This document shows, one piece after another, positions 1 to 64,000 of a stretch of 64,000 nt of DNA. The notes under the pieces are model-generated. The model searched no databases. It was not told the origin of the DNA and saw only the letters and a list, made by a program, of their open reading frames with translations. Every line of letters begins with the position of its first letter. Within the stretch, counting starts at the first letter, position 1. The translations under genes were made by a program, and so were the position numbers. Source of the DNA: Herbiconiux sp. L3-i23 (GTDB lineage: Bacteria; Actinomycetota; Actinomycetes; Actinomycetales; Microbacteriaceae); contig NZ_AP025737.1 of assembly GCF_023734115.1 (NCBI RefSeq), positions 1,984,001-2,048,000 of the forward strand. The letters run 5' to 3'.

Positions 1-87
1 GACGAAGCCCGCCTCGTCGTTCTCGGCGCGGGTATCTGTCACTTTGTAAGACTCGACCTTCGAAAAGTACTGCGGATCCGTCGTCAC
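1..87 (-). CDS. truncated hypothetical protein, N-terminal 29 residues
   Basis: An open frame on the minus strand begins with GTG at 87 and runs off the left edge without a stop. It starts MTTDPQYFSKVESYK and is rich in charged residues. A TACGCT hexamer at 101-106 (minus strand) ends 13 bp before the GTG, so a promoter is plausible. I do not recognise the family from 29 residues, and only the uninterrupted frame and the promoter-like hexamer support it. Confidence 0.4.
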   Translation of the reverse strand, partial: MTTDPQYFSKVESYKVTDTRAENDEAGFV

Positions 88-176
88 GGACCGACGATCA
101 AGCGTAGCCGGTGGGCGGCTCCCCCCAATCCGCTGGTCGATGTCTGGGAGCGATGCCCAGCGCGAACAGGGCGACC

Positions 177-182
177 TAACGT
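177..182 (+). promoter_or_regulatory. possible -10 element for the 228-1861 gene pair
   Basis: TAACGT fits TANNNT. A start near 189 would give a leader of about 39 nt carrying the GAGGAG ribosome site before the ATG at 228. No convincing -35 is visible. Confidence 0.35.
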
Positions 183-227
183 CGATCACGGATGTCCGCC
201 AGACCGCGGATCCTCGCGAGGAGCGCC

Positions 228-695
228 ATGTCGAAGACCGTCAACCGTTCGCTCGCCGTCGTGCTCGCCACCGCCGGCGGGCTCACGGCACAGCGGCTAT
301 GGAAGCTGCACGAGCAACGCAACCCGGCCGCGCAAGGCAAGGACACGGCGGGCAGCTTGCGCTGGAACGTCGTCACCATTCAGGCGCCGCACGAGCTCTC
401 GGTCGACGCCGAGCTGCCCGATCCGCTCCGCCGGCTCTCCTCGAAAGTCGAGGTGCGCTTCCGACCGGCGCCCGGAGACCGTGGCGTCGAGCTGGCCGCC
501 CGACCGCGCGAGGGGTTCGAGGACGAGGGGCTCCGCCGCGAGATCCGCGAGGCGCTGCGCGACAGCAAGCAGCTGATCGAGACGGGCGAGATCCTCCGCA
601 TCCTGCCGAGACCCGAGGGCGCGCGTCCCGCGACACCGACCGGCGCGATCGTCGATCTCGCGGAGCGCATCGGCAAGAAGGGCGGCGTGCTGTGA
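228..695 (+). CDS. conserved hypothetical protein with N-terminal hydrophobic anchor
   Basis: A 155-residue protein. The ATG at 228 is chosen over an upstream in-frame ATG at 192 because GCGAGGAGC lies just before it. Residues 6-18 form a short hydrophobic stretch. The rest is soluble and charged, with a region (RWNVVTI... VEVRFRPAPGDRGVEL) resembling small SRPBCC-like proteins that often precede zinc alcohol dehydrogenases in actinobacteria; that resemblance is from memory. Its stop overlaps the next start (GTGA at 692-695), so the two are translationally coupled and probably act together. Function unknown. Confidence 0.75.
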   Translation: MSKTVNRSLAVVLATAGGLTAQRLWKLHEQRNPAAQGKDTAGSLRWNVVTIQAPHELSVDAELPDPLRRLSSKVEVRFRPAPGDRGVELAARPREGFEDEGLRREIREALRDSKQLIETGEILRILPRPEGARPATPTGAIVDLAERIGKKGGVL

Positions 696-1861
696 GGGCC
701 CTCGTCTGGAACGGGATCAACAAGCTCACGGTGGAGAGCGTCGACGACCCGAAGATCCTCAACTCGCACGACGCCATCGTGAAGGTCACCCGCACCGCGG
801 CGTGCGGCTCGGACCTGCACCTGCTCGCGGGGTACGTCCCCACCATGCGCGCCGGGGATGTGATCGGGCACGAGTTCATCGGCGAGATCGTCGAGGTCGG
901 CAGCGGCGTGACGAAGCGGAAGGTCGGCGACCGCGTCGCGGTGAGCTCGTTCATCTCGTGCGGCAAATGCTTCTACTGCCGCACCGAGCAGTACTCGCTG
1001 TGCGACAACACCGACCCCAACCCCGACATCCCCGAAGCGCTGTGGGGCGCGGCGCCGGGCGGATGCTTCGGCTACTCGCACGCTCTCGGCGGCTGGGCCG
1101 GATCGCACGCCGAGTACATCCGTGTGCCGCACATCGATGTCGGGTCTTTCGTCATTCCCGACGGCGTGAGCGACGACCGCGCCGTGTTCGCCTCCGACGC
1201 AGCGCCGACCGGGTGGATGGGCGCCGACCTCGCCGGCGTGAAGCCGGGCGACGTGGTCGTGGTGTGGGGTGCCGGTGCCGTCGGGCAGATGGCGGCGCGC
1301 GCGTCGATGCTGCTCGGCGCCGAACGGGTGATCGTCATCGACCGGTTCGACTACCGCCTTCGTCAGGTGCGCGACGTGATCGGCGCCGAGACGCTCGACT
1401 ACACGAAGACCAGCGTGCTCGCCGAACTGAAGGAGCTGACCGGCGGCCGCGGACCCGACGTCTGCATCGAGGCGGTCGGCATGGAGGCGCACAGCGCCCG
1501 GCCGGACTTCGCCTACGACATGGTGAAGCAGCAGTTGCGGATGCAGACCGACCGTCCGACGGCGGTGCGCGAGGCGATCATGGCGTGCCGCAAGGGCGGC
1601 AGCGTGTTCGTGCTCGGCGTCTTCGGTGGCCTGGTCGACAAGTTCCCGCTCGGCGCGGTGATGAACAAGGGGCTCACTCTGCGCGGCGCGCAGGTGCACG
1701 GCCCGCGCTACATCCCGATGCTGCTCGAGCGGATGCAGCGCGGCGAGCTCGTCACCGAGCACTTCGCGACCCACGTGATGCCGCTCGAGGAGGCGCCGCG
1801 GGGCTACGAGCTGTTCAAGCACAAGCAGGACGACTGCGTACGGCCCGTGTTCGTGCCCTGA
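692..1861 (+). CDS. zinc-dependent alcohol dehydrogenase family protein
   Basis: A 389-residue medium-chain dehydrogenase starting at GTG 692 inside the previous stop. A catalytic-zinc cysteine sits in ACGSDLH (about residue 32), followed by GHEF (about 55). The structural-zinc cysteine cluster runs CGKCFYCRTEQYSLC (about 90-104), and a Rossmann glycine motif WGAGAVGQ lies near residue 190. This is the layout of formaldehyde or threonine dehydrogenase-like members, which oxidise an alcohol with NAD(P)+. The substrate is not predictable from sequence. An open frame extends upstream to 140 but lacks a ribosome site and runs through the preceding gene. Confidence 0.9.
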   Translation: MRALVWNGINKLTVESVDDPKILNSHDAIVKVTRTAACGSDLHLLAGYVPTMRAGDVIGHEFIGEIVEVGSGVTKRKVGDRVAVSSFISCGKCFYCRTEQYSLCDNTDPNPDIPEALWGAAPGGCFGYSHALGGWAGSHAEYIRVPHIDVGSFVIPDGVSDDRAVFASDAAPTGWMGADLAGVKPGDVVVVWGAGAVGQMAARASMLLGAERVIVIDRFDYRLRQVRDVIGAETLDYTKTSVLAELKELTGGRGPDVCIEAVGMEAHSARPDFAYDMVKQQLRMQTDRPTAVREAIMACRKGGSVFVLGVFGGLVDKFPLGAVMNKGLTLRGAQVHGPRYIPMLLERMQRGELVTEHFATHVMPLEEAPRGYELFKHKQDDCVRPVFVP

Positions 1862-1911
1862 GCCGTCGACACCTGGTCGACGTCCGACCCTGTGCACGCC
1901 AGGATGTGGAC

Positions 1912-2367
1912 ATGGACTTCGAAGGCATGCCCGAAGAGAAGCGCCGGGCGCTACTCGAATCGCTCGCCGCGGCGCACTCGGGGGCGTCGGCGCGCGCCGC
2001 CGGAGTGCTGGCAGGCCCCGCGACGCCCGACCGGCCGGACGTGCCGATCTGGGAGTACCGGCGCCACGTCTCCGAGCATCCGGAGGTCGATCTCGCAGAC
2101 CTGATCGCCGTTCGCTTCCCCATGCTGTTCCACGGAACGGACGAGTTTACGATCACGTCGGCGGAGGAAGAGCTGGAACCGGCTCCGATCGCTGCACCGA
2201 ACCCCGTGACGCTCGACCAGGTCCTCGGCATGTGGGAGCACCTCCACGATGCAGGTGTCGTCCGGTGGGACAGCGAGCGCCGACTGGTCGAGCTCATCCG
2301 CCCGATGGACGACTACGCGGCCGCGATCGCGGACTGGTGGGCCGGCGCCCAGTGCGACTCCTCCTAG
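1912..2367 (+). CDS. hypothetical protein, 151 aa
   Basis: Starts at ATG 1912, 50 bp after the dehydrogenase stop. It is acidic and soluble with no membrane segment, beginning MDFEGMPEEKRRALLESLAA. An alanine-rich N-terminus is followed by a compact C-terminal part containing several tryptophans. No family recognised. It converges on pabB with 15 bp between the stops. Codon use matches its neighbours, so it looks like a resident gene. Confidence 0.65.
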   Translation: MDFEGMPEEKRRALLESLAAAHSGASARAAGVLAGPATPDRPDVPIWEYRRHVSEHPEVDLADLIAVRFPMLFHGTDEFTITSAEEELEPAPIAAPNPVTLDQVLGMWEHLHDAGVVRWDSERRLVELIRPMDDYAAAIADWWAGAQCDSS

Positions 2368-2382
2368 CGCTTACCTAGAAGG

Positions 2383-3603
2383 TCAGCCCTCGGCGCCGAG
2401 GGCGGCGAGCAGCGGCGCCGCCTTGAGGCGGACCTCCGCGAGTTCGGCGTCGGGCTTCGACGACGCGGTGATGCCGCCGCCAGCGCCGACCGTTGCCGTG
2501 TCGCCGTCGAAGACGATGCTGCGGATGACCATCGCGAGATCTGCCGACCCGTCGGCTCGGACCAGGCCGAACGCCCCCGAATAGACGCCGCGCGGGCCGT
2601 GTTCGAGCCCGGCGAGGATCGACATGGCGCTCGCCTTCGGCGCCCCGGTCATCGACCCGGCGGGGAACAGCGCGTCCACGGCGTCGGCGGTGGCGAGCCC
2701 CGGCAGTAGTTCTGCCTCGACCGTGCTGACGAGTTGGTGCACCTGGGCGTAGCGCTCGACCTCGAGCAGCTGGGTGACCCGCACGGTGCCGAGCCGGGCG
2801 ACCTTGCTGAGGTCGTTGCGGACGAGGTCGACGATCATCAGGTTCTCCGCGCGCTCCTTCTCGTCGGCCTCGAGTTCGGCGGCGAGGGCGTCGTCCACCT
2901 CGGGACGTGCGTCGCGACGCCGCGTGCCCTTGATCGGGCTGCTCTGCACCGTCCCGGACGCGCTCGTCTCGAGGAATCGTTCGGGTGACGCGCTGACGAG
3001 CGTCACGCCGCCGAGGCGGAGGAAGCCGGCGTGATGGGTGCGGCTCGTGGCGCGCAGCCGCAGGTAGGTGTCCCATGGGTCGGGCGCGGGCGTGACCGTG
3101 GCCGCGTTGGTGAGGCACAGCTGGTAGGCGTCGCCACGCACGATCGCCGCGTGGCAAGCGGCGATCATCGTGAGGTACTCGGTGTCGTCGTGGCGCCATC
3201 GAACGATCGGCGGCTGCGGCGGCGCCGGCAGGTTCCCGTTGGCCTGCGCACCGGACTGCGCGTCGACTGCTGCCGCGACCGCATCGTGCCAGGCGTCGTC
3301 GCCGCGCACGACGAGCTCGCGGGCCTCGTGATCGAAGGTGATCGACCGGTCTACGTGCAGGAATCGCGCGTCGCCCTCGTATCCGATCCAGCCCGCCGCC
3401 ATCGGTGCGTTCCCGGCCGATTCGTCGAGCGGGATGCGGGGCAATGATGCTTCGACCCGGTCCCCCAGCAGCAGATGACTGCGGCCGCTCTCATCGGTGG
3501 ACTCGAGCAGCACCACATCGGCGGCGGCCGGGACGAGCGCCTCGACGGCGAGCGCCGGGTCGAGCCAGACGGGCGACCGCCGCGTCGTGGAGGAGCCGCG
3601 CAT
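2383..3603 (-). CDS. pabB: anthranilate/4-amino-4-deoxychorismate synthase component I (PabB-like)
   Basis: A 406-residue chorismate-binding enzyme. The C-terminal half carries the family signatures in order: YQLCLTN, SASPERFL, SPIKGTRRR (about residue 224), ENLMIVDLVRNDL, and GSMTGAPKASAM (about 321). It would aminate chorismate to aminodeoxychorismate for folate, drawing ammonia from a separate glutamine amidotransferase that is not in this window. The length and the divergent class IV aminotransferase neighbour favour PabB over TrpE. The ATG at 3603 lies exactly 6 nt after a TAGGGT hexamer, so the mRNA is probably leaderless. Confidence 0.88.
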   Translation of the reverse strand: MRGSSTTRRSPVWLDPALAVEALVPAAADVVLLESTDESGRSHLLLGDRVEASLPRIPLDESAGNAPMAAGWIGYEGDARFLHVDRSITFDHEARELVVRGDDAWHDAVAAAVDAQSGAQANGNLPAPPQPPIVRWRHDDTEYLTMIAACHAAIVRGDAYQLCLTNAATVTPAPDPWDTYLRLRATSRTHHAGFLRLGGVTLVSASPERFLETSASGTVQSSPIKGTRRRDARPEVDDALAAELEADEKERAENLMIVDLVRNDLSKVARLGTVRVTQLLEVERYAQVHQLVSTVEAELLPGLATADAVDALFPAGSMTGAPKASAMSILAGLEHGPRGVYSGAFGLVRADGSADLAMVIRSIVFDGDTATVGAGGGITASSKPDAELAEVRLKAAPLLAALGAEG

Positions 3604-3608
3604 ACGCT
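3603..3608 (+). promoter_or_regulatory. -10 element for pabC-like gene (leaderless)
   Basis: TACGCT is followed by 6 nt and then ATG 3615. Its first base is also the first base of the divergent pabB start codon. Confidence 0.6.
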
Positions 3609-3609
3609 A

Positions 3610-3615
3610 ACCCTA
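3610..3615 (-). promoter_or_regulatory. -10 element for pabB (leaderless)
   Basis: On the minus strand the hexamer reads TAGGGT and is followed by 6 nt and ATG 3603. It overlaps the first base of the divergent start codon at 3615. Confidence 0.6.
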
Positions 3616-4409
3616 TGAGCGAACAGGACGCCGGGGCGCCCGCCCTCTCCCGATTCCGGAACGGGGCGCTCGAGGCGATCGACACCTGCGAGGTCGCGCC
3701 GACCGCGGTGGTCGCCGCCGACTCGTGGTTCGTCGACGACGGCCGTGTGCTCGCCATCGACCTGCACCGCCAACGGTTCCTGCGGTCGATTCCCGCAGAG
3801 CTGCGGCCCGAGGGTGAGGCGTTCTTCGACGCGGTGCTCGCCGCGCTGCCACGGCAGGGCGAGTGGTTCCCGCGCGTCGACCTCCGTCGGTCCGGAGAGC
3901 GCTATGAGTTCCAGTTCCGCTCCCGTCCGGCTCCGAGAAGGGAGCGTTCGGTCGTGCTCGCCACTCACCGCGGACGCGACCCTCGCCGGGAGCCGACGGT
4001 CAAGGGTCCCGACCTCGAGGCGATGCTGCGGATCCGCACCGAGGCGCAGTCGCGCGGCGCTGGCGAGGCGGTCATCACCTCACCGGAGGGGTACCTGGTC
4101 GAGGGCGCGTACAGCGCGCTCGTCTGGTGGCGCGGCGACATCCTCGCCCTCCCCTCGGACGACCTCGAGCGCGTCGACTCGGTGACGGCACGCTCTCTCG
4201 AGACCCTGGCCACCGCGCTCGGCACCGAGGTCGTCCGCGAGCACACCACCGCGAACGAGCTCGACGGGCACGAGGTCTGGGCGTTGAGCGCGCTGCACGG
4301 CATCCGGATCGCGACCGCCTGGATCGACGGCCCCTCGCTCGCCGAGCGTCCGGGTCGCCTCGATCTGTGGCGTCGCCGACTCGACGCCCTCCGCCGGCCG
4401 CTCCCCTAG
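3615..4409 (+). CDS. pabC: class IV aminotransferase, probable 4-amino-4-deoxychorismate lyase
   Basis: A 264-residue fold-type IV PLP enzyme. A lysine in TVKGPDLE (about residue 136) is the likely Schiff-base residue, and the family's ITSPEGYLVEGAYS region follows. Its position divergent from pabB, with start codons 11 bp apart, supports release of pyruvate from aminodeoxychorismate to give p-aminobenzoate. Branched-chain or D-amino-acid aminotransferase activity cannot be excluded. Its TAG stop is part of a CTAG shared with the convergent permease gene. Confidence 0.8.
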   Translation: MSEQDAGAPALSRFRNGALEAIDTCEVAPTAVVAADSWFVDDGRVLAIDLHRQRFLRSIPAELRPEGEAFFDAVLAALPRQGEWFPRVDLRRSGERYEFQFRSRPAPRRERSVVLATHRGRDPRREPTVKGPDLEAMLRIRTEAQSRGAGEAVITSPEGYLVEGAYSALVWWRGDILALPSDDLERVDSVTARSLETLATALGTEVVREHTTANELDGHEVWALSALHGIRIATAWIDGPSLAERPGRLDLWRRRLDALRRPLP

Positions 4410-5647
4410 CGGCAAAGCGACCGCAGGATCAGGCGTAGCCCCGCACCGACCAGCACGACGACCGCGCCGGCGACGATCGACGCGGGCGGCAGGGTGACGA
4501 CGAGCACGACGCAGCCGACCGCCCCGACGACGTCCAGGACGCGAGGATGCAGCCGATCGGCGCCCCTCTGCGTCGCCGCGGCGATGTTCGCGATCAGGTA
4601 GTAGAGCAGCACCCCGAACGACGAGAAGCCGATCGCGCCGCGCAGGTCGATGCTGAGCACGAGGACGACGACCACCACCGTGACGGTCGCTTCCGCGATG
4701 TAAGGCACGCCTCGACGCGAGACCCGCGCGAGCGACCTCGGCAGGTCGTCTTCGCGTCCCATGGCGAGTGCGGTGCGCGAGACGCCTGCCATCAGGGCGA
4801 GGAGCGCTCCGAGGGAGGCGAGGGCGGCCGCGACTGCGACCACCGGGGTGAGGGCGTCGAAGCCTGCCGCCGAGACCAGCGCAGACAGCGGCGCGGCCTC
4901 ATCCTCGAGGCGCTCGGGACCCAGCCCGGTGAGGAGCGCGAACGCCACGGCGAGGTAGACGCCGAAGGCGACGACGAGGCAGATGATGACCGCGCGCGGG
5001 ATGGTGCGACGCGGATCCCGCACCTCTTCGGCGAGGGTCGCGATGCGCGCGTACCCGGCGAAGGCGAAGAACAGGAGCCCGGCTGCCGACAGGATCCCGA
5101 GCGGCCCGCCCTCGATCCCGAGCGACTCGACGCGGATGCCGCCTCCTCCCCCGAATCCGACAATCACCACCATGACGAGCACGAGCAGCACCAGCACGAC
5201 GACGATCCGCGCGACGAGTGCGGTGCGGGTGACGCCGAACCCTCCGACGATGCCCAGCACGACCACTGCCAGCGCCGCGACCGGCCGCTGCCAGGGTTCT
5301 GGCACCGCGTAGGCGGCGAAGGTCATGGCCATCGCCGCGCAGCTCGCGGTCTTGCCGACGACGAAGCTCCAGCCGGCGAGGTACCCCGCCCACGGTCCGA
5401 GCCGCTCGCGCCCGTAGACGTAGGTGCCTCCGGAGCGCGGGTACTGAACGGCGAGCTGCGCCGATGCCATCGCGTTGCAGAACGCGACGAAGCCGGCGAT
5501 GACCAACGCGACGAGGATGCCGCCGCCCGCCGCCGCGGCAGCCGGGGCGAAGACCGAGAAGACTCCCGCGCCGACCATCGCCGCGAGCCCGATCGCGACG
5601 GCATCCGCAGTGCCGAGTCGTCGTTGAAGTGGCGGCTGCGGATGCAC
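4406..5647 (-). CDS. APC-family amino acid/polyamine permease
   Basis: A 413-residue integral membrane protein with about twelve hydrophobic segments. The first segment has the APC signature GLAAMVGAGVFSVFAP, and GGTYVYGRERLGPWAGYLAGW follows in pieces near residue 80. It probably exchanges or imports amino acids or amines across the cytoplasmic membrane; substrate unknown. The GTG at 5647 is chosen over an in-frame ATG at 5707 because a TACGCT hexamer ends exactly 6 nt before it. It shares the CTAG double stop at 4406-4409 with the pabC-like gene. Confidence 0.88.
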   Translation of the reverse strand: MHPQPPLQRRLGTADAVAIGLAAMVGAGVFSVFAPAAAAAGGGILVALVIAGFVAFCNAMASAQLAVQYPRSGGTYVYGRERLGPWAGYLAGWSFVVGKTASCAAMAMTFAAYAVPEPWQRPVAALAVVVLGIVGGFGVTRTALVARIVVVLVLLVLVMVVIVGFGGGGGIRVESLGIEGGPLGILSAAGLLFFAFAGYARIATLAEEVRDPRRTIPRAVIICLVVAFGVYLAVAFALLTGLGPERLEDEAAPLSALVSAAGFDALTPVVAVAAALASLGALLALMAGVSRTALAMGREDDLPRSLARVSRRGVPYIAEATVTVVVVVLVLSIDLRGAIGFSSFGVLLYYLIANIAAATQRGADRLHPRVLDVVGAVGCVVLVVTLPPASIVAGAVVVLVGAGLRLILRSLCR

Positions 5648-5653
5648 GCGCGA

Positions 5654-5659
5654 AGCGTA
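5654..5659 (-). promoter_or_regulatory. -10 element for APC permease (leaderless)
   Basis: TACGCT on the minus strand, then 6 nt, then GTG 5647. This spacing decides the start codon. Confidence 0.55.
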
Positions 5660-5742
5660 CCGGCACCCGGTGAACCGACGGAGATGTGGATCAGCGGTCA
5701 GCATCACCCTCGAGAGTGAGGTGCCTCATAGGGCTCGACTTC

Positions 5743-5748
5743 TAAAGT
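5743..5748 (+). promoter_or_regulatory. -10 element for DedA gene (leaderless)
   Basis: TAAAGT is followed by 7 nt and GTG 5756. The upstream in-frame GTG 5747 would overlap the hexamer and so would not be transcribed. Confidence 0.5.
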
Positions 5749-5755
5749 GGCCAGT

Positions 5756-6415
5756 GTGAACGAGGTGCTCGACTGGGTGTTGCAGACGGTGCGCGACGTC
5801 GATCCCGTGCTCCGCACCGTGCTCTCGGGTGTCGCGATGTTCCTCGAGACCTCGATCCTCATCGGACTCATCGTGCCCGGCGACACCATCGTCATCGTCT
5901 CGGCCACCGGCGTCGCGAACCCGGTCGAATACTGGTCGCTCGTGGCGGTCGTCATCGTAGGGTCGCTCGCCGGCGAGAGCGTCGGCTTCGCCCTCGGCCG
6001 GTTCTTCGGACCCCGCCTGCGCGAGAGCCGATTGGGTCGACGACTGGGACACGACAACTGGCGTCGCGCCGAGTACTACCTCGCCCGCCGCGGCGGGCCG
6101 GCCGTCTTCATCAGCCGCTTCCTCCCCGTGCTGCACGCACTCATCCCGCTGACGGTCGGCATGAGCAAGATGAGCTATCGCCGCTTCATGGCGTGGACCG
6201 TGCCCGCCTGCACCATCTGGGCGTTCGCTTACATCTCGGTCGCCGCCGCCGCGGCTGAGGGGTACCGCTCGCTCGCCGACCGTCTGCACTACGCCGGTTA
6301 CCTCTTCGTCGGCGCGATCGTCGGGTTCATCCTGCTCGCCGCACTCGTGCGGTGGCTGCTGCACCGCAGCCAGCGCCGTCACATGCAGGACCCGGACGAG
6401 CCGACTGCCCCGTAG
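5756..6415 (+). CDS. DedA family membrane protein
   Basis: A 219-residue membrane protein. It shows DedA/SNARE-associated features: an N-terminal segment with FLETSILIGLIVPGDTI, then ESVGFALGRFFG, then FISRFLPVLHALIPLTVGMSKMSYRRF split across the core, and two C-terminal membrane segments. DedA proteins are linked to phospholipid flipping and membrane homeostasis. It ends in a basic cytoplasmic tail. It faces the APC permease across a 108-bp divergent intergenic region. Confidence 0.9.
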   Translation: MNEVLDWVLQTVRDVDPVLRTVLSGVAMFLETSILIGLIVPGDTIVIVSATGVANPVEYWSLVAVVIVGSLAGESVGFALGRFFGPRLRESRLGRRLGHDNWRRAEYYLARRGGPAVFISRFLPVLHALIPLTVGMSKMSYRRFMAWTVPACTIWAFAYISVAAAAAEGYRSLADRLHYAGYLFVGAIVGFILLAALVRWLLHRSQRRHMQDPDEPTAP

Positions 6416-6420
6416 CCCTG

Positions 6421-6552
6421 CCGAGGTGCCCAGTTCTGCGGGTGTTCGGGCGCTGCAACGCGCAGAACTGGGCACCTGAGCGGCCGGAGCCCGCTGAGGT
6501 GCCCAGTTCTGCGGGTGTTCACGCCTCGGCACCCGCAGAACTGGGCACCTCG
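6421..6552. repeat. two tandem hairpins built from one 18-bp motif
   Basis: GAGGTGCCCAGTTCTGCG occurs forward at 6423-6440 and 6496-6513, and inverted at about 6461-6477 and 6534-6551. The first pair makes a 17-bp stem with a 20-nt loop. The second makes a perfect 22-bp stem (6496-6517 with 6530-6551) and a 12-nt loop. It lies between the convergent DedA and substrate-binding-protein genes. Confidence 0.85.
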
Positions 6553-6584
6553 CGCATACGCGACCGAGCATCGGGCGAAATGAA

Positions 6585-6619
6585 GCCGCCCGCCGCACCC
6601 CGGGGGTGCGACGGGCGGC
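6585..6619 (-). terminator. hairpin terminator of the osmoprotectant operon
   Basis: A GC-rich stem of about 16 bp (6585-6600 with 6604-6619) lies 21 bp beyond the stop at 6641. Reading on the minus strand it is followed by TTCATTTC. Confidence 0.65.
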
Positions 6620-6640
6620 TCCGTCAATCGATCCGACGGA

Positions 6641-7579
6641 TCAGACGAGTCCCTTGGCCTCGAGGAACTTCGTCGCGATCTCGGCCGACGAGAGCTGGTC
6701 GTTGACGCTCTCGCCGTTCAGGGCGACGAGGTCCTCGGGAGTGAGGGCCGCGTCGACCTCGTTGATGACCGCCGCGATGTCGTCGGTCACCTTCTCGCTC
6801 GCGATCGGCACGACGTTCGAGGCCAGGAACAGGCCCTCGGGGTCGTCGAGCACGACGAGGTCGTTGGTGCCGATGTTCGGGTCGCCGGTGTAGATGTTGC
6901 CGACGTCGATGCTGCCGTCCTTCAGCGACTGCACCGTGACGGGGCCACCGCTGTCCTCGATCGCGAGGAACGACACGGTCACGCCGTACACCGACGACAG
7001 GCCCTCGGGCCCGTACGGACGGGTCTCGAGCTCGGAGTTGCCGCCGAGCACGACGTCGGAGACGTTCGCCAGGTCGGCGATGCTCGCCACGTTGTTCTCG
7101 TCGGCGAAGGCGCGGGTGACGACGTAGGAGTCCTGGTCGGTCGCGGGAGCCTGGTCGAGGACGCGGAGGCCCTCGGGCAGAGCGTCCTGGAGCGCCGCGT
7201 AGACGTCGTCGCTGGTCTTCGCCTCGGTCTCGGGGTCGTAGTACTGGAGCAGGTTGCCCGAGTACTCGGGGAACAGGTCGACCTCACCGTCTTCGATGGC
7301 GGGCAGGTACGCCTCGCGCTGACCGATCTGGAAGTTGCGCTCGACCTCGAAGCCGGCGTTCTCGAGCGCCTGAGCGTAGATCTCGGCGATGATCTCGTTC
7401 GAGTAGTACGCCTGCGAGCCGATGACGATGGCCTCGGTCTCGCTGGCGTCGCTGTCCGATCCCGACTCGAGCGGGTCGCCCGACGCGCACCCTGCCAGGG
7501 CGATTACGGCCCCGACCGCGATCGCGCCGACGGCGAAACGGCCGCGGCCGAATCGGCCCTTCCCTCGTGCTGTGTTCAT
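6641..7579 (-). CDS. osmoprotectant (glycine betaine/choline) ABC transporter substrate-binding lipoprotein
   Basis: A 312-residue lipoprotein. A basic N-terminus and hydrophobic stretch end in the lipobox LAGC (about residues 29-32), followed by a serine/aspartate-rich linker. The mature part has the OpuAC/ProX type IV layout: IGSQAYYSNEIIAEIYAQAL, EVDLFPEYSGNLLQYY and GNIYTGDPNI. It should capture quaternary amines outside the membrane for the permeases encoded upstream. ATG 7579 is preceded by AGAGAGGTA; an earlier in-frame start at 7627 would destroy the signal peptide. Last gene of the four-gene operon. Confidence 0.92.
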   Translation of the reverse strand: MNTARGKGRFGRGRFAVGAIAVGAVIALAGCASGDPLESGSDSDASETEAIVIGSQAYYSNEIIAEIYAQALENAGFEVERNFQIGQREAYLPAIEDGEVDLFPEYSGNLLQYYDPETEAKTSDDVYAALQDALPEGLRVLDQAPATDQDSYVVTRAFADENNVASIADLANVSDVVLGGNSELETRPYGPEGLSSVYGVTVSFLAIEDSGGPVTVQSLKDGSIDVGNIYTGDPNIGTNDLVVLDDPEGLFLASNVVPIASEKVTDDIAAVINEVDAALTPEDLVALNGESVNDQLSSAEIATKFLEAKGLV

Positions 7580-7623
7580 TGCAGTACCTCTCTGGTTTGC
7601 TCTGCCGCGCAGGCGGCGGAGCC

Positions 7624-8373
7624 TCATTCGGCGGTGGATTCCGCCAGCCGGGGCGCCCTGCGAGCGCGTCCCCGGACGACTGTGGCCTGACCCGCCGACA
7701 CCCCGCGGGGGACGACGACGCGTTGCAGGACGATGAAGACGCCCTCGAAGAGGAGGGCGAGGAGGGTGACGAGGAGCGAACCGGCGAGCATGAGCGCGTA
7801 GTCGCGGCTTGCGAGGCCCTCGAAGATGTAGCGTCCGAGGCCGCCGTTGAACGCATACGCCCCGATCGTCACCGTCGCGATGACCTGGAGGAACGCGGCG
7901 CGGAGTCCGCCGATCAGCAGCGGGAGTCCGAGCGGCATCTCCACCTTGGTGAGGATCTGCAGCTCGGTCATCCCCACCGCGCGCGCCGAGTCGATGGTGG
8001 TGCGATCGATCGCCTCGAGTCCCGAGTACGCGCCGGCGAGCACCGACGGGATCGCGAGCAGTACGAGCACGACCTCCATCGACCAGTACGCCGCCGAGAT
8101 GCTGCCGATCGGCACGGCGAGCAGTAGCAGGAGGAAGACGAAGAGGCCGAGGGTCGGCAGCGCCCGCGCGGCACCCGACAGCACGACCGCGATGTTGCGG
8201 CCGCGCCCGGTGTGCCCGATGAGGTAGCCGAGCGGGATGGCGATGACCGCCGCGATCGCGACGGCGACGACCGTATATCCGAGGTGCTCGAGGAGGCGGA
8301 TGGGCACGCCCTTCGCGCCCGTCCAGTTCGCGGGGTCGAGCAGCCAGCCGAAGGCGTCGCCGAACAGGTTCAC
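7624..8373 (-). CDS. osmoprotectant ABC transporter permease (second)
   Basis: A 249-residue membrane permease with an N-terminal amphipathic part and about six membrane segments. The binding-protein-dependent EAA-type loop reads IDSARAVGMTELQILTKVEMP. The GTG at 8373 overlaps the stop of the other permease (GTGA), so the two are translationally coupled and probably form the heterodimeric channel of an OpuC-type importer. Its tail is arginine-rich. Confidence 0.9.
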   Translation of the reverse strand: MNLFGDAFGWLLDPANWTGAKGVPIRLLEHLGYTVVAVAIAAVIAIPLGYLIGHTGRGRNIAVVLSGAARALPTLGLFVFLLLLLAVPIGSISAAYWSMEVVLVLLAIPSVLAGAYSGLEAIDRTTIDSARAVGMTELQILTKVEMPLGLPLLIGGLRAAFLQVIATVTIGAYAFNGGLGRYIFEGLASRDYALMLAGSLLVTLLALLFEGVFIVLQRVVVPRGVSAGQATVVRGRARRAPRLAESTAE

Positions 8374-9077
8374 GAGGTCACCTCCTCCACGGTCACGGCG
8401 CGAGCGCGGCGGGCCCCGGCCTTGCGGGGGGCGGTCCACGGCAGGGCGAGGCGCCCGAGCAGCACGAGCAGTAGATCGAACGCCACCGCGATGACGACCA
8501 CGGCGACGATGCCCGCGAGCACCTCTTCGGGGATGCGACGCTGCAGGCCGTTCGTGAACAGGTATCCGAGGGTCGTCACGCCGACGAGCTGCCCGACGGT
8601 CAGCAGGCTGACGGTGCTGACGGCGACGACCCGCACCCCCGAGAGCAGAACCGGCCCCGCGAGCGGCAGCTCGACCCGCCAGAACCGCTGCCACGGCGAG
8701 AAGCCCATCGCGGTGGCGGACTGCAGGATGCCCCTGTCCACCTCGGAGAACCCGTTGGCGGCGACGCCGACCATCAACGCGATCGCATAGAGCGTCAGCG
8801 CGATCTGCACGTTGATCGGGTCGGTGATCGGCGTTCCGATGACCGCCGGCAGGCTCACGAACAGCGGCAGGGAGGGGATCGTGTAGAGCAGCGCGCTGAT
8901 GGTGAGGAGCAGTCCGCTCACCCAGCGCAGCGACGCGCGGGCGGAACGCGAGCGGTAGGCGACCCACCCGATCGGCACGCTGAGCAGGAAGCCGATCACG
9001 ATCGGCGGGATGCTGAGCGCGATGTGCGTGAGCGAGAGTTCGAGAATCAGGCCGATGTTCGACCACACCCACGTCAC
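8370..9077 (-). CDS. osmoprotectant ABC transporter permease (first)
   Basis: A 235-residue permease beginning MTWVWSNIGLILELSLTHIA, the usual OpuCB-type N-terminus. The EAA loop reads LQSATAMGFSPWQRFWRVELP near the middle. The ATG at 9077 overlaps the ATPase stop (ATGA), and its own stop overlaps the next GTG. The three-gene overlap chain implies equimolar synthesis of the membrane complex. Confidence 0.91.
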   Translation of the reverse strand: MTWVWSNIGLILELSLTHIALSIPPIVIGFLLSVPIGWVAYRSRSARASLRWVSGLLLTISALLYTIPSLPLFVSLPAVIGTPITDPINVQIALTLYAIALMVGVAANGFSEVDRGILQSATAMGFSPWQRFWRVELPLAGPVLLSGVRVVAVSTVSLLTVGQLVGVTTLGYLFTNGLQRRIPEEVLAGIVAVVVIAVAFDLLLVLLGRLALPWTAPRKAGARRARAVTVEEVTS

Positions 9078-9949
9078 GACCGGTGCTCACCCTGCGCCGA
9101 AGCACCCACGGCGTGGGCCGTGGCCTCTCCCCGCTCGCCGACGAGTCGACCGGCCGGACGCCCGTCGGCGTCGATGAGCACGTCGGCGCCGTCGCGACGC
9201 TCGATGCGGAGGGCGCGGCGACCGCGGTCGGCGCCGATGAAATCGGCGACGAAGTCGTTCGCGGGCGCAGCGAGGATCTCGGCGGGCGACCCCTTCTGCG
9301 CGATGCGGCCGCCCTTCTGCAGGATGACGATCTGGTCGCCGAGCAGGAAGGCCTCGTCGATGTCGTGGGTGACGAACACGACGGTCTTGTCGAGCTCCTT
9401 CTGCAGTCGTACGGTCTCGCGCTGCAGCTCGGTGCGCACGATGGGGTCGACCGCACCGAACGGCTCGTCCATCAGCAGGATGTTGGGGTCGGCGGCGAGA
9501 CCGCGGGCGACGCCGACGCGCTGCTGCTGGCCGCCGGAGAGCTGGCTCGGGTACCGGTCGGCGAGCGAGCGGTCGAGCCCGACGACGTCGAGCAGTTCGA
9601 GGGCGCGCTCACGCGCCTGCTTCTTCGACACGCCCTCGAGCAGCGGGACGGTGGCGACGTTGTCGACCACCTTTCGGTGCGGCAGCAGACCGGAGTTCTG
9701 CATCACGTAGCCGATGCGGCGGCGCAGGGCGACGGCCGGCGACGACGCCACGTCGTCGTCGTCGATGAGGACCGCGCCGGCAGTCGGGTCGACCATGCGG
9801 TTGATCATGCGCAGCAGGGTCGTCTTGCCGCAGCCGGACGACCCGACGAGCACCGTGATGCTGCGCGACGGGATCAGGAGATTGAAGTCCTCGACCGCGA
9901 GGGTCCCGTCGGGGAACCGCTTGGAGACAGAGCGGAACTCGATCGACAT
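9074..9949 (-). CDS. osmoprotectant ABC transporter ATP-binding protein
   Basis: A 291-residue ATPase. Walker A GSSGCGKTT lies near residue 37, the signature LSGGQQQRVGVARGL near 136, Walker B ILLMDEPFGAVDP follows, and the H-loop is FVTHDIDEA. No CBS pair is present; a short C-terminal extension follows the NBD. It powers uptake of compatible solutes, the usual hyperosmotic response. The start at 9949 is chosen by homology (MSIEFRSVSKRF); the ribosome site is weak and an in-frame start at 10006 exists. First gene of the operon. Confidence 0.92.
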   Translation of the reverse strand: MSIEFRSVSKRFPDGTLAVEDFNLLIPSRSITVLVGSSGCGKTTLLRMINRMVDPTAGAVLIDDDDVASSPAVALRRRIGYVMQNSGLLPHRKVVDNVATVPLLEGVSKKQARERALELLDVVGLDRSLADRYPSQLSGGQQQRVGVARGLAADPNILLMDEPFGAVDPIVRTELQRETVRLQKELDKTVVFVTHDIDEAFLLGDQIVILQKGGRIAQKGSPAEILAAPANDFVADFIGADRGRRALRIERRDGADVLIDADGRPAGRLVGERGEATAHAVGASAQGEHRS

Positions 9950-10060
9950 CTCTGAGCGCTCTTTCCTTCGGCTGACGTAGGGCAGACCGACGAGGAACTC
10001 AACCACCGAAGGCTGAGGAATCCCTCACAGTCCGCGCGGCCAGCGTAGGCCGAAGACGCG

Positions 10061-10696
10061 TCAGTCGAGCGGATGTTGCGCTAAGTAACGTCCGCCTACG
10101 CTCTTCGCCTCGGCGATGAGCCGCTCGTCACCCTCGGCCGACGCATCGAACGCGCGGTGCACGAGCACCTCGCACAGGGCGAGGGTCACCCGCAGACGGA
10201 ACTCGAGATCGTCATCCTCGGTCGCCGCCTCGCGGAGCCCTCCCGCGAGGGCGCGGATGAGCGCCTGCTCCATGGTGTCGCCGCCGCCCGGGCCCGGCGT
10301 CGCCACGGCGGTGCCGAGCTTCAGGACCCGATAGCCGGGCTCGCGGCGGTGGAACTCGACGAGCACATCGACGATCGTGTCGACCCTATCCTGCGGCGAC
10401 GCCTCCGGCTGGGTGGCGAACGCCTCGTCGATGCGCGTGAGCAGCCGGGTGAGGGCGCGGTGCGCGAGCCCGTCGAGAACCGCCACACGATCAGGGAAAT
10501 AGCGGTAGACGGTGCCGATGGACGCCCCCGCCCGATCGGCCACCATCGCGGTCGTCATGCGGTCGGCGCCGACCTCTTCAATGACCTCCGCCGCAGCATC
10601 GAGCAACGCCGAGAGACGTGCGGCGCTGCGGGCCTGGACGGGCTCGTTGCGCAACCGCGACTCCTGCGAATCGCTGCGCGCTCCGTCGATCAGCAT
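10061..10696 (-). CDS. TetR/AcrR family transcriptional regulator
   Basis: A 211-residue repressor. The N-terminal HTH reads MTTAMVADRAGASIGTVYRYF (split) at about residues 46-66, ahead of a helical ligand-binding domain. ATG 10696 is preceded by GGGGGAGGAAA, a strong ribosome site, so the longer frame to 10765 is rejected. It is divergent from the SRAP gene and 54 bp from the osmoprotectant operon, so it may control either itself or a neighbour. An imperfect dyad of GCCCCC and GGGGGC at about 10731-10746 is a candidate operator. Confidence 0.85.
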   Translation of the reverse strand: MLIDGARSDSQESRLRNEPVQARSAARLSALLDAAAEVIEEVGADRMTTAMVADRAGASIGTVYRYFPDRVAVLDGLAHRALTRLLTRIDEAFATQPEASPQDRVDTIVDVLVEFHRREPGYRVLKLGTAVATPGPGGGDTMEQALIRALAGGLREAATEDDDLEFRLRVTLALCEVLVHRAFDASAEGDERLIAEAKSVGGRYLAQHPLD

Positions 10697-10867
10697 TTTC
10701 CTCCCCCATGTCCCCGGCGACAATAACCGGCGCCCCCAGGCGGGGGCAAACTGAGCATCGGACATGATGCCCGACCACGCGGGGCCGCTCCGACCAGACG
10801 CCCCCGTCCTGACGAGATCTCAGTACCGACTCCGTGCGATGTCAGTGGTGCCGACGAGAATGGGAGC

Positions 10868-11593
10868 ATGTGCGGGCGATACGTGGCGGCGAAAGATGTG
10901 AAGAGCATCGTCGAGTTCTTCGACGTCGATCTGGTGGGCGAGAACCTCGCGCCGCAGTCGTGGAACGTCGCCCCCACGGTGCCGGTCAACGTGCTGATCG
11001 ACACGGTGCCGAAGGGCGCGTCGGCGAGCGAGCCGACCCGCAGGCTCGAGGCGGCCCGCTGGGGGCTGGTCCCGACGTGGGCGAAGGATGTCGCGGTCGG
11101 GTCGCGCATGTTCAACGCCCGCATCGAGGAGGCCGCCGACAAGCCGGCGTTCAAGAAGGCCGTCGCGAAGCGTCGGGCCGCGATCCCCGCGAGCGGTTAC
11201 TACGAGTGGCGCACCCTCGCCGACGGATCGAAGACGCCGTTCTACATCAGCCCGGGCGACGACGGGTTCCTCGTCTTCGCGGGGCTCTACGAGTGGTGGC
11301 GCAACCCCGCCGCCGCCGACGACGCCCCCGACAAGTGGCTGCTGTCGACCACGATCCTCACGCAGGACTCCTCCGGTCCGCTCAGCGAGATCCACGACCG
11401 CATGCCGGTGGTGCTCGACGTCGACGCGCTCGACCACTGGCTCGACCCGGCGATGGAGGGCGACATCGATCTGCTCACCGACATCGCCGACGAGGGCGCG
11501 GCGATCTCGTCCGATCTCGACCTCCGCCAGGTCGGTGGCGCCGTCGGCAACGTGCGCAACGACTCTCCCGCGCTGCTCGAGCCCGTCGCCTGA
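10868..11593 (+). CDS. SOS response-associated peptidase (SRAP/HMCES-YedK family)
   Basis: A 241-residue SRAP protein. It starts MCGRY, leaving the catalytic Cys2 at the N-terminus after methionine removal. Further family residues are NARIE (about 80), IPASGYYEW (about 104-112) and HDRMPVVL (about 177). Family members crosslink to abasic sites in single-stranded DNA through Cys2 to protect the genome. The hexamer GAGAAT ends 6 nt before the ATG, so this transcript may be leaderless too. It runs toward the App1-like gene 52 bp downstream. Confidence 0.93.
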   Translation: MCGRYVAAKDVKSIVEFFDVDLVGENLAPQSWNVAPTVPVNVLIDTVPKGASASEPTRRLEAARWGLVPTWAKDVAVGSRMFNARIEEAADKPAFKKAVAKRRAAIPASGYYEWRTLADGSKTPFYISPGDDGFLVFAGLYEWWRNPAAADDAPDKWLLSTTILTQDSSGPLSEIHDRMPVVLDVDALDHWLDPAMEGDIDLLTDIADEGAAISSDLDLRQVGGAVGNVRNDSPALLEPVA

Positions 11594-11633
11594 CGGCCGC
11601 GGAGGGTCGCCGGGGCGCCCGGACCTCACGCAA

Positions 11634-11639
11634 TAGGCT
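11634..11639 (+). promoter_or_regulatory. -10 element for App1-like phosphatase (leaderless)
   Basis: TAGGCT, then 6 nt, then GTG 11646. Confidence 0.55.
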
Positions 11640-11645
11640 GAAGAG

Positions 11646-12701
11646 GTGTCCGGCACCCGCAAGCAACGCAGTCAGGCGACCGGGTCGGCTGCGCTGATCC
11701 TCGGCCGCGCAGCCCGGATCGAAGACGCGATCCAGGAGTTCCGCGAGAAGCGAGCGCGTTCGCGCGGTCTGCTACCGACGGTGATCCCGTACGCCGGCTA
11801 CGGTGGCGCAGGCTGGGTTCGTGTGCTCGGCAGGGTGCTGCTCACCCGCGAGGCACGCTCCCCCCGCCCCAGCGTGCGCGGATGGCGCAGCTTCACGAGC
11901 GTCGCCGTGAACGACGTCAACGTCGTCATCACCATCGGCAAGACCGAGCACCGCGTGCACGCCGACCGGGGCGGCGTGATCGATGTGCGACTGAAGTCGC
12001 GCCTGTCGCCCGGGTGGCGGACGGTGACGATGCGCACCGACGATCCCGACGGCCCCGACTCGGCCGCCGTCGAGGCACCGGTCTACATCGTCGACGGCGA
12101 GACCCGCTTCGGGCTGCTCTCCGACATCGACGACACGGTCATGGTGACGGCGCTGCCCCGCCCTCTGCTGGCGGCGTGGAACACGTTCGTGCTCAACGAG
12201 CACGCGCGAACCCCCACGCCCGGCATGGCGGTGCTCTACGACCGGATCATCAAGGCGCACGACGGCAGCCCCACCATCTACCTGTCGACGGGCGCGTGGA
12301 ACGTCGCCCCGACCCTGTCGCGGTTCCTCGGACGCAACCTGTACCCGCGCGGGCCGATGCTGCTGACCGATTGGGGCCCGACCCACGACCGGCTGTTCCG
12401 CAGCGGCCGACAGCACAAGGTCGACTCCCTCGCGCGCCTCGCCACCGAGTTCCCCGACGTCAAGTGGCTGCTCGTCGGCGACGACGGTCAGCACGACGAG
12501 GAGATCTACGGCGAGTTCGCCCTCGCGCATCCGAACAACGTCGCGGCGGTGGCGATCCGTCAGCTGTCGAGCGGTGAAGCGGTGCTCGCCGGTGGTCGCA
12601 GCAAAGCCGACGACTACAGCAGGCGCACCGACGTGCCGTGGGTGTACGCCCCCGACGGGGCGGGGCTCGCGTCGGGGCTCGCCGGCATCGGCGTCCTCTG
12701 A
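11646..12701 (+). CDS. App1-like phosphatase (DUF2183 domain)
   Basis: A 351-residue protein. The HAD-like catalytic motif SDIDDTVMVT lies near residue 160 with the nucleophile and acid aspartates, followed by YLSTGAWN and LVGDDGQHDEEIYGEF. This is the conserved domain of yeast App1 phosphatidate phosphatase and its bacterial homologues. The N-terminal 150 residues look like a beta-rich domain. Substrate in bacteria is not established. No signal peptide is visible, so a cytoplasmic location is likely. Confidence 0.85.
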   Translation: MSGTRKQRSQATGSAALILGRAARIEDAIQEFREKRARSRGLLPTVIPYAGYGGAGWVRVLGRVLLTREARSPRPSVRGWRSFTSVAVNDVNVVITIGKTEHRVHADRGGVIDVRLKSRLSPGWRTVTMRTDDPDGPDSAAVEAPVYIVDGETRFGLLSDIDDTVMVTALPRPLLAAWNTFVLNEHARTPTPGMAVLYDRIIKAHDGSPTIYLSTGAWNVAPTLSRFLGRNLYPRGPMLLTDWGPTHDRLFRSGRQHKVDSLARLATEFPDVKWLLVGDDGQHDEEIYGEFALAHPNNVAAVAIRQLSSGEAVLAGGRSKADDYSRRTDVPWVYAPDGAGLASGLAGIGVL

Positions 12702-12723
12702 CGGCAGCCCACTCCGCCCGGGG

Positions 12724-14121
12724 TCAGCGCCAGTCGGTCGGTCCGTGCGAGCCGGCGCGGTAGCTGTCGAGCGGCACGTCGCCCGATCGCCACGCCTCGA
12801 GGACAGGGGTGACGATCCGCCAGCACTGCTCGGCCACATCACCGCGCACCGACAGAGTCGGGTCGCCGGCGAGCACTCCGCGCAGCACCTCGCCGTACTG
12901 GGTCAGTTCGGGGCTCGCCACCTCGGTCTCGAGCGTCGCCCGGTCGAGGTGGAAGGGATCCTTCTCGCCGTTCACCGCGAAGTCGAGCTCGAAGACCTGA
13001 GGGTGGATGCCGATCACGAATCGCTCGGGAACCCGTTTGCCGGTGAGGCCGTGCGGCACGAAGGCGGGCGCCCGGAAGTGCACCTCGATCTGCCGACGCG
13101 GCTCGGCGATCGCCTTGCCCGAGCGCAGGGTGAAGGGAACCCCGGCGAAGCGGCGGGTGTTCACCTCGACGACCATCTCGGCGAGCGTCTCGGTCTCGCG
13201 CGACGGGTCGACGCCCTCCTCGTCGACGTACGACGGGAGCGTGCGTCCGTCGATGGTGCCCGCCGTGTAGCGGGCGCGACGCGACGGCGCATCGGTGCTG
13301 TGCAGCACCGGCTCGCCGGTCCACACGCGGGTCGCCTTCAGGACCTGGGCGGTGCTGTTGCGGAAGTCGTCCTCGTCGATCGAGATCGGCGGCTCCATGG
13401 CGATGATCGACAGCAGCTGAAGCAGATGCGACTGGAGCATGTCGACGAGGGCGCCCGCTCCGTCGTAGTAGCCGGCGCGCCCCTCGAGGCCGAGCTGCTC
13501 GTCGTAGACGATCTCGACGCGCTCGATGTTCTCGGCGTTCCAGACGGGTTCGAGGATGCGCCCCGCGAAGCGCATGCCGAGCAGCCCGAGCACGGTCGGC
13601 TCGCCGAGGAAGTGGTCGATGCGGTGCACCTGATGCTCGGGCACGATCTTCGCGATCTTGCGGTTGAGCGCGGCGGCCGACCGGGTGTCCGACCCGAACG
13701 GCTTCTCGAGGGCGAGGATGGTGCCCTTCGGTAACTCGATGTCGGCGAGCACGTCGATCACGTCGGTCACCACCGACGGCGGCAGTGCGAAGTAGAGCAC
13801 GGGGATGCCGGTCACCGACCCGAGAATGCGTTCGAGATCGGCCTTGTCGGTCGGGTCTCCGGCCACGTAGTCGGCGTGCTGCGCGAGCGAGGCCGCCGCG
13901 TCGTCGCCGGCACCGCCCTCGACGAGCCCCTCGCGCACCGCGCTGCGCCACTCGTCCGTCGACTTCTCGGAGCGTCCCGAGCCGAGGATGACGAGGTCGT
14001 CGGCGAGCGCGGATTCGCGGTCGTCGCTCGAGCCGAGCAGACTGCCGAGTCCCGGCAGCAGCAACCGCTTGGTGAGATCGCCGCTCGCACCGAAGATGAC
14101 CAGGGTTCCGACATCGCTCAT
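12724..14121 (-). CDS. zwf: glucose-6-phosphate dehydrogenase family protein with altered substrate motif
   Basis: A 465-residue G6PD homologue. The N-terminal NADP site reads FGASGDLTKRLLLP, and the substrate region has EKPFGSD, RIDHFLGEPTV (about residues 168-178), AGYYDGAGALVDMLQSHLLQ and a C-terminal TLRSGKA. The catalytic-base histidine in MLQSH is kept. The phosphate-binding lysine of the canonical RIDHYLGKE is replaced by glutamate, so activity on glucose 6-phosphate is uncertain. No opcA, tkt or tal neighbours it, suggesting a paralogue. ATG 14121 follows a TAGGGT by 6 nt. Confidence 0.82.
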   Translation of the reverse strand: MSDVGTLVIFGASGDLTKRLLLPGLGSLLGSSDDRESALADDLVILGSGRSEKSTDEWRSAVREGLVEGGAGDDAAASLAQHADYVAGDPTDKADLERILGSVTGIPVLYFALPPSVVTDVIDVLADIELPKGTILALEKPFGSDTRSAAALNRKIAKIVPEHQVHRIDHFLGEPTVLGLLGMRFAGRILEPVWNAENIERVEIVYDEQLGLEGRAGYYDGAGALVDMLQSHLLQLLSIIAMEPPISIDEDDFRNSTAQVLKATRVWTGEPVLHSTDAPSRRARYTAGTIDGRTLPSYVDEEGVDPSRETETLAEMVVEVNTRRFAGVPFTLRSGKAIAEPRRQIEVHFRAPAFVPHGLTGKRVPERFVIGIHPQVFELDFAVNGEKDPFHLDRATLETEVASPELTQYGEVLRGVLAGDPTLSVRGDVAEQCWRIVTPVLEAWRSGDVPLDSYRAGSHGPTDWR

Positions 14122-14127
14122 GCCCCG

Positions 14128-14133
14128 ACCCTA
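14128..14133 (-). promoter_or_regulatory. -10 element for the G6PD homologue (leaderless)
   Basis: TAGGGT on the minus strand, then 6 nt, then ATG 14121. Confidence 0.55.
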
Positions 14134-14226
14134 TTGCGCGACGTCCAGCTGCGGCTGAGCCGCCGCCCAGGAACGCTCGCGAATTCCCCGGGTCGGCGTG
14201 AGCCGCGCGCCGCGCCCGCGATGCAC

Positions 14227-14232
14227 TAGCGT
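14227..14232 (+). promoter_or_regulatory. -10 element for MarR regulator (leaderless)
   Basis: TAGCGT, then 6 nt, then ATG 14239. Confidence 0.55.
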
Positions 14233-14238
14233 TCTGCC

Positions 14239-14778
14239 ATGGCGGACGGCGATATCCGGTTGCCCTTCGAGGGGGGCACCAGTTTCCTGCTGACCGCCTG
14301 CGGCTCGGAGGTGCGCAAGCGGTGGGCGCGCATGCTCGCCGACCACGGTCTGACGCCGCACCACTTCGCGTTGCTGCAGGTGCTCGAGCACATCGAGGAG
14401 GCCAGCCAGAAGCAGCTGTCCGCGGCGGTCGGCATCGACCCCCGCAACGCGCCTCCCCTGCTCGACCTCCTCGACGACCGCGACCTGATCTCGCGCGCCG
14501 ACTCGACGGAGGATCGACGCCGTCAGGTGATCCGATTGACCGCTCTGGGACGCTCGATCGTCGGCTTCCTGCAGAAGACCGGCCAGGAGATCGAGGACGA
14601 GTACTTCGCGCCGCTCGGAGCAGACGAGACGCAGGAGCTGCGCCGACTCCTGCTCCGCCTCAGCACACGCGGCCTGCGCGGCGCCCCCGCCGAAGAGCAG
14701 GACGGGGCGGCGTACGCCGCCGCGCCGCGCCGCGCGATCCGGTCGCGCGCGGGTGAAGGCCACCCGTTCCTCTACTGA
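14239..14778 (+). CDS. MarR family transcriptional regulator
   Basis: A 179-residue regulator. The winged HTH spans about residues 45-110, with SQKQLSAAVGIDPRNAPPLLDLL as recognition region (in parts) and the wing DRDLISRADSTEDRRRQVI, a MarR hallmark. A basic C-terminal tail rich in alanine and arginine follows residue 150. It lies 71 bp ahead of the FUSC exporter on the same strand, a usual arrangement for a drug- or phenolic-responsive repressor and its transporter, though the exporter has its own promoter. Confidence 0.88.
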   Translation: MADGDIRLPFEGGTSFLLTACGSEVRKRWARMLADHGLTPHHFALLQVLEHIEEASQKQLSAAVGIDPRNAPPLLDLLDDRDLISRADSTEDRRRQVIRLTALGRSIVGFLQKTGQEIEDEYFAPLGADETQELRRLLLRLSTRGLRGAPAEEQDGAAYAAAPRRAIRSRAGEGHPFLY

Positions 14779-14837
14779 CGTTCCGCTTCCCGTGACGGCC
14801 GAGGGCCGAACAGCCTCATCGGTCGCGGCGGTCTCGT

Positions 14838-14843
14838 TAGCCT
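14838..14843 (+). promoter_or_regulatory. -10 element for FUSC exporter (leaderless)
   Basis: TAGCCT, then 6 nt, then GTG 14850. Confidence 0.5.
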
Positions 14844-14849
14844 TGGAGG

Positions 14850-15908
14850 GTGCGAGTCTCCCTGCCCGTCCGCGTCGCCCGCCGCGTCCCGTTCGTGCAG
14901 GTGGTCAAGACGGCGCTCGCGGCGGTCCTCGCCTGGGTCGTGGTGTCGGCGCTTCTGCCGGACGAGCCTCCGATCTTCGCCGTGATCGCCGCCCTGATCG
15001 TCGTCCAGCCGAGCGTCAACCAGACGTACGCGAAGGCTTTCGAGCGCAGCCTCGGAGTGGTGCTCGGCGTCGTCCTCGCTCTCGGAGCGGTCCTCGCGCT
15101 CGGCCAGCAGAGCTGGTTGGTGCTGCTCGCCACTGTCATCGCCGTGTTCGCGGGCTGGGCACTGCGGCTCACACCCGGTTCGTCGACGCAGGTCGCGATC
15201 AGCGCACTGCTCGTGCTCTCGATCGGCGCCGCCACCCCCGAGTACGCGTTCGCCCGCATCATCGAGACGCTGATCGGCGCGGCCATCGCTCTGATCGTGA
15301 ACGCTGCGATCGTCCCGCCCCTGCTCACCGCGCCCGCTCGACTGGCCGTCGCCCGGCTGGCGCACGCCGAAGCGGACCGCATGGACGACCTCGCCGTGCT
15401 GCTCGACTCCGATCCGTCACCGAAGCAGTTGCACGACGCACTGCTCGCCGCTCGCGGGCTCCGAGAGCTGCGCGCCGCGGCGCTCGACGCGGTCGCCCAG
15501 GGCTCCGACTCGCTCGCATTCAACCCGCGGCGATCGAGGCACCGCGAGCAGTTCACCCGAGATTCGGCGCTCATGGCGCGCCTCGATCCGCTCGTCACGC
15601 AGATCATCGGACTCGCCCGCGGGCTGCGCGACTCGTGGAGCCCCGACCTCGTCGGCGAGCCGCTGATTGCGGGGATCGCCGAAGAGCTGCGCCGCGCCGC
15701 CCACGATCTGCGGCTGCTGGTGCGCCACCTGGAAGGACCGGACTCGAGGCGCACCACCGAGTTCGCGCCGGCCGCCGCCGACGACGACGCGGTCCCGGCG
15801 CTCACGCGTCCGCTCGCCGTCGCCGCGCCTCCCCCGAGGCACTGGGTGCTCGTGGGCGCTCTCCTCGAGGATCTGCGCCGCATCCGTCAGGAGATCCGCG
15901 GCGAATGA
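14850..15908 (+). CDS. FUSC family (aromatic acid exporter-like) membrane protein
   Basis: A 352-residue protein. The N-terminal 160 residues hold about six short membrane segments with the FUSC pattern QVVKTALAAVLAWVV and IFAVIAALIVVQPSVNQTY. The remainder is a long soluble helical cytoplasmic domain. FUSC proteins resemble E. coli AaeB and plant aluminium-activated transporters and export organic anions. MarR immediately upstream suggests phenolic or drug-induced expression; this is inference from context. Confidence 0.82.
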   Translation: MRVSLPVRVARRVPFVQVVKTALAAVLAWVVVSALLPDEPPIFAVIAALIVVQPSVNQTYAKAFERSLGVVLGVVLALGAVLALGQQSWLVLLATVIAVFAGWALRLTPGSSTQVAISALLVLSIGAATPEYAFARIIETLIGAAIALIVNAAIVPPLLTAPARLAVARLAHAEADRMDDLAVLLDSDPSPKQLHDALLAARGLRELRAAALDAVAQGSDSLAFNPRRSRHREQFTRDSALMARLDPLVTQIIGLARGLRDSWSPDLVGEPLIAGIAEELRRAAHDLRLLVRHLEGPDSRRTTEFAPAAADDDAVPALTRPLAVAAPPPRHWVLVGALLEDLRRIRQEIRGE

Positions 15909-15933
15909 GGCCGCTCGTTTCGGCGGAGCGGGT

Positions 15934-17091
15934 TCAGCGCGCGGCGATCCGGGCGGCGAGCACACGACGCGCGGCGTCGTCGAGGGTCTCCATAGGGATG
16001 CGCCCCGTCTCGACCGCGGCCGTGACGCCGTCGACGAGCGCGATCGGGTCGACCCCCGACACCTCCGGGTCGGCGGCGAGCACGTAGACGAGCACGTCGT
16101 TGCCCGCCTCGACCGCGCGCACGGCGTTCTCGACCGGGTCCTGGAACTCGGCGACCCCACTGTGCTGCAGCATGAGCATGTCGTCGGTCACCGCGAGCCC
16201 GTCGAAGCCGAGGTCGTCGCGAAGCACCTCGTGCCACCGCGTCGACAACGACGCGGGCTGCGGGTCGACCGCGGTGTAGGCGAGGTGGCCGAACATGACC
16301 GCCTCGGCCTTCGCGGCGATTCCGCGCTCGAAGGGCAGCGCGTCGGTCGCCCGCCATTCATCGAATCCCACATCGGTTGACGGCACCGAGACATGCGAGT
16401 CGGAGTCCGAACGCCCGTGCCCGGGGAAGTGCTTGAGGGTCGACATGGTGACGCCGCTCTCGCCGAGCACCGCCTGCTCGACGCGGGCGGCGCTGTCTTC
16501 GGGTGTCGTGCCGAGCACGCGGTCGAAGATGAACGAGTCGGGGTCAGCGGTGACGTCGGCGACGATGCCGAAATTCATGTCGATGCCGGCGCGCGCGATG
16601 AGGTCGGCCCGGCCGCGGAACGCCGCCTGCGTCGCCTCCGCCGGTTCGGCGCGCAGCTGCTCGGCAGCAGGCAGGTCGTCCTCGTCGATGCGCGCGACGT
16701 ATCCGCCTTCCTGGTCGACCGCCACGAGCGGCGGGAGGGTCGGATCGACCGTGAGCGACGCGGTCGTCGCGGCGATCTGGTCGACCCCGCCACCGACGTT
16801 GTCGCCCATCACGATGAAGCCGCCCGCCCCCGTCGATGCCATGAAGCCGTTGAGCGCCGCCCCGTCGGTTCCCGGGTAGTGCAGCATCATCAGGCTCGCG
16901 ACCTTGTCGCGCACCGAGAGTTGCGCGAGGCGCTCGTCGATCTCCGCCTTCACCGGATCGGTGGGCGTCGGCGAAGGGGTCGGCGACGCGGTCGTCGCCG
17001 AGGGGCTCGGTGCGGCGGCGGGCGCGGCGCAGGCGCCGAGCGCGGCGACCACCCCGACGACGAGGAGTCCGGCTGCGGCGCGGCGGATCAC
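15934..17091 (-). CDS. glycoside hydrolase family 3 lipoprotein (beta-N-acetylhexosaminidase, NagZ-like)
   Basis: A 385-residue lipoprotein. The lipobox is LGAC (about residues 19-22), then a proline/serine/threonine linker to about residue 45, then a GH3 barrel. KHFPGHGRSDSDSH (about residues 220-233) carries the aspartate-histidine general acid/base dyad of NagZ-type enzymes, and VTDDMLM holds the nucleophile aspartate. It should remove N-acetylglucosamine from cell-wall fragments outside the membrane. GTG 17091 lies one base after the stop of the upstream gene, so the two are cotranscribed. Confidence 0.88.
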   Translation of the reverse strand: MIRRAAAGLLVVGVVAALGACAAPAAAPSPSATTASPTPSPTPTDPVKAEIDERLAQLSVRDKVASLMMLHYPGTDGAALNGFMASTGAGGFIVMGDNVGGGVDQIAATTASLTVDPTLPPLVAVDQEGGYVARIDEDDLPAAEQLRAEPAEATQAAFRGRADLIARAGIDMNFGIVADVTADPDSFIFDRVLGTTPEDSAARVEQAVLGESGVTMSTLKHFPGHGRSDSDSHVSVPSTDVGFDEWRATDALPFERGIAAKAEAVMFGHLAYTAVDPQPASLSTRWHEVLRDDLGFDGLAVTDDMLMLQHSGVAEFQDPVENAVRAVEAGNDVLVYVLAADPEVSGVDPIALVDGVTAAVETGRIPMETLDDAARRVLAARIAAR

Positions 17092-17092
17092 C

Positions 17093-17578
17093 TCAGTCGA
17101 CGCACCAGCGGAGCGTCGCGAGCTCGGAGCGTCCGATGCCGAGCGCGACCGCCTCGCGCGTGACACGGTCGCGGAGTCCGTCGCGGGCGAGGCCGTCCGT
17201 GTCCGTTCCGCCGACCCCGTCGCGGGCGAGGATCCAGACCGTCGTGCCGGTGCGGAGAGTCGGAGTCGAGCGGACCAGGGCGACGCTGCGGGCACCGTCG
17301 ACGACGATCGATCCGGCGGCGCGGAACGCGAAGGCCCACCCTCGGCCCCGCCAGTGGTGGACGGCGTGCTCATCGAGGCGATGGTAGCCGCGGAGGATGC
17401 GAGGCCGCCCCGATTCGACCCATCTGATGTCGCTGCGCATCCGGTGGGGGTCTCCATCGATCCGTTCATCGACGATGACGAGGTCGGACTTGCGCGGGTC
17501 GCCTCCGAAGGAGGAGTTCGTCGCACACACGCGCCACGTCGCATGGGCGAGACGCAGCGACGACTCGGAACTGAGCAT
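17093..17578 (-). CDS. hypothetical protein, 161 aa
   Basis: A soluble, arginine- and tryptophan-rich protein beginning MLSSESSLRLAHATWRVCAT. ATG 17578 is chosen because TACTGT on the minus strand ends 7 nt before it; a longer frame to 17752 starts inside the opposite transcript. No recognised domain. It contains IVVDGARSVALVRSTPTLR near the middle and ends LRWCVD. It is transcribed with the GH3 lipoprotein gene and is divergent from alditol oxidase. Confidence 0.7.
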   Translation of the reverse strand: MLSSESSLRLAHATWRVCATNSSFGGDPRKSDLVIVDERIDGDPHRMRSDIRWVESGRPRILRGYHRLDEHAVHHWRGRGWAFAFRAAGSIVVDGARSVALVRSTPTLRTGTTVWILARDGVGGTDTDGLARDGLRDRVTREAVALGIGRSELATLRWCVD

Positions 17579-17585
17579 GGGCGAG

Positions 17586-17591
17586 ACAGTA
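17586..17591 (-). promoter_or_regulatory. -10 element for the 17578-15934 gene pair (leaderless)
   Basis: TACTGT on the minus strand, then 7 nt, then ATG 17578. Confidence 0.5.
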
Positions 17592-17713
17592 GGGGCACCC
17601 GGCGCGTCGCCGGTAGAGGCCGTCGGTAACGGATCGGAAACGCCGGGGCGACGACGCCGGAAAAGGAGTCGCCGGCCGCGCGGAACCGCCGGAAAGCGCC
17701 GACTCCCGCCCTG

Positions 17714-17719
17714 TACCCT
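17714..17719 (+). promoter_or_regulatory. -10 element for alditol oxidase (leaderless)
   Basis: TACCCT, then 7 nt, then GTG 17727. Confidence 0.55.
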
Positions 17720-17726
17720 GTGCTGC

Positions 17727-18968
17727 GTGACTCCACGCAACTGGGCGGGCAACTACGAATTCGCGGCGCGCCGGTGGGCGCACCCGGCCTCGGTCGGCGA
17801 GCTGCAGGAGATCGTCTCCGCCGGTGGGCCGGTGCGCGCGGTCGGTACCCGGCACTCGTTCAACGACATCGCCGATTCCCCCGGCACCCTCGTCGTGCTC
17901 GACCGGATGGACGGCGGTGTCGAGATCGACGAGGTGGAGGGCATCGCCTGGGTGTCCGGCGGCATGCGGTACGGCGATCTCGGCGCTCTGCTGCAGGATG
18001 CGGGGCTCGCTCTGCACAACCTCGCCTCGCTCCCCCACATCTCCGTGGCCGGGTCGATCGCGACCGGCACCCACGGTTCGGGGGCGCGCAACGGTTCGCT
18101 CGCGACGGCGGTCGCCGCTCTCGAACTGGTCACCGCCGACGGCGAGCTGCGAACGCTCCAGCGAGGCGACCCCGACTTCGACGGCGCCGTGGTCGGGCTC
18201 GGCGCGCTCGGCATCGTCACCCGGGTGGCGCTCGAGGTCCGTCCCACATTCGAGCTCGAACAGAACGTGCTGCTCGACCTGCCCTTCGAGGAGGTCGCCG
18301 ACTCGCTCGGAGCCATCCTCGGGCAGGGGTACAGCACGAGCCTCTTCACCCGGTGGCAGACGCCCACCATCGACCAGCTGTGGGTCAAGGCTCCCGCCGG
18401 CGAGGGCGTCACCGTTCCCGCGGGTGGCACCCCTGCACCGGGCAAGATGCATCCGATCGTCGGCGTCGACCCTCAGCACACGACCGACCAGGGCGGCGTG
18501 CCCGGAGCGTGGCTCGACCGACTCCCCCACTTCAAGATGGGCTTCACCCCCAGCGCCGGCGACGAGCTGCAGAGCGAGTTCTTCGTGGGCGCCGACCGTG
18601 CCGCCGACGCGCTCGCAGTGGTGGCGTCCCTCGCCGATCGCATCGCGTCGGTGCTGCTGGTCAACGAGATCCGCGCCATCGCGGAGGACGAGCTGTGGCT
18701 TTCGGGCGCGTACGGTCGCGACACGGTGGCGTTCCACTTCACCTGGCAGCAGCGACCCGACGAGGTCCGCGACGTTCTCACCGTGCTTGAACGCGAGCTC
18801 GCGCCGTTCGAGGCGCGCCCGCACTGGGGCAAGGTGTTCACCGCACGGCGTGAGCAGATCGCGCCGCTCTACCCACGCTTCGACGACTTCCTATCGCTGC
18901 GCGCGCGACTTGATCCCGATGACGTCTTCGTGGGCCAGTACACCCGGCGCATCCTCCTCGAGGACTGA
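17727..18968 (+). CDS. alditol oxidase (xylitol/sorbitol oxidase, VAO flavoprotein family)
   Basis: A 413-residue FAD enzyme matching Streptomyces AldO in length and motif order: NWAGNYEF at the start, VGTRHSFNDIA with the histidine that covalently binds FAD (about residue 43), LPHISVAGSIATGTHGSG (about 102-119), KMHPIVG, NEIRAIAEDELWLS with the substrate-binding Glu and Arg (about 313-315), and HWGKVF near the end. It oxidises polyols such as xylitol or sorbitol to aldoses, making H2O2. GTG start follows a TACCCT by 7 nt. An acyl-CoA dehydrogenase gene follows after 5 bp. Confidence 0.88.
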   Translation: MTPRNWAGNYEFAARRWAHPASVGELQEIVSAGGPVRAVGTRHSFNDIADSPGTLVVLDRMDGGVEIDEVEGIAWVSGGMRYGDLGALLQDAGLALHNLASLPHISVAGSIATGTHGSGARNGSLATAVAALELVTADGELRTLQRGDPDFDGAVVGLGALGIVTRVALEVRPTFELEQNVLLDLPFEEVADSLGAILGQGYSTSLFTRWQTPTIDQLWVKAPAGEGVTVPAGGTPAPGKMHPIVGVDPQHTTDQGGVPGAWLDRLPHFKMGFTPSAGDELQSEFFVGADRAADALAVVASLADRIASVLLVNEIRAIAEDELWLSGAYGRDTVAFHFTWQQRPDEVRDVLTVLERELAPFEARPHWGKVFTARREQIAPLYPRFDDFLSLRARLDPDDVFVGQYTRRILLED

Positions 18969-18973
18969 CACCG

Positions 18974-20122
18974 ATGCGACGTCTGCTCTCCGACGACCTG
19001 CTCGAACGCATCCACGAGCGCGCCCCGGGCTACGACCGCGACAATCGCTTCTTCACCGAGGATCTCGACGAGCTGAAGGCCGCCGGATACCTCTCGGCGC
19101 TCGTTCCCGAATCGTTCGGGGGTCGCGGGCTGAGTCTCCGCGAGGTCGCCGCCGAGCAGCAGCGTCTCGCGGCCGCCGCCCCGGCGACCGCTCTCGGAGT
19201 GAACATGCACCTCGTGTGGACGGGCGTCGCGAAGGCCGTGCACGACCGCGGCCTCGACTTTCTCGACCAGGTGCTCATCGAGGCGGCGCAGGGCGAGGTC
19301 TTCGGCTTCGGGATCAGCGAGGCGGGCAACGATCTCGTCCTCTCGGGCTCGCGCACCGAGGCGGCGCCCGACGGCGACGGCGGATATCGGTTCACCGGCA
19401 CGAAGATCTTCACCTCCCTCTCGCCCGCGTGGACCCGGCTCGGGCTGTTCGGACTCGACACCACCTCGGCCGATGCGCCGAAGCTCGTGCACGCGTTCAT
19501 CCGCCGCGACCAGCCCGGCTACCGCATCCTCGACGACTGGAACACCCTCGGCATGCGGGCCACTCAGAGCAACAGCACCGTGCTCGAAGGCGCCCACGCA
19601 CCCGCGGTCCGCGTCGTCCGCCGGCTCGATCCCGGCCCCAACCCCGATCCGCTGGTGTTCGGGATCTTCGCGAACTTCGAGATCCTGCTCGCCTCCGTGT
19701 ACACGGGAATCGGCGCGAGGGCCCTGGAGCTCGCCGTCGCGGCGGCGAAACGGCGGACGTCGATGAAGAATGACGGCGCCCCCTATTCCGACGACCCGGA
19801 CATCCGCTGGCGGATCGCCGACGCCGCCATCGCGCAGGACGCCCTCGCGCCGCAGATCGCTTCCCTCGCCCGCGATGTCGATGAGCTGGTCGACCATGGT
19901 GCGCAGTGGTTCCCGAAGCTGGTGGGGCTGAAGGTCCGTGCGACCGAGACCGCCCGGGTCGTGGTCGACAAGGCGATCCGCGTGTCAGGGGGCTCGTCGT
20001 ATTCGGCGGAGTCGGAACTCGCGCGGCTCTACCGCGATGTGCTGGCGGGCATGTTCCATCCCTCCGACGATGAGTCCGCGCACGCCACCGTGGCGAACGC
20101 CTGGCTCGGACCGGTCGGCTGA
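18974..20122 (+). CDS. acyl-CoA dehydrogenase family protein
   Basis: A 382-residue flavoprotein. A helical N-domain (to about residue 120) precedes the beta-domain with FGFGISEAGND and FTGTKIFTSLSPAW, and a C-terminal helical bundle includes VRVSGGSSYS (in part, about 337-344). The overall fold is that of acyl-CoA dehydrogenases, with resemblance to the DszC/SfnC-like monooxygenase branch, so CoA-thioester oxidation is not assured. It is separated by 5 bp from alditol oxidase and by 6 bp from the RNA-ligase-like gene. Confidence 0.83.
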   Translation: MRRLLSDDLLERIHERAPGYDRDNRFFTEDLDELKAAGYLSALVPESFGGRGLSLREVAAEQQRLAAAAPATALGVNMHLVWTGVAKAVHDRGLDFLDQVLIEAAQGEVFGFGISEAGNDLVLSGSRTEAAPDGDGGYRFTGTKIFTSLSPAWTRLGLFGLDTTSADAPKLVHAFIRRDQPGYRILDDWNTLGMRATQSNSTVLEGAHAPAVRVVRRLDPGPNPDPLVFGIFANFEILLASVYTGIGARALELAVAAAKRRTSMKNDGAPYSDDPDIRWRIADAAIAQDALAPQIASLARDVDELVDHGAQWFPKLVGLKVRATETARVVVDKAIRVSGGSSYSAESELARLYRDVLAGMFHPSDDESAHATVANAWLGPVG

Positions 20123-20128
20123 CCCGCG

Positions 20129-20653
20129 GTGCCGAGCATCGAGCTGATCCTCGACGACGACGGCGACGCCCGAGTCCGGGAGGGCTGGCGCGCGCTCGCC
20201 GACGCGGGGCTGCCGAGCCAGGCCGACCACCAGGGCACTTCGAACGCGCCGCACGTGACCGCCGCGTTCACGACGACGCCGCTCGCACCGTTCGCCGTCG
20301 AACCTCCGGCCGGGCCGGTGACGCTCGGCGGGGTGCTGCTCTTCCCGCACCGTCGCGGGGTGGTGCTCGGACGCGCGGTGGTCGTGACCGCGGATCTTCT
20401 CGACTGGCACCGACGCCTGCACGCCTCCCTGCCGCCCGACGCGGACGTCGACCCTCGCACTCGCCCGGACGCCTGGACCCCGCACGTCACCCTCGCCCGC
20501 CGCATCCCCGCGGACGCGGTCGGCCGCGCCGTCGAGGTCTTGGCCCACGACGACCTCCGCATCCGCTTCACGTCGGTCCGCCTCTGGAACGGAGCATCGA
20601 AGACCCTGACGCCGCTCTCCCCGGTCGTCGAGTCCCACCCGGTCGTCGAGTAG
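20129..20653 (+). CDS. 2'-5' RNA ligase family protein
   Basis: A 174-residue 2H phosphoesterase-like protein. The two catalytic HxT motifs are HVTAAF (about residues 42-47) and HVTLAR (about 119-124). Members act on 2'-5' or cyclic phosphodiester bonds of RNA; the physiological substrate is usually unknown. GTG 20129 is 6 bp after the dehydrogenase stop. The C-terminus (PVVESHPVVE) is encoded by two copies of CCGGTCGTCGAGT at 20621-20633 and 20639-20651, so the last residues and the stop come from the adjoining repeat. Confidence 0.82.
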   Translation: MPSIELILDDDGDARVREGWRALADAGLPSQADHQGTSNAPHVTAAFTTTPLAPFAVEPPAGPVTLGGVLLFPHRRGVVLGRAVVVTADLLDWHRRLHASLPPDADVDPRTRPDAWTPHVTLARRIPADAVGRAVEVLAHDDLRIRFTSVRLWNGASKTLTPLSPVVESHPVVE

Positions 20654-21200
20654 GGCCGCCAGGCCCGTACCGAGAGCGCAGCGTCTGACCTCGGCGCCAT
20701 GGTCTCGATGCGCTTCGCTTACTCGACCCGTCTCGATACGCTCCGCTACTCGACGACCGGGAAAAGGCCCGCCCGCCCGTTGAGCGAAGCGATACGAAGG
20801 GCGCCGGGTCCACACAGTGCCATGGTCTCGATGCGCTTCGATTACTCGACCCGTCTCGATACGCTCCGCTACTCGACGACCGGGTGAAGGCCCGCCCGCC
20901 CCGAGAAGCGATACGAAGGGCGGCTGGTCGCTGAGGAGGCCGTTCGCGGCCGTCGCGATGCGACGCGAGTTTGTCGTTGTGCTCGAAGTTCGAACGGATG
21001 CGAAGTTCCTCGCTTCGCGACGGCCCTGGCGGGCCTCCTCAGCGAGCAGGGGTCGAAGCTCATTGCTGTGGTCTCGATGCGCTCCGCTCACTCGAGCCTG
21101 GGCCCACCGCGCACGCTTGCGCGGGGGACTCGATACGCTCCTCCGTCGCTACTCGACGACCGGGTCAGGGTCCGCCCGCTGAGCGAAGCGATACGTCAGC
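20621..21200. repeat. composite intergenic repeat, first copy
   Basis: This 580-bp stretch contains no gene. A 61-bp module occurs twice in direct orientation at 20701-20761 and 20824-20884 with one mismatch. A motif near GAGCGAAGCGATACG recurs around 20780, 20905 and 21180. A 118-bp hairpin element occupies 20928-21045. Shortened pieces of the module follow to about 21165. Stop codons in all frames and iterated structure argue against coding. It separates the RNA-ligase-like gene from the hydrolase gene. Confidence 0.85.
20928..21045 (+). repeat. 118-bp hairpin element, copy 1
   Basis: Begins TCGCTGAGGAGGCC and ends GGCCTCCTCAGCGA. The terminal arms are about 36 bp with roughly five to six mismatches, and the centre contains GAAGTTCG-type sub-repeats. 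It is about 91% identical by eye to the reverse complement of 31182-31299. Confidence 0.85.
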
Positions 21201-21325
21201 TCGCGGCCTCAGTGTCTGCTGAGGTGGGCACTCAAGGGGGCGTGGGCGGCGTGGGCGGGGCGGTCGGCGCGTTATCGTCTCCGGGGTGCCGCCGCGAACC
21301 GAGCAGTGGCGACAGAGAGGGAACG

Positions 21326-22132
21326 ATGCCGTCCATCACGACCGACGACGGGGTGCGCCTCAGCTACACCGAACACGGCGACCCGAACGGTCGCCCCGTT
21401 GTGCTGATCGCCGGCTTCAAAGCACCCGCTACGACGTGGGTGTACCAGCAGAAGGCGCTCGCCAAAGCGGGATACCGGGTCATCTCCTTCGATCGACGCG
21501 GCCACGGCCTCTCCGACCGGCCCGGCACGGGCGCGTCCATGGCGGGACACGGCGACGACCTCGCCGCCCTGCTCGACACCCTCGACCTGCACGGCGTCGT
21601 GCTCGTCGGCGGGTCGATGGGAGGCAACACGATCTGGGCGTACGTCGACCGGCACGGCACCGACCGGCTGCGCGGCGTCGTCATCGTCGATCAGACGCCC
21701 AAGATGCTGAACACCGCCGACTGGCCGTACGGCTTCTACGACTACGACGAGAGCAACCGCGACACCTTCTTCGCCGACAGCGTCCCGAATCCGGGGCGGC
21801 ACTCGTTGGCGTCGAAGGGCCCCGTGCGCTTCCTCCGGATGCTCGGCGCCTTCAACGCCCGGGAGCCGCGCGAGCTCACCGCCCCCGACAAGGAGCTCCT
21901 CGCCTCGCATGCCAAGGCCGACTGGCGCGACGTCATCGCACGCACCGACGTGCCCGCGCTCTTCGTCGCGGGACGGCAGAGCGAACTCTGGCCCGCCGAG
22001 CACGCCGCCGCCTCCGCCCGCCTCGCCCCGAGAGGCGAGTCCGTCGTCATCGAACGCGACGGTCACGCCGCGAACATCGAGCAGCCCGGTCGGTTCAACT
22101 CGATCCTGATCGACTTCCTGGGCCGCGCCTGA
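21326..22132 (+). CDS. alpha/beta hydrolase
   Basis: A 268-residue alpha/beta fold enzyme. The oxyanion region reads LIAGFKAPATTW (about 28-39), the nucleophile elbow GGSMGG lies near residue 98, an acid lies near ALFVAGRQSELW, and the catalytic histidine is in RDGHAANIEQP near 254. It resembles chloroperoxidase or haloacetate-type serine hydrolases; substrate unknown. ATG 21326 is preceded by GAGAGGGAACG. Longer frames extend upstream into the repeat and are not credible. Confidence 0.86.
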   Translation: MPSITTDDGVRLSYTEHGDPNGRPVVLIAGFKAPATTWVYQQKALAKAGYRVISFDRRGHGLSDRPGTGASMAGHGDDLAALLDTLDLHGVVLVGGSMGGNTIWAYVDRHGTDRLRGVVIVDQTPKMLNTADWPYGFYDYDESNRDTFFADSVPNPGRHSLASKGPVRFLRMLGAFNAREPRELTAPDKELLASHAKADWRDVIARTDVPALFVAGRQSELWPAEHAAASARLAPRGESVVIERDGHAANIEQPGRFNSILIDFLGRA

Positions 22133-22138
22133 CGCTCG

Positions 22139-22486
22139 TCACCCCGCGACCGGACCCCCGAAGTAGACCCGGATCTCGACGATCCTGCCCTCCCGCACCC
22201 TGGAGATCTCGACGTTGCTGAACGCGGGCCCGTCCGGCGGTCGGGCGATGTACTCGAGCAGCACCACGCCCGGCTCGATCTCGAGCGACCGGACCATCTC
22301 CTGCTCGGAGAAGCGGTCGGCGGTGGGAAAGCACACCGCCATGAACCCGTCGCGGTCGAGGTGGTCGTCCTGCGGCGAGGTGAACGTCAGGCTCTCGTCG
22401 AGGAGCTCCCACGCGAGCGCCGCGTCCTGCCGCCGATACGCGTCCGCCTGTGCCAGTACGGTCTCGACCGGTGTCCTCGTCGTCAT
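22139..22486 (-). CDS. NTF2-like (SnoaL-type) family protein
   Basis: A 115-residue single-domain protein with the cone-shaped NTF2 fold pattern: an N-terminal helix pair (ETVLAQADAYRRQDAALAWELL), a FTSPQDDHLDRDGFM loop and C-terminal strands ending EIRVYFGGP. Such proteins are enzymes or ligand binders; nothing specific can be assigned. ATG 22486 lies 6 nt after TACGGT. It converges on the hydrolase gene with 6 bp between stops. Confidence 0.78.
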   Translation of the reverse strand: MTTRTPVETVLAQADAYRRQDAALAWELLDESLTFTSPQDDHLDRDGFMAVCFPTADRFSEQEMVRSLEIEPGVVLLEYIARPPDGPAFSNVEISRVREGRIVEIRVYFGGPVAG

Positions 22487-22492
22487 GCCCGA

Positions 22493-22498
22493 ACCGTA
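22493..22498 (-). promoter_or_regulatory. -10 element for NTF2-like gene (leaderless)
   Basis: TACGGT on the minus strand, then 6 nt, then ATG 22486. Confidence 0.5.
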
Positions 22499-22532
22499 GC
22501 CGCGAAGACCGCACCGGCGGAAGGGCCGTGCG

Positions 22533-23933
22533 TCAGGCGGGGAACGCCTTGCCCGGGTTGAGGATGCCGCGCGGGTCGAGCGCGTCCTTGATCGAGCGGT
22601 GCAGCTCGAGCACCCGCTCGCCGAGTTCGGCGCCGGCGCCCGGCAGCTTCAGCAGACCGACTCCGTGCTCGCCCGTGACGGTGCCGCCGAGCGCGAGGCA
22701 GTCGTCGACGATGCGGTCGAAGGCGCGCTTCGCCCGATCCTTCGCGGCGTCGTCGCCCTCGGGCGCGATGATCAGCGGGTGCAGGTTGCCGTCGCCGGCG
22801 TGCGCGATGTTCGCGATCGTCACGTCGTTGTCCTCCGCCGCCTGCTGGATTCGTGCGAGCATCTCGGGAACGGCGGCGCGCGGCACGCAGATGTCTTCGG
22901 TGAGCACGGGTCCGAGGCGTTCGAGCGCCGGGTACGCGAGCCGGCGGGCGAGGAACAGCCGCGCGACCTCGTCGCGGTCGGCGGCGGTCTCGGTGGAGAC
23001 CGCTCCGGCCGCCGCCATGAGTTCGGCCACGCGGGCCGCGGCGGCGTCGCCCACGACGCCGGGCTCGTCCACCTTCGCGAGCAGCATCGTGTCGACCTCG
23101 TGCGGCAGGCCGAGGCCCTGCCAGTCGTCGACCGCGCGCAGGCAGGTGCGGTCGATGATCTCGAGCGCCGACGGGATGATGCCGGCCGCCGAGATCGCGG
23201 CCACCGCATCGCCCGCCGCGGTGAGGGAGGGGAACGATCCGACGACCGCGCGCTCCTCGCGCCCGGCGAGGGGCAGCAGCTTCAGGGTCAGCTCGACGAT
23301 GATGCCGAGGGTGCCCTCGGAGCCGACGAGCAGGTGGGTGAGGTCGTATCCGACAACCCCTTTCGCGGTGCTGCGGCCGAGGCGGACGACGGAGCCGTCG
23401 GCGAGGACGACGGTCATGCCGAGCACGTAGTCGCGGGTGACGCCGTACTTCACGCAGCAGATGCCGCCCGCGTTGGTGGCCGCGTTGCCGCCGATCGTCG
23501 AGATGGCGGAGCTGGCCGGGTCGGGCGGGTACCACAGCCCGTGCTCGGCGACCGCGGCGCGGAGGGCGTCGTTGAGAACACCCGCCTGGGCGCGGACGAA
23601 GCGTTCGGCCGTGTTCACCTCGAGCACGGCGGCCATGCGCTCGAGCGTGAGCACGATGCTGTCCTCCACCGCGTTCGCTCCACCCGAGAGCCCGGTGCCC
23701 GCGCCGCGCGGCACGATGCGGATGCCCAGCTCCGCGGCGCGGCGCACCACCGCCGCGACCTCCTCGAGGGTTTCGGGGCGCACCACCGCGATCGGAGCGA
23801 CGAACGGCGCCCACTCGGCGTCGTCGTGGCTGTACCGCGCGAGCTCGGAGTCGTCGACCACCACGCGCGCGGCGGGGATCACGGAGTGGAGAGCGTCGAC
23901 GACGTCGTGACGCGATCGGGTGGCGGTGCTCAT
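22533..23933 (-). CDS. FAD-linked oxidase (GlcD/D-lactate dehydrogenase-like)
   Basis: A 466-residue VAO-family flavoprotein. The FAD domain has IVPRGAGTGLSGGANA (about 72-87), YPPDPASS, TIGGNAATNAGG and GSEGTLGII. The C-terminal cap ends in TGEHGVGLLK and LDPRGILNPGKAFP, the classic GlcD/Dld ending. It would oxidise glycolate or D-lactate, passing electrons to the quinone pool or a partner. No GlcE/GlcF neighbours are present. ATG 23933 follows GAGGAGTCCC. Confidence 0.9.
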   Translation of the reverse strand: MSTATRSRHDVVDALHSVIPAARVVVDDSELARYSHDDAEWAPFVAPIAVVRPETLEEVAAVVRRAAELGIRIVPRGAGTGLSGGANAVEDSIVLTLERMAAVLEVNTAERFVRAQAGVLNDALRAAVAEHGLWYPPDPASSAISTIGGNAATNAGGICCVKYGVTRDYVLGMTVVLADGSVVRLGRSTAKGVVGYDLTHLLVGSEGTLGIIVELTLKLLPLAGREERAVVGSFPSLTAAGDAVAAISAAGIIPSALEIIDRTCLRAVDDWQGLGLPHEVDTMLLAKVDEPGVVGDAAAARVAELMAAAGAVSTETAADRDEVARLFLARRLAYPALERLGPVLTEDICVPRAAVPEMLARIQQAAEDNDVTIANIAHAGDGNLHPLIIAPEGDDAAKDRAKRAFDRIVDDCLALGGTVTGEHGVGLLKLPGAGAELGERVLELHRSIKDALDPRGILNPGKAFPA

Positions 23934-24057
23934 GGGACTCCTCCGTCCCGCGCTCCCGGGACTCTCGGTACGGTACCCGATCGGTCGCGGATGGGACGGC
24001 GCGTGGCGGGCTGCTGCCGGGTGAGACCAGCGCTTCACCCGGACCAGTGCGGGTGAA

Positions 24058-24063
24058 TAGGCT
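24058..24063 (+). promoter_or_regulatory. possible -10 element for the DUF1801 gene
   Basis: TAGGCT lies 22 nt before ATG 24086. The short leader would carry the GGAAGGA ribosome site, unlike the leaderless neighbours. Confidence 0.35.
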
Positions 24064-24085
24064 CGGCCCGACGGAAGGACATCTC

Positions 24086-24508
24086 ATGGCGGAGAAGAGG
24101 GTCGGGCTCAGCGCAGAGGAGCGCGCGGCCATGAAGGCGTACGCGAAGGAGCAGAAGGCGGCGGCCGAAGGTGCCGCCGCGTTGCAGGCCTGCCTCGACG
24201 CGATCGCGAAGATGTCGGACGAGGACCGCCCGATCGTGCAGCGCCTGCACAAGCTCATCCTGGAGGCCTCTCCCGAGCTGCAGGCGACCACCTGGTACGG
24301 GATGCCCGCGTATGCGAAGGCGGGCACCACCATCTGCTTCGTCAAGAACGCGGGCAAGTTCAAGGACCGGTACGCGACCCTCGGCTTCCAGAGCGCCGCG
24401 AACCTCGACGACGGCGGCATGTGGGCCAAGGAGTTCGCGGTGCTCGCGTTGGGACCCGACGAAGAGCGCCGGGTCGTCGAGCTCGTGACGAAGGCGGTGT
24501 CCAGCTAG
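24086..24508 (+). CDS. DUF1801 (YdhG-like) family protein
   Basis: A 140-residue soluble protein. The N-terminal 35 residues are basic and alanine-rich. The core has PELQATTWYGMPAYAKAG and FKDRYATLGF, as in YdhG/DUF1801 proteins that resemble frataxin-like or iron-chaperone folds; a biochemical role is not established. The ATG has GGAAGGACATC upstream. Its TAG stop is half of a CTAG shared with the convergent cydDC stop. Confidence 0.8.
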   Translation: MAEKRVGLSAEERAAMKAYAKEQKAAAEGAAALQACLDAIAKMSDEDRPIVQRLHKLILEASPELQATTWYGMPAYAKAGTTICFVKNAGKFKDRYATLGFQSAANLDDGGMWAKEFAVLALGPDEERRVVELVTKAVSS

Positions 24509-27500
24509 CGGCTGGCGGGCACGCTCTCGCTCGCCGTGGAGAGGTCGAGGAGCCGGTCACCGAGTCGGAAGTCGTCCGGGCGGTGACTGACGAGCACGAC
24601 CGCACGATCGGCGAGGGCCTCCCGGAGATCGCCCATGAGCTGCGCCGCGGTCGGCGCGTCGAGGTGCGCAGTGGGCTCGTCGAGCAGGACGACGTCGGCA
24701 CGGCTGAGCAACGCTCGAGCGACGGCCAGACGCTGCCGCTCGCCGCCCGAGAGGTTGGCACCGGCGTCGCCGACCAGGGTGTCGAGCCCGTCCGACATCC
24801 CCTCGACGAGCGGCCCGAGTCCGACCCGCGACAGCACTTCGTGCAGCTCGGCCTCGTCGGGCCTGTCATCGGACGGGCGGGCGAGCAGCAGATTGCCACG
24901 GATCGTCGACGAGAACAGGTGCGCCTCCTGCGGGCACCATGCCAGGCGTTCGCGCACCGATGCGTCGGCGAAGGAGAGGGCGTCGCGGTCGTCGAGCGAG
25001 TACCGCCCCGCCGCGGGGTCGAGGTAGCGCAACAGGACCGAGAGCAGCGTCGTCTTGCCGCTGCCCGACGGGCCGGAGACCGCGAGCCACTCGCCGCGAG
25101 CCGCCGTCGCGGTGACACCCGCGAACGCCGGAGCGTCGGCGCCCGGCCAGCGTGCCGAGAGCTCGTCGAGCGTCACCGTGCCGACCGAGGGCGCGGCGGG
25201 AAGTGCGCCGTCGTCGCGACGATCGACCGGCTCGAGCACGGGTCCCAGTCGGCGGAGGCCGCCGGCGAGGGCGGGCCACTGCTGGACCGCTTCGACGGCG
25301 GCGAGCATCGGGTCGATGAGTCCGAGCGGAAGCAGGGCGAGCACCCCGACCACCTCGACGGGCAGAGTGCCGGCGACCACGGCGGGAGCCGCGAGCGCGA
25401 TCATCGCGACGGCGGCGCCGCCGAGGGCCGCGACGGTGAGCGCGTTCCCGAGCCCGAGCGCCCACGAGCTGCGACGGGCCTCCCGCCCGGCCTCCGCGTC
25501 GAGGGCGGCGAGCCCCTCACGGACCCGGTCCGCGACTGCGTTCGCGGACAGATCGTCGGCGGCGGTCAGCGTCGAGGCGAGCCGCCGGGCGGCGCGCGCC
25601 CGGAGCGCGCGTTCGTCGGCGCTGGCACGCCGGTCGGCGGCGAGGGCGATCGCGGGTGCGATGAGGAGGCAGACGGCGACGACGGCGGCCATCGGCGCGA
25701 GCACCGCCGGATGCAGGAGAGCGACCGCGATGAGGGAGGCGACGCCGGTCGCGAGAGCGACGAACGGCGGGAGCAGCACGCGAGGGGCGAGATCGCGCAC
25801 CTGATCGGCGGTGACCACCAGCAGATCGAGGGCGGTGCCGCCGCGGCGCAGCGCGGGCGAGGCGGTTCCGCGCGCGGCGATCGCCGACCACAGTCGGTCG
25901 CGCAGGGTCGTCACCGACCCGAACACGGCGTCGTGGGTGACCAGTCGCTCGCTGTAGCGCAGCACCGATCGGGCGATGCCGAAGAAGCGCACGCCGACGA
26001 TGGCGACGAGCAGGTACATGATCGCGGGCTGCTCCGCGGCGCGCACGATCAGCCAGCCGGAGACCGCGGTGAGCGCGGCGGCGCTCATCGCCGCGAGTGC
26101 GCCGAGCGCGACGGCCGCGGCGAGCCGACCGGCGACAGGACGGAACAGGGCGGCGAGCAGCCGCAGCACCGCGGCCGTCCCCAGCGGCGAATCGGTCGCC
26201 GCCGCCGGGGCAGGTGCCGCGAATCCGGCCGAAACGGCCTCGTCCGTCGGTGCGGAGGCAACGACGTCGGCCCCGGACCCGTGGATATCGGACCCATCGA
26301 CCGTGATGACGCGGTCGGCGAGCGCCACGACGCGGGGATCGTGCGAGACGAGGACGACGGTGACGGCGCCGAGCTCGGCGATGAGCCGCTCCACGATGCG
26401 CGCCGTGCGCGAGTCGAGGTGGGCGGTCGGTTCGTCGAGCAGCAGCACCGTCGCGCCGTCCTCGACGCGCAGCAGGGCACGCGCGAAGGCGACACGGCGC
26501 AGCTCGCCGGGGCTCAGCTCTGCGGGCTCGCGCCGGAGCAGAGCGGCGAGGCCCAGCGCGTCGACGAGTTCGTCGCGGCGGGCCGCTCCCCCGTCTCCCG
26601 TGTAGAGGCGCAGTTCCTCCTCGACCGTCTCGCCGACGGTCGACGGATGCTGCGGGAGCCAGGCGACGCTCCCCGTGGTCACGACGGTGCCGTCGACGGA
26701 GACGCCGTCGCCGGTGTCGAGGCGTCCGGCGAGCACGCGCAGCACCGTCGACTTGCCGGCTCCGCTGCGACCGACGAGCGCCACCCGTTCCCCGTGCGAC
26801 ACATCGAAGGAGAGCCGGTCGACGGCGGCGTCCTCGCGCCCCGCGTACACGACGTGCAGCCGGTCCACCTCGATCGCGCCGGCGATCGACCTCGCGCGGT
26901 CGAGCACGCGGCGGGGGCGGGCCCGGTCGAGCGCGGCTCGCACCCGGTCGAGGGCGGCGACGCCGTCCTGCGAGGCGTGGAACGCGACGCCCACCTCACG
27001 CAGCGGGGTGTAGCACTCGGGTGCGAGGATCAGCACGAGGAGACCGGTTCCGAGGTCCATGTCGCCGTTCACGAGACGGATGCCGACCGTCACGGCGACG
27101 ACCGCGACCGAGATGGTGGCGATCAGTTCGAGGGCGAGCGACGACAGGAACGCCGTCCGCAGCGTCGCGAGCGTGCGCACCCGGTACTGCTCCGAGATCC
27201 GGTGCAGGGCGGCCGACTGCTCGTCGACGCGGCCGAGCCCGACGAGCACCGGCAGTCCGCGGGCCAGTTCGACGAGGTGGTCGGCGAGCCGGCTCAGCGC
27301 ACCGGCGGCGGCATCGACACGGTCACGCGTGTACTGCCCGATGAGGATCATGAATACCGGGATCAGCGGAACGGTGAGCACGACGATCAGCGCGCTCAGC
27401 CAGTCGGCGGAAAGGATGCGCGCGCCGACGGCGAGCGGGATGACCGCGGCGCCGATCGCCGTCGGCAGCACCGTGCGGTAATAGGGGTCGAGATCGTCGA

Positions 27501-27843
27501 GCCCACGGGTCGCGAGCGTCGTCGCCTCGCCCACGCGGAGGTCGGAGCCCTCGAGCATCCGTTCCGTGAGTTGCGCACGGAGCGTCTCCTTCGCGCCGAG
27601 CGACGCCCTCGTCGCATACCACTGGGTGAGCCACGCCGCGGCCGCGCGGGCGACGACCGCGGCGAAGCCCAACAGCAAGGCGTCGCGCCACGAGTCCGAC
27701 CCGTCGAACAGCGAGGAGATGCCCCGAGCCAGCGCTTCGGCGATGCCGAGCAGGCCGGCCGCCTTGACGGCGGCGAGCAGCCCGAGGACGTACAGCGTGC
27801 GCGCGCCTCCGGGACCGAACCCCGCTGCGAAGGGTGATCTCAC
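24505..27843 (-). CDS. cydDC: fused CydD-CydC thiol-reductant ABC exporter
   Basis: A 1112-residue protein joining two complete half-transporters. The first (CydD-like, residues about 1-530) has six membrane segments, Walker A GRSGAGKST (about 359), a degenerate signature LSPGELRR and Walker B VLLLDEPTAHLD. The second (CydC-like, about 560-1112) has its own membrane domain, Walker A GPSGSGKTT, signature LSGGERQRLAVARAL and Walker B VVLLDEPTAHLD. CydDC exports glutathione/cysteine or haem-related thiols needed to assemble cytochrome bd. GTG 27843 overlaps the cydB stop (GTGA), so synthesis is coupled. Separate genes are more usual. Confidence 0.93.
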   Translation of the reverse strand: MRSPFAAGFGPGGARTLYVLGLLAAVKAAGLLGIAEALARGISSLFDGSDSWRDALLLGFAAVVARAAAAWLTQWYATRASLGAKETLRAQLTERMLEGSDLRVGEATTLATRGLDDLDPYYRTVLPTAIGAAVIPLAVGARILSADWLSALIVVLTVPLIPVFMILIGQYTRDRVDAAAGALSRLADHLVELARGLPVLVGLGRVDEQSAALHRISEQYRVRTLATLRTAFLSSLALELIATISVAVVAVTVGIRLVNGDMDLGTGLLVLILAPECYTPLREVGVAFHASQDGVAALDRVRAALDRARPRRVLDRARSIAGAIEVDRLHVVYAGREDAAVDRLSFDVSHGERVALVGRSGAGKSTVLRVLAGRLDTGDGVSVDGTVVTTGSVAWLPQHPSTVGETVEEELRLYTGDGGAARRDELVDALGLAALLRREPAELSPGELRRVAFARALLRVEDGATVLLLDEPTAHLDSRTARIVERLIAELGAVTVVLVSHDPRVVALADRVITVDGSDIHGSGADVVASAPTDEAVSAGFAAPAPAAATDSPLGTAAVLRLLAALFRPVAGRLAAAVALGALAAMSAAALTAVSGWLIVRAAEQPAIMYLLVAIVGVRFFGIARSVLRYSERLVTHDAVFGSVTTLRDRLWSAIAARGTASPALRRGGTALDLLVVTADQVRDLAPRVLLPPFVALATGVASLIAVALLHPAVLAPMAAVVAVCLLIAPAIALAADRRASADERALRARAARRLASTLTAADDLSANAVADRVREGLAALDAEAGREARRSSWALGLGNALTVAALGGAAVAMIALAAPAVVAGTLPVEVVGVLALLPLGLIDPMLAAVEAVQQWPALAGGLRRLGPVLEPVDRRDDGALPAAPSVGTVTLDELSARWPGADAPAFAGVTATAARGEWLAVSGPSGSGKTTLLSVLLRYLDPAAGRYSLDDRDALSFADASVRERLAWCPQEAHLFSSTIRGNLLLARPSDDRPDEAELHEVLSRVGLGPLVEGMSDGLDTLVGDAGANLSGGERQRLAVARALLSRADVVLLDEPTAHLDAPTAAQLMGDLREALADRAVVLVSHRPDDFRLGDRLLDLSTASESVPASR

Positions 27844-28913
27844 CGCCCCGACACTCCTGCAGCATCCTCGCTTTTTCCGCCGCCGGCGCGGAGTACCGCG
27901 GGGATGATCTCGTGGGCTGACGGGATGTGGTCCTCGGAGAGGCGCTTGCTGAAGACCCGGATGCTCCACGCCTGGTACGCGAGCACCAGGGGAAGCCCGA
28001 TCGCCGTGACGACGGTCATCACGGTGAGCGTGTAGTCGCCGCTCGACGCGTTCGAGATCGTGAGGTTCCACGCCGGATCGAGCGTCGACGGCAGCACCAC
28101 CGGGTACACCGCCGAGAACAGGGCGCCGGCGCCGGCGCCGAGGAAGACCGACATCGCCGCGAAGGAGCGGCCTTCACGGCCCGCGCGCGCGAACAGCCAC
28201 GACAGCAGGACGGCGACGACCGCGACCACCACCAGCATCCAGGAGAGGAGATCGCCGTAAAGGAATTGGACGACGAGCACCCACGCGACGATGGGCAGCA
28301 GGGCGATCGGGGCCCGGTGGGTCACGAAACGGCGCATGCGGTGGCGCACGTCGCCGTCGGTCTTGAGCGCGAGATACGCGGCGCCCTGCACGAGCGCGAA
28401 CCCGACGACGGCGAGACCGCCGAGCACCGCCGGCCAGCTCAGCCACGCGAAGGCACCGCCTTCACGGTCCCCGTTCTCATTCAGCGGCAGCCCGAGTGTG
28501 CTCACCGCGAGCGCGGCACCCACCCCGAAGGCCGCGACCAGCGAGCCGAAGCCGAGGGCGCGGTCCCACCAGCGACGCCAGCGGTCGGTGCTGCCCTTGC
28601 CCCGGTATTCGATGGCGACCGCGCGGAAGATGAGCCCGAGCAGCACGAACACGAGCGGCAGGTACAGCGCCGAGAACAGCGAGGCGTACCAGAGCGGGAA
28701 CGCGGCGAAAGTCGCGGCACCGGCGGTGATGAGCCACACCTGATTGCCGTCCCAGACCGGGCCGATCGTGTTGAGCATCAGACGACGCTCACGGTCGGAC
28801 TTCGAACTGAACAGCAGGTGCATCCCGACGCCGAGGTCGAAGCCTTCGAGGATGAGGTAGCCGACCCAGAGCAGGGCGATGGCGACGAACCAGATGGTGG
28901 GCAGGACGTCCAC
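27840..28913 (-). CDS. cydB: cytochrome bd oxidase subunit II
   Basis: A 357-residue membrane protein with about nine segments. The N-terminus MDVLPTIWFVAIALLWVGYLILEGFDLGVGM contains the EGFDLG signature (about residues 23-28), followed by WDGNQVWLITAG and a C-terminal VLAYQAWSIRVF. It partners CydA in the quinol oxidase that reduces O2 without proton pumping. It lies 30 bp downstream of cydA and overlaps cydDC, giving a cydABDC operon. Confidence 0.96.
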   Translation of the reverse strand: MDVLPTIWFVAIALLWVGYLILEGFDLGVGMHLLFSSKSDRERRLMLNTIGPVWDGNQVWLITAGAATFAAFPLWYASLFSALYLPLVFVLLGLIFRAVAIEYRGKGSTDRWRRWWDRALGFGSLVAAFGVGAALAVSTLGLPLNENGDREGGAFAWLSWPAVLGGLAVVGFALVQGAAYLALKTDGDVRHRMRRFVTHRAPIALLPIVAWVLVVQFLYGDLLSWMLVVVAVVAVLLSWLFARAGREGRSFAAMSVFLGAGAGALFSAVYPVVLPSTLDPAWNLTISNASSGDYTLTVMTVVTAIGLPLVLAYQAWSIRVFSKRLSEDHIPSAHEIIPAVLRAGGGKSEDAAGVSGR

Positions 28914-28943
28914 GGTCTTCTCCTTCTTCTGCGATCGGTCTTG

Positions 28944-30530
28944 TCAGTACGCGAAGGCGAGCACGTCGTCCTTGCGGCCGCCATGGTCGACCCCGCCGCC
29001 GTCGGACTCGTCGTCGTCGTTCTCGTGCGCGAGCTCCGGCATCGCCGAAACGACGCCTCCTCGGACGTACTTCACGATGAGCTTCACCTCGACGACCATC
29101 AGGGCGCCGTAGACGAGGGTGAGCGCGATCAGGGAGAAGAGCATCTCGCCCCACGAGACTCCGGGCGACACCGCGGCGGCGGTGAACATGAACACCCCGT
29201 CGACCCCGGTCGGGTTGGGTGCGACGACGAACGGCTGCCGGCCCATCTCGGTGAAGACCCATCCGGCCGAATTCGCGACGAACGGGGCGAAGATGCCGAG
29301 GATCGCGAGGCGCATGAGCCACTTCGAGCTCGGCACCGTGCCCTTGCGGGTCAGCCACAGCGCGACGGCGGAGGCGAACGCGGCGAGGCCGCCGAACCCG
29401 ATCATGATGCGGAAGCCCCAGTAGGTGACCTCCATCAGCGGCACGTAGTTGATCTCGGCGCTGGCGCGGTCTCCGTACATGGGGTCGTCCGGCAGATTCG
29501 TGCCGTAGGCCTCCTGGTACTGGGGCACCAGGTCGACGACGCCGGGGAGCTCGGTGTCGAAGTCGCTGTGCGCCAGGAAGGACAGCATTCCGGGCACGGA
29601 GATGAGCGTCTCGACCTGGTCGCAGTCGTTGGTGCCGAGCGCGCCGACCGAGAGCACCGAGAAGTCGGTGCCGGTGTGACAGGCGGCCTCGGCGGCGGCC
29701 ATCTTCATCGGCTGCTGCTCGTACATGAGCTTGCCCTGCAGGTCGCCGGTGACGGCGACGCCCGCGAACGCGACGATGCCGACGACCGCGCCGACGCGGA
29801 GGGCCTTGATCCAGACGCCGTGGTCGGCCTTGTCGCGTCCCGGGATGGCGGCGTTCTCGCCGACGACGACGTAGCCCTTGGCGTCGACCGTGTCGATCCC
29901 GTCCTTGCGCCGGCGCCATAGCTGGTACCAGGAGATGCCGACGAGGAACATGGCGCCGACCGCGATCGAGCCGGTGAGGACGTGCGGGTAGGCGACGAGC
30001 GCGGTGTTGTTGAACAGCACCGCCCAGATGTCGGTCATCACCGGCCTGCCGTCGACGAGCTCGACCCCGACGGGATGCTGCATCCACGAGTTCGCGACGA
30101 TGATGAAGTACGCGGAGAAGATCGAGCCGATCACCGCGAGATACAGGGCGGCGAGGTGCACCTTCTTGTTCAGGCGGTCCCAGCCGAAGATCCAGACGCC
30201 GAGGAAGGTGGACTCGAAGAAGAAGGCGAGCAGTCCCTCCATCGCGAGCGGGGCGCCGAAGACGTCGCCGACGAAGCGGGAGTACTCGCTCCACGCCATG
30301 CCGAACTGGAACTCCTGCACGAGGCCGGTCGCGACGCCCATGATGAAGTTGATCAGGTAGAGCTTGCCCCAGAACTTGGTGAGCTTCAGCCACTTGGTGT
30401 CGCCCGAGCGCACCCACCTGGTCTGGAAGTAGGCGACGAGGGGGCCGAGGCCCAGCGTGAGCGGAACCATCCAGAAGTGGTAGACGGTCGTGATGCCGAA
30501 CTGCCAACGTGCGATTTCGACGGGATCCAC
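28944..30530 (-). CDS. cydA: cytochrome bd oxidase subunit I
   Basis: A 528-residue subunit carrying haems b558, b595 and d. Near the N-terminus RWQFGITTVYHFWMVPLTLGL includes the haem-ligand histidine, EFQFGMAWSEYSRFVGDVFG lies near residue 100, and the quinol-loop hallmark GRQPF is present near 422. GTG 30530 is chosen because the family begins just before RWQFG and AGAGGG lies upstream; an open frame to 30626 runs through the operator. A palindrome 35 bp upstream fits the BlaI-type repressor encoded divergently. Confidence 0.96.
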   Translation of the reverse strand: MDPVEIARWQFGITTVYHFWMVPLTLGLGPLVAYFQTRWVRSGDTKWLKLTKFWGKLYLINFIMGVATGLVQEFQFGMAWSEYSRFVGDVFGAPLAMEGLLAFFFESTFLGVWIFGWDRLNKKVHLAALYLAVIGSIFSAYFIIVANSWMQHPVGVELVDGRPVMTDIWAVLFNNTALVAYPHVLTGSIAVGAMFLVGISWYQLWRRRKDGIDTVDAKGYVVVGENAAIPGRDKADHGVWIKALRVGAVVGIVAFAGVAVTGDLQGKLMYEQQPMKMAAAEAACHTGTDFSVLSVGALGTNDCDQVETLISVPGMLSFLAHSDFDTELPGVVDLVPQYQEAYGTNLPDDPMYGDRASAEINYVPLMEVTYWGFRIMIGFGGLAAFASAVALWLTRKGTVPSSKWLMRLAILGIFAPFVANSAGWVFTEMGRQPFVVAPNPTGVDGVFMFTAAAVSPGVSWGEMLFSLIALTLVYGALMVVEVKLIVKYVRGGVVSAMPELAHENDDDESDGGGVDHGGRKDDVLAFAY

Positions 30531-30564
30531 CTGAAGTGCCCTCTTGTTCTCTCGATGTCGAGAT

Positions 30565-30585
30565 ATTTCTACACGCTGTAGAAAT
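30565..30585. promoter_or_regulatory. putative BlaI operator in the cydA leader
   Basis: Perfect 9-bp arms ATTTCTACA and TGTAGAAAT are separated by CGC. It sits just downstream of the predicted cydA start point, where a bound repressor would block transcription. Core form TTCTAC-N5-GTAGAA. Confidence 0.75.
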
Positions 30586-30598
30586 TGCTCGTGAGATG

Positions 30599-30626
30599 AG
30601 TATGACACTGGTTCGGCCCGCGTCAA
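30599..30626 (-). promoter_or_regulatory. candidate cydA promoter
   Basis: On the minus strand TTGACG (30621-30626) and CATACT (30599-30604) are separated by 16 bp. Transcription would begin near 30592, giving a leader of about 60 nt that contains the operator. Confidence 0.5.
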
Positions 30627-30688
30627 CAGCGGCGACGGCGGCGACGAGCAACTTCGCTTCGACGCCGTGGGCGAACGGCGACGCGCCG

Positions 30689-30705
30689 TTCTACGTGACG
30701 TAGAA
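30689..30705. promoter_or_regulatory. putative BlaI autoregulatory operator
   Basis: Perfect 8-bp arms TTCTACGT and ACGTAGAA flank one G. It overlaps the candidate -35 of the blaI promoter and keeps the same TTCTAC-N5-GTAGAA core as the cydA site. Confidence 0.75.
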
Positions 30706-30729
30706 AGGCGTCGCTCGTCGGGTTACTAT
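30701..30729 (+). promoter_or_regulatory. candidate blaI promoter
   Basis: TAGAAA (30701-30706) and TACTAT (30724-30729) are separated by 17 bp. The -35 lies within the operator palindrome. Confidence 0.5.
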
Positions 30730-30763
30730 CGGAGGATCAGCCACGGCGCGGAAGGGACGAACG

Positions 30764-31123
30764 GTGCCAACTCTCGGTGATCTCGAGCGCTCGGTGATGG
30801 ACGCGCTCTGGAACTCGGAGTCGCCGCTGTCGGCCTACGACATCCAGGCCGCGCTCGCCGACACCTCCGCGAAGCCGCACGCGGCGACCACCGTGCTGAC
30901 GGTGCTGTCCCGACTGGAGAAGAAGGGCTTCGTGCGCCGCGAGCGCACTGAACGCCCGCACCGGTACGCGGCGGTCGCGTCGCGTGAGGACCACATGGCC
31001 GAGCTGATGCACGAAGTGCTCGGCGGCGCTGACGACCGCACCGCGGTGCTCGCCCGCTTCGTCGGGCAGGTCTCCCCCGCCGAGGCCGAGGCCCTCCGCC
31101 GCCTCCTCGACACCCCCTCCTGA
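30764..31123 (+). CDS. blaI: BlaI/MecI/CopY family transcriptional repressor
   Basis: A 119-residue winged-helix repressor. The N-terminus LGDLERSVMDALWNSESPLSAYDI and the recognition region HAATTVLTVLSRLEKKGFVRRE (about 46-67) are the BlaI pattern, followed by a short dimerisation domain. The BlaI family dimerises on CTACA/TGTAG-type dyads; two such dyads occupy the intergenic region to cydA. GTG 30764 is preceded by GAAGGGACGAAC. It probably represses itself and cydABDC. Its usual BlaR1-type protease partner is encoded about 1.3 kb downstream. Confidence 0.92.
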   Translation: MPTLGDLERSVMDALWNSESPLSAYDIQAALADTSAKPHAATTVLTVLSRLEKKGFVRRERTERPHRYAAVASREDHMAELMHEVLGGADDRTAVLARFVGQVSPAEAEALRRLLDTPS

Positions 31124-31130
31124 CCTCGGT

Positions 31131-31460
31131 TGTCGAGTAGCGGAGCGCACCGAGTCCCCCGCGCCGAACTTCGCCCTCTGCTCGCTGAGGGGGCCCGCCA
31201 GGGCCGTCGCGATGCGAGGAACTCCGCATCCGCCCGAACTTCGAGCACACCAACCAACTCGTGTCGCATCGCGACGGCCGTGAACGGCCTCCTCAGCGAC
31301 CAGCCGCCCCTCGTATCGCTTCGCTCAACGGGCGGGCCACTTTCACCGGTAGTCGAGTAGCGACGAAGGAGCGTACCGAGACGGGTCGAGTAAGCGAAGC
31401 GCATCAAGACCGCAGCCCACGCTCTCGATACTGCGCTGGCGCACCTACTCGATGACCGGA
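31131..31460. repeat. composite intergenic repeat, second copy (inverted)
   Basis: It begins 8 bp after the blaI stop. It contains TTGTCGAGTAGCGGAGCGCACCGAG pieces, the 118-bp hairpin at 31182-31299, a CGTATCGCTTCGCTCAACGGGC segment (in part), and a 66-bp module at 31346-31411. All are in reverse orientation relative to the copy near 20.7-21.2 kb. No gene is present in this 386-bp gap. Confidence 0.85.
31182..31299 (-). repeat. 118-bp hairpin element, copy 2
   Basis: Same length as 20928-21045 and inverted relative to it, with about ten mismatches counted by eye. The terminal TCGCTGAG and CTCAGCGA arms are intact. Confidence 0.85.
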
Positions 31461-31471
31461 ACACCCACCCC

Positions 31472-31502
31472 TTGACATTGACGCAGCGTCAAGCCGTAGC
31501 GT
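31472..31502 (+). promoter_or_regulatory. MerR-type promoter with 19-bp spacer
   Basis: TTGACA at 31472-31477 and TAGCGT at 31497-31502 are separated by 19 bp, the overlong spacing typical of promoters activated by MerR proteins. The -10 ends 7 nt before ATG 31510, so the transcript is probably leaderless. Confidence 0.75.
31478..31492. promoter_or_regulatory. MerR-family operator within the spacer
   Basis: TTGACGCAGCGTCAA is a perfect 7-bp inverted repeat around a central A. It lies entirely between the -35 and -10 elements. Confidence 0.75.
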
Positions 31503-31509
31503 CGGTGGC

Positions 31510-32286
31510 ATGACGCTGGAGACGAGGGATGAGTGGGCGATCAGCGAGGTCGCGCGGCTTACCGGGACGACCAGCAGGACGCTGCGCCACTACCAGGCGG
31601 AGGGGCTGCTCGAACCGAGCCGGGTCGGCGCGAACGGCTATCGCTATTACGACGCCCACGCACTCGTCCGACTCCAACGCATCCTGCTGCTGCGCAGCCT
31701 CGGACTCGGGATCGACGCCATCCGCGACGCACTCGCCGGCGAACCGGACACCGCGGCGGCATTGCGCACCCATCTCGGGTGGTTGCGGCAGGAGCAGGAC
31801 CGGCTGGCGCGGCGCATCGCGGCGGTCGAACACACCATAGGAATCGAGGAAGGAGGTGGACGAGTCGTGGCAGAGAAGATGTTCGACGGCTTCGACCACA
31901 CGCGGTATAAGGACGAGGTCGAGCAGCGGTGGGGCGCCGACGCCTATGCGACGAGCGACGCGTGGTGGCGCGGCATGAGCGACAACGACCGCGCCGACTG
32001 GAGGGCGACCTCGGAAGCGCTCGCCCGCGCGTGGATGGAGGCGGCGGAGAGCGGCACGTCGCCCGACAGCGATGAGGCGCAGCAGCTCGCCGAGCGCCAG
32101 GTCGAGTGGCTGAGCGCGATCCCGGGCACTCCGCGTGCTGCCGACGGGTCTCTCGACGAGGACTACCTGCGGGGTCTCGGCGACATGTACGCGGCGGACG
32201 ACCGCTTCGCCGCGAACTACGGCGGCACGGAGGGCGCACGGTTCGTCCGCGACACCCTGAACGCCTGGATCGAACGACACCCCTGA
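31510..32286 (+). CDS. MerR family regulator with TipAS antibiotic-recognition domain
   Basis: A 258-residue TipAL-like activator. The N-terminal MerR HTH reads WAISEVARLTGTTSRTLRHY (about 11-30) with the wing NGYRYYD, then a coiled-coil dimerisation helix to about residue 118. The C-terminal TipAS domain (about 120-258) contains YKDEVEQRWG and ends FVRDTLNAWIERHP. TipAL proteins bind thiopeptides or other drugs and switch on their own promoter. AAGGAGGTGG at 31850-31859 before an in-frame GTG at 31867 suggests a separately translated drug-binding form of 140 residues. Confidence 0.9.
   Translation: MTLETRDEWAISEVARLTGTTSRTLRHYQAEGLLEPSRVGANGYRYYDAHALVRLQRILLLRSLGLGIDAIRDALAGEPDTAAALRTHLGWLRQEQDRLARRIAAVEHTIGIEEGGGRVVAEKMFDGFDHTRYKDEVEQRWGADAYATSDAWWRGMSDNDRADWRATSEALARAWMEAAESGTSPDSDEAQQLAERQVEWLSAIPGTPRAADGSLDEDYLRGLGDMYAADDRFAANYGGTEGARFVRDTLNAWIERHP
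31850..31869 (+). promoter_or_regulatory. internal ribosome site and start for a TipAS-like short form
   Basis: AAGGAGGTGG (31850-31859) is nearly ideal complementarity to 16S rRNA inside a coding region. It is followed by GTG 31867, which is in frame; the spacing from GGAGG to GTG is 10 nt. Confidence 0.55.
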
Positions 32287-32295
32287 TTTCCCCTG

Positions 32296-32363
32296 CGAGC
32301 GCGGTGTGTTGCAACGAGCGCGCCTGTTTGAACACCCGCGCTCGCAGCAACACACCGCGCTCG
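32296..32363. repeat. nested inverted repeat between MerR and M56 genes
   Basis: CGAGCGCGGTGTGTTGC (32296-32312) pairs perfectly with 32347-32363 (17 bp). An inner CGAGCGCG / CGCGCTCG pair (32315-32322 with 32337-32344) reuses the outer motif. No T-run follows, so factor-independent termination is uncertain. Confidence 0.75.
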
Positions 32364-32392
32364 TGGGGGTGAGGGGGTGGAAGACTCGACGA

Positions 32393-33337
32393 ATGCCGAT
32401 CGCCCCCGTCGCCCTCGCGCTGCTCGCGCTGGCGCTCGCGTGGCCAATCCCGCTGTGGCTGTCGGCCGCGCGCTGGCCGGCCCGTGCGCCGGCGCTCGCG
32501 CTGCTGCTCTGGCAGTCGATCGCCCTCGCCGGTGGACTGTCGATGATCGGCGCCCTGCTGACCTACGGGCTGCTCCCGTTCGGCACCGATCTGGTGCACG
32601 GCCTGCTCGAGTTCGCCGGGGCGGTGCAGGACGGCACGGCGGCGCAGCGCGGCGGCCTGCTGCACCTCGCCGCCCTGGTCGGAGCGGCTCTCCTCGGTGC
32701 GCACCTGGTGCTGAACCTCGCCCTCACGATCGGACGCACGGTGCGCGACCGTCGGCGCCACCGCCGACTGCTCGAGCTGCTCGGCACCCCCGACCCGGAG
32801 CTGCCCGCGACCCGGATCCTCGACTCCCCCCTGCCCGTCGCCTACTGCCTGCCCGGCGGGTCGGGCTCGGTCACGGTGTTCTCGGCGGGGCTCGTCGCAC
32901 TGCTGTCGCGCGACGAGCTGTTGGCCGTCACCGAGCACGAGCGGGCGCACCTCACCCAGCGACATGATCTGGTCCTGGTGGCGTTCCGCGCCTGGCACGC
33001 GTCGCTGCCCTGGTTCCCGGTCGCGTATCGCGCTCAGAGCGAGGTGGAGTTGCTCATCGAGATGCTCGCCGACGATCGGGCGCGCGCCCACGTCGAGGAC
33101 ACGTCGCTGGCCCGGGCGATCGCGTTGGTGGGTGACGCCGGCGGCCAGGGGCCCCTCGCGGCGGCCGACGACCCCGAACGACTGCGTCCGACGTCCGTCG
33201 CCCGGATCACCCGACTCGCCGCAGTGGGACCGCTTCCGGCGACCCTCCGAGCTCTCGTCGTCGCGACGGCCGTCGCCCTGCTCGTCGTGCCAACGGCCCT
33301 GCTCCTGCTGCCCGCCGCGGTGTCGCTCGTCGCCTAG
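32393..33337 (+). CDS. M56 family (BlaR1-type) membrane metallopeptidase
   Basis: A 314-residue membrane protein with hydrophobic segments near residues 5-30, 37-60 and 83-105, a cytoplasmic protease domain with the zinc motif HERAH at about 182-186, and a C-terminal membrane helix. This is the BlaR1/M56 layout without an extracellular penicillin sensor. Such proteases cleave BlaI-type repressors to relieve repression. The likely substrate is the BlaI encoded 1.3 kb upstream. Its stop shares CTAG (33334-33337) with the convergent GntR gene. Confidence 0.86.
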   Translation: MPIAPVALALLALALAWPIPLWLSAARWPARAPALALLLWQSIALAGGLSMIGALLTYGLLPFGTDLVHGLLEFAGAVQDGTAAQRGGLLHLAALVGAALLGAHLVLNLALTIGRTVRDRRRHRRLLELLGTPDPELPATRILDSPLPVAYCLPGGSGSVTVFSAGLVALLSRDELLAVTEHERAHLTQRHDLVLVAFRAWHASLPWFPVAYRAQSEVELLIEMLADDRARAHVEDTSLARAIALVGDAGGQGPLAAADDPERLRPTSVARITRLAAVGPLPATLRALVVATAVALLVVPTALLLLPAAVSLVA

Positions 33338-33987
33338 CCCTCGCGGCGTCCGACGAGCATCGCCGTCGATTCGGCGATGTGCTCCGCGATCGCCGCGTCA
33401 CCGCGCGCCTGCACCTCGTCGAGCAGCCGCCGATGCTCGTCGGCGAGCAGGCGACGCTCGTACTCCGGCCGGGTGTGCAGGAGCAGCAGCGCCACCTCGG
33501 CACCGAGCATCCGATACGCCTCGGTCAGCCGTGGGCTGCGCGCCGCCTCCACCAGCGCCAGATGCACCGCCGCGTGCGCGGACTCCACCGCCGACCAGTC
33601 GACCTCCGCCCCTCGCGCGACGCGGTCGAGTTCGTCGATGGCGGCCTCGATCGGGGCGACGTCGACATCCGGCCACCGGCCGCCTCCGTTCCGTGCGGCG
33701 ACGATGCGCACCGCCTCGCTCTCGAGCGCTCGTCGCAGATCGGCGAGCGCGGCGACCTGGTCGTCGTCGAAGCGGGTGACGCGCACACCCTTGAAGGGCT
33801 CCGACACTGCCAGGTGCTCTGACACGAGCTGCGCGAGCGCCGCCCGCACCGTGTGCCGCGAGAGCCCGAACCGGAGGGCGATCTGCTCCTCGCGCAGAGG
33901 CGCGCCGGCACCGAGCGCGCCGGACAGGATCTCGCCGCGGAGCGCAGCACTCAACGCCTCGACCGAGCGTGCCCGCTCACCGCCCAT
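33334..33987 (-). CDS. GntR family transcriptional regulator (FadR/FCD subfamily)
   Basis: A 217-residue regulator. The N-terminal winged helix has LREEQIALRFGLSRHTVRAAL (in parts, about 27-47) and ends in the wing FKGVRVTRF. The all-helical FCD effector domain follows from about residue 80 to the end. It normally senses small carboxylates. ATG 33987 overlaps the stop of the EamA gene by one base, so it is coupled to that transporter and may regulate it. Confidence 0.88.
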   Translation of the reverse strand: MGGERARSVEALSAALRGEILSGALGAGAPLREEQIALRFGLSRHTVRAALAQLVSEHLAVSEPFKGVRVTRFDDDQVAALADLRRALESEAVRIVAARNGGGRWPDVDVAPIEAAIDELDRVARGAEVDWSAVESAHAAVHLALVEAARSPRLTEAYRMLGAEVALLLLHTRPEYERRLLADEHRRLLDEVQARGDAAIAEHIAESTAMLVGRREG

Positions 33988-34895
33988 CAGGCCACCACCT
34001 CGCGAGCGGGCCGGGGTCTCACGACCAGGATGAGGATGCCGGCGATGATCGCAGCGATGCCGAGCCACGCGACCGGTGCGAGTCTCTCGCCGAGGACGAG
34101 GATGCCGAGCAGGCTCGCCGTCAGGGGCTCGGCCAACGTGAGGGTCGACACGGTCGGCGCGGGCAGCACCCGCAGGCCGGCACCGAAGAGCAGATAGGCC
34201 ACGGTCACCGTGCCGAGTCCCAACCAGGCCGCCATCGCCAGCCCGTCGGCGCTCGCCAACCACCGGGTGTCCGTCGTGAGGAGCACCGCGAGACCGAACA
34301 CGGCCGCGGTGCCGAACACGGCGCCCATCGCGCTCGGCGGCGTCCATCCGGCGTCGAGCAGCCGCTTCGAGGCGAGGGTGTAGACGGCGTACGAGAGACC
34401 CGCGCCGAGTGAGCCGGCCAAGCCCACCGGGTCGATCCCTCCGCCGTTCCCACCCGTCACACCGCCGAGCAGTGCCACCCCGGCGGCGGCGACGATCGTG
34501 GCCGCCGCCCATCTCGCACCCGGGAAACGACGGTCGAGCAGCCAGGTGAGTCCGCCGGTCAGCACGGGTGCCGAGCCGAGCGCGACGAGGGTGCCGGTGG
34601 CGACGCCGTTGGAGCTGGTTCCGAGGAAGAACGCGGGCTGGTAGGCGATGACGCCGAGACCACCGACGAGGATGGTGACGATGGTCCCCGCTCGGGTGAG
34701 CGGTGCGACCGCGACGACGAGGCCGCGTCCGGCACGGCGGGCGAGAGTCCACGCGACGACGGCGAGAGCGGCGCCGCCGATCAGGATGCGGGCGGCGCCG
34801 ATCGAGAAGACGCTCGCCTCCGGTCCGAAGGCCTGAGCAGTGCCGGTCGTTCCGAACAGCAGCGAGGCGAGGAGGACGAAGACGACGGCGCGCAC
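33987..34895 (-). CDS. EamA family (DMT superfamily) transporter
   Basis: A 302-residue membrane protein with ten hydrophobic segments in two EamA repeats; the first has AARILIGGAALAVVAW and the second AEPLTASLLGILVLGERLAP. It likely exports a metabolite. GTG 34895 is preferred over TTG 34913 because AACAAT, four of six matches to a -10, ends 6 nt before it. The promoter must lie within about 24 bp of the upstream EI24 stop. Confidence 0.88.
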   Translation of the reverse strand: MRAVVFVLLASLLFGTTGTAQAFGPEASVFSIGAARILIGGAALAVVAWTLARRAGRGLVVAVAPLTRAGTIVTILVGGLGVIAYQPAFFLGTSSNGVATGTLVALGSAPVLTGGLTWLLDRRFPGARWAAATIVAAAGVALLGGVTGGNGGGIDPVGLAGSLGAGLSYAVYTLASKRLLDAGWTPPSAMGAVFGTAAVFGLAVLLTTDTRWLASADGLAMAAWLGLGTVTVAYLLFGAGLRVLPAPTVSTLTLAEPLTASLLGILVLGERLAPVAWLGIAAIIAGILILVVRPRPAREVVA

Positions 34896-34901
34896 GACCA
34901 G

Positions 34902-34907
34902 ATTGTT
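34902..34907 (-). promoter_or_regulatory. possible -10 element for EamA gene (leaderless)
   Basis: AACAAT on the minus strand, then 6 nt, then GTG 34895. Confidence 0.4.
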
Positions 34908-34918
34908 ACACAATCCGG

Positions 34919-35692
34919 TCAGGCGTCGCGCGCCGCCTCACCGTCGAGGCCACGCTGTTCGACGAGTTCTCGAGCGAGCACCGCGGACCCCGCGACGGCG
35001 GCGGGCATCGCGAACACGGCACCGAGCGGCAGCAGGAACAGCAGGTACGCGCTGGTTCCGAAGCCTCCCACCCGGGCTCCGGCCGCACGGCGCAGCGCCT
35101 TCTGCGCGCGACCGTCCAGCCCTCGTCCGTCGAGGGGACGCGCGAGCAGTTCGACCGCGAGCAGGCGGCCGCCGATGAGGGCGCCGAGCACGAGCGCAAC
35201 CACTCCCCCGACGACCGGGATGAAACCGATCGCGAAGAGCGCGAGGCCGAGCGCCACCGACGGCACCAGCAATCGCAGTCCTGCGACGGTGCCCCGGCGC
35301 AGCGACGCCCAGAAGCCCAGGTCGTCGACCGCCTGGAAGCCGCCGAGCCGCGCTTCCACCGCCAACCAGATCCGCTCGTAGAAGGGATCGCCGATGGCGA
35401 GCGTCAGCGCGGTGAACGTCGACACCGCGAGCAGCACGAGCACGAGGAACAGCGCGATCCCGGCCGCGAGCCGCGTGAGCGCACGCCACGGCTCGTCCCA
35501 TTCCGCCGCGAACGGGGTGACCCACAGTGCGAGGGCGTCGAGGTTCGCCGTGATCACCACGAAGACCGTCAGCACCAGGATGCCGACGATGAACGCCGGG
35601 ACGGCGCCGAGCAGCATCAGCTTCGGCGAAGTCGCCCACATCCGGAAGCCGCGGAGGAAGAGGGCGACGCCGTGACCGAACTCCCGGATCAC
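34919..35692 (-). CDS. EI24/CysZ-like membrane protein
   Basis: A 257-residue protein with four main hydrophobic regions (about 25-50, 75-98, 135-185 and 210-235). It contains AIGDPFYERIW, typical of EI24-domain proteins related to the sulfate permease CysZ. Sulfate uptake is possible but not shown, and many actinobacterial EI24 proteins are uncharacterised. It starts 2 bp after the glutathione peroxidase stop, so the two are cotranscribed. Confidence 0.82.
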   Translation of the reverse strand: MIREFGHGVALFLRGFRMWATSPKLMLLGAVPAFIVGILVLTVFVVITANLDALALWVTPFAAEWDEPWRALTRLAAGIALFLVLVLLAVSTFTALTLAIGDPFYERIWLAVEARLGGFQAVDDLGFWASLRRGTVAGLRLLVPSVALGLALFAIGFIPVVGGVVALVLGALIGGRLLAVELLARPLDGRGLDGRAQKALRRAAGARVGGFGTSAYLLFLLPLGAVFAMPAAVAGSAVLARELVEQRGLDGEAARDA

Positions 35693-35694
35693 GG

Positions 35695-36174
35695 CTAACG
35701 CGCCAGCGACGCCTCGATCAGCCCGACGATCTCAGGGGCGTCGGGCTCGACGGTCGGACGGAAGCGGTGGATCTCGCCGTCGGCGGTGATGAGGAACTTC
35801 TCGAAGTTCCACTTCACCTTCCCCGCCTTGCCCGCGCCGTCCTCGACCTTGACCAGCTCGGTGTAGAGCGGATGCTGCGAACGCCCGTTCACCCGGACCT
35901 TCTCGAACATCGGGAAGGTCACACCCCACGTCGTCGAGCAGTACTCCTGGATGGCCTCTTCGCTGCCGAGCTCCTGCAGGAACTGGTTGCTCGGGAAGCC
36001 GAGCACGGTGAAGCCGCGCTCGCCGTACGTCTTCTGCAGCTCCTCGAGCTTCTCGTATTGCGGAGCGAGACCACAGCGCGATGCCACGTTCACGATGAGC
36101 TTCACCCCGCCGTACGCGCCGAGGTTCGTCTGCTTGCCGTCGATCGTCGTGAGGGGGATCTCGTCGATGTTCAC
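35695..36174 (-). CDS. glutathione peroxidase family thiol peroxidase
   Basis: A 159-residue enzyme. The peroxidatic cysteine is in NVASRCGLAPQY (about residue 36). The Gln motif is present as FPSNQF, where the usual second cysteine (FPCNQF) is serine, and the Trp/Asn motif is KWNFEKFL. It reduces peroxides using thioredoxin or a low-molecular-weight thiol; the missing second cysteine affects how the enzyme is recycled. GTG 36174 follows TATTCT by 7 nt. It heads a gpx-EI24 transcript. Confidence 0.9.
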   Translation of the reverse strand: MNIDEIPLTTIDGKQTNLGAYGGVKLIVNVASRCGLAPQYEKLEELQKTYGERGFTVLGFPSNQFLQELGSEEAIQEYCSTTWGVTFPMFEKVRVNGRSQHPLYTELVKVEDGAGKAGKVKWNFEKFLITADGEIHRFRPTVEPDAPEIVGLIEASLAR

Positions 36175-36181
36175 GAGCCAG

Positions 36182-36187
36182 AGAATA
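36182..36187 (-). promoter_or_regulatory. -10 element for glutathione peroxidase gene (leaderless)
   Basis: TATTCT on the minus strand, then 7 nt, then GTG 36174. Confidence 0.55.
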
Positions 36188-36226
36188 CGACCCGTTGCCG
36201 ACCTTCCGCCGCTCCCACCGCTTGTG

Positions 36227-36232
36227 TACCCT
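36227..36232 (+). promoter_or_regulatory. -10 element for the FAD-linked oxidase gene (leaderless)
   Basis: TACCCT, then 6 nt, then ATG 36239. Confidence 0.55.
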
Positions 36233-36238
36233 GTCCAC

Positions 36239-37573
36239 ATGCCGAGCCTCGCAGAGTTGCGAACTCTTCTCCCCGACAGCGTCCGCATCGCGGGCGACCC
36301 CGATTTCGAGAGCATCAGGGCCGATTTCGCCTACAGCGGTGAGCCGAGCGTGATGGTGTGCCCCGCGTCCGCCGAGGAGGTGTCGGTCGCCGTCCGATAC
36401 GCCGCATCGGAGGGACTCGGTGTCACGATCCGCAGCGGCGGCCACGGAGGCAAGGGCTTCCGCAATCCAGACGGCATGGTCATCGACCTGCGCCGCCTCG
36501 CCTCGATCACCGTGTACGACGACGACGTGGTGCGGATCGGCGGCGGCGCGACCTGGGGCGACGTCGCGACGGCGCTCGGAGCGCGAGACCTCGCGCTCAG
36601 CTCCGGCGACACCGCGAGCGTGGGAGTCGGCGGGCTCACTCTCGGCGGTGGCGTCGGCTGGCTCGTCCGCCAGTACGGCCTCGCCCTCGACAGCCTCATC
36701 GGGGCTGAGGTGGTACTCGCGAACGGCGAGGTGGTCACGGCGAGCGAGACCGAGAATCCGGTCCTCTTCTGGGCGCTGCGCGGTGGCGGGGGCAACTTCG
36801 GTGTCGTGACCTCGTTCGTGTTCCAGGCCCACCCGCTCTCCGGGGTCGTGTTCGGCGCGCTCACGTTCCGTCGCGATGATCTCGGGCCGCTGCTGCGGGG
36901 CTGGCGCGACGTCCTGCGGGAGGCGCCGGTGCAGTTCAACTCCACGGTCATGGCTCTGCCACCGTTCGACGGCGGCGACCCGACGGTCGCGATCCATGTC
37001 TGTCATGCCGGCGACGCTGCGGCCGCCGACCCGTGGATCGGCCGACTGCGGCGCCTGCCCGGCCTGCTCTCCGAGGAGATCGTGTCGACCCGTTACGAGT
37101 CCATCCTCGAAGAAGAGCCTCCGCCGATGGGCCCGATCACGATCGTCGGCGACAACGCGTTCGCCGACGACTTCGACGATGCGACGGTCGACGCCCTCCT
37201 GGCGGCGATCGACGGTCTGGGCGCCTCCGTTCTGATGATCCGCTTCCTGCGAGGCGCGTTCAACGAGGTAGGGCCGGATGACACCGCGTTCGCGTATCGC
37301 GGCGCCGAGGTGCTGCTCATCTCCGCCGCTTTTCTGCCACTGGACGCCCCCGCCGACGCGGCGCGCGAGGTCCACACCCGTTGGGGCCGACTCGCACCGC
37401 ACACGAACGGGACCTACGGGAACTTCTCGATGGAGCCGGGCGACGGGGTCACGACCCTCATGTATCCGCCGAAGACGCTCGCGCGGCTGCGCCGGGCGAA
37501 GCGGCGCTACGACCCCGACAACCTCTTCAGCCGCAACCACAACGTGCGGGTCGAAGAGAACGTCGCTCTCTAG
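36239..37573 (+). CDS. FAD-binding oxidoreductase (berberine-bridge-enzyme-like)
   Basis: A 444-residue VAO-fold enzyme. RSGGHGGKG (about 63-71) carries the histidine for 8-alpha FAD attachment, SVGVGGLTLGGGVGWLVRQYG lies near 125-145 in segments, and the C-terminal BBE element ends RYDPDNLFSRNHNV. The second covalent cysteine of bicovalent members is replaced (GGLTLGGG), so a single linkage is expected. Substrate unknown. It is related to the second half of the fusion protein at 41372-43645. Confidence 0.88.
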   Translation: MPSLAELRTLLPDSVRIAGDPDFESIRADFAYSGEPSVMVCPASAEEVSVAVRYAASEGLGVTIRSGGHGGKGFRNPDGMVIDLRRLASITVYDDDVVRIGGGATWGDVATALGARDLALSSGDTASVGVGGLTLGGGVGWLVRQYGLALDSLIGAEVVLANGEVVTASETENPVLFWALRGGGGNFGVVTSFVFQAHPLSGVVFGALTFRRDDLGPLLRGWRDVLREAPVQFNSTVMALPPFDGGDPTVAIHVCHAGDAAAADPWIGRLRRLPGLLSEEIVSTRYESILEEEPPPMGPITIVGDNAFADDFDDATVDALLAAIDGLGASVLMIRFLRGAFNEVGPDDTAFAYRGAEVLLISAAFLPLDAPADAAREVHTRWGRLAPHTNGTYGNFSMEPGDGVTTLMYPPKTLARLRRAKRRYDPDNLFSRNHNVRVEENVAL

Positions 37574-37704
37574 GGACAGCGCTCTTTAGGAACAGCGCGC
37601 TCCAGGAACGTCGCCGTGTGAAAAACATCGCACCATCAGAGGGCCCGCCGCTACGCTCGGCAGTGACGTCGGTCCTTTCCGCTAACGGCCGGAATGAGGT
37701 GCGC

Positions 37705-38805
37705 GTGCGCGTCGTGATCGCTCCCGACTCGTTCAAGGGCTCCGCGAGCGCCACGCAGGTGGCTTCGGCGCTCGCAGACGGCTGGCGGGACGAGTATCCG
37801 GACGACACCCTCGTGCCCCTGCCGATGGCGGACGGCGGCGAGGGCACCCTCGACGCGTTCGTCGCCGCGGTGCCCGATGCCCTGCGGATGCCCGTCACCG
37901 TCGACGGGCCGGACGGCCGGGAGCACGACACGTTCTGGGTACGCCTGCCCGACGGCACCGGGGTCGTCGAGCTCGCCGCGACCTCCGGACTCCCCCTCAT
38001 GCTCGAGCTCGATCCGATGGGTGCCGACAGCCGCGGTTTCGGTCAGGCGATCGCGGCGGCGCTCGACGACGGCGTCGAGGCCCTGCTGCTGGCGATCGGC
38101 GGCAGCGCGTCGACCGACGGCGGAGCGGGCGTGCTCGGCGCGCTCGGCGCCCGTCTCACCGACCGGCACGGCGACCCGATCGCCGGCGGGAACACCGGAT
38201 TGCACGCTCTCACCGGAGTCGACCTCGACCGTCTGCGCCCGCTGCCGTCGGGCGGCGCCATCGTGCTCACCGATGTCCGCTCACCACTGCTCGGGTCAAG
38301 CGGAAGCGCCGCGGTCTTCGGACCGCAGAAGGGCGCGGACGCCGACCAGGTGACGCAGCTCGAGGAGGGGCTTCGGCGATTCGCCGCGCGTGTGCCCGGC
38401 GACACTGACGCTCCGGGTGCCGGTGCGGCCGGCGGAGTCGGCTTCGGCCTGCAGGTCTGGGGCGCACGCATGCGCTCCGGCGCCGAGGCGGTCGCCCGGC
38501 TGATCGGTCTCGACGAGGCGGTCGCCGACGCCGATCTGGTCATCACCGGAGAGGGACGCTTCGACACCCAGTCGGCCGAGGGCAAGACCGTGTCGACGGT
38601 GCTGCGCATCGCGGCGGACACCGACACCGCGGCCGGCCTCGTCGCCGGAAGCATCGTCGCCGACACCTCCGCCTTCCGCGCCGCGGTCGACCTCAGCCGG
38701 CTGGCCGGCGACGGGGCGCTCGCCTACGCCGATCCCCTGCCCTGGTTGCGTGAGGCGGGCGCGGGTCTCGCCCGTGCTGTCGCGGGTGCGTCCGCCGGAC
38801 GTTGA
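37705..38805 (+). CDS. glycerate kinase
   Basis: A 366-residue GlxK/GarK-type kinase. It opens RVVIAPDSFKGSASATQVA, has PMADGGEGTLDA (about 37-48), GGSASTDGGAGVLGALG (about 132-148) and VITGEGRFDTQSAEGK (about 275-290), all family hallmarks. It phosphorylates D-glycerate to 2-phosphoglycerate (GarK type). GTG 37705 gives the standard N-terminus; GTG 37699 and 37660, the latter 5 nt after a TACGCT, are alternatives. Confidence 0.9.
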   Translation: MRVVIAPDSFKGSASATQVASALADGWRDEYPDDTLVPLPMADGGEGTLDAFVAAVPDALRMPVTVDGPDGREHDTFWVRLPDGTGVVELAATSGLPLMLELDPMGADSRGFGQAIAAALDDGVEALLLAIGGSASTDGGAGVLGALGARLTDRHGDPIAGGNTGLHALTGVDLDRLRPLPSGGAIVLTDVRSPLLGSSGSAAVFGPQKGADADQVTQLEEGLRRFAARVPGDTDAPGAGAAGGVGFGLQVWGARMRSGAEAVARLIGLDEAVADADLVITGEGRFDTQSAEGKTVSTVLRIAADTDTAAGLVAGSIVADTSAFRAAVDLSRLAGDGALAYADPLPWLREAGAGLARAVAGASAGR

Positions 38806-38849
38806 TGACGCCGCGCGTCACGTGAGCCGAACGCGGCCGCAGACCGGCC

Positions 38850-38855
38850 TACGAT
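38850..38855 (+). promoter_or_regulatory. -10 element for the ATP-grasp/LLM pair (leaderless)
   Basis: TACGAT, then 7 nt, then ATG 38863. Confidence 0.5.
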
Positions 38856-38862
38856 CGATTCC

Positions 38863-39882
38863 ATGTCTTCGATCGACGACGTGGCTCCGCGCGTCTACAT
38901 CCTGCACGAGAACCCCGACTGGATCCCGCCCCTCGCGGCCGCCCTCGAGGCCGAGGGGGTCGCGTTCAGCGAGCTCCATCTCACGGGCGGATCGATCGAC
39001 CTGACCGCCGCGCCCGCCGACGGCGTCTACTGGTCGCGGTTCAGCGCTTCGTCGCACACCCGCGGACACGCCGGAGCGAAGGACTTCGCCCGTTCCACGC
39101 TGCGATGGCTCGAGGCGCACGGCCGCCGGGTCGTGAACGGCAGCCGCGTCGTCGATCTCGAGGTGAGCAAGGTCTCGCAGTACCTCGCGCTCGCCGCCGC
39201 CGGGTTCGACGTGCCCCGCACCATCGCCGTCTTCGGCCGCGACGACCTGTCGCGTCGTGCGCGCGAGCTGCCCACCCCGTTCATCACGAAGCACAATCAG
39301 GGCGGCAAGGGTCTCGGCGTCCGCCGCTTCGACAGCTACGACGAGTTCGACGCGTACGTCTCGGGCCCGGATTTCGAGGAGCCGATCGACGGCATCACCC
39401 TCCTGCAGGAGTACCTGCTGGCGCGGGAGCCCTTCATCACCCGTGCCGAGTTCGTCGGCGGTCGCTTCGTGTACGCGGTGCGGGTCGACACCTCGGCGGG
39501 CAGCTTCGAACTGTGCCCGGCCGAAGCCTGCGCCGTGCCGGAGCAGGGGTTCGCGCCCGCCGTCTGCGAGGTGCCCGGAGCGGTCGACGCAGGCCTCGTC
39601 ATCGATCCGCCGACTCCGGCGCCGCTGTTCACCCGCCGGGAGGACATCACGGCGGAGACGCCGCTGATCGCCCGATTGGAGGCGTTCCTCCGCGACAACG
39701 GCATCGAGGTCGCCGGGATCGAGTTCATCGAGACCGCCGACGGACGAGTGGTGCCCTACGACGTCAACACCAACACCAACTACAACCCCGACGTCGAGCA
39801 CGACGGCGGCCCTTCGGGAGCCGCCGCCGTCGCCCGATTCCTCGCCGACGAGCTCAGCCGCACCGCGGCCGTCCGCGCCTAG
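38863..39882 (+). CDS. ATP-grasp family protein (RimK/alpha-L-glutamate ligase-like)
   Basis: A 339-residue ATP-grasp enzyme. It has a Rossmann-like N-domain, then FITKHNQGGKGLGVRRF (about 142-158), the nucleotide-binding lysine-glycine loop of the fold. The metal-binding end reads VVPYDVNTNTNYNP (about 297-310). Such enzymes form a carboxylate-amine bond using ATP; neither substrate can be inferred. The LLM monooxygenase gene starts 24 bp downstream on the same transcript, so the ligase and the flavoenzyme probably share a pathway. Confidence 0.8.
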   Translation: MSSIDDVAPRVYILHENPDWIPPLAAALEAEGVAFSELHLTGGSIDLTAAPADGVYWSRFSASSHTRGHAGAKDFARSTLRWLEAHGRRVVNGSRVVDLEVSKVSQYLALAAAGFDVPRTIAVFGRDDLSRRARELPTPFITKHNQGGKGLGVRRFDSYDEFDAYVSGPDFEEPIDGITLLQEYLLAREPFITRAEFVGGRFVYAVRVDTSAGSFELCPAEACAVPEQGFAPAVCEVPGAVDAGLVIDPPTPAPLFTRREDITAETPLIARLEAFLRDNGIEVAGIEFIETADGRVVPYDVNTNTNYNPDVEHDGGPSGAAAVARFLADELSRTAAVRA

Positions 39883-39906
39883 ACACGAAAGAACATCGCA
39901 CCGCAC

Positions 39907-40935
39907 ATGAGATTCGGATACTGGACCCCCATCTTCGGCGGATGGCTCCGCAACGTCGAGGACGAGAACACTCCGGCGACCTTCGCCCACATCGCCGAGG
40001 TGGCGGCCGCCGCCGAACGCGGCGGGTTCGACCTCACCCTCATCCCCGAGCTCAACCTCAACGACATCAAGGGCGCCGACGGGCCCGCGCTCGACGCGTG
40101 GACCCTCGCCGCCGCGACCGCCGCGATCACCTCGACGCTCGAGATCATGGCGGCCGTGCGCCCGAGTTTCCACCCGCCGGCCATCGCGGCGAAGCAGGCG
40201 AGCACCATCCAGGAGATCTCAGGCGGCCGCTTCACGCTCAACGTCGTCTCCGCCTGGTGGGAGGAGGAGGCACGGCAGTACGGCGTGCCCTTCGCGCATC
40301 ACGACGGGCGATACGCGCTGACTCGCGAGTACGTGGCCGCACTGCGCGGCCTGTGGACGAAGACCCCGTTCTCGTACTCGGGTGACCACATCACCCTCGA
40401 GGGCACCTACTCCGAACCGAAGCCGGCCGTGCAGCCCCTCATCTACGCCGGCGGCGAGAGCGAGGCGGGCCGCGCGGCCATCAGCGACTTCGCCGACGCC
40501 TACCTGACCCACGGAGGCACGGTCGAGGAGCTGGCGACGAAGATCGCGGACATGCGTCGGCGCCGCGAGGAGGCGGGCAAGGCTCCGTTCAGCCGTTTCG
40601 GCATGGCGGCGTTCGCGATCGTCCGCGACACCGAGGAGGAGGCGCAGGCCGAGCTCGAGCGCATCACCGATGTCCGCAGCGGCGCCGCGTACGACTCGTA
40701 CCAGCAGTTCGTGACGAAGTCGCAGCTCGACACCGAGGTCAGTCTGCGCGACTACTCGGTCTCGAATCGCGGGCTGCGACCGAACCTCGTCGGAACCCCC
40801 GAACAGGTCGCCGAGCGCATCCGCGAATTCGAAGCCGTCGGCGTCGACGTGCTGCTGCTGCAGTTCTCGCCGATGCTCCAGGAGCTCGAGCGCTTCGCGG
40901 AGCAGGTCATCCCGCTGGTGAACACGCCGCGCTGA
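39907..40935 (+). CDS. LLM class flavin-dependent oxidoreductase
   Basis: A 342-residue luciferase-like TIM-barrel enzyme. MRFGYWTPIFGGWLRN at the start, HPPAIAAKQASTIQEISGGRFTLNVVSAWW (parts, about 80-115) and GRYALTREYVAAL resemble SsuD/SfnG-type two-component FMNH2 monooxygenases of organosulfur metabolism. It needs a reductase to supply reduced flavin, and none is adjacent. It is cotranscribed with the ATP-grasp gene. Confidence 0.87.
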   Translation: MRFGYWTPIFGGWLRNVEDENTPATFAHIAEVAAAAERGGFDLTLIPELNLNDIKGADGPALDAWTLAAATAAITSTLEIMAAVRPSFHPPAIAAKQASTIQEISGGRFTLNVVSAWWEEEARQYGVPFAHHDGRYALTREYVAALRGLWTKTPFSYSGDHITLEGTYSEPKPAVQPLIYAGGESEAGRAAISDFADAYLTHGGTVEELATKIADMRRRREEAGKAPFSRFGMAAFAIVRDTEEEAQAELERITDVRSGAAYDSYQQFVTKSQLDTEVSLRDYSVSNRGLRPNLVGTPEQVAERIREFEAVGVDVLLLQFSPMLQELERFAEQVIPLVNTPR

Positions 40936-40947
40936 CGCGCAGCACGA

Positions 40948-41307
40948 TCAGAGCGCGGCTTCGGCCTCGACGCCCTCGTCGGGATTCCATCGCGCGCTCC
41001 ACGCCGCGAGCGGCTGCAGGGAGGAGAGCAGCTCGCGGCCGCGATCGGTGAGGTGGTATCGCACCTGCACCGGCGTGCTCGGCGTGATCGAGCGCACGAC
41101 GAGACCGCGCGCGGTCAGCTCCTTGAGGCGCTGCGCCAACATGCGATCCGAGAGCCCGTCGACCGAGGCGATGATCTCGGAGAACCGGGTGGCGCCGCGC
41201 CCCAACGCGAGAAGAATGCCGGAGCTCCAGCGCTGCCCGACGAGCTCCACCGAGCCGATCAGTCGTCGGCACAGCTCGTCGTCGATCGTCTCCCAGGGAT
41301 TGGTCAC
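40948..41307 (-). CDS. HxlR family transcriptional regulator
   Basis: A 119-residue winged-helix protein with the HxlR pattern: ELVGQRWSSGILLALGRGATRFSEI (parts), DRMLAQRLKELTARGLVVR (about 55-73) and VRYHLTDRGREL. The single N-terminal cysteine (about residue 13) is a candidate redox sensor, as in related quinone- or aldehyde-responsive members. GTG 41307 follows TACGAT by 6 nt and the promoter carries a palindrome. It is divergent from the flavoenzyme fusion gene, which it probably controls. Confidence 0.88.
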   Translation of the reverse strand: MTNPWETIDDELCRRLIGSVELVGQRWSSGILLALGRGATRFSEIIASVDGLSDRMLAQRLKELTARGLVVRSITPSTPVQVRYHLTDRGRELLSSLQPLAAWSARWNPDEGVEAEAAL

Positions 41308-41313
41308 TTACCC

Positions 41314-41319
41314 ATCGTA
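41314..41319 (-). promoter_or_regulatory. -10 element for the HxlR gene (leaderless)
   Basis: TACGAT on the minus strand, then 6 nt, then GTG 41307. It overlaps the palindrome at 41316-41330. Confidence 0.5.
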
Positions 41320-41330
41320 AGTCACTTACG
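41316..41330. promoter_or_regulatory. putative HxlR operator
   Basis: CGTAAGTCACTTACG is a perfect 7-bp inverted repeat around C. A further ACTTAC half-site at 41305-41310 lies 6 bp to the left. Confidence 0.65.
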
Positions 41331-41371
41331 GCGAGGTCGGCGTCCGCCGACGGATGAGCCAGTATCGTGCC

Positions 41372-43645
41372 ATGCCTGACTACGGACATCCGCTCGAGTT
41401 CGGAACCTTCCTCACCCCCACCAACTCCCCCGCGAATCAACCGGTCGCGCTCGCGCAGCTGAGCGACCGACTCGGGTACGACCTCGTCACGTTCCAGGAC
41501 CACCCCTACCAGCCGCGCTTCGCGGACACGTGGACGCTGCTCACCTGGGTCGCCGCGTCGACGGAGCGGATCCGCCTCTCGGGCAACGTGCTCAATCTGC
41601 CGCTGCGCCAGCCCGCGGTTCTCGCCCGATCGGCGGCAACCCTCGACCTGCTCTCCGGTGGCCGGTTCGAGCTCGGTCTCGGCGCCGGCGGATTCTGGGA
41701 CGCGATCGAGGCGATGGGCGGCCGGCGCCTCACCCCGGGCGAAGGGGTCACCGCGCTGAGCGAGGCCATCGACATCATCCGCGGCATCTGGGCGGACAGC
41801 GACAGGGCGCCGCTGCGCACCGGCGGGGACTTCTACTCCGTGGACGGCGCGAAGCGCGGCCCCGCCCCGGCCCACGACATCCCGATCTGGCTCGGCGCGT
41901 ACAAGCCGCGCATGCTGCGCCTCATCGGCACGAGGGCCGACGGATGGCTGCCGTCACTGGCCTACATGAAGGACGGGGACATCGCGGCGGCGTCGCGGAC
42001 GATCGACGATGCCGCGATCGATGCCGGCCGGGACCCCCGCGAGATCCGTAGGCTCCTCAACATCGGGGGCCATTTCGGCCCGCGCCGCGGAGGGCTGCTC
42101 GATGGCCCGCCCGAGCAGTGGGTGGAGCAGCTGCTGCCGCTCGCGGTCGACGACGGCTTCGGCACCTTCATCCTCGCCTCGGACGACCCTGCGACCCTCG
42201 AGCGCTTCGCGGAGGAGGTCGCTCCCGCACTCCGCGAGGCCGTCGCCCACGAGCGCGGAGAGAGGGGCGTCTCCACTGCACGGTCGCGAAGCGCCGCCGC
42301 GCTCGCCGCCCGGCGCGACGGCATCGACTACGACGCGCTGCCCGCCTCCCTCGCAGGCGCCGCGATCGAGCCCGGCGACTTCGGCTTCGCCCGAGTCCGC
42401 TCGACCTATCTCCGCGGTGGCGACCCGGGACTCGTGCTCCCCGTCACCGACGCCGGTCAGGTAGTCGATGCGCTGGCCTTCGCCCGTGAGCAGAACGTGC
42501 CGCTCGCCGTCCGCAGCGGCGGTCACGGGATCTCCGGCCGGTCGACGAACGACGGCGGCATCGTCATCGATCTATCGGCGATCGAGTCCGTCGAGGTCCT
42601 CGACGAAGCCCGCCGACTCGTGCGGGTCGGTGCCGGCGCGAGATGGATGGACGTCGCCGCGGCGCTTGCCCCGCACGGCTGGGCGTTGAGCTCGGGCGAC
42701 TACGGCGGCGTCGGCGTCGGTGGACTGGCGACGGCGGGCGGCATCGGCTGGCTGGTGCGCGAGCACGGCCTGACCATCGACCACGTCCGCGCGGTCGAGA
42801 TGGTGCTCGCCGACGGGACGATCGCCCGCGCGAGCGCCGACGAGAATCCCGACCTGTTCTGGGCGGTGCGAGGCGCAGGGGCGAACTTCGGCATCGTGAC
42901 CTCGTTCGAGTTCGAGGTCGACGAGGTGGGAGACGTCGGCTGGGCACAGCTCGCCTTCGACGCCACGGACACCGCCGACTTCCTGCAGCAGTGGGGTGAC
43001 TGGCTCGAAGGCTCGCCGCGCGACGTCACGAGCTTCGCGATCATGGGGCCGCCGCGTCCCGGTCGCCCCACCGTCGCACAGGTGATGACGATGGTCGACT
43101 CCGACGACCCCGAGGTCATTCTCGATCGCCTGCAGCCACTCGCTCCCGTCGCCCCGCTGCTCGACCAGTCGGTTCAGGTCACTACTTATGCGGCCGTGAT
43201 GGCGAACGCGCAGGAGCGGCACCACGACGGTCAGGGCGAACCCAACGCGCGCTCGGCACTGGTGGAGCACATCACGCCCGAGGTCGCCGCGGCGATGGCC
43301 GAACTGCTGCGCACCGGGGCGGTGTACTTCCTGTCCATCCGCGCGCTCGGCGGCGCGGTCGCCGACGTTCCCGACGACGCCACCGCGTACGGCCGCCGGT
43401 CGGCGAACTTCTCCATCGCCGCGTTCGGCGCAGACAGGGAGCGGATCGACGCGGCGTGGGACGCGATGCGTCCGCACTTCTCGGGGCTGTATCTGAGCTT
43501 CGAGACGGACCAGCGGCCCGAGCGGATCGACGACGCCTTCCCGCCCGCGACCCTCGCCCGACTGCGTGCGTTGAAGGCGGTCTACGACCCGTCGAACGTG
43601 TTCCGCGACAACTTCAACGTCGCCCCGTCGCCCGCCGAAGGGTGA
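41372..43645 (+). CDS. LLM flavin-dependent monooxygenase fused to an FAD-linked oxidase
   Basis: A 757-residue two-domain protein. Residues about 1-290 are a luciferase-like domain: LGYDLVTFQDHPYQPRF, RIRLSGNVLNLPLRQPAVLARSAATLD (in parts), GGRFELGLGAGGF and IWLGAYKPRML. Residues about 330-757 are a berberine-bridge-type FAD oxidase: RSGGHGISGRSTNDGG (about 381-396) with the FAD histidine, GVGVGGLATAGGIGWLVREHG and a BBE ending VYDPSNVFRDNFNV. It would carry both a reduced FMN or F420 site and a covalent FAD. A regulator of the HxlR family is divergent. No frameshift separates the parts. Confidence 0.88.
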   Translation: MPDYGHPLEFGTFLTPTNSPANQPVALAQLSDRLGYDLVTFQDHPYQPRFADTWTLLTWVAASTERIRLSGNVLNLPLRQPAVLARSAATLDLLSGGRFELGLGAGGFWDAIEAMGGRRLTPGEGVTALSEAIDIIRGIWADSDRAPLRTGGDFYSVDGAKRGPAPAHDIPIWLGAYKPRMLRLIGTRADGWLPSLAYMKDGDIAAASRTIDDAAIDAGRDPREIRRLLNIGGHFGPRRGGLLDGPPEQWVEQLLPLAVDDGFGTFILASDDPATLERFAEEVAPALREAVAHERGERGVSTARSRSAAALAARRDGIDYDALPASLAGAAIEPGDFGFARVRSTYLRGGDPGLVLPVTDAGQVVDALAFAREQNVPLAVRSGGHGISGRSTNDGGIVIDLSAIESVEVLDEARRLVRVGAGARWMDVAAALAPHGWALSSGDYGGVGVGGLATAGGIGWLVREHGLTIDHVRAVEMVLADGTIARASADENPDLFWAVRGAGANFGIVTSFEFEVDEVGDVGWAQLAFDATDTADFLQQWGDWLEGSPRDVTSFAIMGPPRPGRPTVAQVMTMVDSDDPEVILDRLQPLAPVAPLLDQSVQVTTYAAVMANAQERHHDGQGEPNARSALVEHITPEVAAAMAELLRTGAVYFLSIRALGGAVADVPDDATAYGRRSANFSIAAFGADRERIDAAWDAMRPHFSGLYLSFETDQRPERIDDAFPPATLARLRALKAVYDPSNVFRDNFNVAPSPAEG

Positions 43646-43652
43646 GCGACGG

Positions 43653-44006
43653 TCAGCGTCCGGCGAGGAGGATCCGCTGCCAGTCGTCGGGTACCCGCCC
43701 GGCGGGGCCCGGCGTGGGCTGGTCGACGGGGTGGTTCTCCGGCGGAGCGAGTCGCGGCCCCGAGACGTAGCGGTCGGCGACGTAGTCCCAGAACCAGTCC
43801 TCGCCGGGCTCGAAGCTCTGGATCACGCGGTGCCCCGTCTCGGCGGCGTGACGACGCGCGTGGGTGTTGAGCGAGTCGTCGCAGCAGCCGATGTGCCCGC
43901 ACTCGGCGCAGCGACGCAGGTGCAGCCACCAGGAGCCGGTCTCGTCGCACTCGACGCAGTCCGTGCCCGACGGCGGCACCGTCGTATCGATCCCGGGTCT
44001 CGCCAT
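43653..44006 (-). CDS. UBP-type zinc finger protein
   Basis: A 117-residue protein dominated by a ZnF-UBP domain: DCVECDETGSWWLHLRRCAECGHIGCCDDS (in parts, about 16-45), then HARRHAAETGHRVIQSFEPGEDWFW with the zinc and C-terminal-tail-binding residues. In eukaryotes the fold binds free ubiquitin C-termini; bacterial versions have no known ligand. ATG 44006 is preceded by GGAGGACGAAGACC. It lies 62 bp downstream of poxB at the end of that operon. Confidence 0.87.
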   Translation of the reverse strand: MARPGIDTTVPPSGTDCVECDETGSWWLHLRRCAECGHIGCCDDSLNTHARRHAAETGHRVIQSFEPGEDWFWDYVADRYVSGPRLAPPENHPVDQPTPGPAGRVPDDWQRILLAGR

Positions 44007-44068
44007 GGTCTTCGTCCTCCCGTTTCGCGTGGCACCGGTATCGAAGCCGGCGCCGCTGTCGGCGCTCG

Positions 44069-45805
44069 TCAGCGGTGGAAGAGCCGCCGCACGACGTTGG
44101 TGTCGGCGAGGTCGAGCAGTTCGTCGCCCCGCCCCGACATGATGGCCCGCAGCGCGTAGACCGCGAAACCCTTGGCCTGGGCCGCCGTGATCGAGGGCGG
44201 GATGCTGAGCTCCTCGCGTGCGACCACCACATCGAGTAGAGCGGGCCCCGGAGTGGCGAGCAGTCTGGCCACCGCGTCCTCGAGTTCGCCGGGCTCCTCC
44301 ACGCGGATGCCGGTGATGCCGACCGACTCGGCCACTCTCGCGAAGTCGGGGTTGACGAGTTCGGTGCCGAAGTCGACGATGCCGGCGGCCTTCATCTCCA
44401 GCTCGACGAAGTTCAGGGACGAGTTGTTGAAGACGACCACCTTGATGGGCAGGCGGTTCTGCGCGATGGAGAGCAGGTCGCCGAGCAGCATCGCGAGACC
44501 GCCGTCGCCCGACAGGGCGATCACCTGACGGTCGCGGTCGACGGCCTGAACCCCGAGAGCCTGCGGCATCGCGTTCGCCATCGAGCCGTGCGTGAACGAC
44601 CCGATGAGGCGCCGTCCGCCGCCCATCCTCAGATATCGGGCCGCCCAGATGACCGGGGTGCCGACGTCGGCGGTGAACACGGCGTCGGGGGCGGCGGCGC
44701 GGTCGAGCAGACGGGCGAGGTACTGCGGGTGGATCGGCGCCTTGCCGTCGTCGTCGGCGAGGTCGTCGAGATCCTTCCGAGCCTTGGCGTAGTGCTCGCG
44801 ACTGTCGGCCAGGTGCTTCTCGGAGCGGTCGCCCGCGATCAGGGGCAGCAGCGCGGCGGCCGTCGACCGCACGTCGCCGACGAGACCGAGGTCGACGGGG
44901 GTGCGCCGGCCGAGCTGCTCGCCGCGGCTGTCGACCTGCACGACCTTCGCCTTGGAGGGGTAGAACTGCCGGTAGGGGAAGTCGGTGCCGAGCATCAGCA
45001 GGGTGTCGCACGCCTCCATCGCCCGATAGCCGGAGGCGAAGCCGAGCAGCCCGGTCATGCCGACGTCGTACGGGTTGTCGTACTCGATGTACTCCTTGCC
45101 GCGGAAAGCGTGCACGATGGGAGCCTGCAGCCGCTCGGCGAGCGCGAGCACCTCGTCGCGGGCGCCGGCCACACCCGCACCGGCGAGGATCGTGACCTTC
45201 TTGGCACCGTTCAGCAGGTCGGCCGCGGCCTCCAGCTCCTCACTATTGGGCGTGACGCTGGGCGCCGAGGCGCGGATCGGCGCGGATGGGCGCCGATCGG
45301 GCGCGGTCTCGTAGAACACGTCGCCCGGCACGACCACTACGGCCACGCCGCGCTTCTCCACGGCGGCGCGCATCGCGATCTCGAGCACCCAGGGCAGCTG
45401 CTCGGGGTCGCTCACGAGCTCGACGTAGACGCTGCATTCGCGGAACAGCTCCTGCGGATGGGTCTCCTGGAAGTAGCCGCTGCCGATCTCGGACGACGGG
45501 ATGTGCGACGCGATCGCGAGCACCGGCACGCGGCTGCGCTGGGCGTCGAAGAGGCCGTTGATGAAGTGCAGGTTGCCGGGTCCGCAACTGCCCGCGACGA
45601 CCGCGAGCTCGCCCGTGAGTTCGGCCTCGGCGCCCGCCGCGAAGGCGCCCGCCTCCTCGTGCCGCACGTGCAGCCACTCGATGTCGTCGGTGCGGCGGAG
45701 GACATCGGTGAACCCGTTGAGGGAATCGCCCGAGAGACCCCAGATCCGTCGCACTCCCGCTCGTTTCAGAGTGTCGACGAACAGTTCGGCGACGGTCGCG
45801 CTCAT
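44069..45805 (-). CDS. poxB: pyruvate dehydrogenase (quinone) / pyruvate oxidase-like ThDP enzyme
   Basis: A 578-residue ThDP enzyme of PoxB length. The Pyr domain has the catalytic glutamate in [14 protein letters not shown] (about residue 50). The central FAD-binding domain includes [13 protein letters not shown]. The PP domain has the ThDP-metal motif [29 protein letters not shown] (parts, about 428-456). PoxB decarboxylates pyruvate to acetate, reducing membrane quinone. ATG 45805 overlaps the DUF6510 stop. Acetolactate synthase-like activity is less likely given GLSGDSLNG and [15 protein letters not shown]. Confidence 0.9.
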
Positions 45806-46101
45806 CGACCGACCTCGTCGCGTCCGGGCTCATCGCCCGGCTGTCCGGCGGGCTGCTGCAACCGGGCCAGCGATGCGATGACGACGGCGAGCCCGCCCGG
45901 TTCGTCGAGCACGGTGAAGAGGGTGTGCGTGCAGGATCGGCACCGGACGATCGCGGCGAAGTCGTCCCGCTCGACCATGGTGCCGCCGAGCGGCCCGGCC
46001 GCGCCGCACTCCCCGCACACCGCCACGAGCATCGTCGGGTCTGCTCGGAAGAGTCCGCTCAGCTCCCCCGCGATCGCGTTGCCGTCGACGATCTGCATCA
46101 T
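45802..46101 (-). CDS. DUF6510 family small zinc-ribbon-like protein
   Basis: A 99-residue protein starting at adjacent ATGs (46101 or 46098) after GGAGGAGC. It contains AVCGECGA and VRCRSCTH, two CxxC knuckles at about residues 34-37 and 61-64, suggesting one bound zinc. [14 protein letters not shown] at the start is typical of DUF6510, found next to Moco oxidoreductase and FNR genes in actinobacteria (from memory). It overlaps both neighbours by 4 bp. Function unknown; a metal- or redox-sensing adaptor is a guess. Confidence 0.75.
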
Positions 46102-46820
46102 GCTCCTCCGAACCTCTCGGTGCGCACGCGCGCCGCGTTCTGTCCGCCCGCCACGAGGGCATCGGCGGACGCCTCGACGAACCCGGTGGGGCCGCAGACG
46201 AAGGTGAGCGGGTTCTCGGCTGCCGGCCACACCGACGCCGCCAGCGCTTGCGGGGTGAGCCGCCCGGTCGTTCCCGCCCATCCGGCGGGCGCCTCGCGCG
46301 TGTACGCCCACGTCACCTCGATGCCTTGGGCGGCGAGGCCGTCGATCTCGTCGGCGTACATCGCATCAGCCCGGGTGCGCACCGAGTACAGCAACCGGAA
46401 GGGCGTGCTCACGCGGGCACTCGCCCTGGCTCTGGCCATCGCGAGCAGCGGCACGATGCCGGACCCGCCCGCGATCAGTTGCACCGGCGACGGGTCGTCC
46501 GCGTGCCAGACGAAGTACCCGCCGAGCGGACCCTTCACCTCGAGTTCGTCGCCCGGTTCGATCACCTGGGTGAGATACGGCGACACCTCGCCGTCAGGCA
46601 CCTCGTCGACTCCGAGCTCCACCACCTCGCCGGGACCCGACGAGGCGATCGAGTACGACCGTTCGGCCTGGTAGCCGTCGTCGGCGGTCAGCCGGATGTC
46701 GAGGTGTTGGCCGGGGAGGTTGCCGGGCCAGCCCGGCACGACGATCTCGAGGATCCGCGCGTTCGTCGTCGAGGCGGTCACCGTCGACACCCGCGCGGGC
46801 ATCCACCCGCCGACGATCAC
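46098..46820 (-). CDS. ferredoxin-NADP reductase-like FAD/NAD(P) oxidoreductase
   Basis: A 240-residue FNR-fold reductase. RSYSIASS (about 64-71) binds FAD, GPLGGYFVW follows, the NAD(P) domain begins LIAGGSGIVPLLAMAR (about 124-139), and it ends with FVCGPTGFVEAS. No 2Fe-2S cysteine motif is present, so it passes electrons directly from NAD(P)H to a partner. GTG 46820 overlaps the stop of the molybdopterin gene, making that protein the obvious partner. Confidence 0.88.
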   Translation of the reverse strand: MIVGGWMPARVSTVTASTTNARILEIVVPGWPGNLPGQHLDIRLTADDGYQAERSYSIASSGPGEVVELGVDEVPDGEVSPYLTQVIEPGDELEVKGPLGGYFVWHADDPSPVQLIAGGSGIVPLLAMARARASARVSTPFRLLYSVRTRADAMYADEIDGLAAQGIEVTWAYTREAPAGWAGTTGRLTPQALAASVWPAAENPLTFVCGPTGFVEASADALVAGGQNAARVRTERFGGA

Positions 46821-47410
46821 CAGTAGCGCTCCTCGGTCCACGGGTCGCCGTGGAGGTTGTAGCCGTTCTGCTCCCAGAACCCCGGGTCGTCCCGCTTCTG
46901 CAGCGTGATGCCATTGACCCACTTCGCGCTCTTCCAGAAGTACAGGTGCGGCACGAGCAGACGTGCGGGGCCTCCGTGCGCGGGCTCGAGTGGCTTGCCG
47001 TCGAACTCGAACGCGACCCACGACTTGCCCCCGAGCAGGTCGGCGAGCGGGATGTTGGTCGTGTAGCCGCCATAGCTGTGCGCCATCGCGAACTGGTAGT
47101 CGGTGTCGATGTCCTTGAAGAGCGTGTCGAGCGACACCCCACGCCAGGTGGTGCCGAGCTTCGACCACCGTGTGACGCAGTGGATGTCGGTGTCGATCGT
47201 CTCGATGGGCAGCGCCATCAGGTCGGCCCAGGTCCAGGTCGTCGCGAGGTTCTTCTCGGTGACGATGCGGAAGGCCCACTGATCCGTGTCGATGCGGGGG
47301 GTGGGTCCCGCCGACAGGACAGGGAAGTCCTCGGTGAGGTACTGGCCGGGCGGCAGCTTCGGGTCGCTCTCCCGCGCGCGCCGTCCGAATCCTCTGGAGA
47401 TCACAGCCAT
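46817..47410 (-). CDS. sulfite oxidase-like molybdopterin-dependent oxidoreductase
   Basis: A 197-residue single-domain Moco protein of the sulfite oxidase/MsrP fold. DIHCVTRWSKLGTTWRGVS (about 84-102) holds the molybdenum-ligand cysteine, and AHSYGGYTTNIPL and GGPARLLVPHLYFWKSAKWV are further family blocks. No Tat or Sec signal is visible, so it should be cytoplasmic, unlike periplasmic MsrP. It is coupled to an FNR-like reductase rather than a haem membrane subunit. Substrate unknown; sulfoxide or N-oxide reduction is inferred. A TAGCGT at 47442-47447 may drive the operon. Confidence 0.88.
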   Translation of the reverse strand: MAVISRGFGRRARESDPKLPPGQYLTEDFPVLSAGPTPRIDTDQWAFRIVTEKNLATTWTWADLMALPIETIDTDIHCVTRWSKLGTTWRGVSLDTLFKDIDTDYQFAMAHSYGGYTTNIPLADLLGGKSWVAFEFDGKPLEPAHGGPARLLVPHLYFWKSAKWVNGITLQKRDDPGFWEQNGYNLHGDPWTEERYW

Positions 47411-47441
47411 CTGCTCGCCTTCCCTTGCACGTCGTCCCCTC

Positions 47442-47447
47442 ACGCTA
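47442..47447 (-). promoter_or_regulatory. possible -10 element of the Moco-FNR-DUF6510-poxB operon
   Basis: TAGCGT on the minus strand. A start near 47435 would leave a leader of about 25 nt containing AAGGCGAG before ATG 47410. Confidence 0.4.
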
Positions 47448-47496
47448 GCGACATCCGGGCGCGGCCGCCGGACGAATATCGGATGCGACGCTCCCC

Positions 47497-47502
47497 TACG
47501 CT
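47497..47502 (+). promoter_or_regulatory. possible -10 element of the TrxR-like gene
   Basis: TACGCT. The in-frame GTG at 47503 abuts it and would not be transcribed, favouring ATG 47542 with GAAGGGATC upstream. Confidence 0.45.
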
Positions 47503-47541
47503 GTGCTCACGACCCCCACCGCGTTCCGAAGGGATCCGCCG

Positions 47542-48807
47542 ATGGCGAGCACGTCCCCCGCAGCCGACACCGTACGCCTGTACGGCCAGCGATGGAGTCG
47601 GGACGCGTACGCGATCCGCGACTTCCTCACCCGTAGCGTCGTGCACTTCACCTGGACCGACATCGAGGACGACGAGTCGTGCATGCGGGTCCTCGGGCGG
47701 TCGCTCGCCGAGGCCGGCCTCCCGATCGTCGACCTGCCCGACGGCACGCGCTTGATCGACCCGAGCATCGCCGAGATCGCCGCCCGGCTCGGTTGGGTCG
47801 CCCGACCGAAGCTCGCCGAGTACGACCTGTCGGTCTACGGGGCCGGGCCCGCCGGTCTCTCCGCCGCGGTCTACGCCGCCTCGGAAGGCCTCAGCGTCGT
47901 GCTCGTCGAGCGCGAGGCCGTCGGCGGTCAGGCCGGCTACAGCAGCCTGATCGAGAACTACCTCGGCTTCCCGACCGGGGTGTCCGGCGGCGACCTCGCC
48001 GAACGCGCCCGTCAGCAGGCGGTGAAGTTCGGGGCCGAGCTGCTGCTCATGCGAGGCGGCATCGCCGGTTCGTTCACCGACGGACGCATTCACGCCCAGC
48101 TCGACGATGGAACGACGATGGTCGCGAAGGCGAACATCTGCGCCACCGGGGTCGAATGGCGGCGCCTCGGCATCGACCGCGAGGAGGAGCTGCTCGGCGT
48201 CGGCGTCTACTACGGCGCGGGAACCAGCGAGGCTCCCGACTGCGCCGGAGACACCGTCTACGTCGTGGGCGGCGGCAACTCGGCCGGTCAAGCGGTGATG
48301 AACCTCGCGGCCTACGCCGAGCACGTCACCATGCTGGTGCGCGGTCCCGATCTCGCCTCGACCCTGTCCGACTACCTCGAGCAGCGGGTGCGGCGGGCAC
48401 CCAACATCGACATCCGCCTCGACACGCGCGTGTCGCGGCTCGACGGCGACACCGCGCTCGCCGGGCTGGAGCTCGAGGACGCCCGCACCGGGCGCCGCGA
48501 GGAGGTCGCCGCCGACCGCCTCTTCGTCTGCATCGGCGGCTCCCCCGACACGGCGTGGGCCGAACCGACCGACATCGTCTGCGACGAACGCGGCTACATG
48601 GTCACCGGCCCGGACATCGATGCGGCGGCGCTGTCGAAGGTGTGGCCCCTCGAACGTCCGCCGTTCTTCCTCGAGACCAGCGTGCCCGGCGCCTTCGCAG
48701 CCGGGGACGTGCGGCATGGCTCCGTCAAGCGCGTCGCCTCGGCGGTGGGCGAAGGAGCGATGGCGGTCACCTTCGCGCACCGCTACCTGGCCGAGACCTT
48801 CGGCTGA
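47542..48807 (+). CDS. thioredoxin reductase-like flavoprotein lacking redox cysteines
   Basis: A 421-residue protein in two parts. Residues about 1-85 resemble a glutaredoxin/NrdH domain (RLYGQRWSRDAYAIRDFL) but have SRDA where CxxC would be. Residues about 92-421 follow the TrxR fold: YGAGPAGLSAAVYAASEG, EREAVGGQAG, ENYLGFP, ICATGVEWRRL, VVGGGNSAGQA and AGDVRHGSVKRVASAVGEG. The TrxR catalytic CxxC is replaced by YYGAGTSEAPDC. It is therefore not a disulfide reductase; an NAD(P)H oxidase or electron-transfer role is possible. Confidence 0.85.
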   Translation: MASTSPAADTVRLYGQRWSRDAYAIRDFLTRSVVHFTWTDIEDDESCMRVLGRSLAEAGLPIVDLPDGTRLIDPSIAEIAARLGWVARPKLAEYDLSVYGAGPAGLSAAVYAASEGLSVVLVEREAVGGQAGYSSLIENYLGFPTGVSGGDLAERARQQAVKFGAELLLMRGGIAGSFTDGRIHAQLDDGTTMVAKANICATGVEWRRLGIDREEELLGVGVYYGAGTSEAPDCAGDTVYVVGGGNSAGQAVMNLAAYAEHVTMLVRGPDLASTLSDYLEQRVRRAPNIDIRLDTRVSRLDGDTALAGLELEDARTGRREEVAADRLFVCIGGSPDTAWAEPTDIVCDERGYMVTGPDIDAAALSKVWPLERPPFFLETSVPGAFAAGDVRHGSVKRVASAVGEGAMAVTFAHRYLAETFG

Positions 48808-48877
48808 CTCATGGTGGAAGCCGCGACGCGGACTGACGCCGCACTCTGAAGGGCGAGCCATCTCGACTCGGGGTAAG

Positions 48878-49600
48878 TCATCGGCGGTCGAGCCCAATCG
48901 CCGCGAGAATGCGGCGGTTGCGAGCCCCGACGAAGGCGAGTTGTCGCTCTCGGAACACTCGATACTGTTCGATAGTGCCAGGCAGGACTGGGCCGGTATA
49001 GCCGTCGAACGGCAGGTAGAACCGGACTGAGTTCGTGGCGTCGTCGACGAGGTCGTGGAGCAGAAAAAAGTCGACGTAGCCGCGGAAGTCGCCGAAGAGG
49101 GCAAAGAAGTCGCCGTACCGCTCGATTGTCGTAGCGAGCGGACTGTCTTCCCCCACGTAGTGACGGCGGATGCTCTCCAACGTCAAGTCGAATCGGTCGC
49201 GGATTCGCGGGTGCGTGCCGCGGCGCTGATTGATGGTCTGGTTGCCGCCGACCCGGTTCCGTGGAAAGAGTAACCGACCACCAATGGTGCCGCCGTCCCG
49301 ATGCCAGGCGGTATTGGACTCCGATCCCATCGCCTCGTAGAAGTCGCGCAGCTTACGACGGTTTGAGTTCGCCAGGGTGTCGCTGGATAGCACGAACACT
49401 CCGAGGTCGGACTCGTGACGCAGCACGAACGCGCGTCCGACCTTCGCTGCTGTCAGCTCGAACGGAGCGCCTCCAGGCAACGGTTTGCTCCACAGTCGCT
49501 GGTGATATTTCTGCAGCAAAGGACTATACGAATCCGGGTCACGACGGCCCGCATCGTCTTGGAAGTCGATAGTCACGTCGACGGGGTCGATCAGAGTCAT
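48878..49600 (-). CDS. DUF6994 family protein
   Basis: A 240-residue soluble protein. It begins MTLIDPVDVTIDFQDDAGRR and contains SPLLQKYHQRLWSKPLPGG and FVLSSDTLANSNRRKLR, a pattern I associate with DUF6994. ATG 49600 is chosen because TACAGT ends 7 nt before it; the open frame to 49819 is a less credible extension. Its bases are visibly less GC-rich than its neighbours and its codon choice is more even, suggesting acquisition. It lies next to tRNA-Ala. Function unknown. Confidence 0.75.
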   Translation of the reverse strand: MTLIDPVDVTIDFQDDAGRRDPDSYSPLLQKYHQRLWSKPLPGGAPFELTAAKVGRAFVLRHESDLGVFVLSSDTLANSNRRKLRDFYEAMGSESNTAWHRDGGTIGGRLLFPRNRVGGNQTINQRRGTHPRIRDRFDLTLESIRRHYVGEDSPLATTIERYGDFFALFGDFRGYVDFFLLHDLVDDATNSVRFYLPFDGYTGPVLPGTIEQYRVFRERQLAFVGARNRRILAAIGLDRR

Positions 49601-49607
49601 AGCGCTG

Positions 49608-49613
49608 ACTGTA
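49608..49613 (-). promoter_or_regulatory. -10 element for DUF6994 gene (leaderless)
   Basis: TACAGT on the minus strand, then 7 nt, then ATG 49600. Confidence 0.45.
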
Positions 49614-49838
49614 GTGACCACGTCCGCCATTACCTTCAGTCGCAGGGCTACCGCAGTCAGCCGGCGGGCAGCTTCCTCAGCCATCCGAGGCGAATATGGT
49701 AGCGGCCTGCACACGCGGCGCTCGTAGTTCGGTTTAGTCCACGAGACCCGGGCTGAACGAGACAATAGCCGAGGTGAAGAGGCGGGTCGACGCCCATCTT
49801 CTTCAGACCTCTCGATCATTTACGTCATCAACGAGAAA

Positions 49839-49863
49839 GAGCGCCACCCTTCGGGCGACGCTC
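49839..49863 (-). terminator. tRNA-Ala terminator hairpin
   Basis: GAGCGTCGCCC and GGGTGGCGCTC pair around a short GAA loop on the minus strand and are followed by TTTCTCGTT. It lies 9 bp beyond the tRNA 3' end. Confidence 0.7.
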
Positions 49864-49871
49864 TCTCTCGT

Positions 49872-49947
49872 TGGTGGACCTGAGGGGACTCGAACCCCTG
49901 ACCCCCTGCATGCCATGCAGGTGCGCTACCAGCTGCGCCACAGGCCC
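49872..49947 (-). tRNA. tRNA-Ala (anticodon GGC), CCA encoded
   Basis: On the minus strand the acceptor stem GGGCCTG pairs with CAGGTCC (one G-U). The D arm is GCGCAGCTGGTAGCGC. The anticodon arm CCTGC-ATGGCAT-GCAGG gives GGC, reading GCC alanine codons. The T arm is AGGGGTTCGAGTCCCCT. ACCA follows the acceptor, so CCA is chromosomally encoded. Without CCA the gene is 49875-49947. Confidence 0.96.
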
Positions 49948-50066
49948 TCACCGGCCCTCCGTGGAAGGCCTCGACAAGATTACTACATCCGGGAGGCAAA
50001 TCCCGACCGCGCCACCTCATCGACGCGAACATCTCCCCGTAACACGGCTCCGATTGAATGAACGAC

Positions 50067-50660
50067 ATGTCGAACAGCGCTCCACAAGAGCCGATCACCG
50101 TCTCCATCGTCCGGCGCGTCGCACCCGACCGCGCCAAAGAAGCCGCCGCCTGGGCCCGCGCCGGGCAAGAACTCATGAGCGCCAGACCCGGCTACCTCGG
50201 GTCCGGGTGGGTGAGACCCCAAGCGGGATCGCCCCTCTGGCACATGCTCTACCGGTTCGCCGACGACCAGAGCCTCGACGCGTGGGAGAGATCCACCGAA
50301 CGGCAATGGTGGGTCGACTCCGCCGTCGGCATCGTCGAACATGATCGATCCGAGCGGCGCACCGGCATCGAGGGCTGGTTCGACGAGCCCTCCACCGTCA
50401 CTGTCGAGCAGCCCGCTCAGACCGCCGCGGTCGTGCCGCCGCGGTGGAAGCAGATGGTCAGCATCTTCATCGTCTTCTTCCCGCTCAGCCTCGTGGCTCA
50501 GTCGACGCTCACCCCACTGCTCGCCGCGTGGCCTCTGCCGCTGCGCGTGCTCGCCACGGTGACCGTGATGATGCCCTTGATGACCTACCTGCTGCTGCCC
50601 GCCGCCACCCGGGCGCTCCGCCCGTGGCTGCAACGTCCGAGCACCCGCAGTCCTCGCTGA
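50067..50660 (+). CDS. antibiotic biosynthesis monooxygenase-domain membrane protein
   Basis: A 197-residue protein. The N-terminal ABM ferredoxin-like domain (about 5-95) contains VSIVRRVAPDRAKEAAAWARAGQEL and GYLGSGWVRPQ. Two C-terminal membrane helices lie near residues 128-150 and 158-180. ABM-plus-two-TM proteins are common in bacteria and uncharacterised. ATG 50067 is preferred to ATG 50058 because TTGAAT ends 7 nt before it and overlaps the earlier start. Confidence 0.78.
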   Translation: MSNSAPQEPITVSIVRRVAPDRAKEAAAWARAGQELMSARPGYLGSGWVRPQAGSPLWHMLYRFADDQSLDAWERSTERQWWVDSAVGIVEHDRSERRTGIEGWFDEPSTVTVEQPAQTAAVVPPRWKQMVSIFIVFFPLSLVAQSTLTPLLAAWPLPLRVLATVTVMMPLMTYLLLPAATRALRPWLQRPSTRSPR

Positions 50661-50675
50661 CGGGCGCGGGAGGCG

Positions 50676-51005
50676 TCAGTCGAACAGCTCGCTGAGCCAG
50701 TTGTCCTTCTTCTTGCGGCGGTACCCGTCACCGCCGTAGCCGTATCCCTGCTGCTGCGGATACGGGCGGCCGTACTGCTGCGGCGGCACCTGCTGCGGAT
50801 ATCCGCCCTGTTGGGGATATCCCGGCTGCACCGGCGGGTGCGACACCGTCGGGGCGGGCCCGCCGGCGACCTCGCCGGAACGCTCGATGATCTTGTCCAG
50901 CTCGCCACGGTCGAGCCACACGCCCCGGCATTCGGGGCAGTAGTCGATCTCGATGCCGTTGCGCTCGCTCATCACGAGGGTGGCGTTGTCGTTCGGGCAC
51001 TTCAT
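50676..51005 (-). CDS. TFIIB-type zinc ribbon protein with Pro/Gln/Tyr-rich tail
   Basis: A 109-residue protein. The N-terminal zf-TFIIB domain has MKCPND and DYCPECRGVWLDRGELDKII, with CxxD/CxxC-type ligands at about residues 3 and 23-26. The remaining residues form a low-complexity segment of proline, glutamine, glycine and tyrosine, then a basic KKKD patch and LSELFD. The tail looks disordered. Function unknown. It converges on the ABM gene with 15 bp between stops. Confidence 0.85.
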   Translation of the reverse strand: MKCPNDNATLVMSERNGIEIDYCPECRGVWLDRGELDKIIERSGEVAGGPAPTVSHPPVQPGYPQQGGYPQQVPPQQYGRPYPQQQGYGYGGDGYRRKKKDNWLSELFD

Positions 51006-51109
51006 GCGCGGCTCACTTCCGGGTCGCTGGATCTGACCCGCCGACGCTAACAGCCGACCCTATGACCTTCCGAAGAGCCGACAAATCCGAGAACCGGACT
51101 CAGTGCGGG

Positions 51110-51544
51110 TCAGTCGGCGTGGGCAGGAGTCGGAAGGTTCACCGGGATGACCGGGCAGTCCTTCCAGAGGCGCTCGAGCGAGTAGTAGGAGCGGTCCTCC
51201 TCGTGGAAGACGTGCACCACAAGGTCGCCGAAGTCGATGAGCACCCAGCGACCCTCGGTGCGCCCCTCACGGCGCAGCGGCTTCGCACCCGCCTCGATCA
51301 GCTTCTCCTCGACGGCCTCGGCGATCGCGAGCACGTTGCGCTCGGTGCGCCCCGAGACCAGCAGGAAGGCGTCCGTGAGCGGTAGCGGTCCTGTCACATC
51401 GAGCGCGACGAGGTCGGAGCCGCCCTTGGAATCGGCGGCCTCGGCCGCGAGCTGCACCAGCTCGCGGGCACGAGAGCTCGCGCCGGTTCCTGAATCGTTC
51501 GTCGGGGAAATCAGAGCGTCCCCGTGATCCAGCTGGCGATCCAC
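51110..51544 (-). CDS. rsfS: ribosomal silencing factor RsfS
   Basis: A 144-residue protein of the RsfS/Iojap family. ARELVQLAAEAADSKGG, ALDVTGPLPLTDAFLLVSGRTERNVLAIAEAVEE (parts) and WVLIDFGDLVVHVFHEEDRSYYSLERLW are the family core. It binds uL14 and blocks subunit joining when nutrients are short. GTG 51544 overlaps the upstream gene by 34 bp; the ribosome site there is poor and a shorter form beginning near 51513 with a non-standard codon cannot be excluded. Conserved position after nadD. Confidence 0.9.
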   Translation of the reverse strand: MDRQLDHGDALISPTNDSGTGASSRARELVQLAAEAADSKGGSDLVALDVTGPLPLTDAFLLVSGRTERNVLAIAEAVEEKLIEAGAKPLRREGRTEGRWVLIDFGDLVVHVFHEEDRSYYSLERLWKDCPVIPVNLPTPAHAD

Positions 51545-53112
51545 AGACCGATGACCCCGAGGCCCATCGCCGAGGCGACGACCGCCAGCACGACTGGCAG
51601 CGTTCCACCGCGACGCTTGCGGGGGCTGACCACGCTGCGAGTCGACGTGTGGGTGCTGACGGCACGAGCGGCACGCACCGGCGCGACGTCGGCGTTGTGG
51701 TGCTCCTCCTGGCTCGCCTCGAACAGGCGGTCGATCTCGGAGGAGTCGTAGTGATCCGAGTTCGCCCCCGTGGAGGAGAGGCTGCGCGGCAGGTCGAGCG
51801 AGCCGGTCACCAGGATCTCGCCCGTGCTGTTCAGCGCGTGGATGAGGTCGGGCTGCGGATCGGTCGGCATGATGAGCGCGTTGGTCGAGCCGCTCGAGGT
51901 TCCGACGTTGCGCGACAGGAGCCCGTCGAACGGCGTCAGGTCGTCGTCGTCCTCTTCGACCTGCAGCGACCAGTGACCGGTCGACTGCGAGGCGGGCTTC
52001 GGCACCTCGACGGGCTGAGGCGCGATGATCTGCTGCGGGCCGGTCGCGGGGACCGACGGCGCGTCGAGACCGGCGCTCGCCTGAGCGATCAGCGCCTCGA
52101 AGCCCTGCAGCCCGGTGATGGGCTCGTCGGAGAACGGGGCGGGCTCAGCGGCTTCGGGCTCGTCCTCGACGACCGGCGCGGACCGGACGGGCAGCGGAGC
52201 GGCGGCGACCGGCTCGACGACCTCGATCGCCTCGGCGATCGGCGACGCCTTCGGCAGGACGGGCTCCTCGGCGATCAGCGCGGCGCGGTCGACGGCCGAC
52301 ATCGGAGCGGTGGCGGTGTCCTCGAACGCGGCGAACGCGGATCCGAGCGGGATGCCGGCGATCGGCGTCTCGGGTGCGGGCTCGCGGTGACCGACCGGCG
52401 GCGCCACCGACGGCGCGGGAGCGGCGGCCCAGCCGCCGGGACGCGGCGCGAGGTCGGCCGCGGAGAACGCAGGGAGCACTCCGGACTCGCGCATCTCGCG
52501 GAGCTCGCGGCGGGTCAGAGTGTGGTCGAGCGCGGTCGCCTCGGCGGCGGGCGCTTCGGGAGCCGCGGGAGCTGCGGAGCGCAGCGGCGGCGTGCGGGTC
52601 TGCGTGTGGTAGTCGAGGCCGCCCACCGATGCGGGAGCGAGCGGAGCCGAGGCGGCCGCCGCGGGCGCGAAGCTGCGCTCGCGGAAACCCGCCTGCACGT
52701 CGGCGGCGGTGGGAGCCTGCGGGCGGCGAGCGAAGGCGGGGCCCTCGTACGTCGGGATGTTGGGGCGCCCCTGAGTGACGTAGCTGAGCGGCTCGGGAGG
52801 AACGCTGCCCTCACGGTCCTGATCGGCGACGCGACGGCCGGTGCGGCGCTCGGCCTCGGTCGCCGCATCGGTCAGCTGCGACGCCGCGCGGCGCGAGATG
52901 CTGTCCCAGATGCCGCCCGAGGCGTTCAGGTCGAAGGCGCCGGAGGGGTGCTCGCCGGCGGGGATGCCGGAGAGGTCGCCGGTCTCGCGCGCCTCCGCCT
53001 GGGCGCGACGCTCGGCGTCACGCGCTTCGCGTCGACTGCGGGGTTGGTTCGCGGAAGCCACGGCGCCTGTTCCTCGGCGCTCTTGTGGCTGCTGTTCCTG
53101 CGACAACGTCAT
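51511..53112 (-). CDS. long low-complexity protein with C-terminal membrane anchor
   Basis: A 533-residue protein of the nadD-rsfS interval. It is rich in Ala, Pro, Glu and Ser. A basic N-terminus (RSRREARDAERRAQ) is followed by a disordered Ala/Pro region with LTRRELREMRESGVLP near residue 200, an acidic patch EEDDDDL near 384, a basic KRRGG and one hydrophobic helix (about 508-528) at the end. This implies a mostly cytoplasmic, tail-anchored protein. No enzymatic motif. Genes of this kind sit here in many Microbacteriaceae (from memory). It starts 3 bp after nadD stops. Confidence 0.8.
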   Translation of the reverse strand: MTLSQEQQPQERRGTGAVASANQPRSRREARDAERRAQAEARETGDLSGIPAGEHPSGAFDLNASGGIWDSISRRAASQLTDAATEAERRTGRRVADQDREGSVPPEPLSYVTQGRPNIPTYEGPAFARRPQAPTAADVQAGFRERSFAPAAAASAPLAPASVGGLDYHTQTRTPPLRSAAPAAPEAPAAEATALDHTLTRRELREMRESGVLPAFSAADLAPRPGGWAAAPAPSVAPPVGHREPAPETPIAGIPLGSAFAAFEDTATAPMSAVDRAALIAEEPVLPKASPIAEAIEVVEPVAAAPLPVRSAPVVEDEPEAAEPAPFSDEPITGLQGFEALIAQASAGLDAPSVPATGPQQIIAPQPVEVPKPASQSTGHWSLQVEEDDDDLTPFDGLLSRNVGTSSGSTNALIMPTDPQPDLIHALNSTGEILVTGSLDLPRSLSSTGANSDHYDSSEIDRLFEASQEEHHNADVAPVRAARAVSTHTSTRSVVSPRKRRGGTLPVVLAVVASAMGLGVIGLWIASWITGTL

Positions 53113-53115
53113 GGA

Positions 53116-53715
53116 CTAACTCCGATACAGGTCATGCTTGGAGATGTATTGAACGACGCCGTCGGGAACGAGATACCAAACAGGAAACCCCCTGTTCACC
53201 CGACTTCGGCAGTCGGTTGACGATATCGCCAGCGCCGGAACTTCCAGCCAGCTTACGTCGCCCTTGGGCAAATCAGAAATGGACACGACGTGTCCCGGCC
53301 GACTGACCGCGACGAAGTGCGCGAGGTCCCAGAGGTCGTCGACGTTCTTCCAGCCGACGATCTGCTTGATGGCGTCGGCACCGGTGATGAAGAACAGGTC
53401 GGCGTCGGGGTAGGCGGTGTTGAGATCGCGCAACGTGTCGATCGTGTAGGTGGGGCCGCCGCGGTCGATGTCGACCCGGGAGACGGTGAATCGGGGGTTC
53501 GACGCCGTCGCGATGACCGTCATCAGGTAGCGGTGCTCGGCGGCTGAGACGCCCCGCTTCTGCCATGGCTGCCCGGTGGGCACAAAGACGACCTCGTCGA
53601 GACCGAAGGACTGGGCGACCTCACTGGCCGCCACGAGGTGTCCGTGGTGGATCGGGTCGAAGGTTCCGCCCATCACGCCGACGCGTCGCCGACGCGTGTC
53701 GCGTGTGTCCTGCAC
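53116..53715 (-). CDS. nadD: nicotinate-nucleotide adenylyltransferase
   Basis: A 199-residue enzyme of NAD synthesis. [19 protein letters not shown] (about 12-30) is the nucleotidyltransferase GxFDPxHxGH motif. [13 protein letters not shown] and the C-terminal [10 protein letters not shown], a version of ISSTxIR, confirm NadD. It adenylates nicotinate mononucleotide. It lies 8 bp after a small membrane-protein gene and directly before the long low-complexity gene. Confidence 0.95.
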
Positions 53716-53723
53716 CGGCGTCG

Positions 53724-53939
53724 TCAGGCGTCTTTCGCGGAACCGTGACCGGACCCGTCGCCGCCGCGCGCCCCGGAGACCTGGCTGTGACGGTTGGCGA
53801 CGTCACGATAGCTCCAGGTCACGAGCGCGAGCGCGGCGAAGATGACGAGGGCGATGACACCGAAGACGTACGCCGGCATCGGCAGCTCGGTGTGGCCAGA
53901 CTCGGCGGCGGCCAACACCACGGTCAGCGGCAACGACAT
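53724..53939 (-). CDS. small single-pass membrane protein, 71 aa
   Basis: It begins [20 protein letters not shown], has one membrane helix at about residues 22-42 ([21 protein letters not shown]) in segments, then a basic, glycine/serine-rich cytoplasmic tail. GGAGAGAGC precedes the ATG. A similar small gene between proA and nadD is common in related actinobacteria (from memory). Function unknown. Confidence 0.8.
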
Positions 53940-54011
53940 GCTCTCTCCGTTTCGTCACGCCCGGACGGGCGGCCCGGCGTCGGGCTCAGACCAGCTTAGG
54001 CGAAGTCGGGT

Positions 54012-55280
54012 TCACTTCCTCGTCTGGCCGGTGCCGCGCACGAGCCATTTGGTGCTCGTGAGCTCCTGAAGCCCCATCGGACCGCGGGCGTGCAGCTTCT
54101 GGGTCGAGATGCCGACCTCGGCGCCGAACCCGAACTCGCCGCCGTCGGTGAAGCGCGTCGACGCGTTGACCATGACGACCGCGGAGTCGACCTCGGCGAG
54201 GAACCGCTCGGCGTTCGCGTAGTCGCTCGTGATGATCGTCTCGGTGTGGTGCGTCGAATAGCGGTCGATGTGCGCGATCGCCTCGTCGAGCGAGTCGACG
54301 ATCTTCACGGCGAGATCGAGCGAGTAGTACTCGGCCGTCCAGTCGTCCTCGGTGGCATCCACCGAGTCGGCGTACAGCGCGCGGGTCGCCGGATCGGCGT
54401 GCAGCGTGACACCGGCGGCCCGCAGCGAGTCGAGGACGGGACGGAGCACCCGGTCGGCCGCGCCCCGGTGCACGAGCAGGGTCTCGAGCGTGTTGCAAAC
54501 GCTCACGCGCTGCACCTTCGCGTTGGTCACCACGTCGGCGGCGAGCTCCGGGTCGGCGGACTCGTCGATGAACGCGTGCACGACTCCCGCGCCGGTCTCG
54601 ATGACGGGCACCTTCGACTCGGAGACGACGGTGCTGATCAGCTCTGCGCTGCCTCTCGGGATCAGGACGTCGACGTAGCCGCGGGCCTGCATAAGCGCCT
54701 TGACGCCGTCGCGGCCGAACTCGTCGATGGTCTGCACCGCTTCAGCGGGCAGACCGATCGAGGTGAGCGCCGCCTGGATCGATTCGACGAGCACGCGGTT
54801 CGAGTTCGCGGCGGCACTGCCGCCGCGGAGGATCGCCGCGTTGCCGCTCTTCAGGGCGAGCGCCGCGATGTCGATGGTGACGTTGGGGCGCGCCTCGTAG
54901 ATGGCGCCGACGACACCGAACGGCACACGGACCTGATTGATCCGCAGACCGTTGGGGAGCGTGCGGCCGCGCACGCTCTCCCCCACCGGGTCGACGAGTT
55001 TCGTGATGTCGATGACCGCGTCGGCGAGGGAGGCGAGACGGACCTCGTCGAGCCGCAGGCGATCCTGCAGCCCCGCGGAGACGCCGTTCTCGCGTGCCGC
55101 CTGCAGGTCGAGACCGTTCGCCTCGATGATGCGGGCCGAGTCTTCGACGATGCGGTCGGCGATCGCCCGGAGCGCCGCATCCTTGGTCTCGGTCGGGAGG
55201 GTCGCGAGGGCGCGGGACGCGGCGCGCGCGGCGACGAGTTTGTCCTCGAAGGAGACCTGGAGTGCTGAGCCGGTCGACAT
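54012..55280 (-). CDS. proA: glutamate-5-semialdehyde dehydrogenase
   Basis: A 422-residue ProA. PFGVVGAIYEARPNVT (about 111-126), LKSGNAAILRGGSAA, and the catalytic cysteine in QRVSVCNTLETLLVHR (about residue 253) are present, with GPMGLQELTSTKW at the end. It reduces gamma-glutamyl phosphate to the semialdehyde in proline synthesis. ATG 55280 follows TAGGAT by 7 nt and has GGGGCGC before it; an upstream in-frame start at 55289 overlaps the hexamer. It follows proB with a 28-bp gap. Confidence 0.95.
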   Translation of the reverse strand: MSTGSALQVSFEDKLVAARAASRALATLPTETKDAALRAIADRIVEDSARIIEANGLDLQAARENGVSAGLQDRLRLDEVRLASLADAVIDITKLVDPVGESVRGRTLPNGLRINQVRVPFGVVGAIYEARPNVTIDIAALALKSGNAAILRGGSAAANSNRVLVESIQAALTSIGLPAEAVQTIDEFGRDGVKALMQARGYVDVLIPRGSAELISTVVSESKVPVIETGAGVVHAFIDESADPELAADVVTNAKVQRVSVCNTLETLLVHRGAADRVLRPVLDSLRAAGVTLHADPATRALYADSVDATEDDWTAEYYSLDLAVKIVDSLDEAIAHIDRYSTHHTETIITSDYANAERFLAEVDSAVVMVNASTRFTDGGEFGFGAEVGISTQKLHARGPMGLQELTSTKWLVRGTGQTRK

Positions 55281-55287
55281 GCGCCCC

Positions 55288-55293
55288 ATCCTA
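55288..55293 (-). promoter_or_regulatory. possible internal -10 element before proA
   Basis: TAGGAT on the minus strand, then 7 nt, then ATG 55280. It would allow proA expression independent of proB. Confidence 0.4.
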
Positions 55294-55308
55294 TTCAGGG
55301 CGCGGGCC

Positions 55309-57773
<2,465 letters not shown>

Positions 57774-58034
57774 TTACTCGGCTGCCGCCGCGACGATGTT
57801 GACGACCTTGCGGCCGCCCTTGGCACCGAACTCGACCGCACCGGCCGAGAGGGCGAACAGGGTGTCGTCGCCACCACGTCCGACGTTCACGCCGGGGTGG
57901 AAGTGGGTGCCGCGCTGGCGGACGAGGATCTCGCCGGCCTTGACGACCTGACCGCCGAAGCGCTTCACGCCGAGACGCTGCGCGTTGGAGTCGCGACCGT
58001 TGCGAGTGGAGCTAGCTCCCTTTTTGTGTGCCAT
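57774..58034 (-). CDS. rpmA: 50S ribosomal protein L27
   Basis: An 86-residue bL27. [20 protein letters not shown] is the conserved N-terminus reaching the peptidyl transferase centre, with [20 protein letters not shown] and [17 protein letters not shown] following. No cleavable N-terminal extension is present. It lies 19 bp downstream of rplU. Confidence 0.97.
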
Positions 58035-58053
58035 TGCCTATGCCCCTTCGCGC

Positions 58054-58362
58054 TTACTTGATGCCGGTGATTTTGACGCGCGTGAGCTCCTGACGGTGGC
58101 CCTGGCGCTTCTTGTAGCCGGTCTTGTTCTTGAACTTCTGGATGACGATCTTCTTGCCACGCAGGTCGCCCAGCACCTCGGCAGTCACGGAGACCTTCGC
58201 GAGGGCCTTGGCGTCGTGCGTGATGGTCTCGCCGTCGACGAGGAGCACCGGCGCGAGCTGCACGGTGCCGTTCTCGTCTGCCTTGATGCGGTCGAGCGTG
58301 ACGATCGAGCCGACCTCGACCTTCTCCTGACGCCCGCCGGCGCGCACAATCGCGTAAACCAC
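58054..58362 (-). CDS. rplU: 50S ribosomal protein L21
   Basis: A 102-residue bL21. [17 protein letters not shown] at the start, [21 protein letters not shown] (in parts) and a terminal [10 protein letters not shown] match the family. The GTG at 58362 fits family length; the ribosome site is weak (AGATTGGCTAAGCAA). A promoter about 95 bp upstream gives it a long leader. First gene of the rplU-rpmA unit. Confidence 0.96.
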
Positions 58363-58451
58363 TTGCTTAGCCAATCTGTTGGGATGTCCGCGGGAAACGA
58401 GCCCCTGCGGCGAAGATCCGGTGCGGGCAATGCCGCGCACACCGACGGTCA

Positions 58452-58480
58452 AGCATACCCGCTCCCCCGACCTCCGGCAA
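58452..58480 (-). promoter_or_regulatory. promoter of rplU-rpmA
   Basis: On the minus strand TTGCCG (58475-58480) and TATGCT (58452-58457) are separated by 17 bp. The leader of about 83 nt could host autoregulation, but I see no convincing structure. Confidence 0.6.
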
Positions 58481-58609
58481 CCAACCTCGGGTCAGCGTGG
58501 CGCGAAGCCACGGGTCGTCGGGCAGCGCCGCGACTCTGCTCCGCCGCCTGCCGCTCCGAGCCGCTCCGATCGGACCGGTATGTCCGCGTCGGTGCGAGAG
58601 ACTGGGGAT

Positions 58610-58876
58610 ATGACGGTGCTGATCGACACGGCGATGTGGCCCGCGCACGGCACCGTCTGGGCGCACCTCGTGAGCGACGAATCGCTCGAGGAGCTGCACG
58701 CCTTCGCCCGCGCGAACGAGGTTCCCCCGCGCAGCTTCGACCTCGACCACTACGACGTCCCCGAGCGGCGTGTCGCCGAACTGGTCGCCGCGGGCGCGGT
58801 GTCCGTCTCGGGCCACGAGCTGGTGCGCCGCCTCATCGCCAGCGGCCTCCGAGTCCGCGGCCGCGACCGCCACTGA
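58610..58876 (+). CDS. DUF4031 domain protein
   Basis: An 88-residue protein. MTVLIDTAMWPAHGTVWAHL and LEELHAFARANEVPPRSFDLDHYDVPE (parts) are the DUF4031 pattern, followed by a short basic C-terminus. Members are small, widespread in actinobacteria and uncharacterised. ATG 58610 is preceded by GGGGAT. It converges on the RNase E/G gene across the 19-bp repeat array. Confidence 0.82.
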   Translation: MTVLIDTAMWPAHGTVWAHLVSDESLEELHAFARANEVPPRSFDLDHYDVPERRVAELVAAGAVSVSGHELVRRLIASGLRVRGRDRH

Positions 58877-58944
58877 CCGCCGGCGGATCTGGAAACGACT
58901 CCGCGACATCCGGCGGTCGACGGTCGGCGGTCGGACTCACGAGT

Positions 58945-59219
58945 GCACGGTTCAGGAGCGGGTGCGCCGATCAGGACTGTGTGCGCCGATCAGGAGGTGC
59001 GGCGCGGATCAGGACGGATCCGGCGGAATCCTCGGCGGGTCGTAGCGCTGGTCCTGATCCGTGCACCCGCCCGGTACGCCGATCAGGAGTTTCGCGCCGA
59101 AACCGGGCAACTCGCACACCGATCAGGAGCCGGAGCGCGCTTTCTCCTGATCCGTGCACCAACTCCTGATCCGCGCACGAACTCCTGATCCGTGCACCAA
59201 CTCCTGATCCGTGCTCACT
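58945..59219. repeat. mirrored array of 19-bp iterons around GATCAGGA
   Basis: GATCAGGA or a one-base variant occurs forward at 58950, 58969, 58988 and 59007, exactly 19 bp apart. It is inverted as TCCTGATC at 59145, 59164, 59183 and 59202, again exactly 19 bp apart. Further copies lie at 59052 (inverted), 59081 and 59121 (forward). The extended unit is GTGCRCSGATCAGGA. The 362-bp gap between DUF4031 and RNase E/G contains no gene. Confidence 0.85.
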
Positions 59220-59238
59220 CCCGGTCAGGGAGGGCCGA

Positions 59239-61605
59239 CTACTCGGAGTCGCCGGTGGAGTGGCGTGCCGCGTCGCCCGCAGTTAGCGCACCCGTCGAGA
59301 CGCGGCGGCTGCGCGAGCGGCCCTGGCCCGGCTTCTTCGGCTCGGGCAGGGCGTCGAGCACCGTGGAAAGCAGCGACTCGGCGTCCGCGGCGATCGTGCG
59401 CTGCGGTGCCGGAGCGACCTCGGGAAGCGGGATGACCGGCTCGACGACCGGCGCCGCCGCGACCTCGCCGCCCGCGGTCGACACCTCGGCGGTCTCGGCC
59501 ACCGTGTGCTCCTCGACGGCGTCGCCCTTATGGAGGGTGCTCTTCGCGATCAGGGCGAGCGCGTTCTTCGCACCGTCCGTGATCTCGTGCGTGCTGCCCG
59601 TCGCGGGACGCTGCTGATTCTGCTGAGCCTGCTTGCGGCGACGCGGCTCCGGCTTGCCCTCGGGCTGGCGCGGCGCGTCGGTCATCGACTCGGCGAGCCC
59701 CAGACCCAGCTTCTTGCGGGTCATCTGCACGAGGCCCAGCGAGGTGACCTCGGCCACCTGGTGCTTGGTGCGGTCGCGGCTCAGGCACTCGACGAGACGG
59801 CGCAGCACGAGGTCGCGGTTCGTCTCGAGCACCATGTCGATGAAGTCGATGACGATAATGCCGCCGATGTCGCGCAGCCGCAGCTGACGGACGATCTCTT
59901 CTGCCGCCTCGAGGTTGTTCTTCGTGACCGTCTCTTCGAGGTTTCCGCCCGACCCGACGAACTTGCCGGTGTTGACGTCGATGACCGTCATCGCCTCGGT
60001 GCGGTCGATGATGAGCGAACCACCCGACGGCAGCCACACCTTGCGCTCGAGCGCCTTGTCGATCTGCTCCTGCACGCGGTATCCGGCGAACACGTCGCCG
60101 TTGCCCTGCCAGCTCTCGACCCGGTCGAGCAGGTCGGGGGCGACCGACGTGAGGTAGCCCTCGATCGTCTTCTGGGCGTCGTCGCCGTCGATGACGAGCT
60201 TCGCGAAGTCCTCGTTGAAGACGTCGCGGATGATCTTCACCAGCAGGTCGGGCTCGCTGTGCAGCAGAGCGGGCGCGTTAGCCTTCTCGACCTGCCCGCT
60301 GATGTGCTTCCACTGGCTGGTGAGACGGTTGACGTCGCGGGTCAGCTGCTCCTCGGTCGCCCCCTCCGCGGCGGTGCGCACGATGACGCCGACGCCCTCG
60401 GGCAGCACGTCCTTGAGGATCTTCTTGAGGCGCGCGCGCTCGGTGTCGGGAAGCTTCCGCGAGATGCCGTTCATCGATCCGCCGGGCACGTACACGAGGT
60501 AGCGGCCGGGCAGCGAGATCTGACTGGTGAGGCGGGCTCCCTTGTGACCGACGGGATCCTTGGTGACCTGCACGAGGACGCGGTCGCCGGCCTTCAGCGC
60601 CAGCTCGATGCGGCGGGGCTGGTTCTTCTCCCCTTCGGCCGCTGCGGCGTCCCAATCGACCTCACCCGAGTAGAGCACCGCGTTGCGGCCGCGGCCGATG
60701 TCGACGAACGCCGCCTCCATGCTGGGCAGAACGTTCTGCACGCGGCCGAGGTAGACGTTGCCGATCAGCGACGCGTTCTGAGCCTTCGCCACGTAGTGCT
60801 CGGCGAGCACCGAGTCTTCGAGCACACCGATCTCGATGCGACTGTCGGTGCTGCGGACCACCATGACGCGCTCGACCGACTCGCGGCGGGCGAGGAACTC
60901 GGCCTCGGTGACGACGGCGCGGCGGCGACCGGCATCGCGACCGTCGCGGCGACGCTGCTTCTTGGCCTCGAGCCTCGTCGAGCCCTTGATCTTCTGCGGC
61001 TCGGTGATCTGCACGGTGACGCGCTCGCGAGGCTGCTGCTGCTGCTCGTTGTCGCCTCCGCCGGAGCGGCGACGCGAACGGCGGCGGCTGGTGCTCGACC
61101 GGGAGTCGGAGTCGCGCTCGTCGTCGTCCTCGTCCTGCTCGTCCGGAAGCGCCGGCAGGGGCGCGAGCGCAGGCGGGGCCTGGAAGAGGGGGAACAGGCT
61201 GAAGCCGCGCGGCGACTCCGGGGCCTCGACCGCCGGGACGACCTCGTCGGCAACGGGCTCGGAACCGGCGGCGCTCAACGCGAGCGCCTCGACATCGACG
61301 GCACTCGCGTCAACGGCGTTCGCGTCACCGGCGCTCGTGTCGGACGGAGCCGCGTTCACCGCGACGGCGTCGACGGTCGCCTCGGCGGCGACCTGCTCCG
61401 TCGCGGTCGCCTCAGGGCCGACCTCGGCGGGCTGCGGCGACGGTTCGCGCGTCACCGGCGCCGACGCGGCCGCGGCGCGAGCCCGACCGAGACCGACTCG
61501 CGGGCGGAAGGTGCGGCGACGCTTGGTCTTCTCGTCGCCACCCTCGGGCGCCCCATTGCCCGATCCTGTGCTGCTCGATCCGTTGATGTTGTTGTCTTCC
61601 ACCAT
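59239..61605 (-). CDS. rne: RNase E/G family ribonuclease
   Basis: A 788-residue RNase E/G. A disordered, alanine- and arginine-rich N-terminal extension reaches to about residue 250. The S1 domain includes IGNVYLGRVQNVLPSMEAAFVDIG (in parts). The DNase I-like catalytic domain has the metal aspartates in VIDVNTGKF and IVIDFIDM. After QMTRKKLGLGL the usual Zn-link CxxC is missing. A disordered tail follows. It initiates mRNA decay and processes stable RNA. ATG 61605 is preceded by AGGAGTGC; the frame to 61701 lies in the leader. Confidence 0.94.
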   Translation of the reverse strand: MVEDNNINGSSSTGSGNGAPEGGDEKTKRRRTFRPRVGLGRARAAAASAPVTREPSPQPAEVGPEATATEQVAAEATVDAVAVNAAPSDTSAGDANAVDASAVDVEALALSAAGSEPVADEVVPAVEAPESPRGFSLFPLFQAPPALAPLPALPDEQDEDDDERDSDSRSSTSRRRSRRRSGGGDNEQQQQPRERVTVQITEPQKIKGSTRLEAKKQRRRDGRDAGRRRAVVTEAEFLARRESVERVMVVRSTDSRIEIGVLEDSVLAEHYVAKAQNASLIGNVYLGRVQNVLPSMEAAFVDIGRGRNAVLYSGEVDWDAAAAEGEKNQPRRIELALKAGDRVLVQVTKDPVGHKGARLTSQISLPGRYLVYVPGGSMNGISRKLPDTERARLKKILKDVLPEGVGVIVRTAAEGATEEQLTRDVNRLTSQWKHISGQVEKANAPALLHSEPDLLVKIIRDVFNEDFAKLVIDGDDAQKTIEGYLTSVAPDLLDRVESWQGNGDVFAGYRVQEQIDKALERKVWLPSGGSLIIDRTEAMTVIDVNTGKFVGSGGNLEETVTKNNLEAAEEIVRQLRLRDIGGIIVIDFIDMVLETNRDLVLRRLVECLSRDRTKHQVAEVTSLGLVQMTRKKLGLGLAESMTDAPRQPEGKPEPRRRKQAQQNQQRPATGSTHEITDGAKNALALIAKSTLHKGDAVEEHTVAETAEVSTAGGEVAAAPVVEPVIPLPEVAPAPQRTIAADAESLLSTVLDALPEPKKPGQGRSRSRRVSTGALTAGDAARHSTGDSE

Positions 61606-61837
61606 TGCTGGTGCACTCCTCGCGGGTGCGGCGTCCGCGCCACCACAACCAAAACCTGGCGGTGGAGATCCTCCACCTAACTCTGTGTGAGCCCCGTGCA
61701 CCCGGCCGTGGGCTCTGCGTCACCGAAGTCCGGTGGCGCTTCCTCGGATCGCTGGTGATCCTCGTTTCGGAACCGACTGGGCGGGTCCAAAGAAAGTCTT
61801 CGACCCACGCGCGGCGCGGGTACTGACGACGATTATC
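61606..61837 (-). promoter_or_regulatory. rne promoter and long 5' leader
   Basis: An extended -10 TGC-GATAAT lies at 61832-61840 on the minus strand, placing the start about 220 nt before ATG 61605. The leader contains a perfect hairpin GGTGGAG-GAT-CTCCACC at 61661-61677, followed by CGCCAGGTTTTGG. No gene is present in this interval. Confidence 0.5.
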
Positions 61838-61896
61838 GCATGCCGACCCCGAAGAGCCCCACGACCCGCGGGAGGCGCTCGCGCGGTCGGCGGGCA

Positions 61897-61902
61897 TAGA
61901 GT
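61897..61902 (+). promoter_or_regulatory. -10 element for GNAT gene (leaderless)
   Basis: TAGAGT, then 6 nt, then ATG 61909. Confidence 0.55.
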
Positions 61903-61908
61903 CCACGC

Positions 61909-62460
61909 ATGACCCGGCTCACGCTGCGTCCCATGACCCGCGCGGACCTTCCGCTCATGTCGCACTGGCTGGCCGCGCCGCATGTGCACGCCTGGTGGGG
62001 CGACAACCCGGCCCCCGACTCCGTGGAGAGCGAATACGGCCCCTCGCTCGACGGCACCGACCCGGCGCGACTGCGGATCGCACTGCAGGACGGACGGCCG
62101 GTCGGCTTCATCCAGTGGTACGCGATGAGCGACGAACCCGAATACGTCGACGTGCTCTCGAGCGTCATCCCGATCCTCGACGGCGACATGAGCCTCGACT
62201 ACCTGATCGGCGAAGCCGACGCGCTCGGCCACGGCGCGGCGGCGGTCATGATCCGCCTCGCCGCCGACGAGATCTGGCACGACGTCCCGTCGGCGCACCG
62301 CATCATCGTTCCCGTCCATGCCACGAACCGGGCCTCATGGCGCAGCCTCGAGAATGCCGGATTCCGGCGGATCGCCGAAGGGGAGCTCGAGCCCGACTTC
62401 GCCACCGACGACCACCGCCACGTCCTCTACTCGGCCACACGCTCGAAGGTCGCGGAATAG
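61909..62460 (+). CDS. GNAT family acetyltransferase, AAC(6')-like
   Basis: A 183-residue acetyltransferase. LTLRPMTRADLPLMSHWLAAPHVHAWWG at the start (parts) and VGFIQWYAMSDEPEY resemble aminoglycoside 6'-N-acetyltransferases and siderophore-type acyltransferases. The acetyl-CoA loop is LGHGAAAVMIRL and NRASWRSLENAGFRRI follows. Resistance activity cannot be claimed from sequence. It is divergent from rne and 53 bp upstream of the VKOR gene. Confidence 0.83.
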   Translation: MTRLTLRPMTRADLPLMSHWLAAPHVHAWWGDNPAPDSVESEYGPSLDGTDPARLRIALQDGRPVGFIQWYAMSDEPEYVDVLSSVIPILDGDMSLDYLIGEADALGHGAAAVMIRLAADEIWHDVPSAHRIIVPVHATNRASWRSLENAGFRRIAEGELEPDFATDDHRHVLYSATRSKVAE

Positions 62461-62478
62461 TCTCCGGCACGCCGCTGC

Positions 62479-62497
62479 TTTCTACCGGGGATAGAAA
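62479..62497. promoter_or_regulatory. putative distal BlaI operator before the VKOR gene
   Basis: TTTCTAC-CGGGG-ATAGAAA matches the TTTCTAC-N5-GTAGAAA form of the cydA site except for one base. Inner arms TTTCTA/TAGAAA are perfect. It ends 16 bp before ATG 62514. Confidence 0.55.
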
Positions 62498-62513
62498 TGG
62501 CAGGATTCCAGGC

Positions 62514-63119
62514 ATGACCAACACCACCCCGGCGCGTCGACCGATCGCGATGTCGATCCTGTTCATCGTCACCGGTCTGATCGGACTGTGGGCGTCGTTC
62601 CAGCTGGTGCTCGAACGCTTCCAGCTGATCGAGGCGCCCGGTGAGGCGCTCGGCTGCGACATCAACCCGTTCGTCGCGTGCAGCACGGTCATCCAGAGCG
62701 CTCAGGGGTCGGTGTTCGGCTTCCCGAACCCGCTGCTCGGTGTGATGGGGTTCGTCGCCCCCATCGCGGTCGGCGTCGCGCTCCTCGCCCGCGCCCGCTT
62801 CGACCGGTGGTTCTGGATCTTCTTCAACGCGGGCCTCGTGTTCGCCATCGTCTTCATCCACTGGCTGATGACCCAGACCGTGTACGTCATCGGCACCCTG
62901 TGCCCTTACTGCCTCGTCGTCTGGACCGTCACCATCCCGCTGTTCTGGTACGGCACCGTGTGGAACCTCGCGAAGAACTTCGGCCTCACCGGTTCGGCTC
63001 AGCGGTTCTTCCAGGGGCTGCTGAAGTGGACCTGGATCATCGTCCTCGTCGACTACGCGATCATCCTGCTGATCATCTACGTGAACTTCCCCCTCCTCCC
63101 GACCCTCCTCTTCCGCTAG
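62514..63119 (+). CDS. vitamin K epoxide reductase family protein
   Basis: A 201-residue membrane protein with five hydrophobic segments. GCDINPFVACSTV supplies the loop cysteines (about residues 44 and 52). TLCPYCLVVW holds the active CxxC (about 129-132), which cycles with quinone. Actinobacterial VKOR replaces DsbB and reoxidises a DsbA-like partner for extracytoplasmic disulfide formation. A BlaI-type operator lies just upstream. Repeats begin within about 25 bp of its stop. Confidence 0.93.
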   Translation: MTNTTPARRPIAMSILFIVTGLIGLWASFQLVLERFQLIEAPGEALGCDINPFVACSTVIQSAQGSVFGFPNPLLGVMGFVAPIAVGVALLARARFDRWFWIFFNAGLVFAIVFIHWLMTQTVYVIGTLCPYCLVVWTVTIPLFWYGTVWNLAKNFGLTGSAQRFFQGLLKWTWIIVLVDYAIILLIIYVNFPLLPTLLFR

Positions 63120-63126
63120 GGCCGCA

Positions 63127-63335
63127 GGGGCGCGGGCGCTCTCGATACGCTCGTTCCTCGCTACTCGAGCCGTCTCGATGCGGGCCTGGCGGCCCTACTC
63201 GACGACCGGATCAGGAGTCGTGCCTTCCGTATCGCTGCGCTCAACGGGCGGGCTTCACCCCGGTCGTCGAGTAGCGACGAAGGAGCGTATCGAGACGGGT
63301 CGAGTAAGCGAAGCGCACCGAGACCACAGTGCGCC
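63127..63335. repeat. composite intergenic repeat, third copy
   Basis: It carries CTCTCGATACGCTCGTTCCTC near 63139 in pieces, a CGTATCGCTGCGCTCAACGGGC segment near 63228 in pieces, and a 66-bp module at 63260-63325. The module differs from 31346-31411 at about four positions. The 118-bp hairpin is absent here. No gene in this 281-bp gap. Confidence 0.8.
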
Positions 63336-63351
63336 CGATGCCGCAGACGGA

Positions 63352-63387
63352 GGAAGGCCCCGCTGCTCGTCGCACAGGGGCCCTCCT
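63352..63387 (-). terminator. probable ndk terminator hairpin
   Basis: GGCCCC and GGGGCC with flanking GAGGA/TCCTC arms enclose a 15-nt loop, 14-49 bp past the ndk stop. No strong T-run follows. Confidence 0.45.
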
Positions 63388-63400
63388 CGCGGTCAGCGGG

Positions 63401-63814
63401 TCAGAACCAGAGGGCCAGCTCGCGGGCGGCGGACTCGGGCGAGTCGCTCCCGTGCACCAGGTTCTGCTGCACCTTCAGACCCCAGTCGCGGCCCAGGTCG
63501 CCGCGGATCGTGCCCGGCGCGGCGGTCGTTGGGTCGGTGGTGCCGGCGAGGGCGCGGAAGCCCTCGATCACCCGGTTGCCGGCCACCCGGATCGCGACGA
63601 CAGGGCCCGACTCCATGAACTCGACGAGCGGCTCGTAGAACGGCTTGCCGACATGCTCCTCGTAATGCTTGCCGAGCAGCTCACGGTCGGCCTCGACCAG
63701 CCGGATGTCGACGAGCGAGTACCCCTTCGCCTCGATGCGGCGCAGGATCTCGCCGGTCAGTCCGCGGGCGACACCATCGGGCTTCACCAGCACCAGCGTC
63801 TCTTCGACAGCCAT
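63401..63814 (-). CDS. ndk: nucleoside-diphosphate kinase
   Basis: A 137-residue Ndk. LVLVKPDGVARG at the start, GKPFYEPLVEFMESGPVVA, and the phosphohistidine in NLVHGSDS (about residue 119) are diagnostic. It transfers gamma-phosphates among nucleoside triphosphates. AGGAGAAGAAG precedes the ATG. A DUF4233 gene lies upstream on the same strand, the usual folC-DUF4233-ndk order in actinobacteria. Confidence 0.97.
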   Translation of the reverse strand: MAVEETLVLVKPDGVARGLTGEILRRIEAKGYSLVDIRLVEADRELLGKHYEEHVGKPFYEPLVEFMESGPVVAIRVAGNRVIEGFRALAGTTDPTTAAPGTIRGDLGRDWGLKVQQNLVHGSDSPESAARELALWF

Positions 63815-63859
63815 CTTCTTCTCCTCGTCGTTTCTTTCGTTCAGGTCGGGGTGGACCGG

Positions 63860-64000
63860 TCAGGCCGTCGCGCCGCTCGGCGGTCGGTCACGATCCACTC
63901 GCCCGCCCACAATGATGCAGTACGCCCAGATGCCGACGAACAGCGCCGCGACGATGAAAATCTCACCGACGAGCAGCCCACCGGCCATGAAGACCGCCTG
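63860..64000 (-). CDS. DUF4233 membrane protein, C-terminal 46 residues
   Basis: A partial frame entering from the right edge and stopping at 63860. It encodes the end of a membrane helix, GEIFIVAALFVGIWAYCIIVGG, followed by a short basic tail RVDRDRPPS. This matches the C-terminus of DUF4233 proteins that sit between folC and ndk. The N-terminal part lies outside the window. Confidence 0.75.
   Translation of the reverse strand, partial: QAVFMAGGLLVGEIFIVAALFVGIWAYCIIVGGRVDRDRPPSGATA

Follow-up and report, generated by a model that had tools for sequence, protein, structure and literature searches.

Does the BlaI-type repressor encoded next to a cytochrome bd operon control that operon? The question is raised by a locus of Herbiconiux sp. 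L3-i23, which lies within the 64,000-nucleotide stretch of DNA analysed here (the window) and in which blaI is divergent from cydA, with two palindromes in the gap between them. The initial annotation had proposed that these palindromes are BlaI operators. We consider it very probable, judging from the sequence comparisons described below, that the dyads are the operators of the adjacent BlaI, that BlaI represses cydABDC and its own gene through them, that a BlaR1-like protease acts as the switch, and that other energy genes are also under this control.

The cydA-blaI locus and its two dyads

The features of the locus are collected in Table 1. Profile matches place cydA, cydB and cydDC on the minus strand and blaI on the plus strand, in agreement with the gene context described in the initial annotation; CydD and CydC are encoded by a single ORF in which TIGR02857 and TIGR02868 each score above the cut-off.

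Table 1. Coordinates of genes and predicted regulatory elements, numbered from the first letter of the window.
Feature	Position	Strand	Basis
cydA, cytochrome bd subunit I (proposed target)	28944..30530	-	PF01654
cydB, cytochrome bd subunit II (proposed target)	27840..28913	-	PF02322, TIGR00203
fused cydDC ABC exporter (proposed target operon)	24505..27837	-	TIGR02857 + TIGR02868, one ORF
operator 1 (predicted), core TTCTAC-N5-GTAGAA, cydA leader	30565..30585	.	sequence, conservation in relatives' gaps
candidate cydA promoter TTGACG-N16-CATACT	30599..30626	-	sigma-70-like consensus match only
operator 2 (predicted), same core, right half at presumed blaI -35	30689..30705	.	sequence, 18-bp offset peak
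candidate blaI -10, TACTAT, offset by 18 bp from the GTAGAA half of operator 2	30724..30729	+	offset statistics
blaI, 119 aa BlaI/MecI-type repressor, divergent from cydA	30764..31123	+	PF03965
MerR/TipAS-domain regulator gene, between blaI and protease gene	31510-32286		
membrane metalloprotease resembling BlaR1, with HExxH (314 aa when read from this start)	32393..33337	+	

The gap between the starts of cydA (30530) and blaI (30764) contains both dyads, ATTTCTACACGCTGTAGAAAT at 30565-30585 and TTCTACGTGACGTAGAA at 30689-30705, each an inverted repeat around a short centre. The cores (30567-30583 and 30689-30705) have identical arms and start 122 bp apart. Both of the perfect TTCTAC-N5-GTAGAA palindromes that had been described are thus present at their positions, and a scan of the 3.18 Mb genome yields no further perfect copy. 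When up to two mismatches are allowed, the window contains 4 matches vs 0.15 expected (100 shuffles, largest count 2).

The location of the dyads relative to the putative promoters is suggestive. Only one sigma-70-like promoter facing cydA was found in the gap (30626-30599; shuffle mean 0.2), and since operator 1 lies directly downstream of it, operator 1 falls in the cydA leader, as had been claimed. On the other side of the gap the GTAGAA half of operator 2 (30700-30705) precedes TACTAT by 18 bp and therefore occupies the presumed -35 of blaI. This second assignment was also part of the initial annotation, and it gains weight from the relatives, where the same offset peaks in 74 named gaps (see below).

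A separate inverted repeat, TCTCGATGTCGAGA (30550-30563), adjoins operator 1 in the cydA leader; it is identical in one locus of the same genus (L014), is partly retained in two others (L015 and L108), and is possibly the site of a second regulator. A terminator-like match on the opposite strand overlaps this repeat. Downstream of blaI, the region 31127-31362 contains two copies of a repeat, CGGTTGTCGAGTAGCG, as well as a 40-nt inverted repeat (31178-31303). The MerR/TipAS gene that separates blaI from the protease gene is found in the window genome and in G002 (locus L014), i.e. in 2 of the 4 genomes of the genus that have a close BlaI, and was not detected in the other relative loci fetched in the BlaI search of 60 relatives.

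The BlaI protein scores 86 bits with the Penicillinase_R profile PF03965 (curated cut-off 22.6) and its best solved relative is PDB 2g9w (phmmer E 4.7e-19). The structural model (pLDDT 80.1) has the winged-helix and dimer-domain fold of BlaI/MecI, with 2g9w (E 1.1e-8, 44% identity), 1sd4 and 1okr as best matches. The more specialized profiles of Bacillus BlaI (NF012168, 25.3 vs 180) and CopY/TcrY (TIGR02698, 31.5 vs 121.95) both stay below their cut-offs. A core of the CTAC/GTAG type is the operator type of BlaI, and a dyad of this type at the presumed own promoter, a BlaI/MecI trait, is present here and conserved.

Conservation of the dyads and their dependence on BlaI

Among 60 relatives (own genome included), 28 have a BlaI match at E 1e-3 or better. 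All 18 of the best loci (L013-L030, E 2.5e-22 or better) have a divergent cydA and a protease gene downstream of blaI, and no cydA match was found at any of the 12 weaker BlaI loci fetched (L031-L042). In the 18 best loci the identity of the neighbouring CydA goes down to 39%, i.e. the regulator appears to be kept while the oxidase type changes. A scan of named-species genomes gave at least 572 confirmed places, of which the best 80 were taken; a divergent cydA is present at 77 of these 80, and a protease match at every one. The three exceptions, all from Arthrobacter (L167, L176, L185), have no neighbouring cydA, but blaI and the protease gene are retained, as is a single dyad before blaI. 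Note that the best 80 loci include close congeners and overlap with the set of 60 relatives (L187 is G001), so that they are not independent, and as the genomes compared are related, the p-values given in this work overstate independence. A class-wide draw comprised 118 genomes; 45 of them gave a match at 1e-20, and 30 loci were retained out of 55 matches. In 13 of these 30, blaI stands divergent to a cydA-like match, which is remote in four cases (27-30% identity), so that the linkage reaches beyond the order.

The initial annotation had named beforehand a point on which its claim should be judged, namely whether relatives with the cydA-blaI arrangement also have the dyads; on this point the claim holds. 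The 77 divergent-cydA gaps among the best 80 of the at least 572 named loci total 14,834 bp, with 151 perfect N5 dyads, whereas the remaining 547,527 bp of the same loci contain none; the reversed pattern occurs neither in the gaps nor in the flanks, and TACTAC-N5-GTAGTA is absent from the 77 gaps. At least one perfect N5 dyad is present in 74 of the 77 gaps and at least two in 53, and an N5 or N6 dyad is present in 76. The gaps lacking a perfect N5 dyad are L171 and L174, with three N6 sites apiece, and L121, with two sites that have one altered letter.

The geometry of the sites is also informative. Consecutive sites are mostly 24-25 bp apart (34 of 77 spacings), and on the blaI side TAnnnT peaks 18 bp past GTAGAA (36 cases, as opposed to 6 at 17 bp and 4 at 19 bp; 151 sites in 74 named gaps). 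Across the named gaps the arm letters are constant and the spacer letters variable, with spacer lengths of 5 (151 sites), 6 (17) and 8 (1). We also considered a coordinated change of the spacer as proof of coevolution, and dropped it as three loci (L109, L110, L113) mix N5 and N6 in one gap. That the dyads are hairpins in a leader RNA rather than protein-binding DNA seems to us highly improbable. They are indeed inverted repeats, one of them is located in a leader, and a terminator-like match overlaps the neighbouring repeat at 30550-30563; however, the constancy of the arms around a spacer that varies in letters and in length (5, 6, once 8), the tandem sites about 24-25 bp apart, the presence of a site also at a -35, and the dependence on the BlaI gene described next speak against an RNA element.

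Of the 15 genomes whose BlaI match is close (E 1e-30 or better), 14 have the exact dyad, vs 2 of the 45 others (Fisher 1e-10). The two exceptions among the latter, G013 and G021, have one site each, and among the 45 are three genomes (G014, G043 and G050) whose BlaI is distant and whose dyads are of the TAC type. In the 60 relatives cydA is found in 46 genomes, in 18 of them beside BlaI, and the exact dyad is absent from all 28 cydA genomes without a neighbouring BlaI. By these distributions the dyad tracks BlaI and not cydA. In the own genus, the five genomes without a close BlaI (G003-G007; G005 is 68% complete) lack both a cydA match and the dyad.

Moreover, the letters of the dyad vary together with the recognition helix of BlaI. 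The helix reads TTxLTVLxRLE in 79 of the best 80 of the at least 572 named loci (RLV in the remaining one), while three distant loci of the relatives (L028-L030) have TAC-type arms and the helix TTVMTVLDRLA. In the class-wide draw 17 of the 30 loci have a site of the type TAC[TG]AC-N5-GT[AC]GTA within 170 bp, and their helices are TT[VI]MTVL[DQ]RLA in 16 cases and TTVMTVMDRLA in one. Exact TTCTAC dyads go with the helix TTVLTVLERLE at two class-wide loci (L325, L328). Neither kind of site was seen at the remaining 11; among these, the L/E helix is accompanied by a single-mismatch TTCTAC site at three loci (L321, L323, L330), and no such site is present at three M/A-helix loci (L324, L326, L327). 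The sole close-BlaI genome without an exact dyad, G042 (locus L023), has an odd helix, TTVHTVLTRLE. We regard this covariation of helix and operator as the strongest indirect evidence that BlaI itself would read the dyads. As a side observation, L325 and L328 belong to another family of the class, and their TTCTAC dyads and L/E-type BlaI stand beside a remote cydA-like gene (27-28% identity).

One may ask whether the dyads bind another regulator of respiration, such as a redox or oxygen sensor, with BlaI as a mere neighbour. Cytochrome bd operons elsewhere are under different regulators, and the three Arthrobacter loci that keep a dyad before blaI in the absence of cydA would fit autoregulation by any factor. 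Nevertheless, we find this improbable: the dyad follows BlaI rather than cydA, its letters shift with the BlaI recognition helix, and its core is of the CTAC/GTAG type that belongs to BlaI.

A predicted respiratory regulon

If BlaI reads these dyads, are cydABDC and blaI its only targets? In the window genome, 12 places match with at most one mismatch (2 of them perfect) vs 9 for the reversed-pattern control. This is the level of chance, and we rejected the scan as a stand-alone proof of further targets; it was used only to choose genes, which were then tested in relatives. Of its single-mismatch sites, one precedes pta, one precedes atpB and one is located between hemA and hemE.

Perfect sites away from cyd-blaI were found in five of the 15 BlaI-positive genomes (G001, G009, G015, G041, G059), at 20 site-loci. 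Neighbouring genes were named where Pfam supports the identity in the locus or in its G041 partner, which was the case for 10 of the 20: flavohemoglobin-type globin (3), HemQ with ferrochelatase (2), YceI with redoxin and CcdA-type genes (2), COX2/ctaC (1), UbiA-type ctaB (1) and phosphotransacetylase (1). The remaining 10 include an MFS gene by molybdenum-cofactor-like genes (named by reading), PdxS, pyridoxamine-oxidase-like genes (2) and genes without an assignment. Two loci (L101:2496 and L106:2506) have in common a perfect dyad before a pyridoxamine-oxidase-like gene, with no clear respiratory link. Five site-loci are common to G041 and G059 and retain intact arms at 54-64% identity over 257 bp. 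The reading of the paired dyads between cydA and blaI as operators is supported by their conservation, but in relatives the sites extend beyond cyd.

The candidate targets were tested in 15 BlaI-positive vs 15 BlaI-negative genomes, a site being counted when it matched at least 10/12 letters and lay no more than 450 bp upstream. Such a site precedes atpB in 5/15 vs 0/15, pta in 4/14 vs 0/15 (G042 has no pta match), hemE in 4/14 vs 0/15 (the hemE region of G030 is short) and ctaB in 4/14 vs 0/14 genomes (G030 without a match, G031 short). The p-values of these single targets are 0.02-0.05 each, and the four pooled give 17/57 vs 0/59 (Fisher 1.4e-6, kinship ignored). Five of the 17 pooled sites are discovery matches, and 12/52 are left without them; 59 permuted hexamers gave at most 2 sites in BlaI-positive and at most 5 in BlaI-negative genomes. 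For ctaC the numbers are 6/15 (one a discovery match) vs 0/14 (one short), and for the control parE/gyrB 1/13 (two short) vs 0/15. The window genome has no good site before ctaB or ctaC. A general role of hemQ was rejected, as its 2/15 (vs 0/15) are the discovery genomes G041 and G059, and no claim is made for it beyond that genus.

It could be argued that BlaI controls only cydABDC and itself, and that the sites at atpB, pta, hemE, ctaB and ctaC are due to chance or belong to a foreign factor. The sites of the window genome at such genes are single-mismatch ones in a number at chance level, every extra target has its site in a minority of the BlaI-positive genomes (4 to 6 of 14-15), so that for any one target most of them show no good site, and in eight of the 15 (all except the five extra-site genomes, G002 and the window genome) perfect sites are confined to cyd-blaI. 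This restricted view deserves more weight than the other alternatives, even if we think it unlikely on balance. It does not easily explain the pooled excess over BlaI-negative genomes and over permuted motifs, which persists without the discovery matches, nor the five G041/G059 site-loci whose arms are intact in otherwise diverged DNA. We therefore predict, from these comparisons, a respiratory regulon of BlaI.

The presumed partner protease, a possible mechanism and known systems

The protease of the window has 314 residues and the motif HERAH; HExxH is kept in 64/64 orthologs, which had been filtered to 270-400 aa beforehand, so that their lengths are partly so by construction. Cys152, in a PVAYCLPG stretch before the active site, is invariant in 33/33 aligned sequences. 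The peptidase M56 profile PF05569 stays below its cut-off (19.2 bits vs 31), the M48 profile is above (33.4 vs 20.3), and a match to M56 at E 1e-3 is seen in 23 of the 33 orthologs that were aligned. A search of solved sequences with the protease profile gave weak M48-type matches only (best HtpX, E 0.0043), and Foldseek gave no match to the model at 1e-3. The model (pLDDT 92.4) can be superposed on BlaR1 in its membrane and protease portion (Z 10.6, rmsd 6.1, 214 residues). ZMPSTE24 is a near-equal match (Z 10.1), and Z values of this kind can reflect a common helical arrangement. No penicillin-sensing domain is present in the 314 residues, and the model finishes in a C-terminal helix past the protease part. 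The BlaR1-like protease is presumed to be the switch of BlaI.

Taken together, we infer the following mechanism. A BlaI dimer would sit on each dyad; at operator 1 it would block transcription of cydABDC just past the promoter, and at operator 2 it would cover its own -35 and so repress blaI. A respiratory, redox, heme or copper signal would turn on the BlaR1-like protease, BlaI would be inactivated and cytochrome bd would rise, with the other targets being adjusted along with it after the removal of BlaI. In BlaI-positive relatives, and probably here too, the same BlaI would act on other respiratory and energy genes, the candidates in this genome being pta, atpB and hemA-hemE. Cytochrome bd is copper-free and aa3 contains copper; together with the analogy to the PetR/PetP switch this makes copper attractive as the signal, although redox or heme would fit equally.

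More tentatively, we speculate that the original job of actinobacterial BlaI and its sensorless protease may have been to match respiration to a signal from the membrane, redox, heme or copper, that the control of beta-lactam resistance came later, and that the cysteine of the AYC motif may be the sensor. If so, the bd and aa3 oxidases, heme supply, ATP synthase and acetate overflow would be under one pair of proteins. Should the main reading of the locus be right, the label 'penicillinase repressor' would be misleading for these genes, and soil bacteria of this kind, which are easily handled, would be convenient for finding what sensorless BlaR-like proteases detect. The operator code and the target list are testable predictions for a family that is usually taken as an antibiotic-resistance switch.

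It is instructive to compare this system with known ones. The cyd-blaI locus of Micrococcales did not appear among the literature titles listed, which covered open-access papers only and make this absence weak. The initial annotation saw a link between BlaI and cytochrome bd; our comparison supports the link, but it is not new in kind, since PMC5473688 reports, citing Sala 2009, that M. tuberculosis BlaI binds the cytochrome bd and ATP synthase promoters, and that M. tuberculosis BlaR lacks the sensor domain. Two further sources describe how M. tuberculosis BlaI binds and represses at Rv1303, a part of the ATP synthase operon (PMC12565901), and a need for blaR of M. tuberculosis in heme use, found in a transposon screen (PMC7058343). 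The present pair is similar to M. tuberculosis BlaI (Rv1846c) and the BlaR-like Rv1845c: 2g9w is the closest solved relative and both proteases are sensorless. There are also differences. Firstly, the operator letters here are TTCTAC, and the helix reads LTVLSRLE here as opposed to MAVLQRLA in Rv1846c. Secondly, blaI is here divergent from cydA with paired predicted operators. Thirdly, the candidate targets pta, hemA-hemE, ctaB and ctaC were not met in the portions of the Rv1846c reports consulted. As regards the ATP synthase operon, the window genome has a single-mismatch site before atpB, and a site of at least 10/12 precedes this gene in 5/15 BlaI-positive vs 0/15 BlaI-negative genomes.

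Staphylococcal BlaI/MecI have the same repressor fold as the model of our protein (1sd4, 1okr, 2d45), and the modelled protease matches BlaR1 over the membrane and protease portion, but unlike in staphylococci the penicillin-sensor domain is absent and the divergent operon is respiratory. The cyanobacterial PetR/PetP copper switch, which targets plastocyanin and cytochrome c6 so that a copper protein is swapped for a heme protein, likewise has a BlaI-like factor and a BlaR1-like protease beside electron-transfer genes (PMC7896320); its targets differ from the cytochrome bd and other genes predicted here. That BlaI-type pairs can control electron transport is already known in kind, and what the present comparison would add to it is a wider predicted regulon and a putative operator code.
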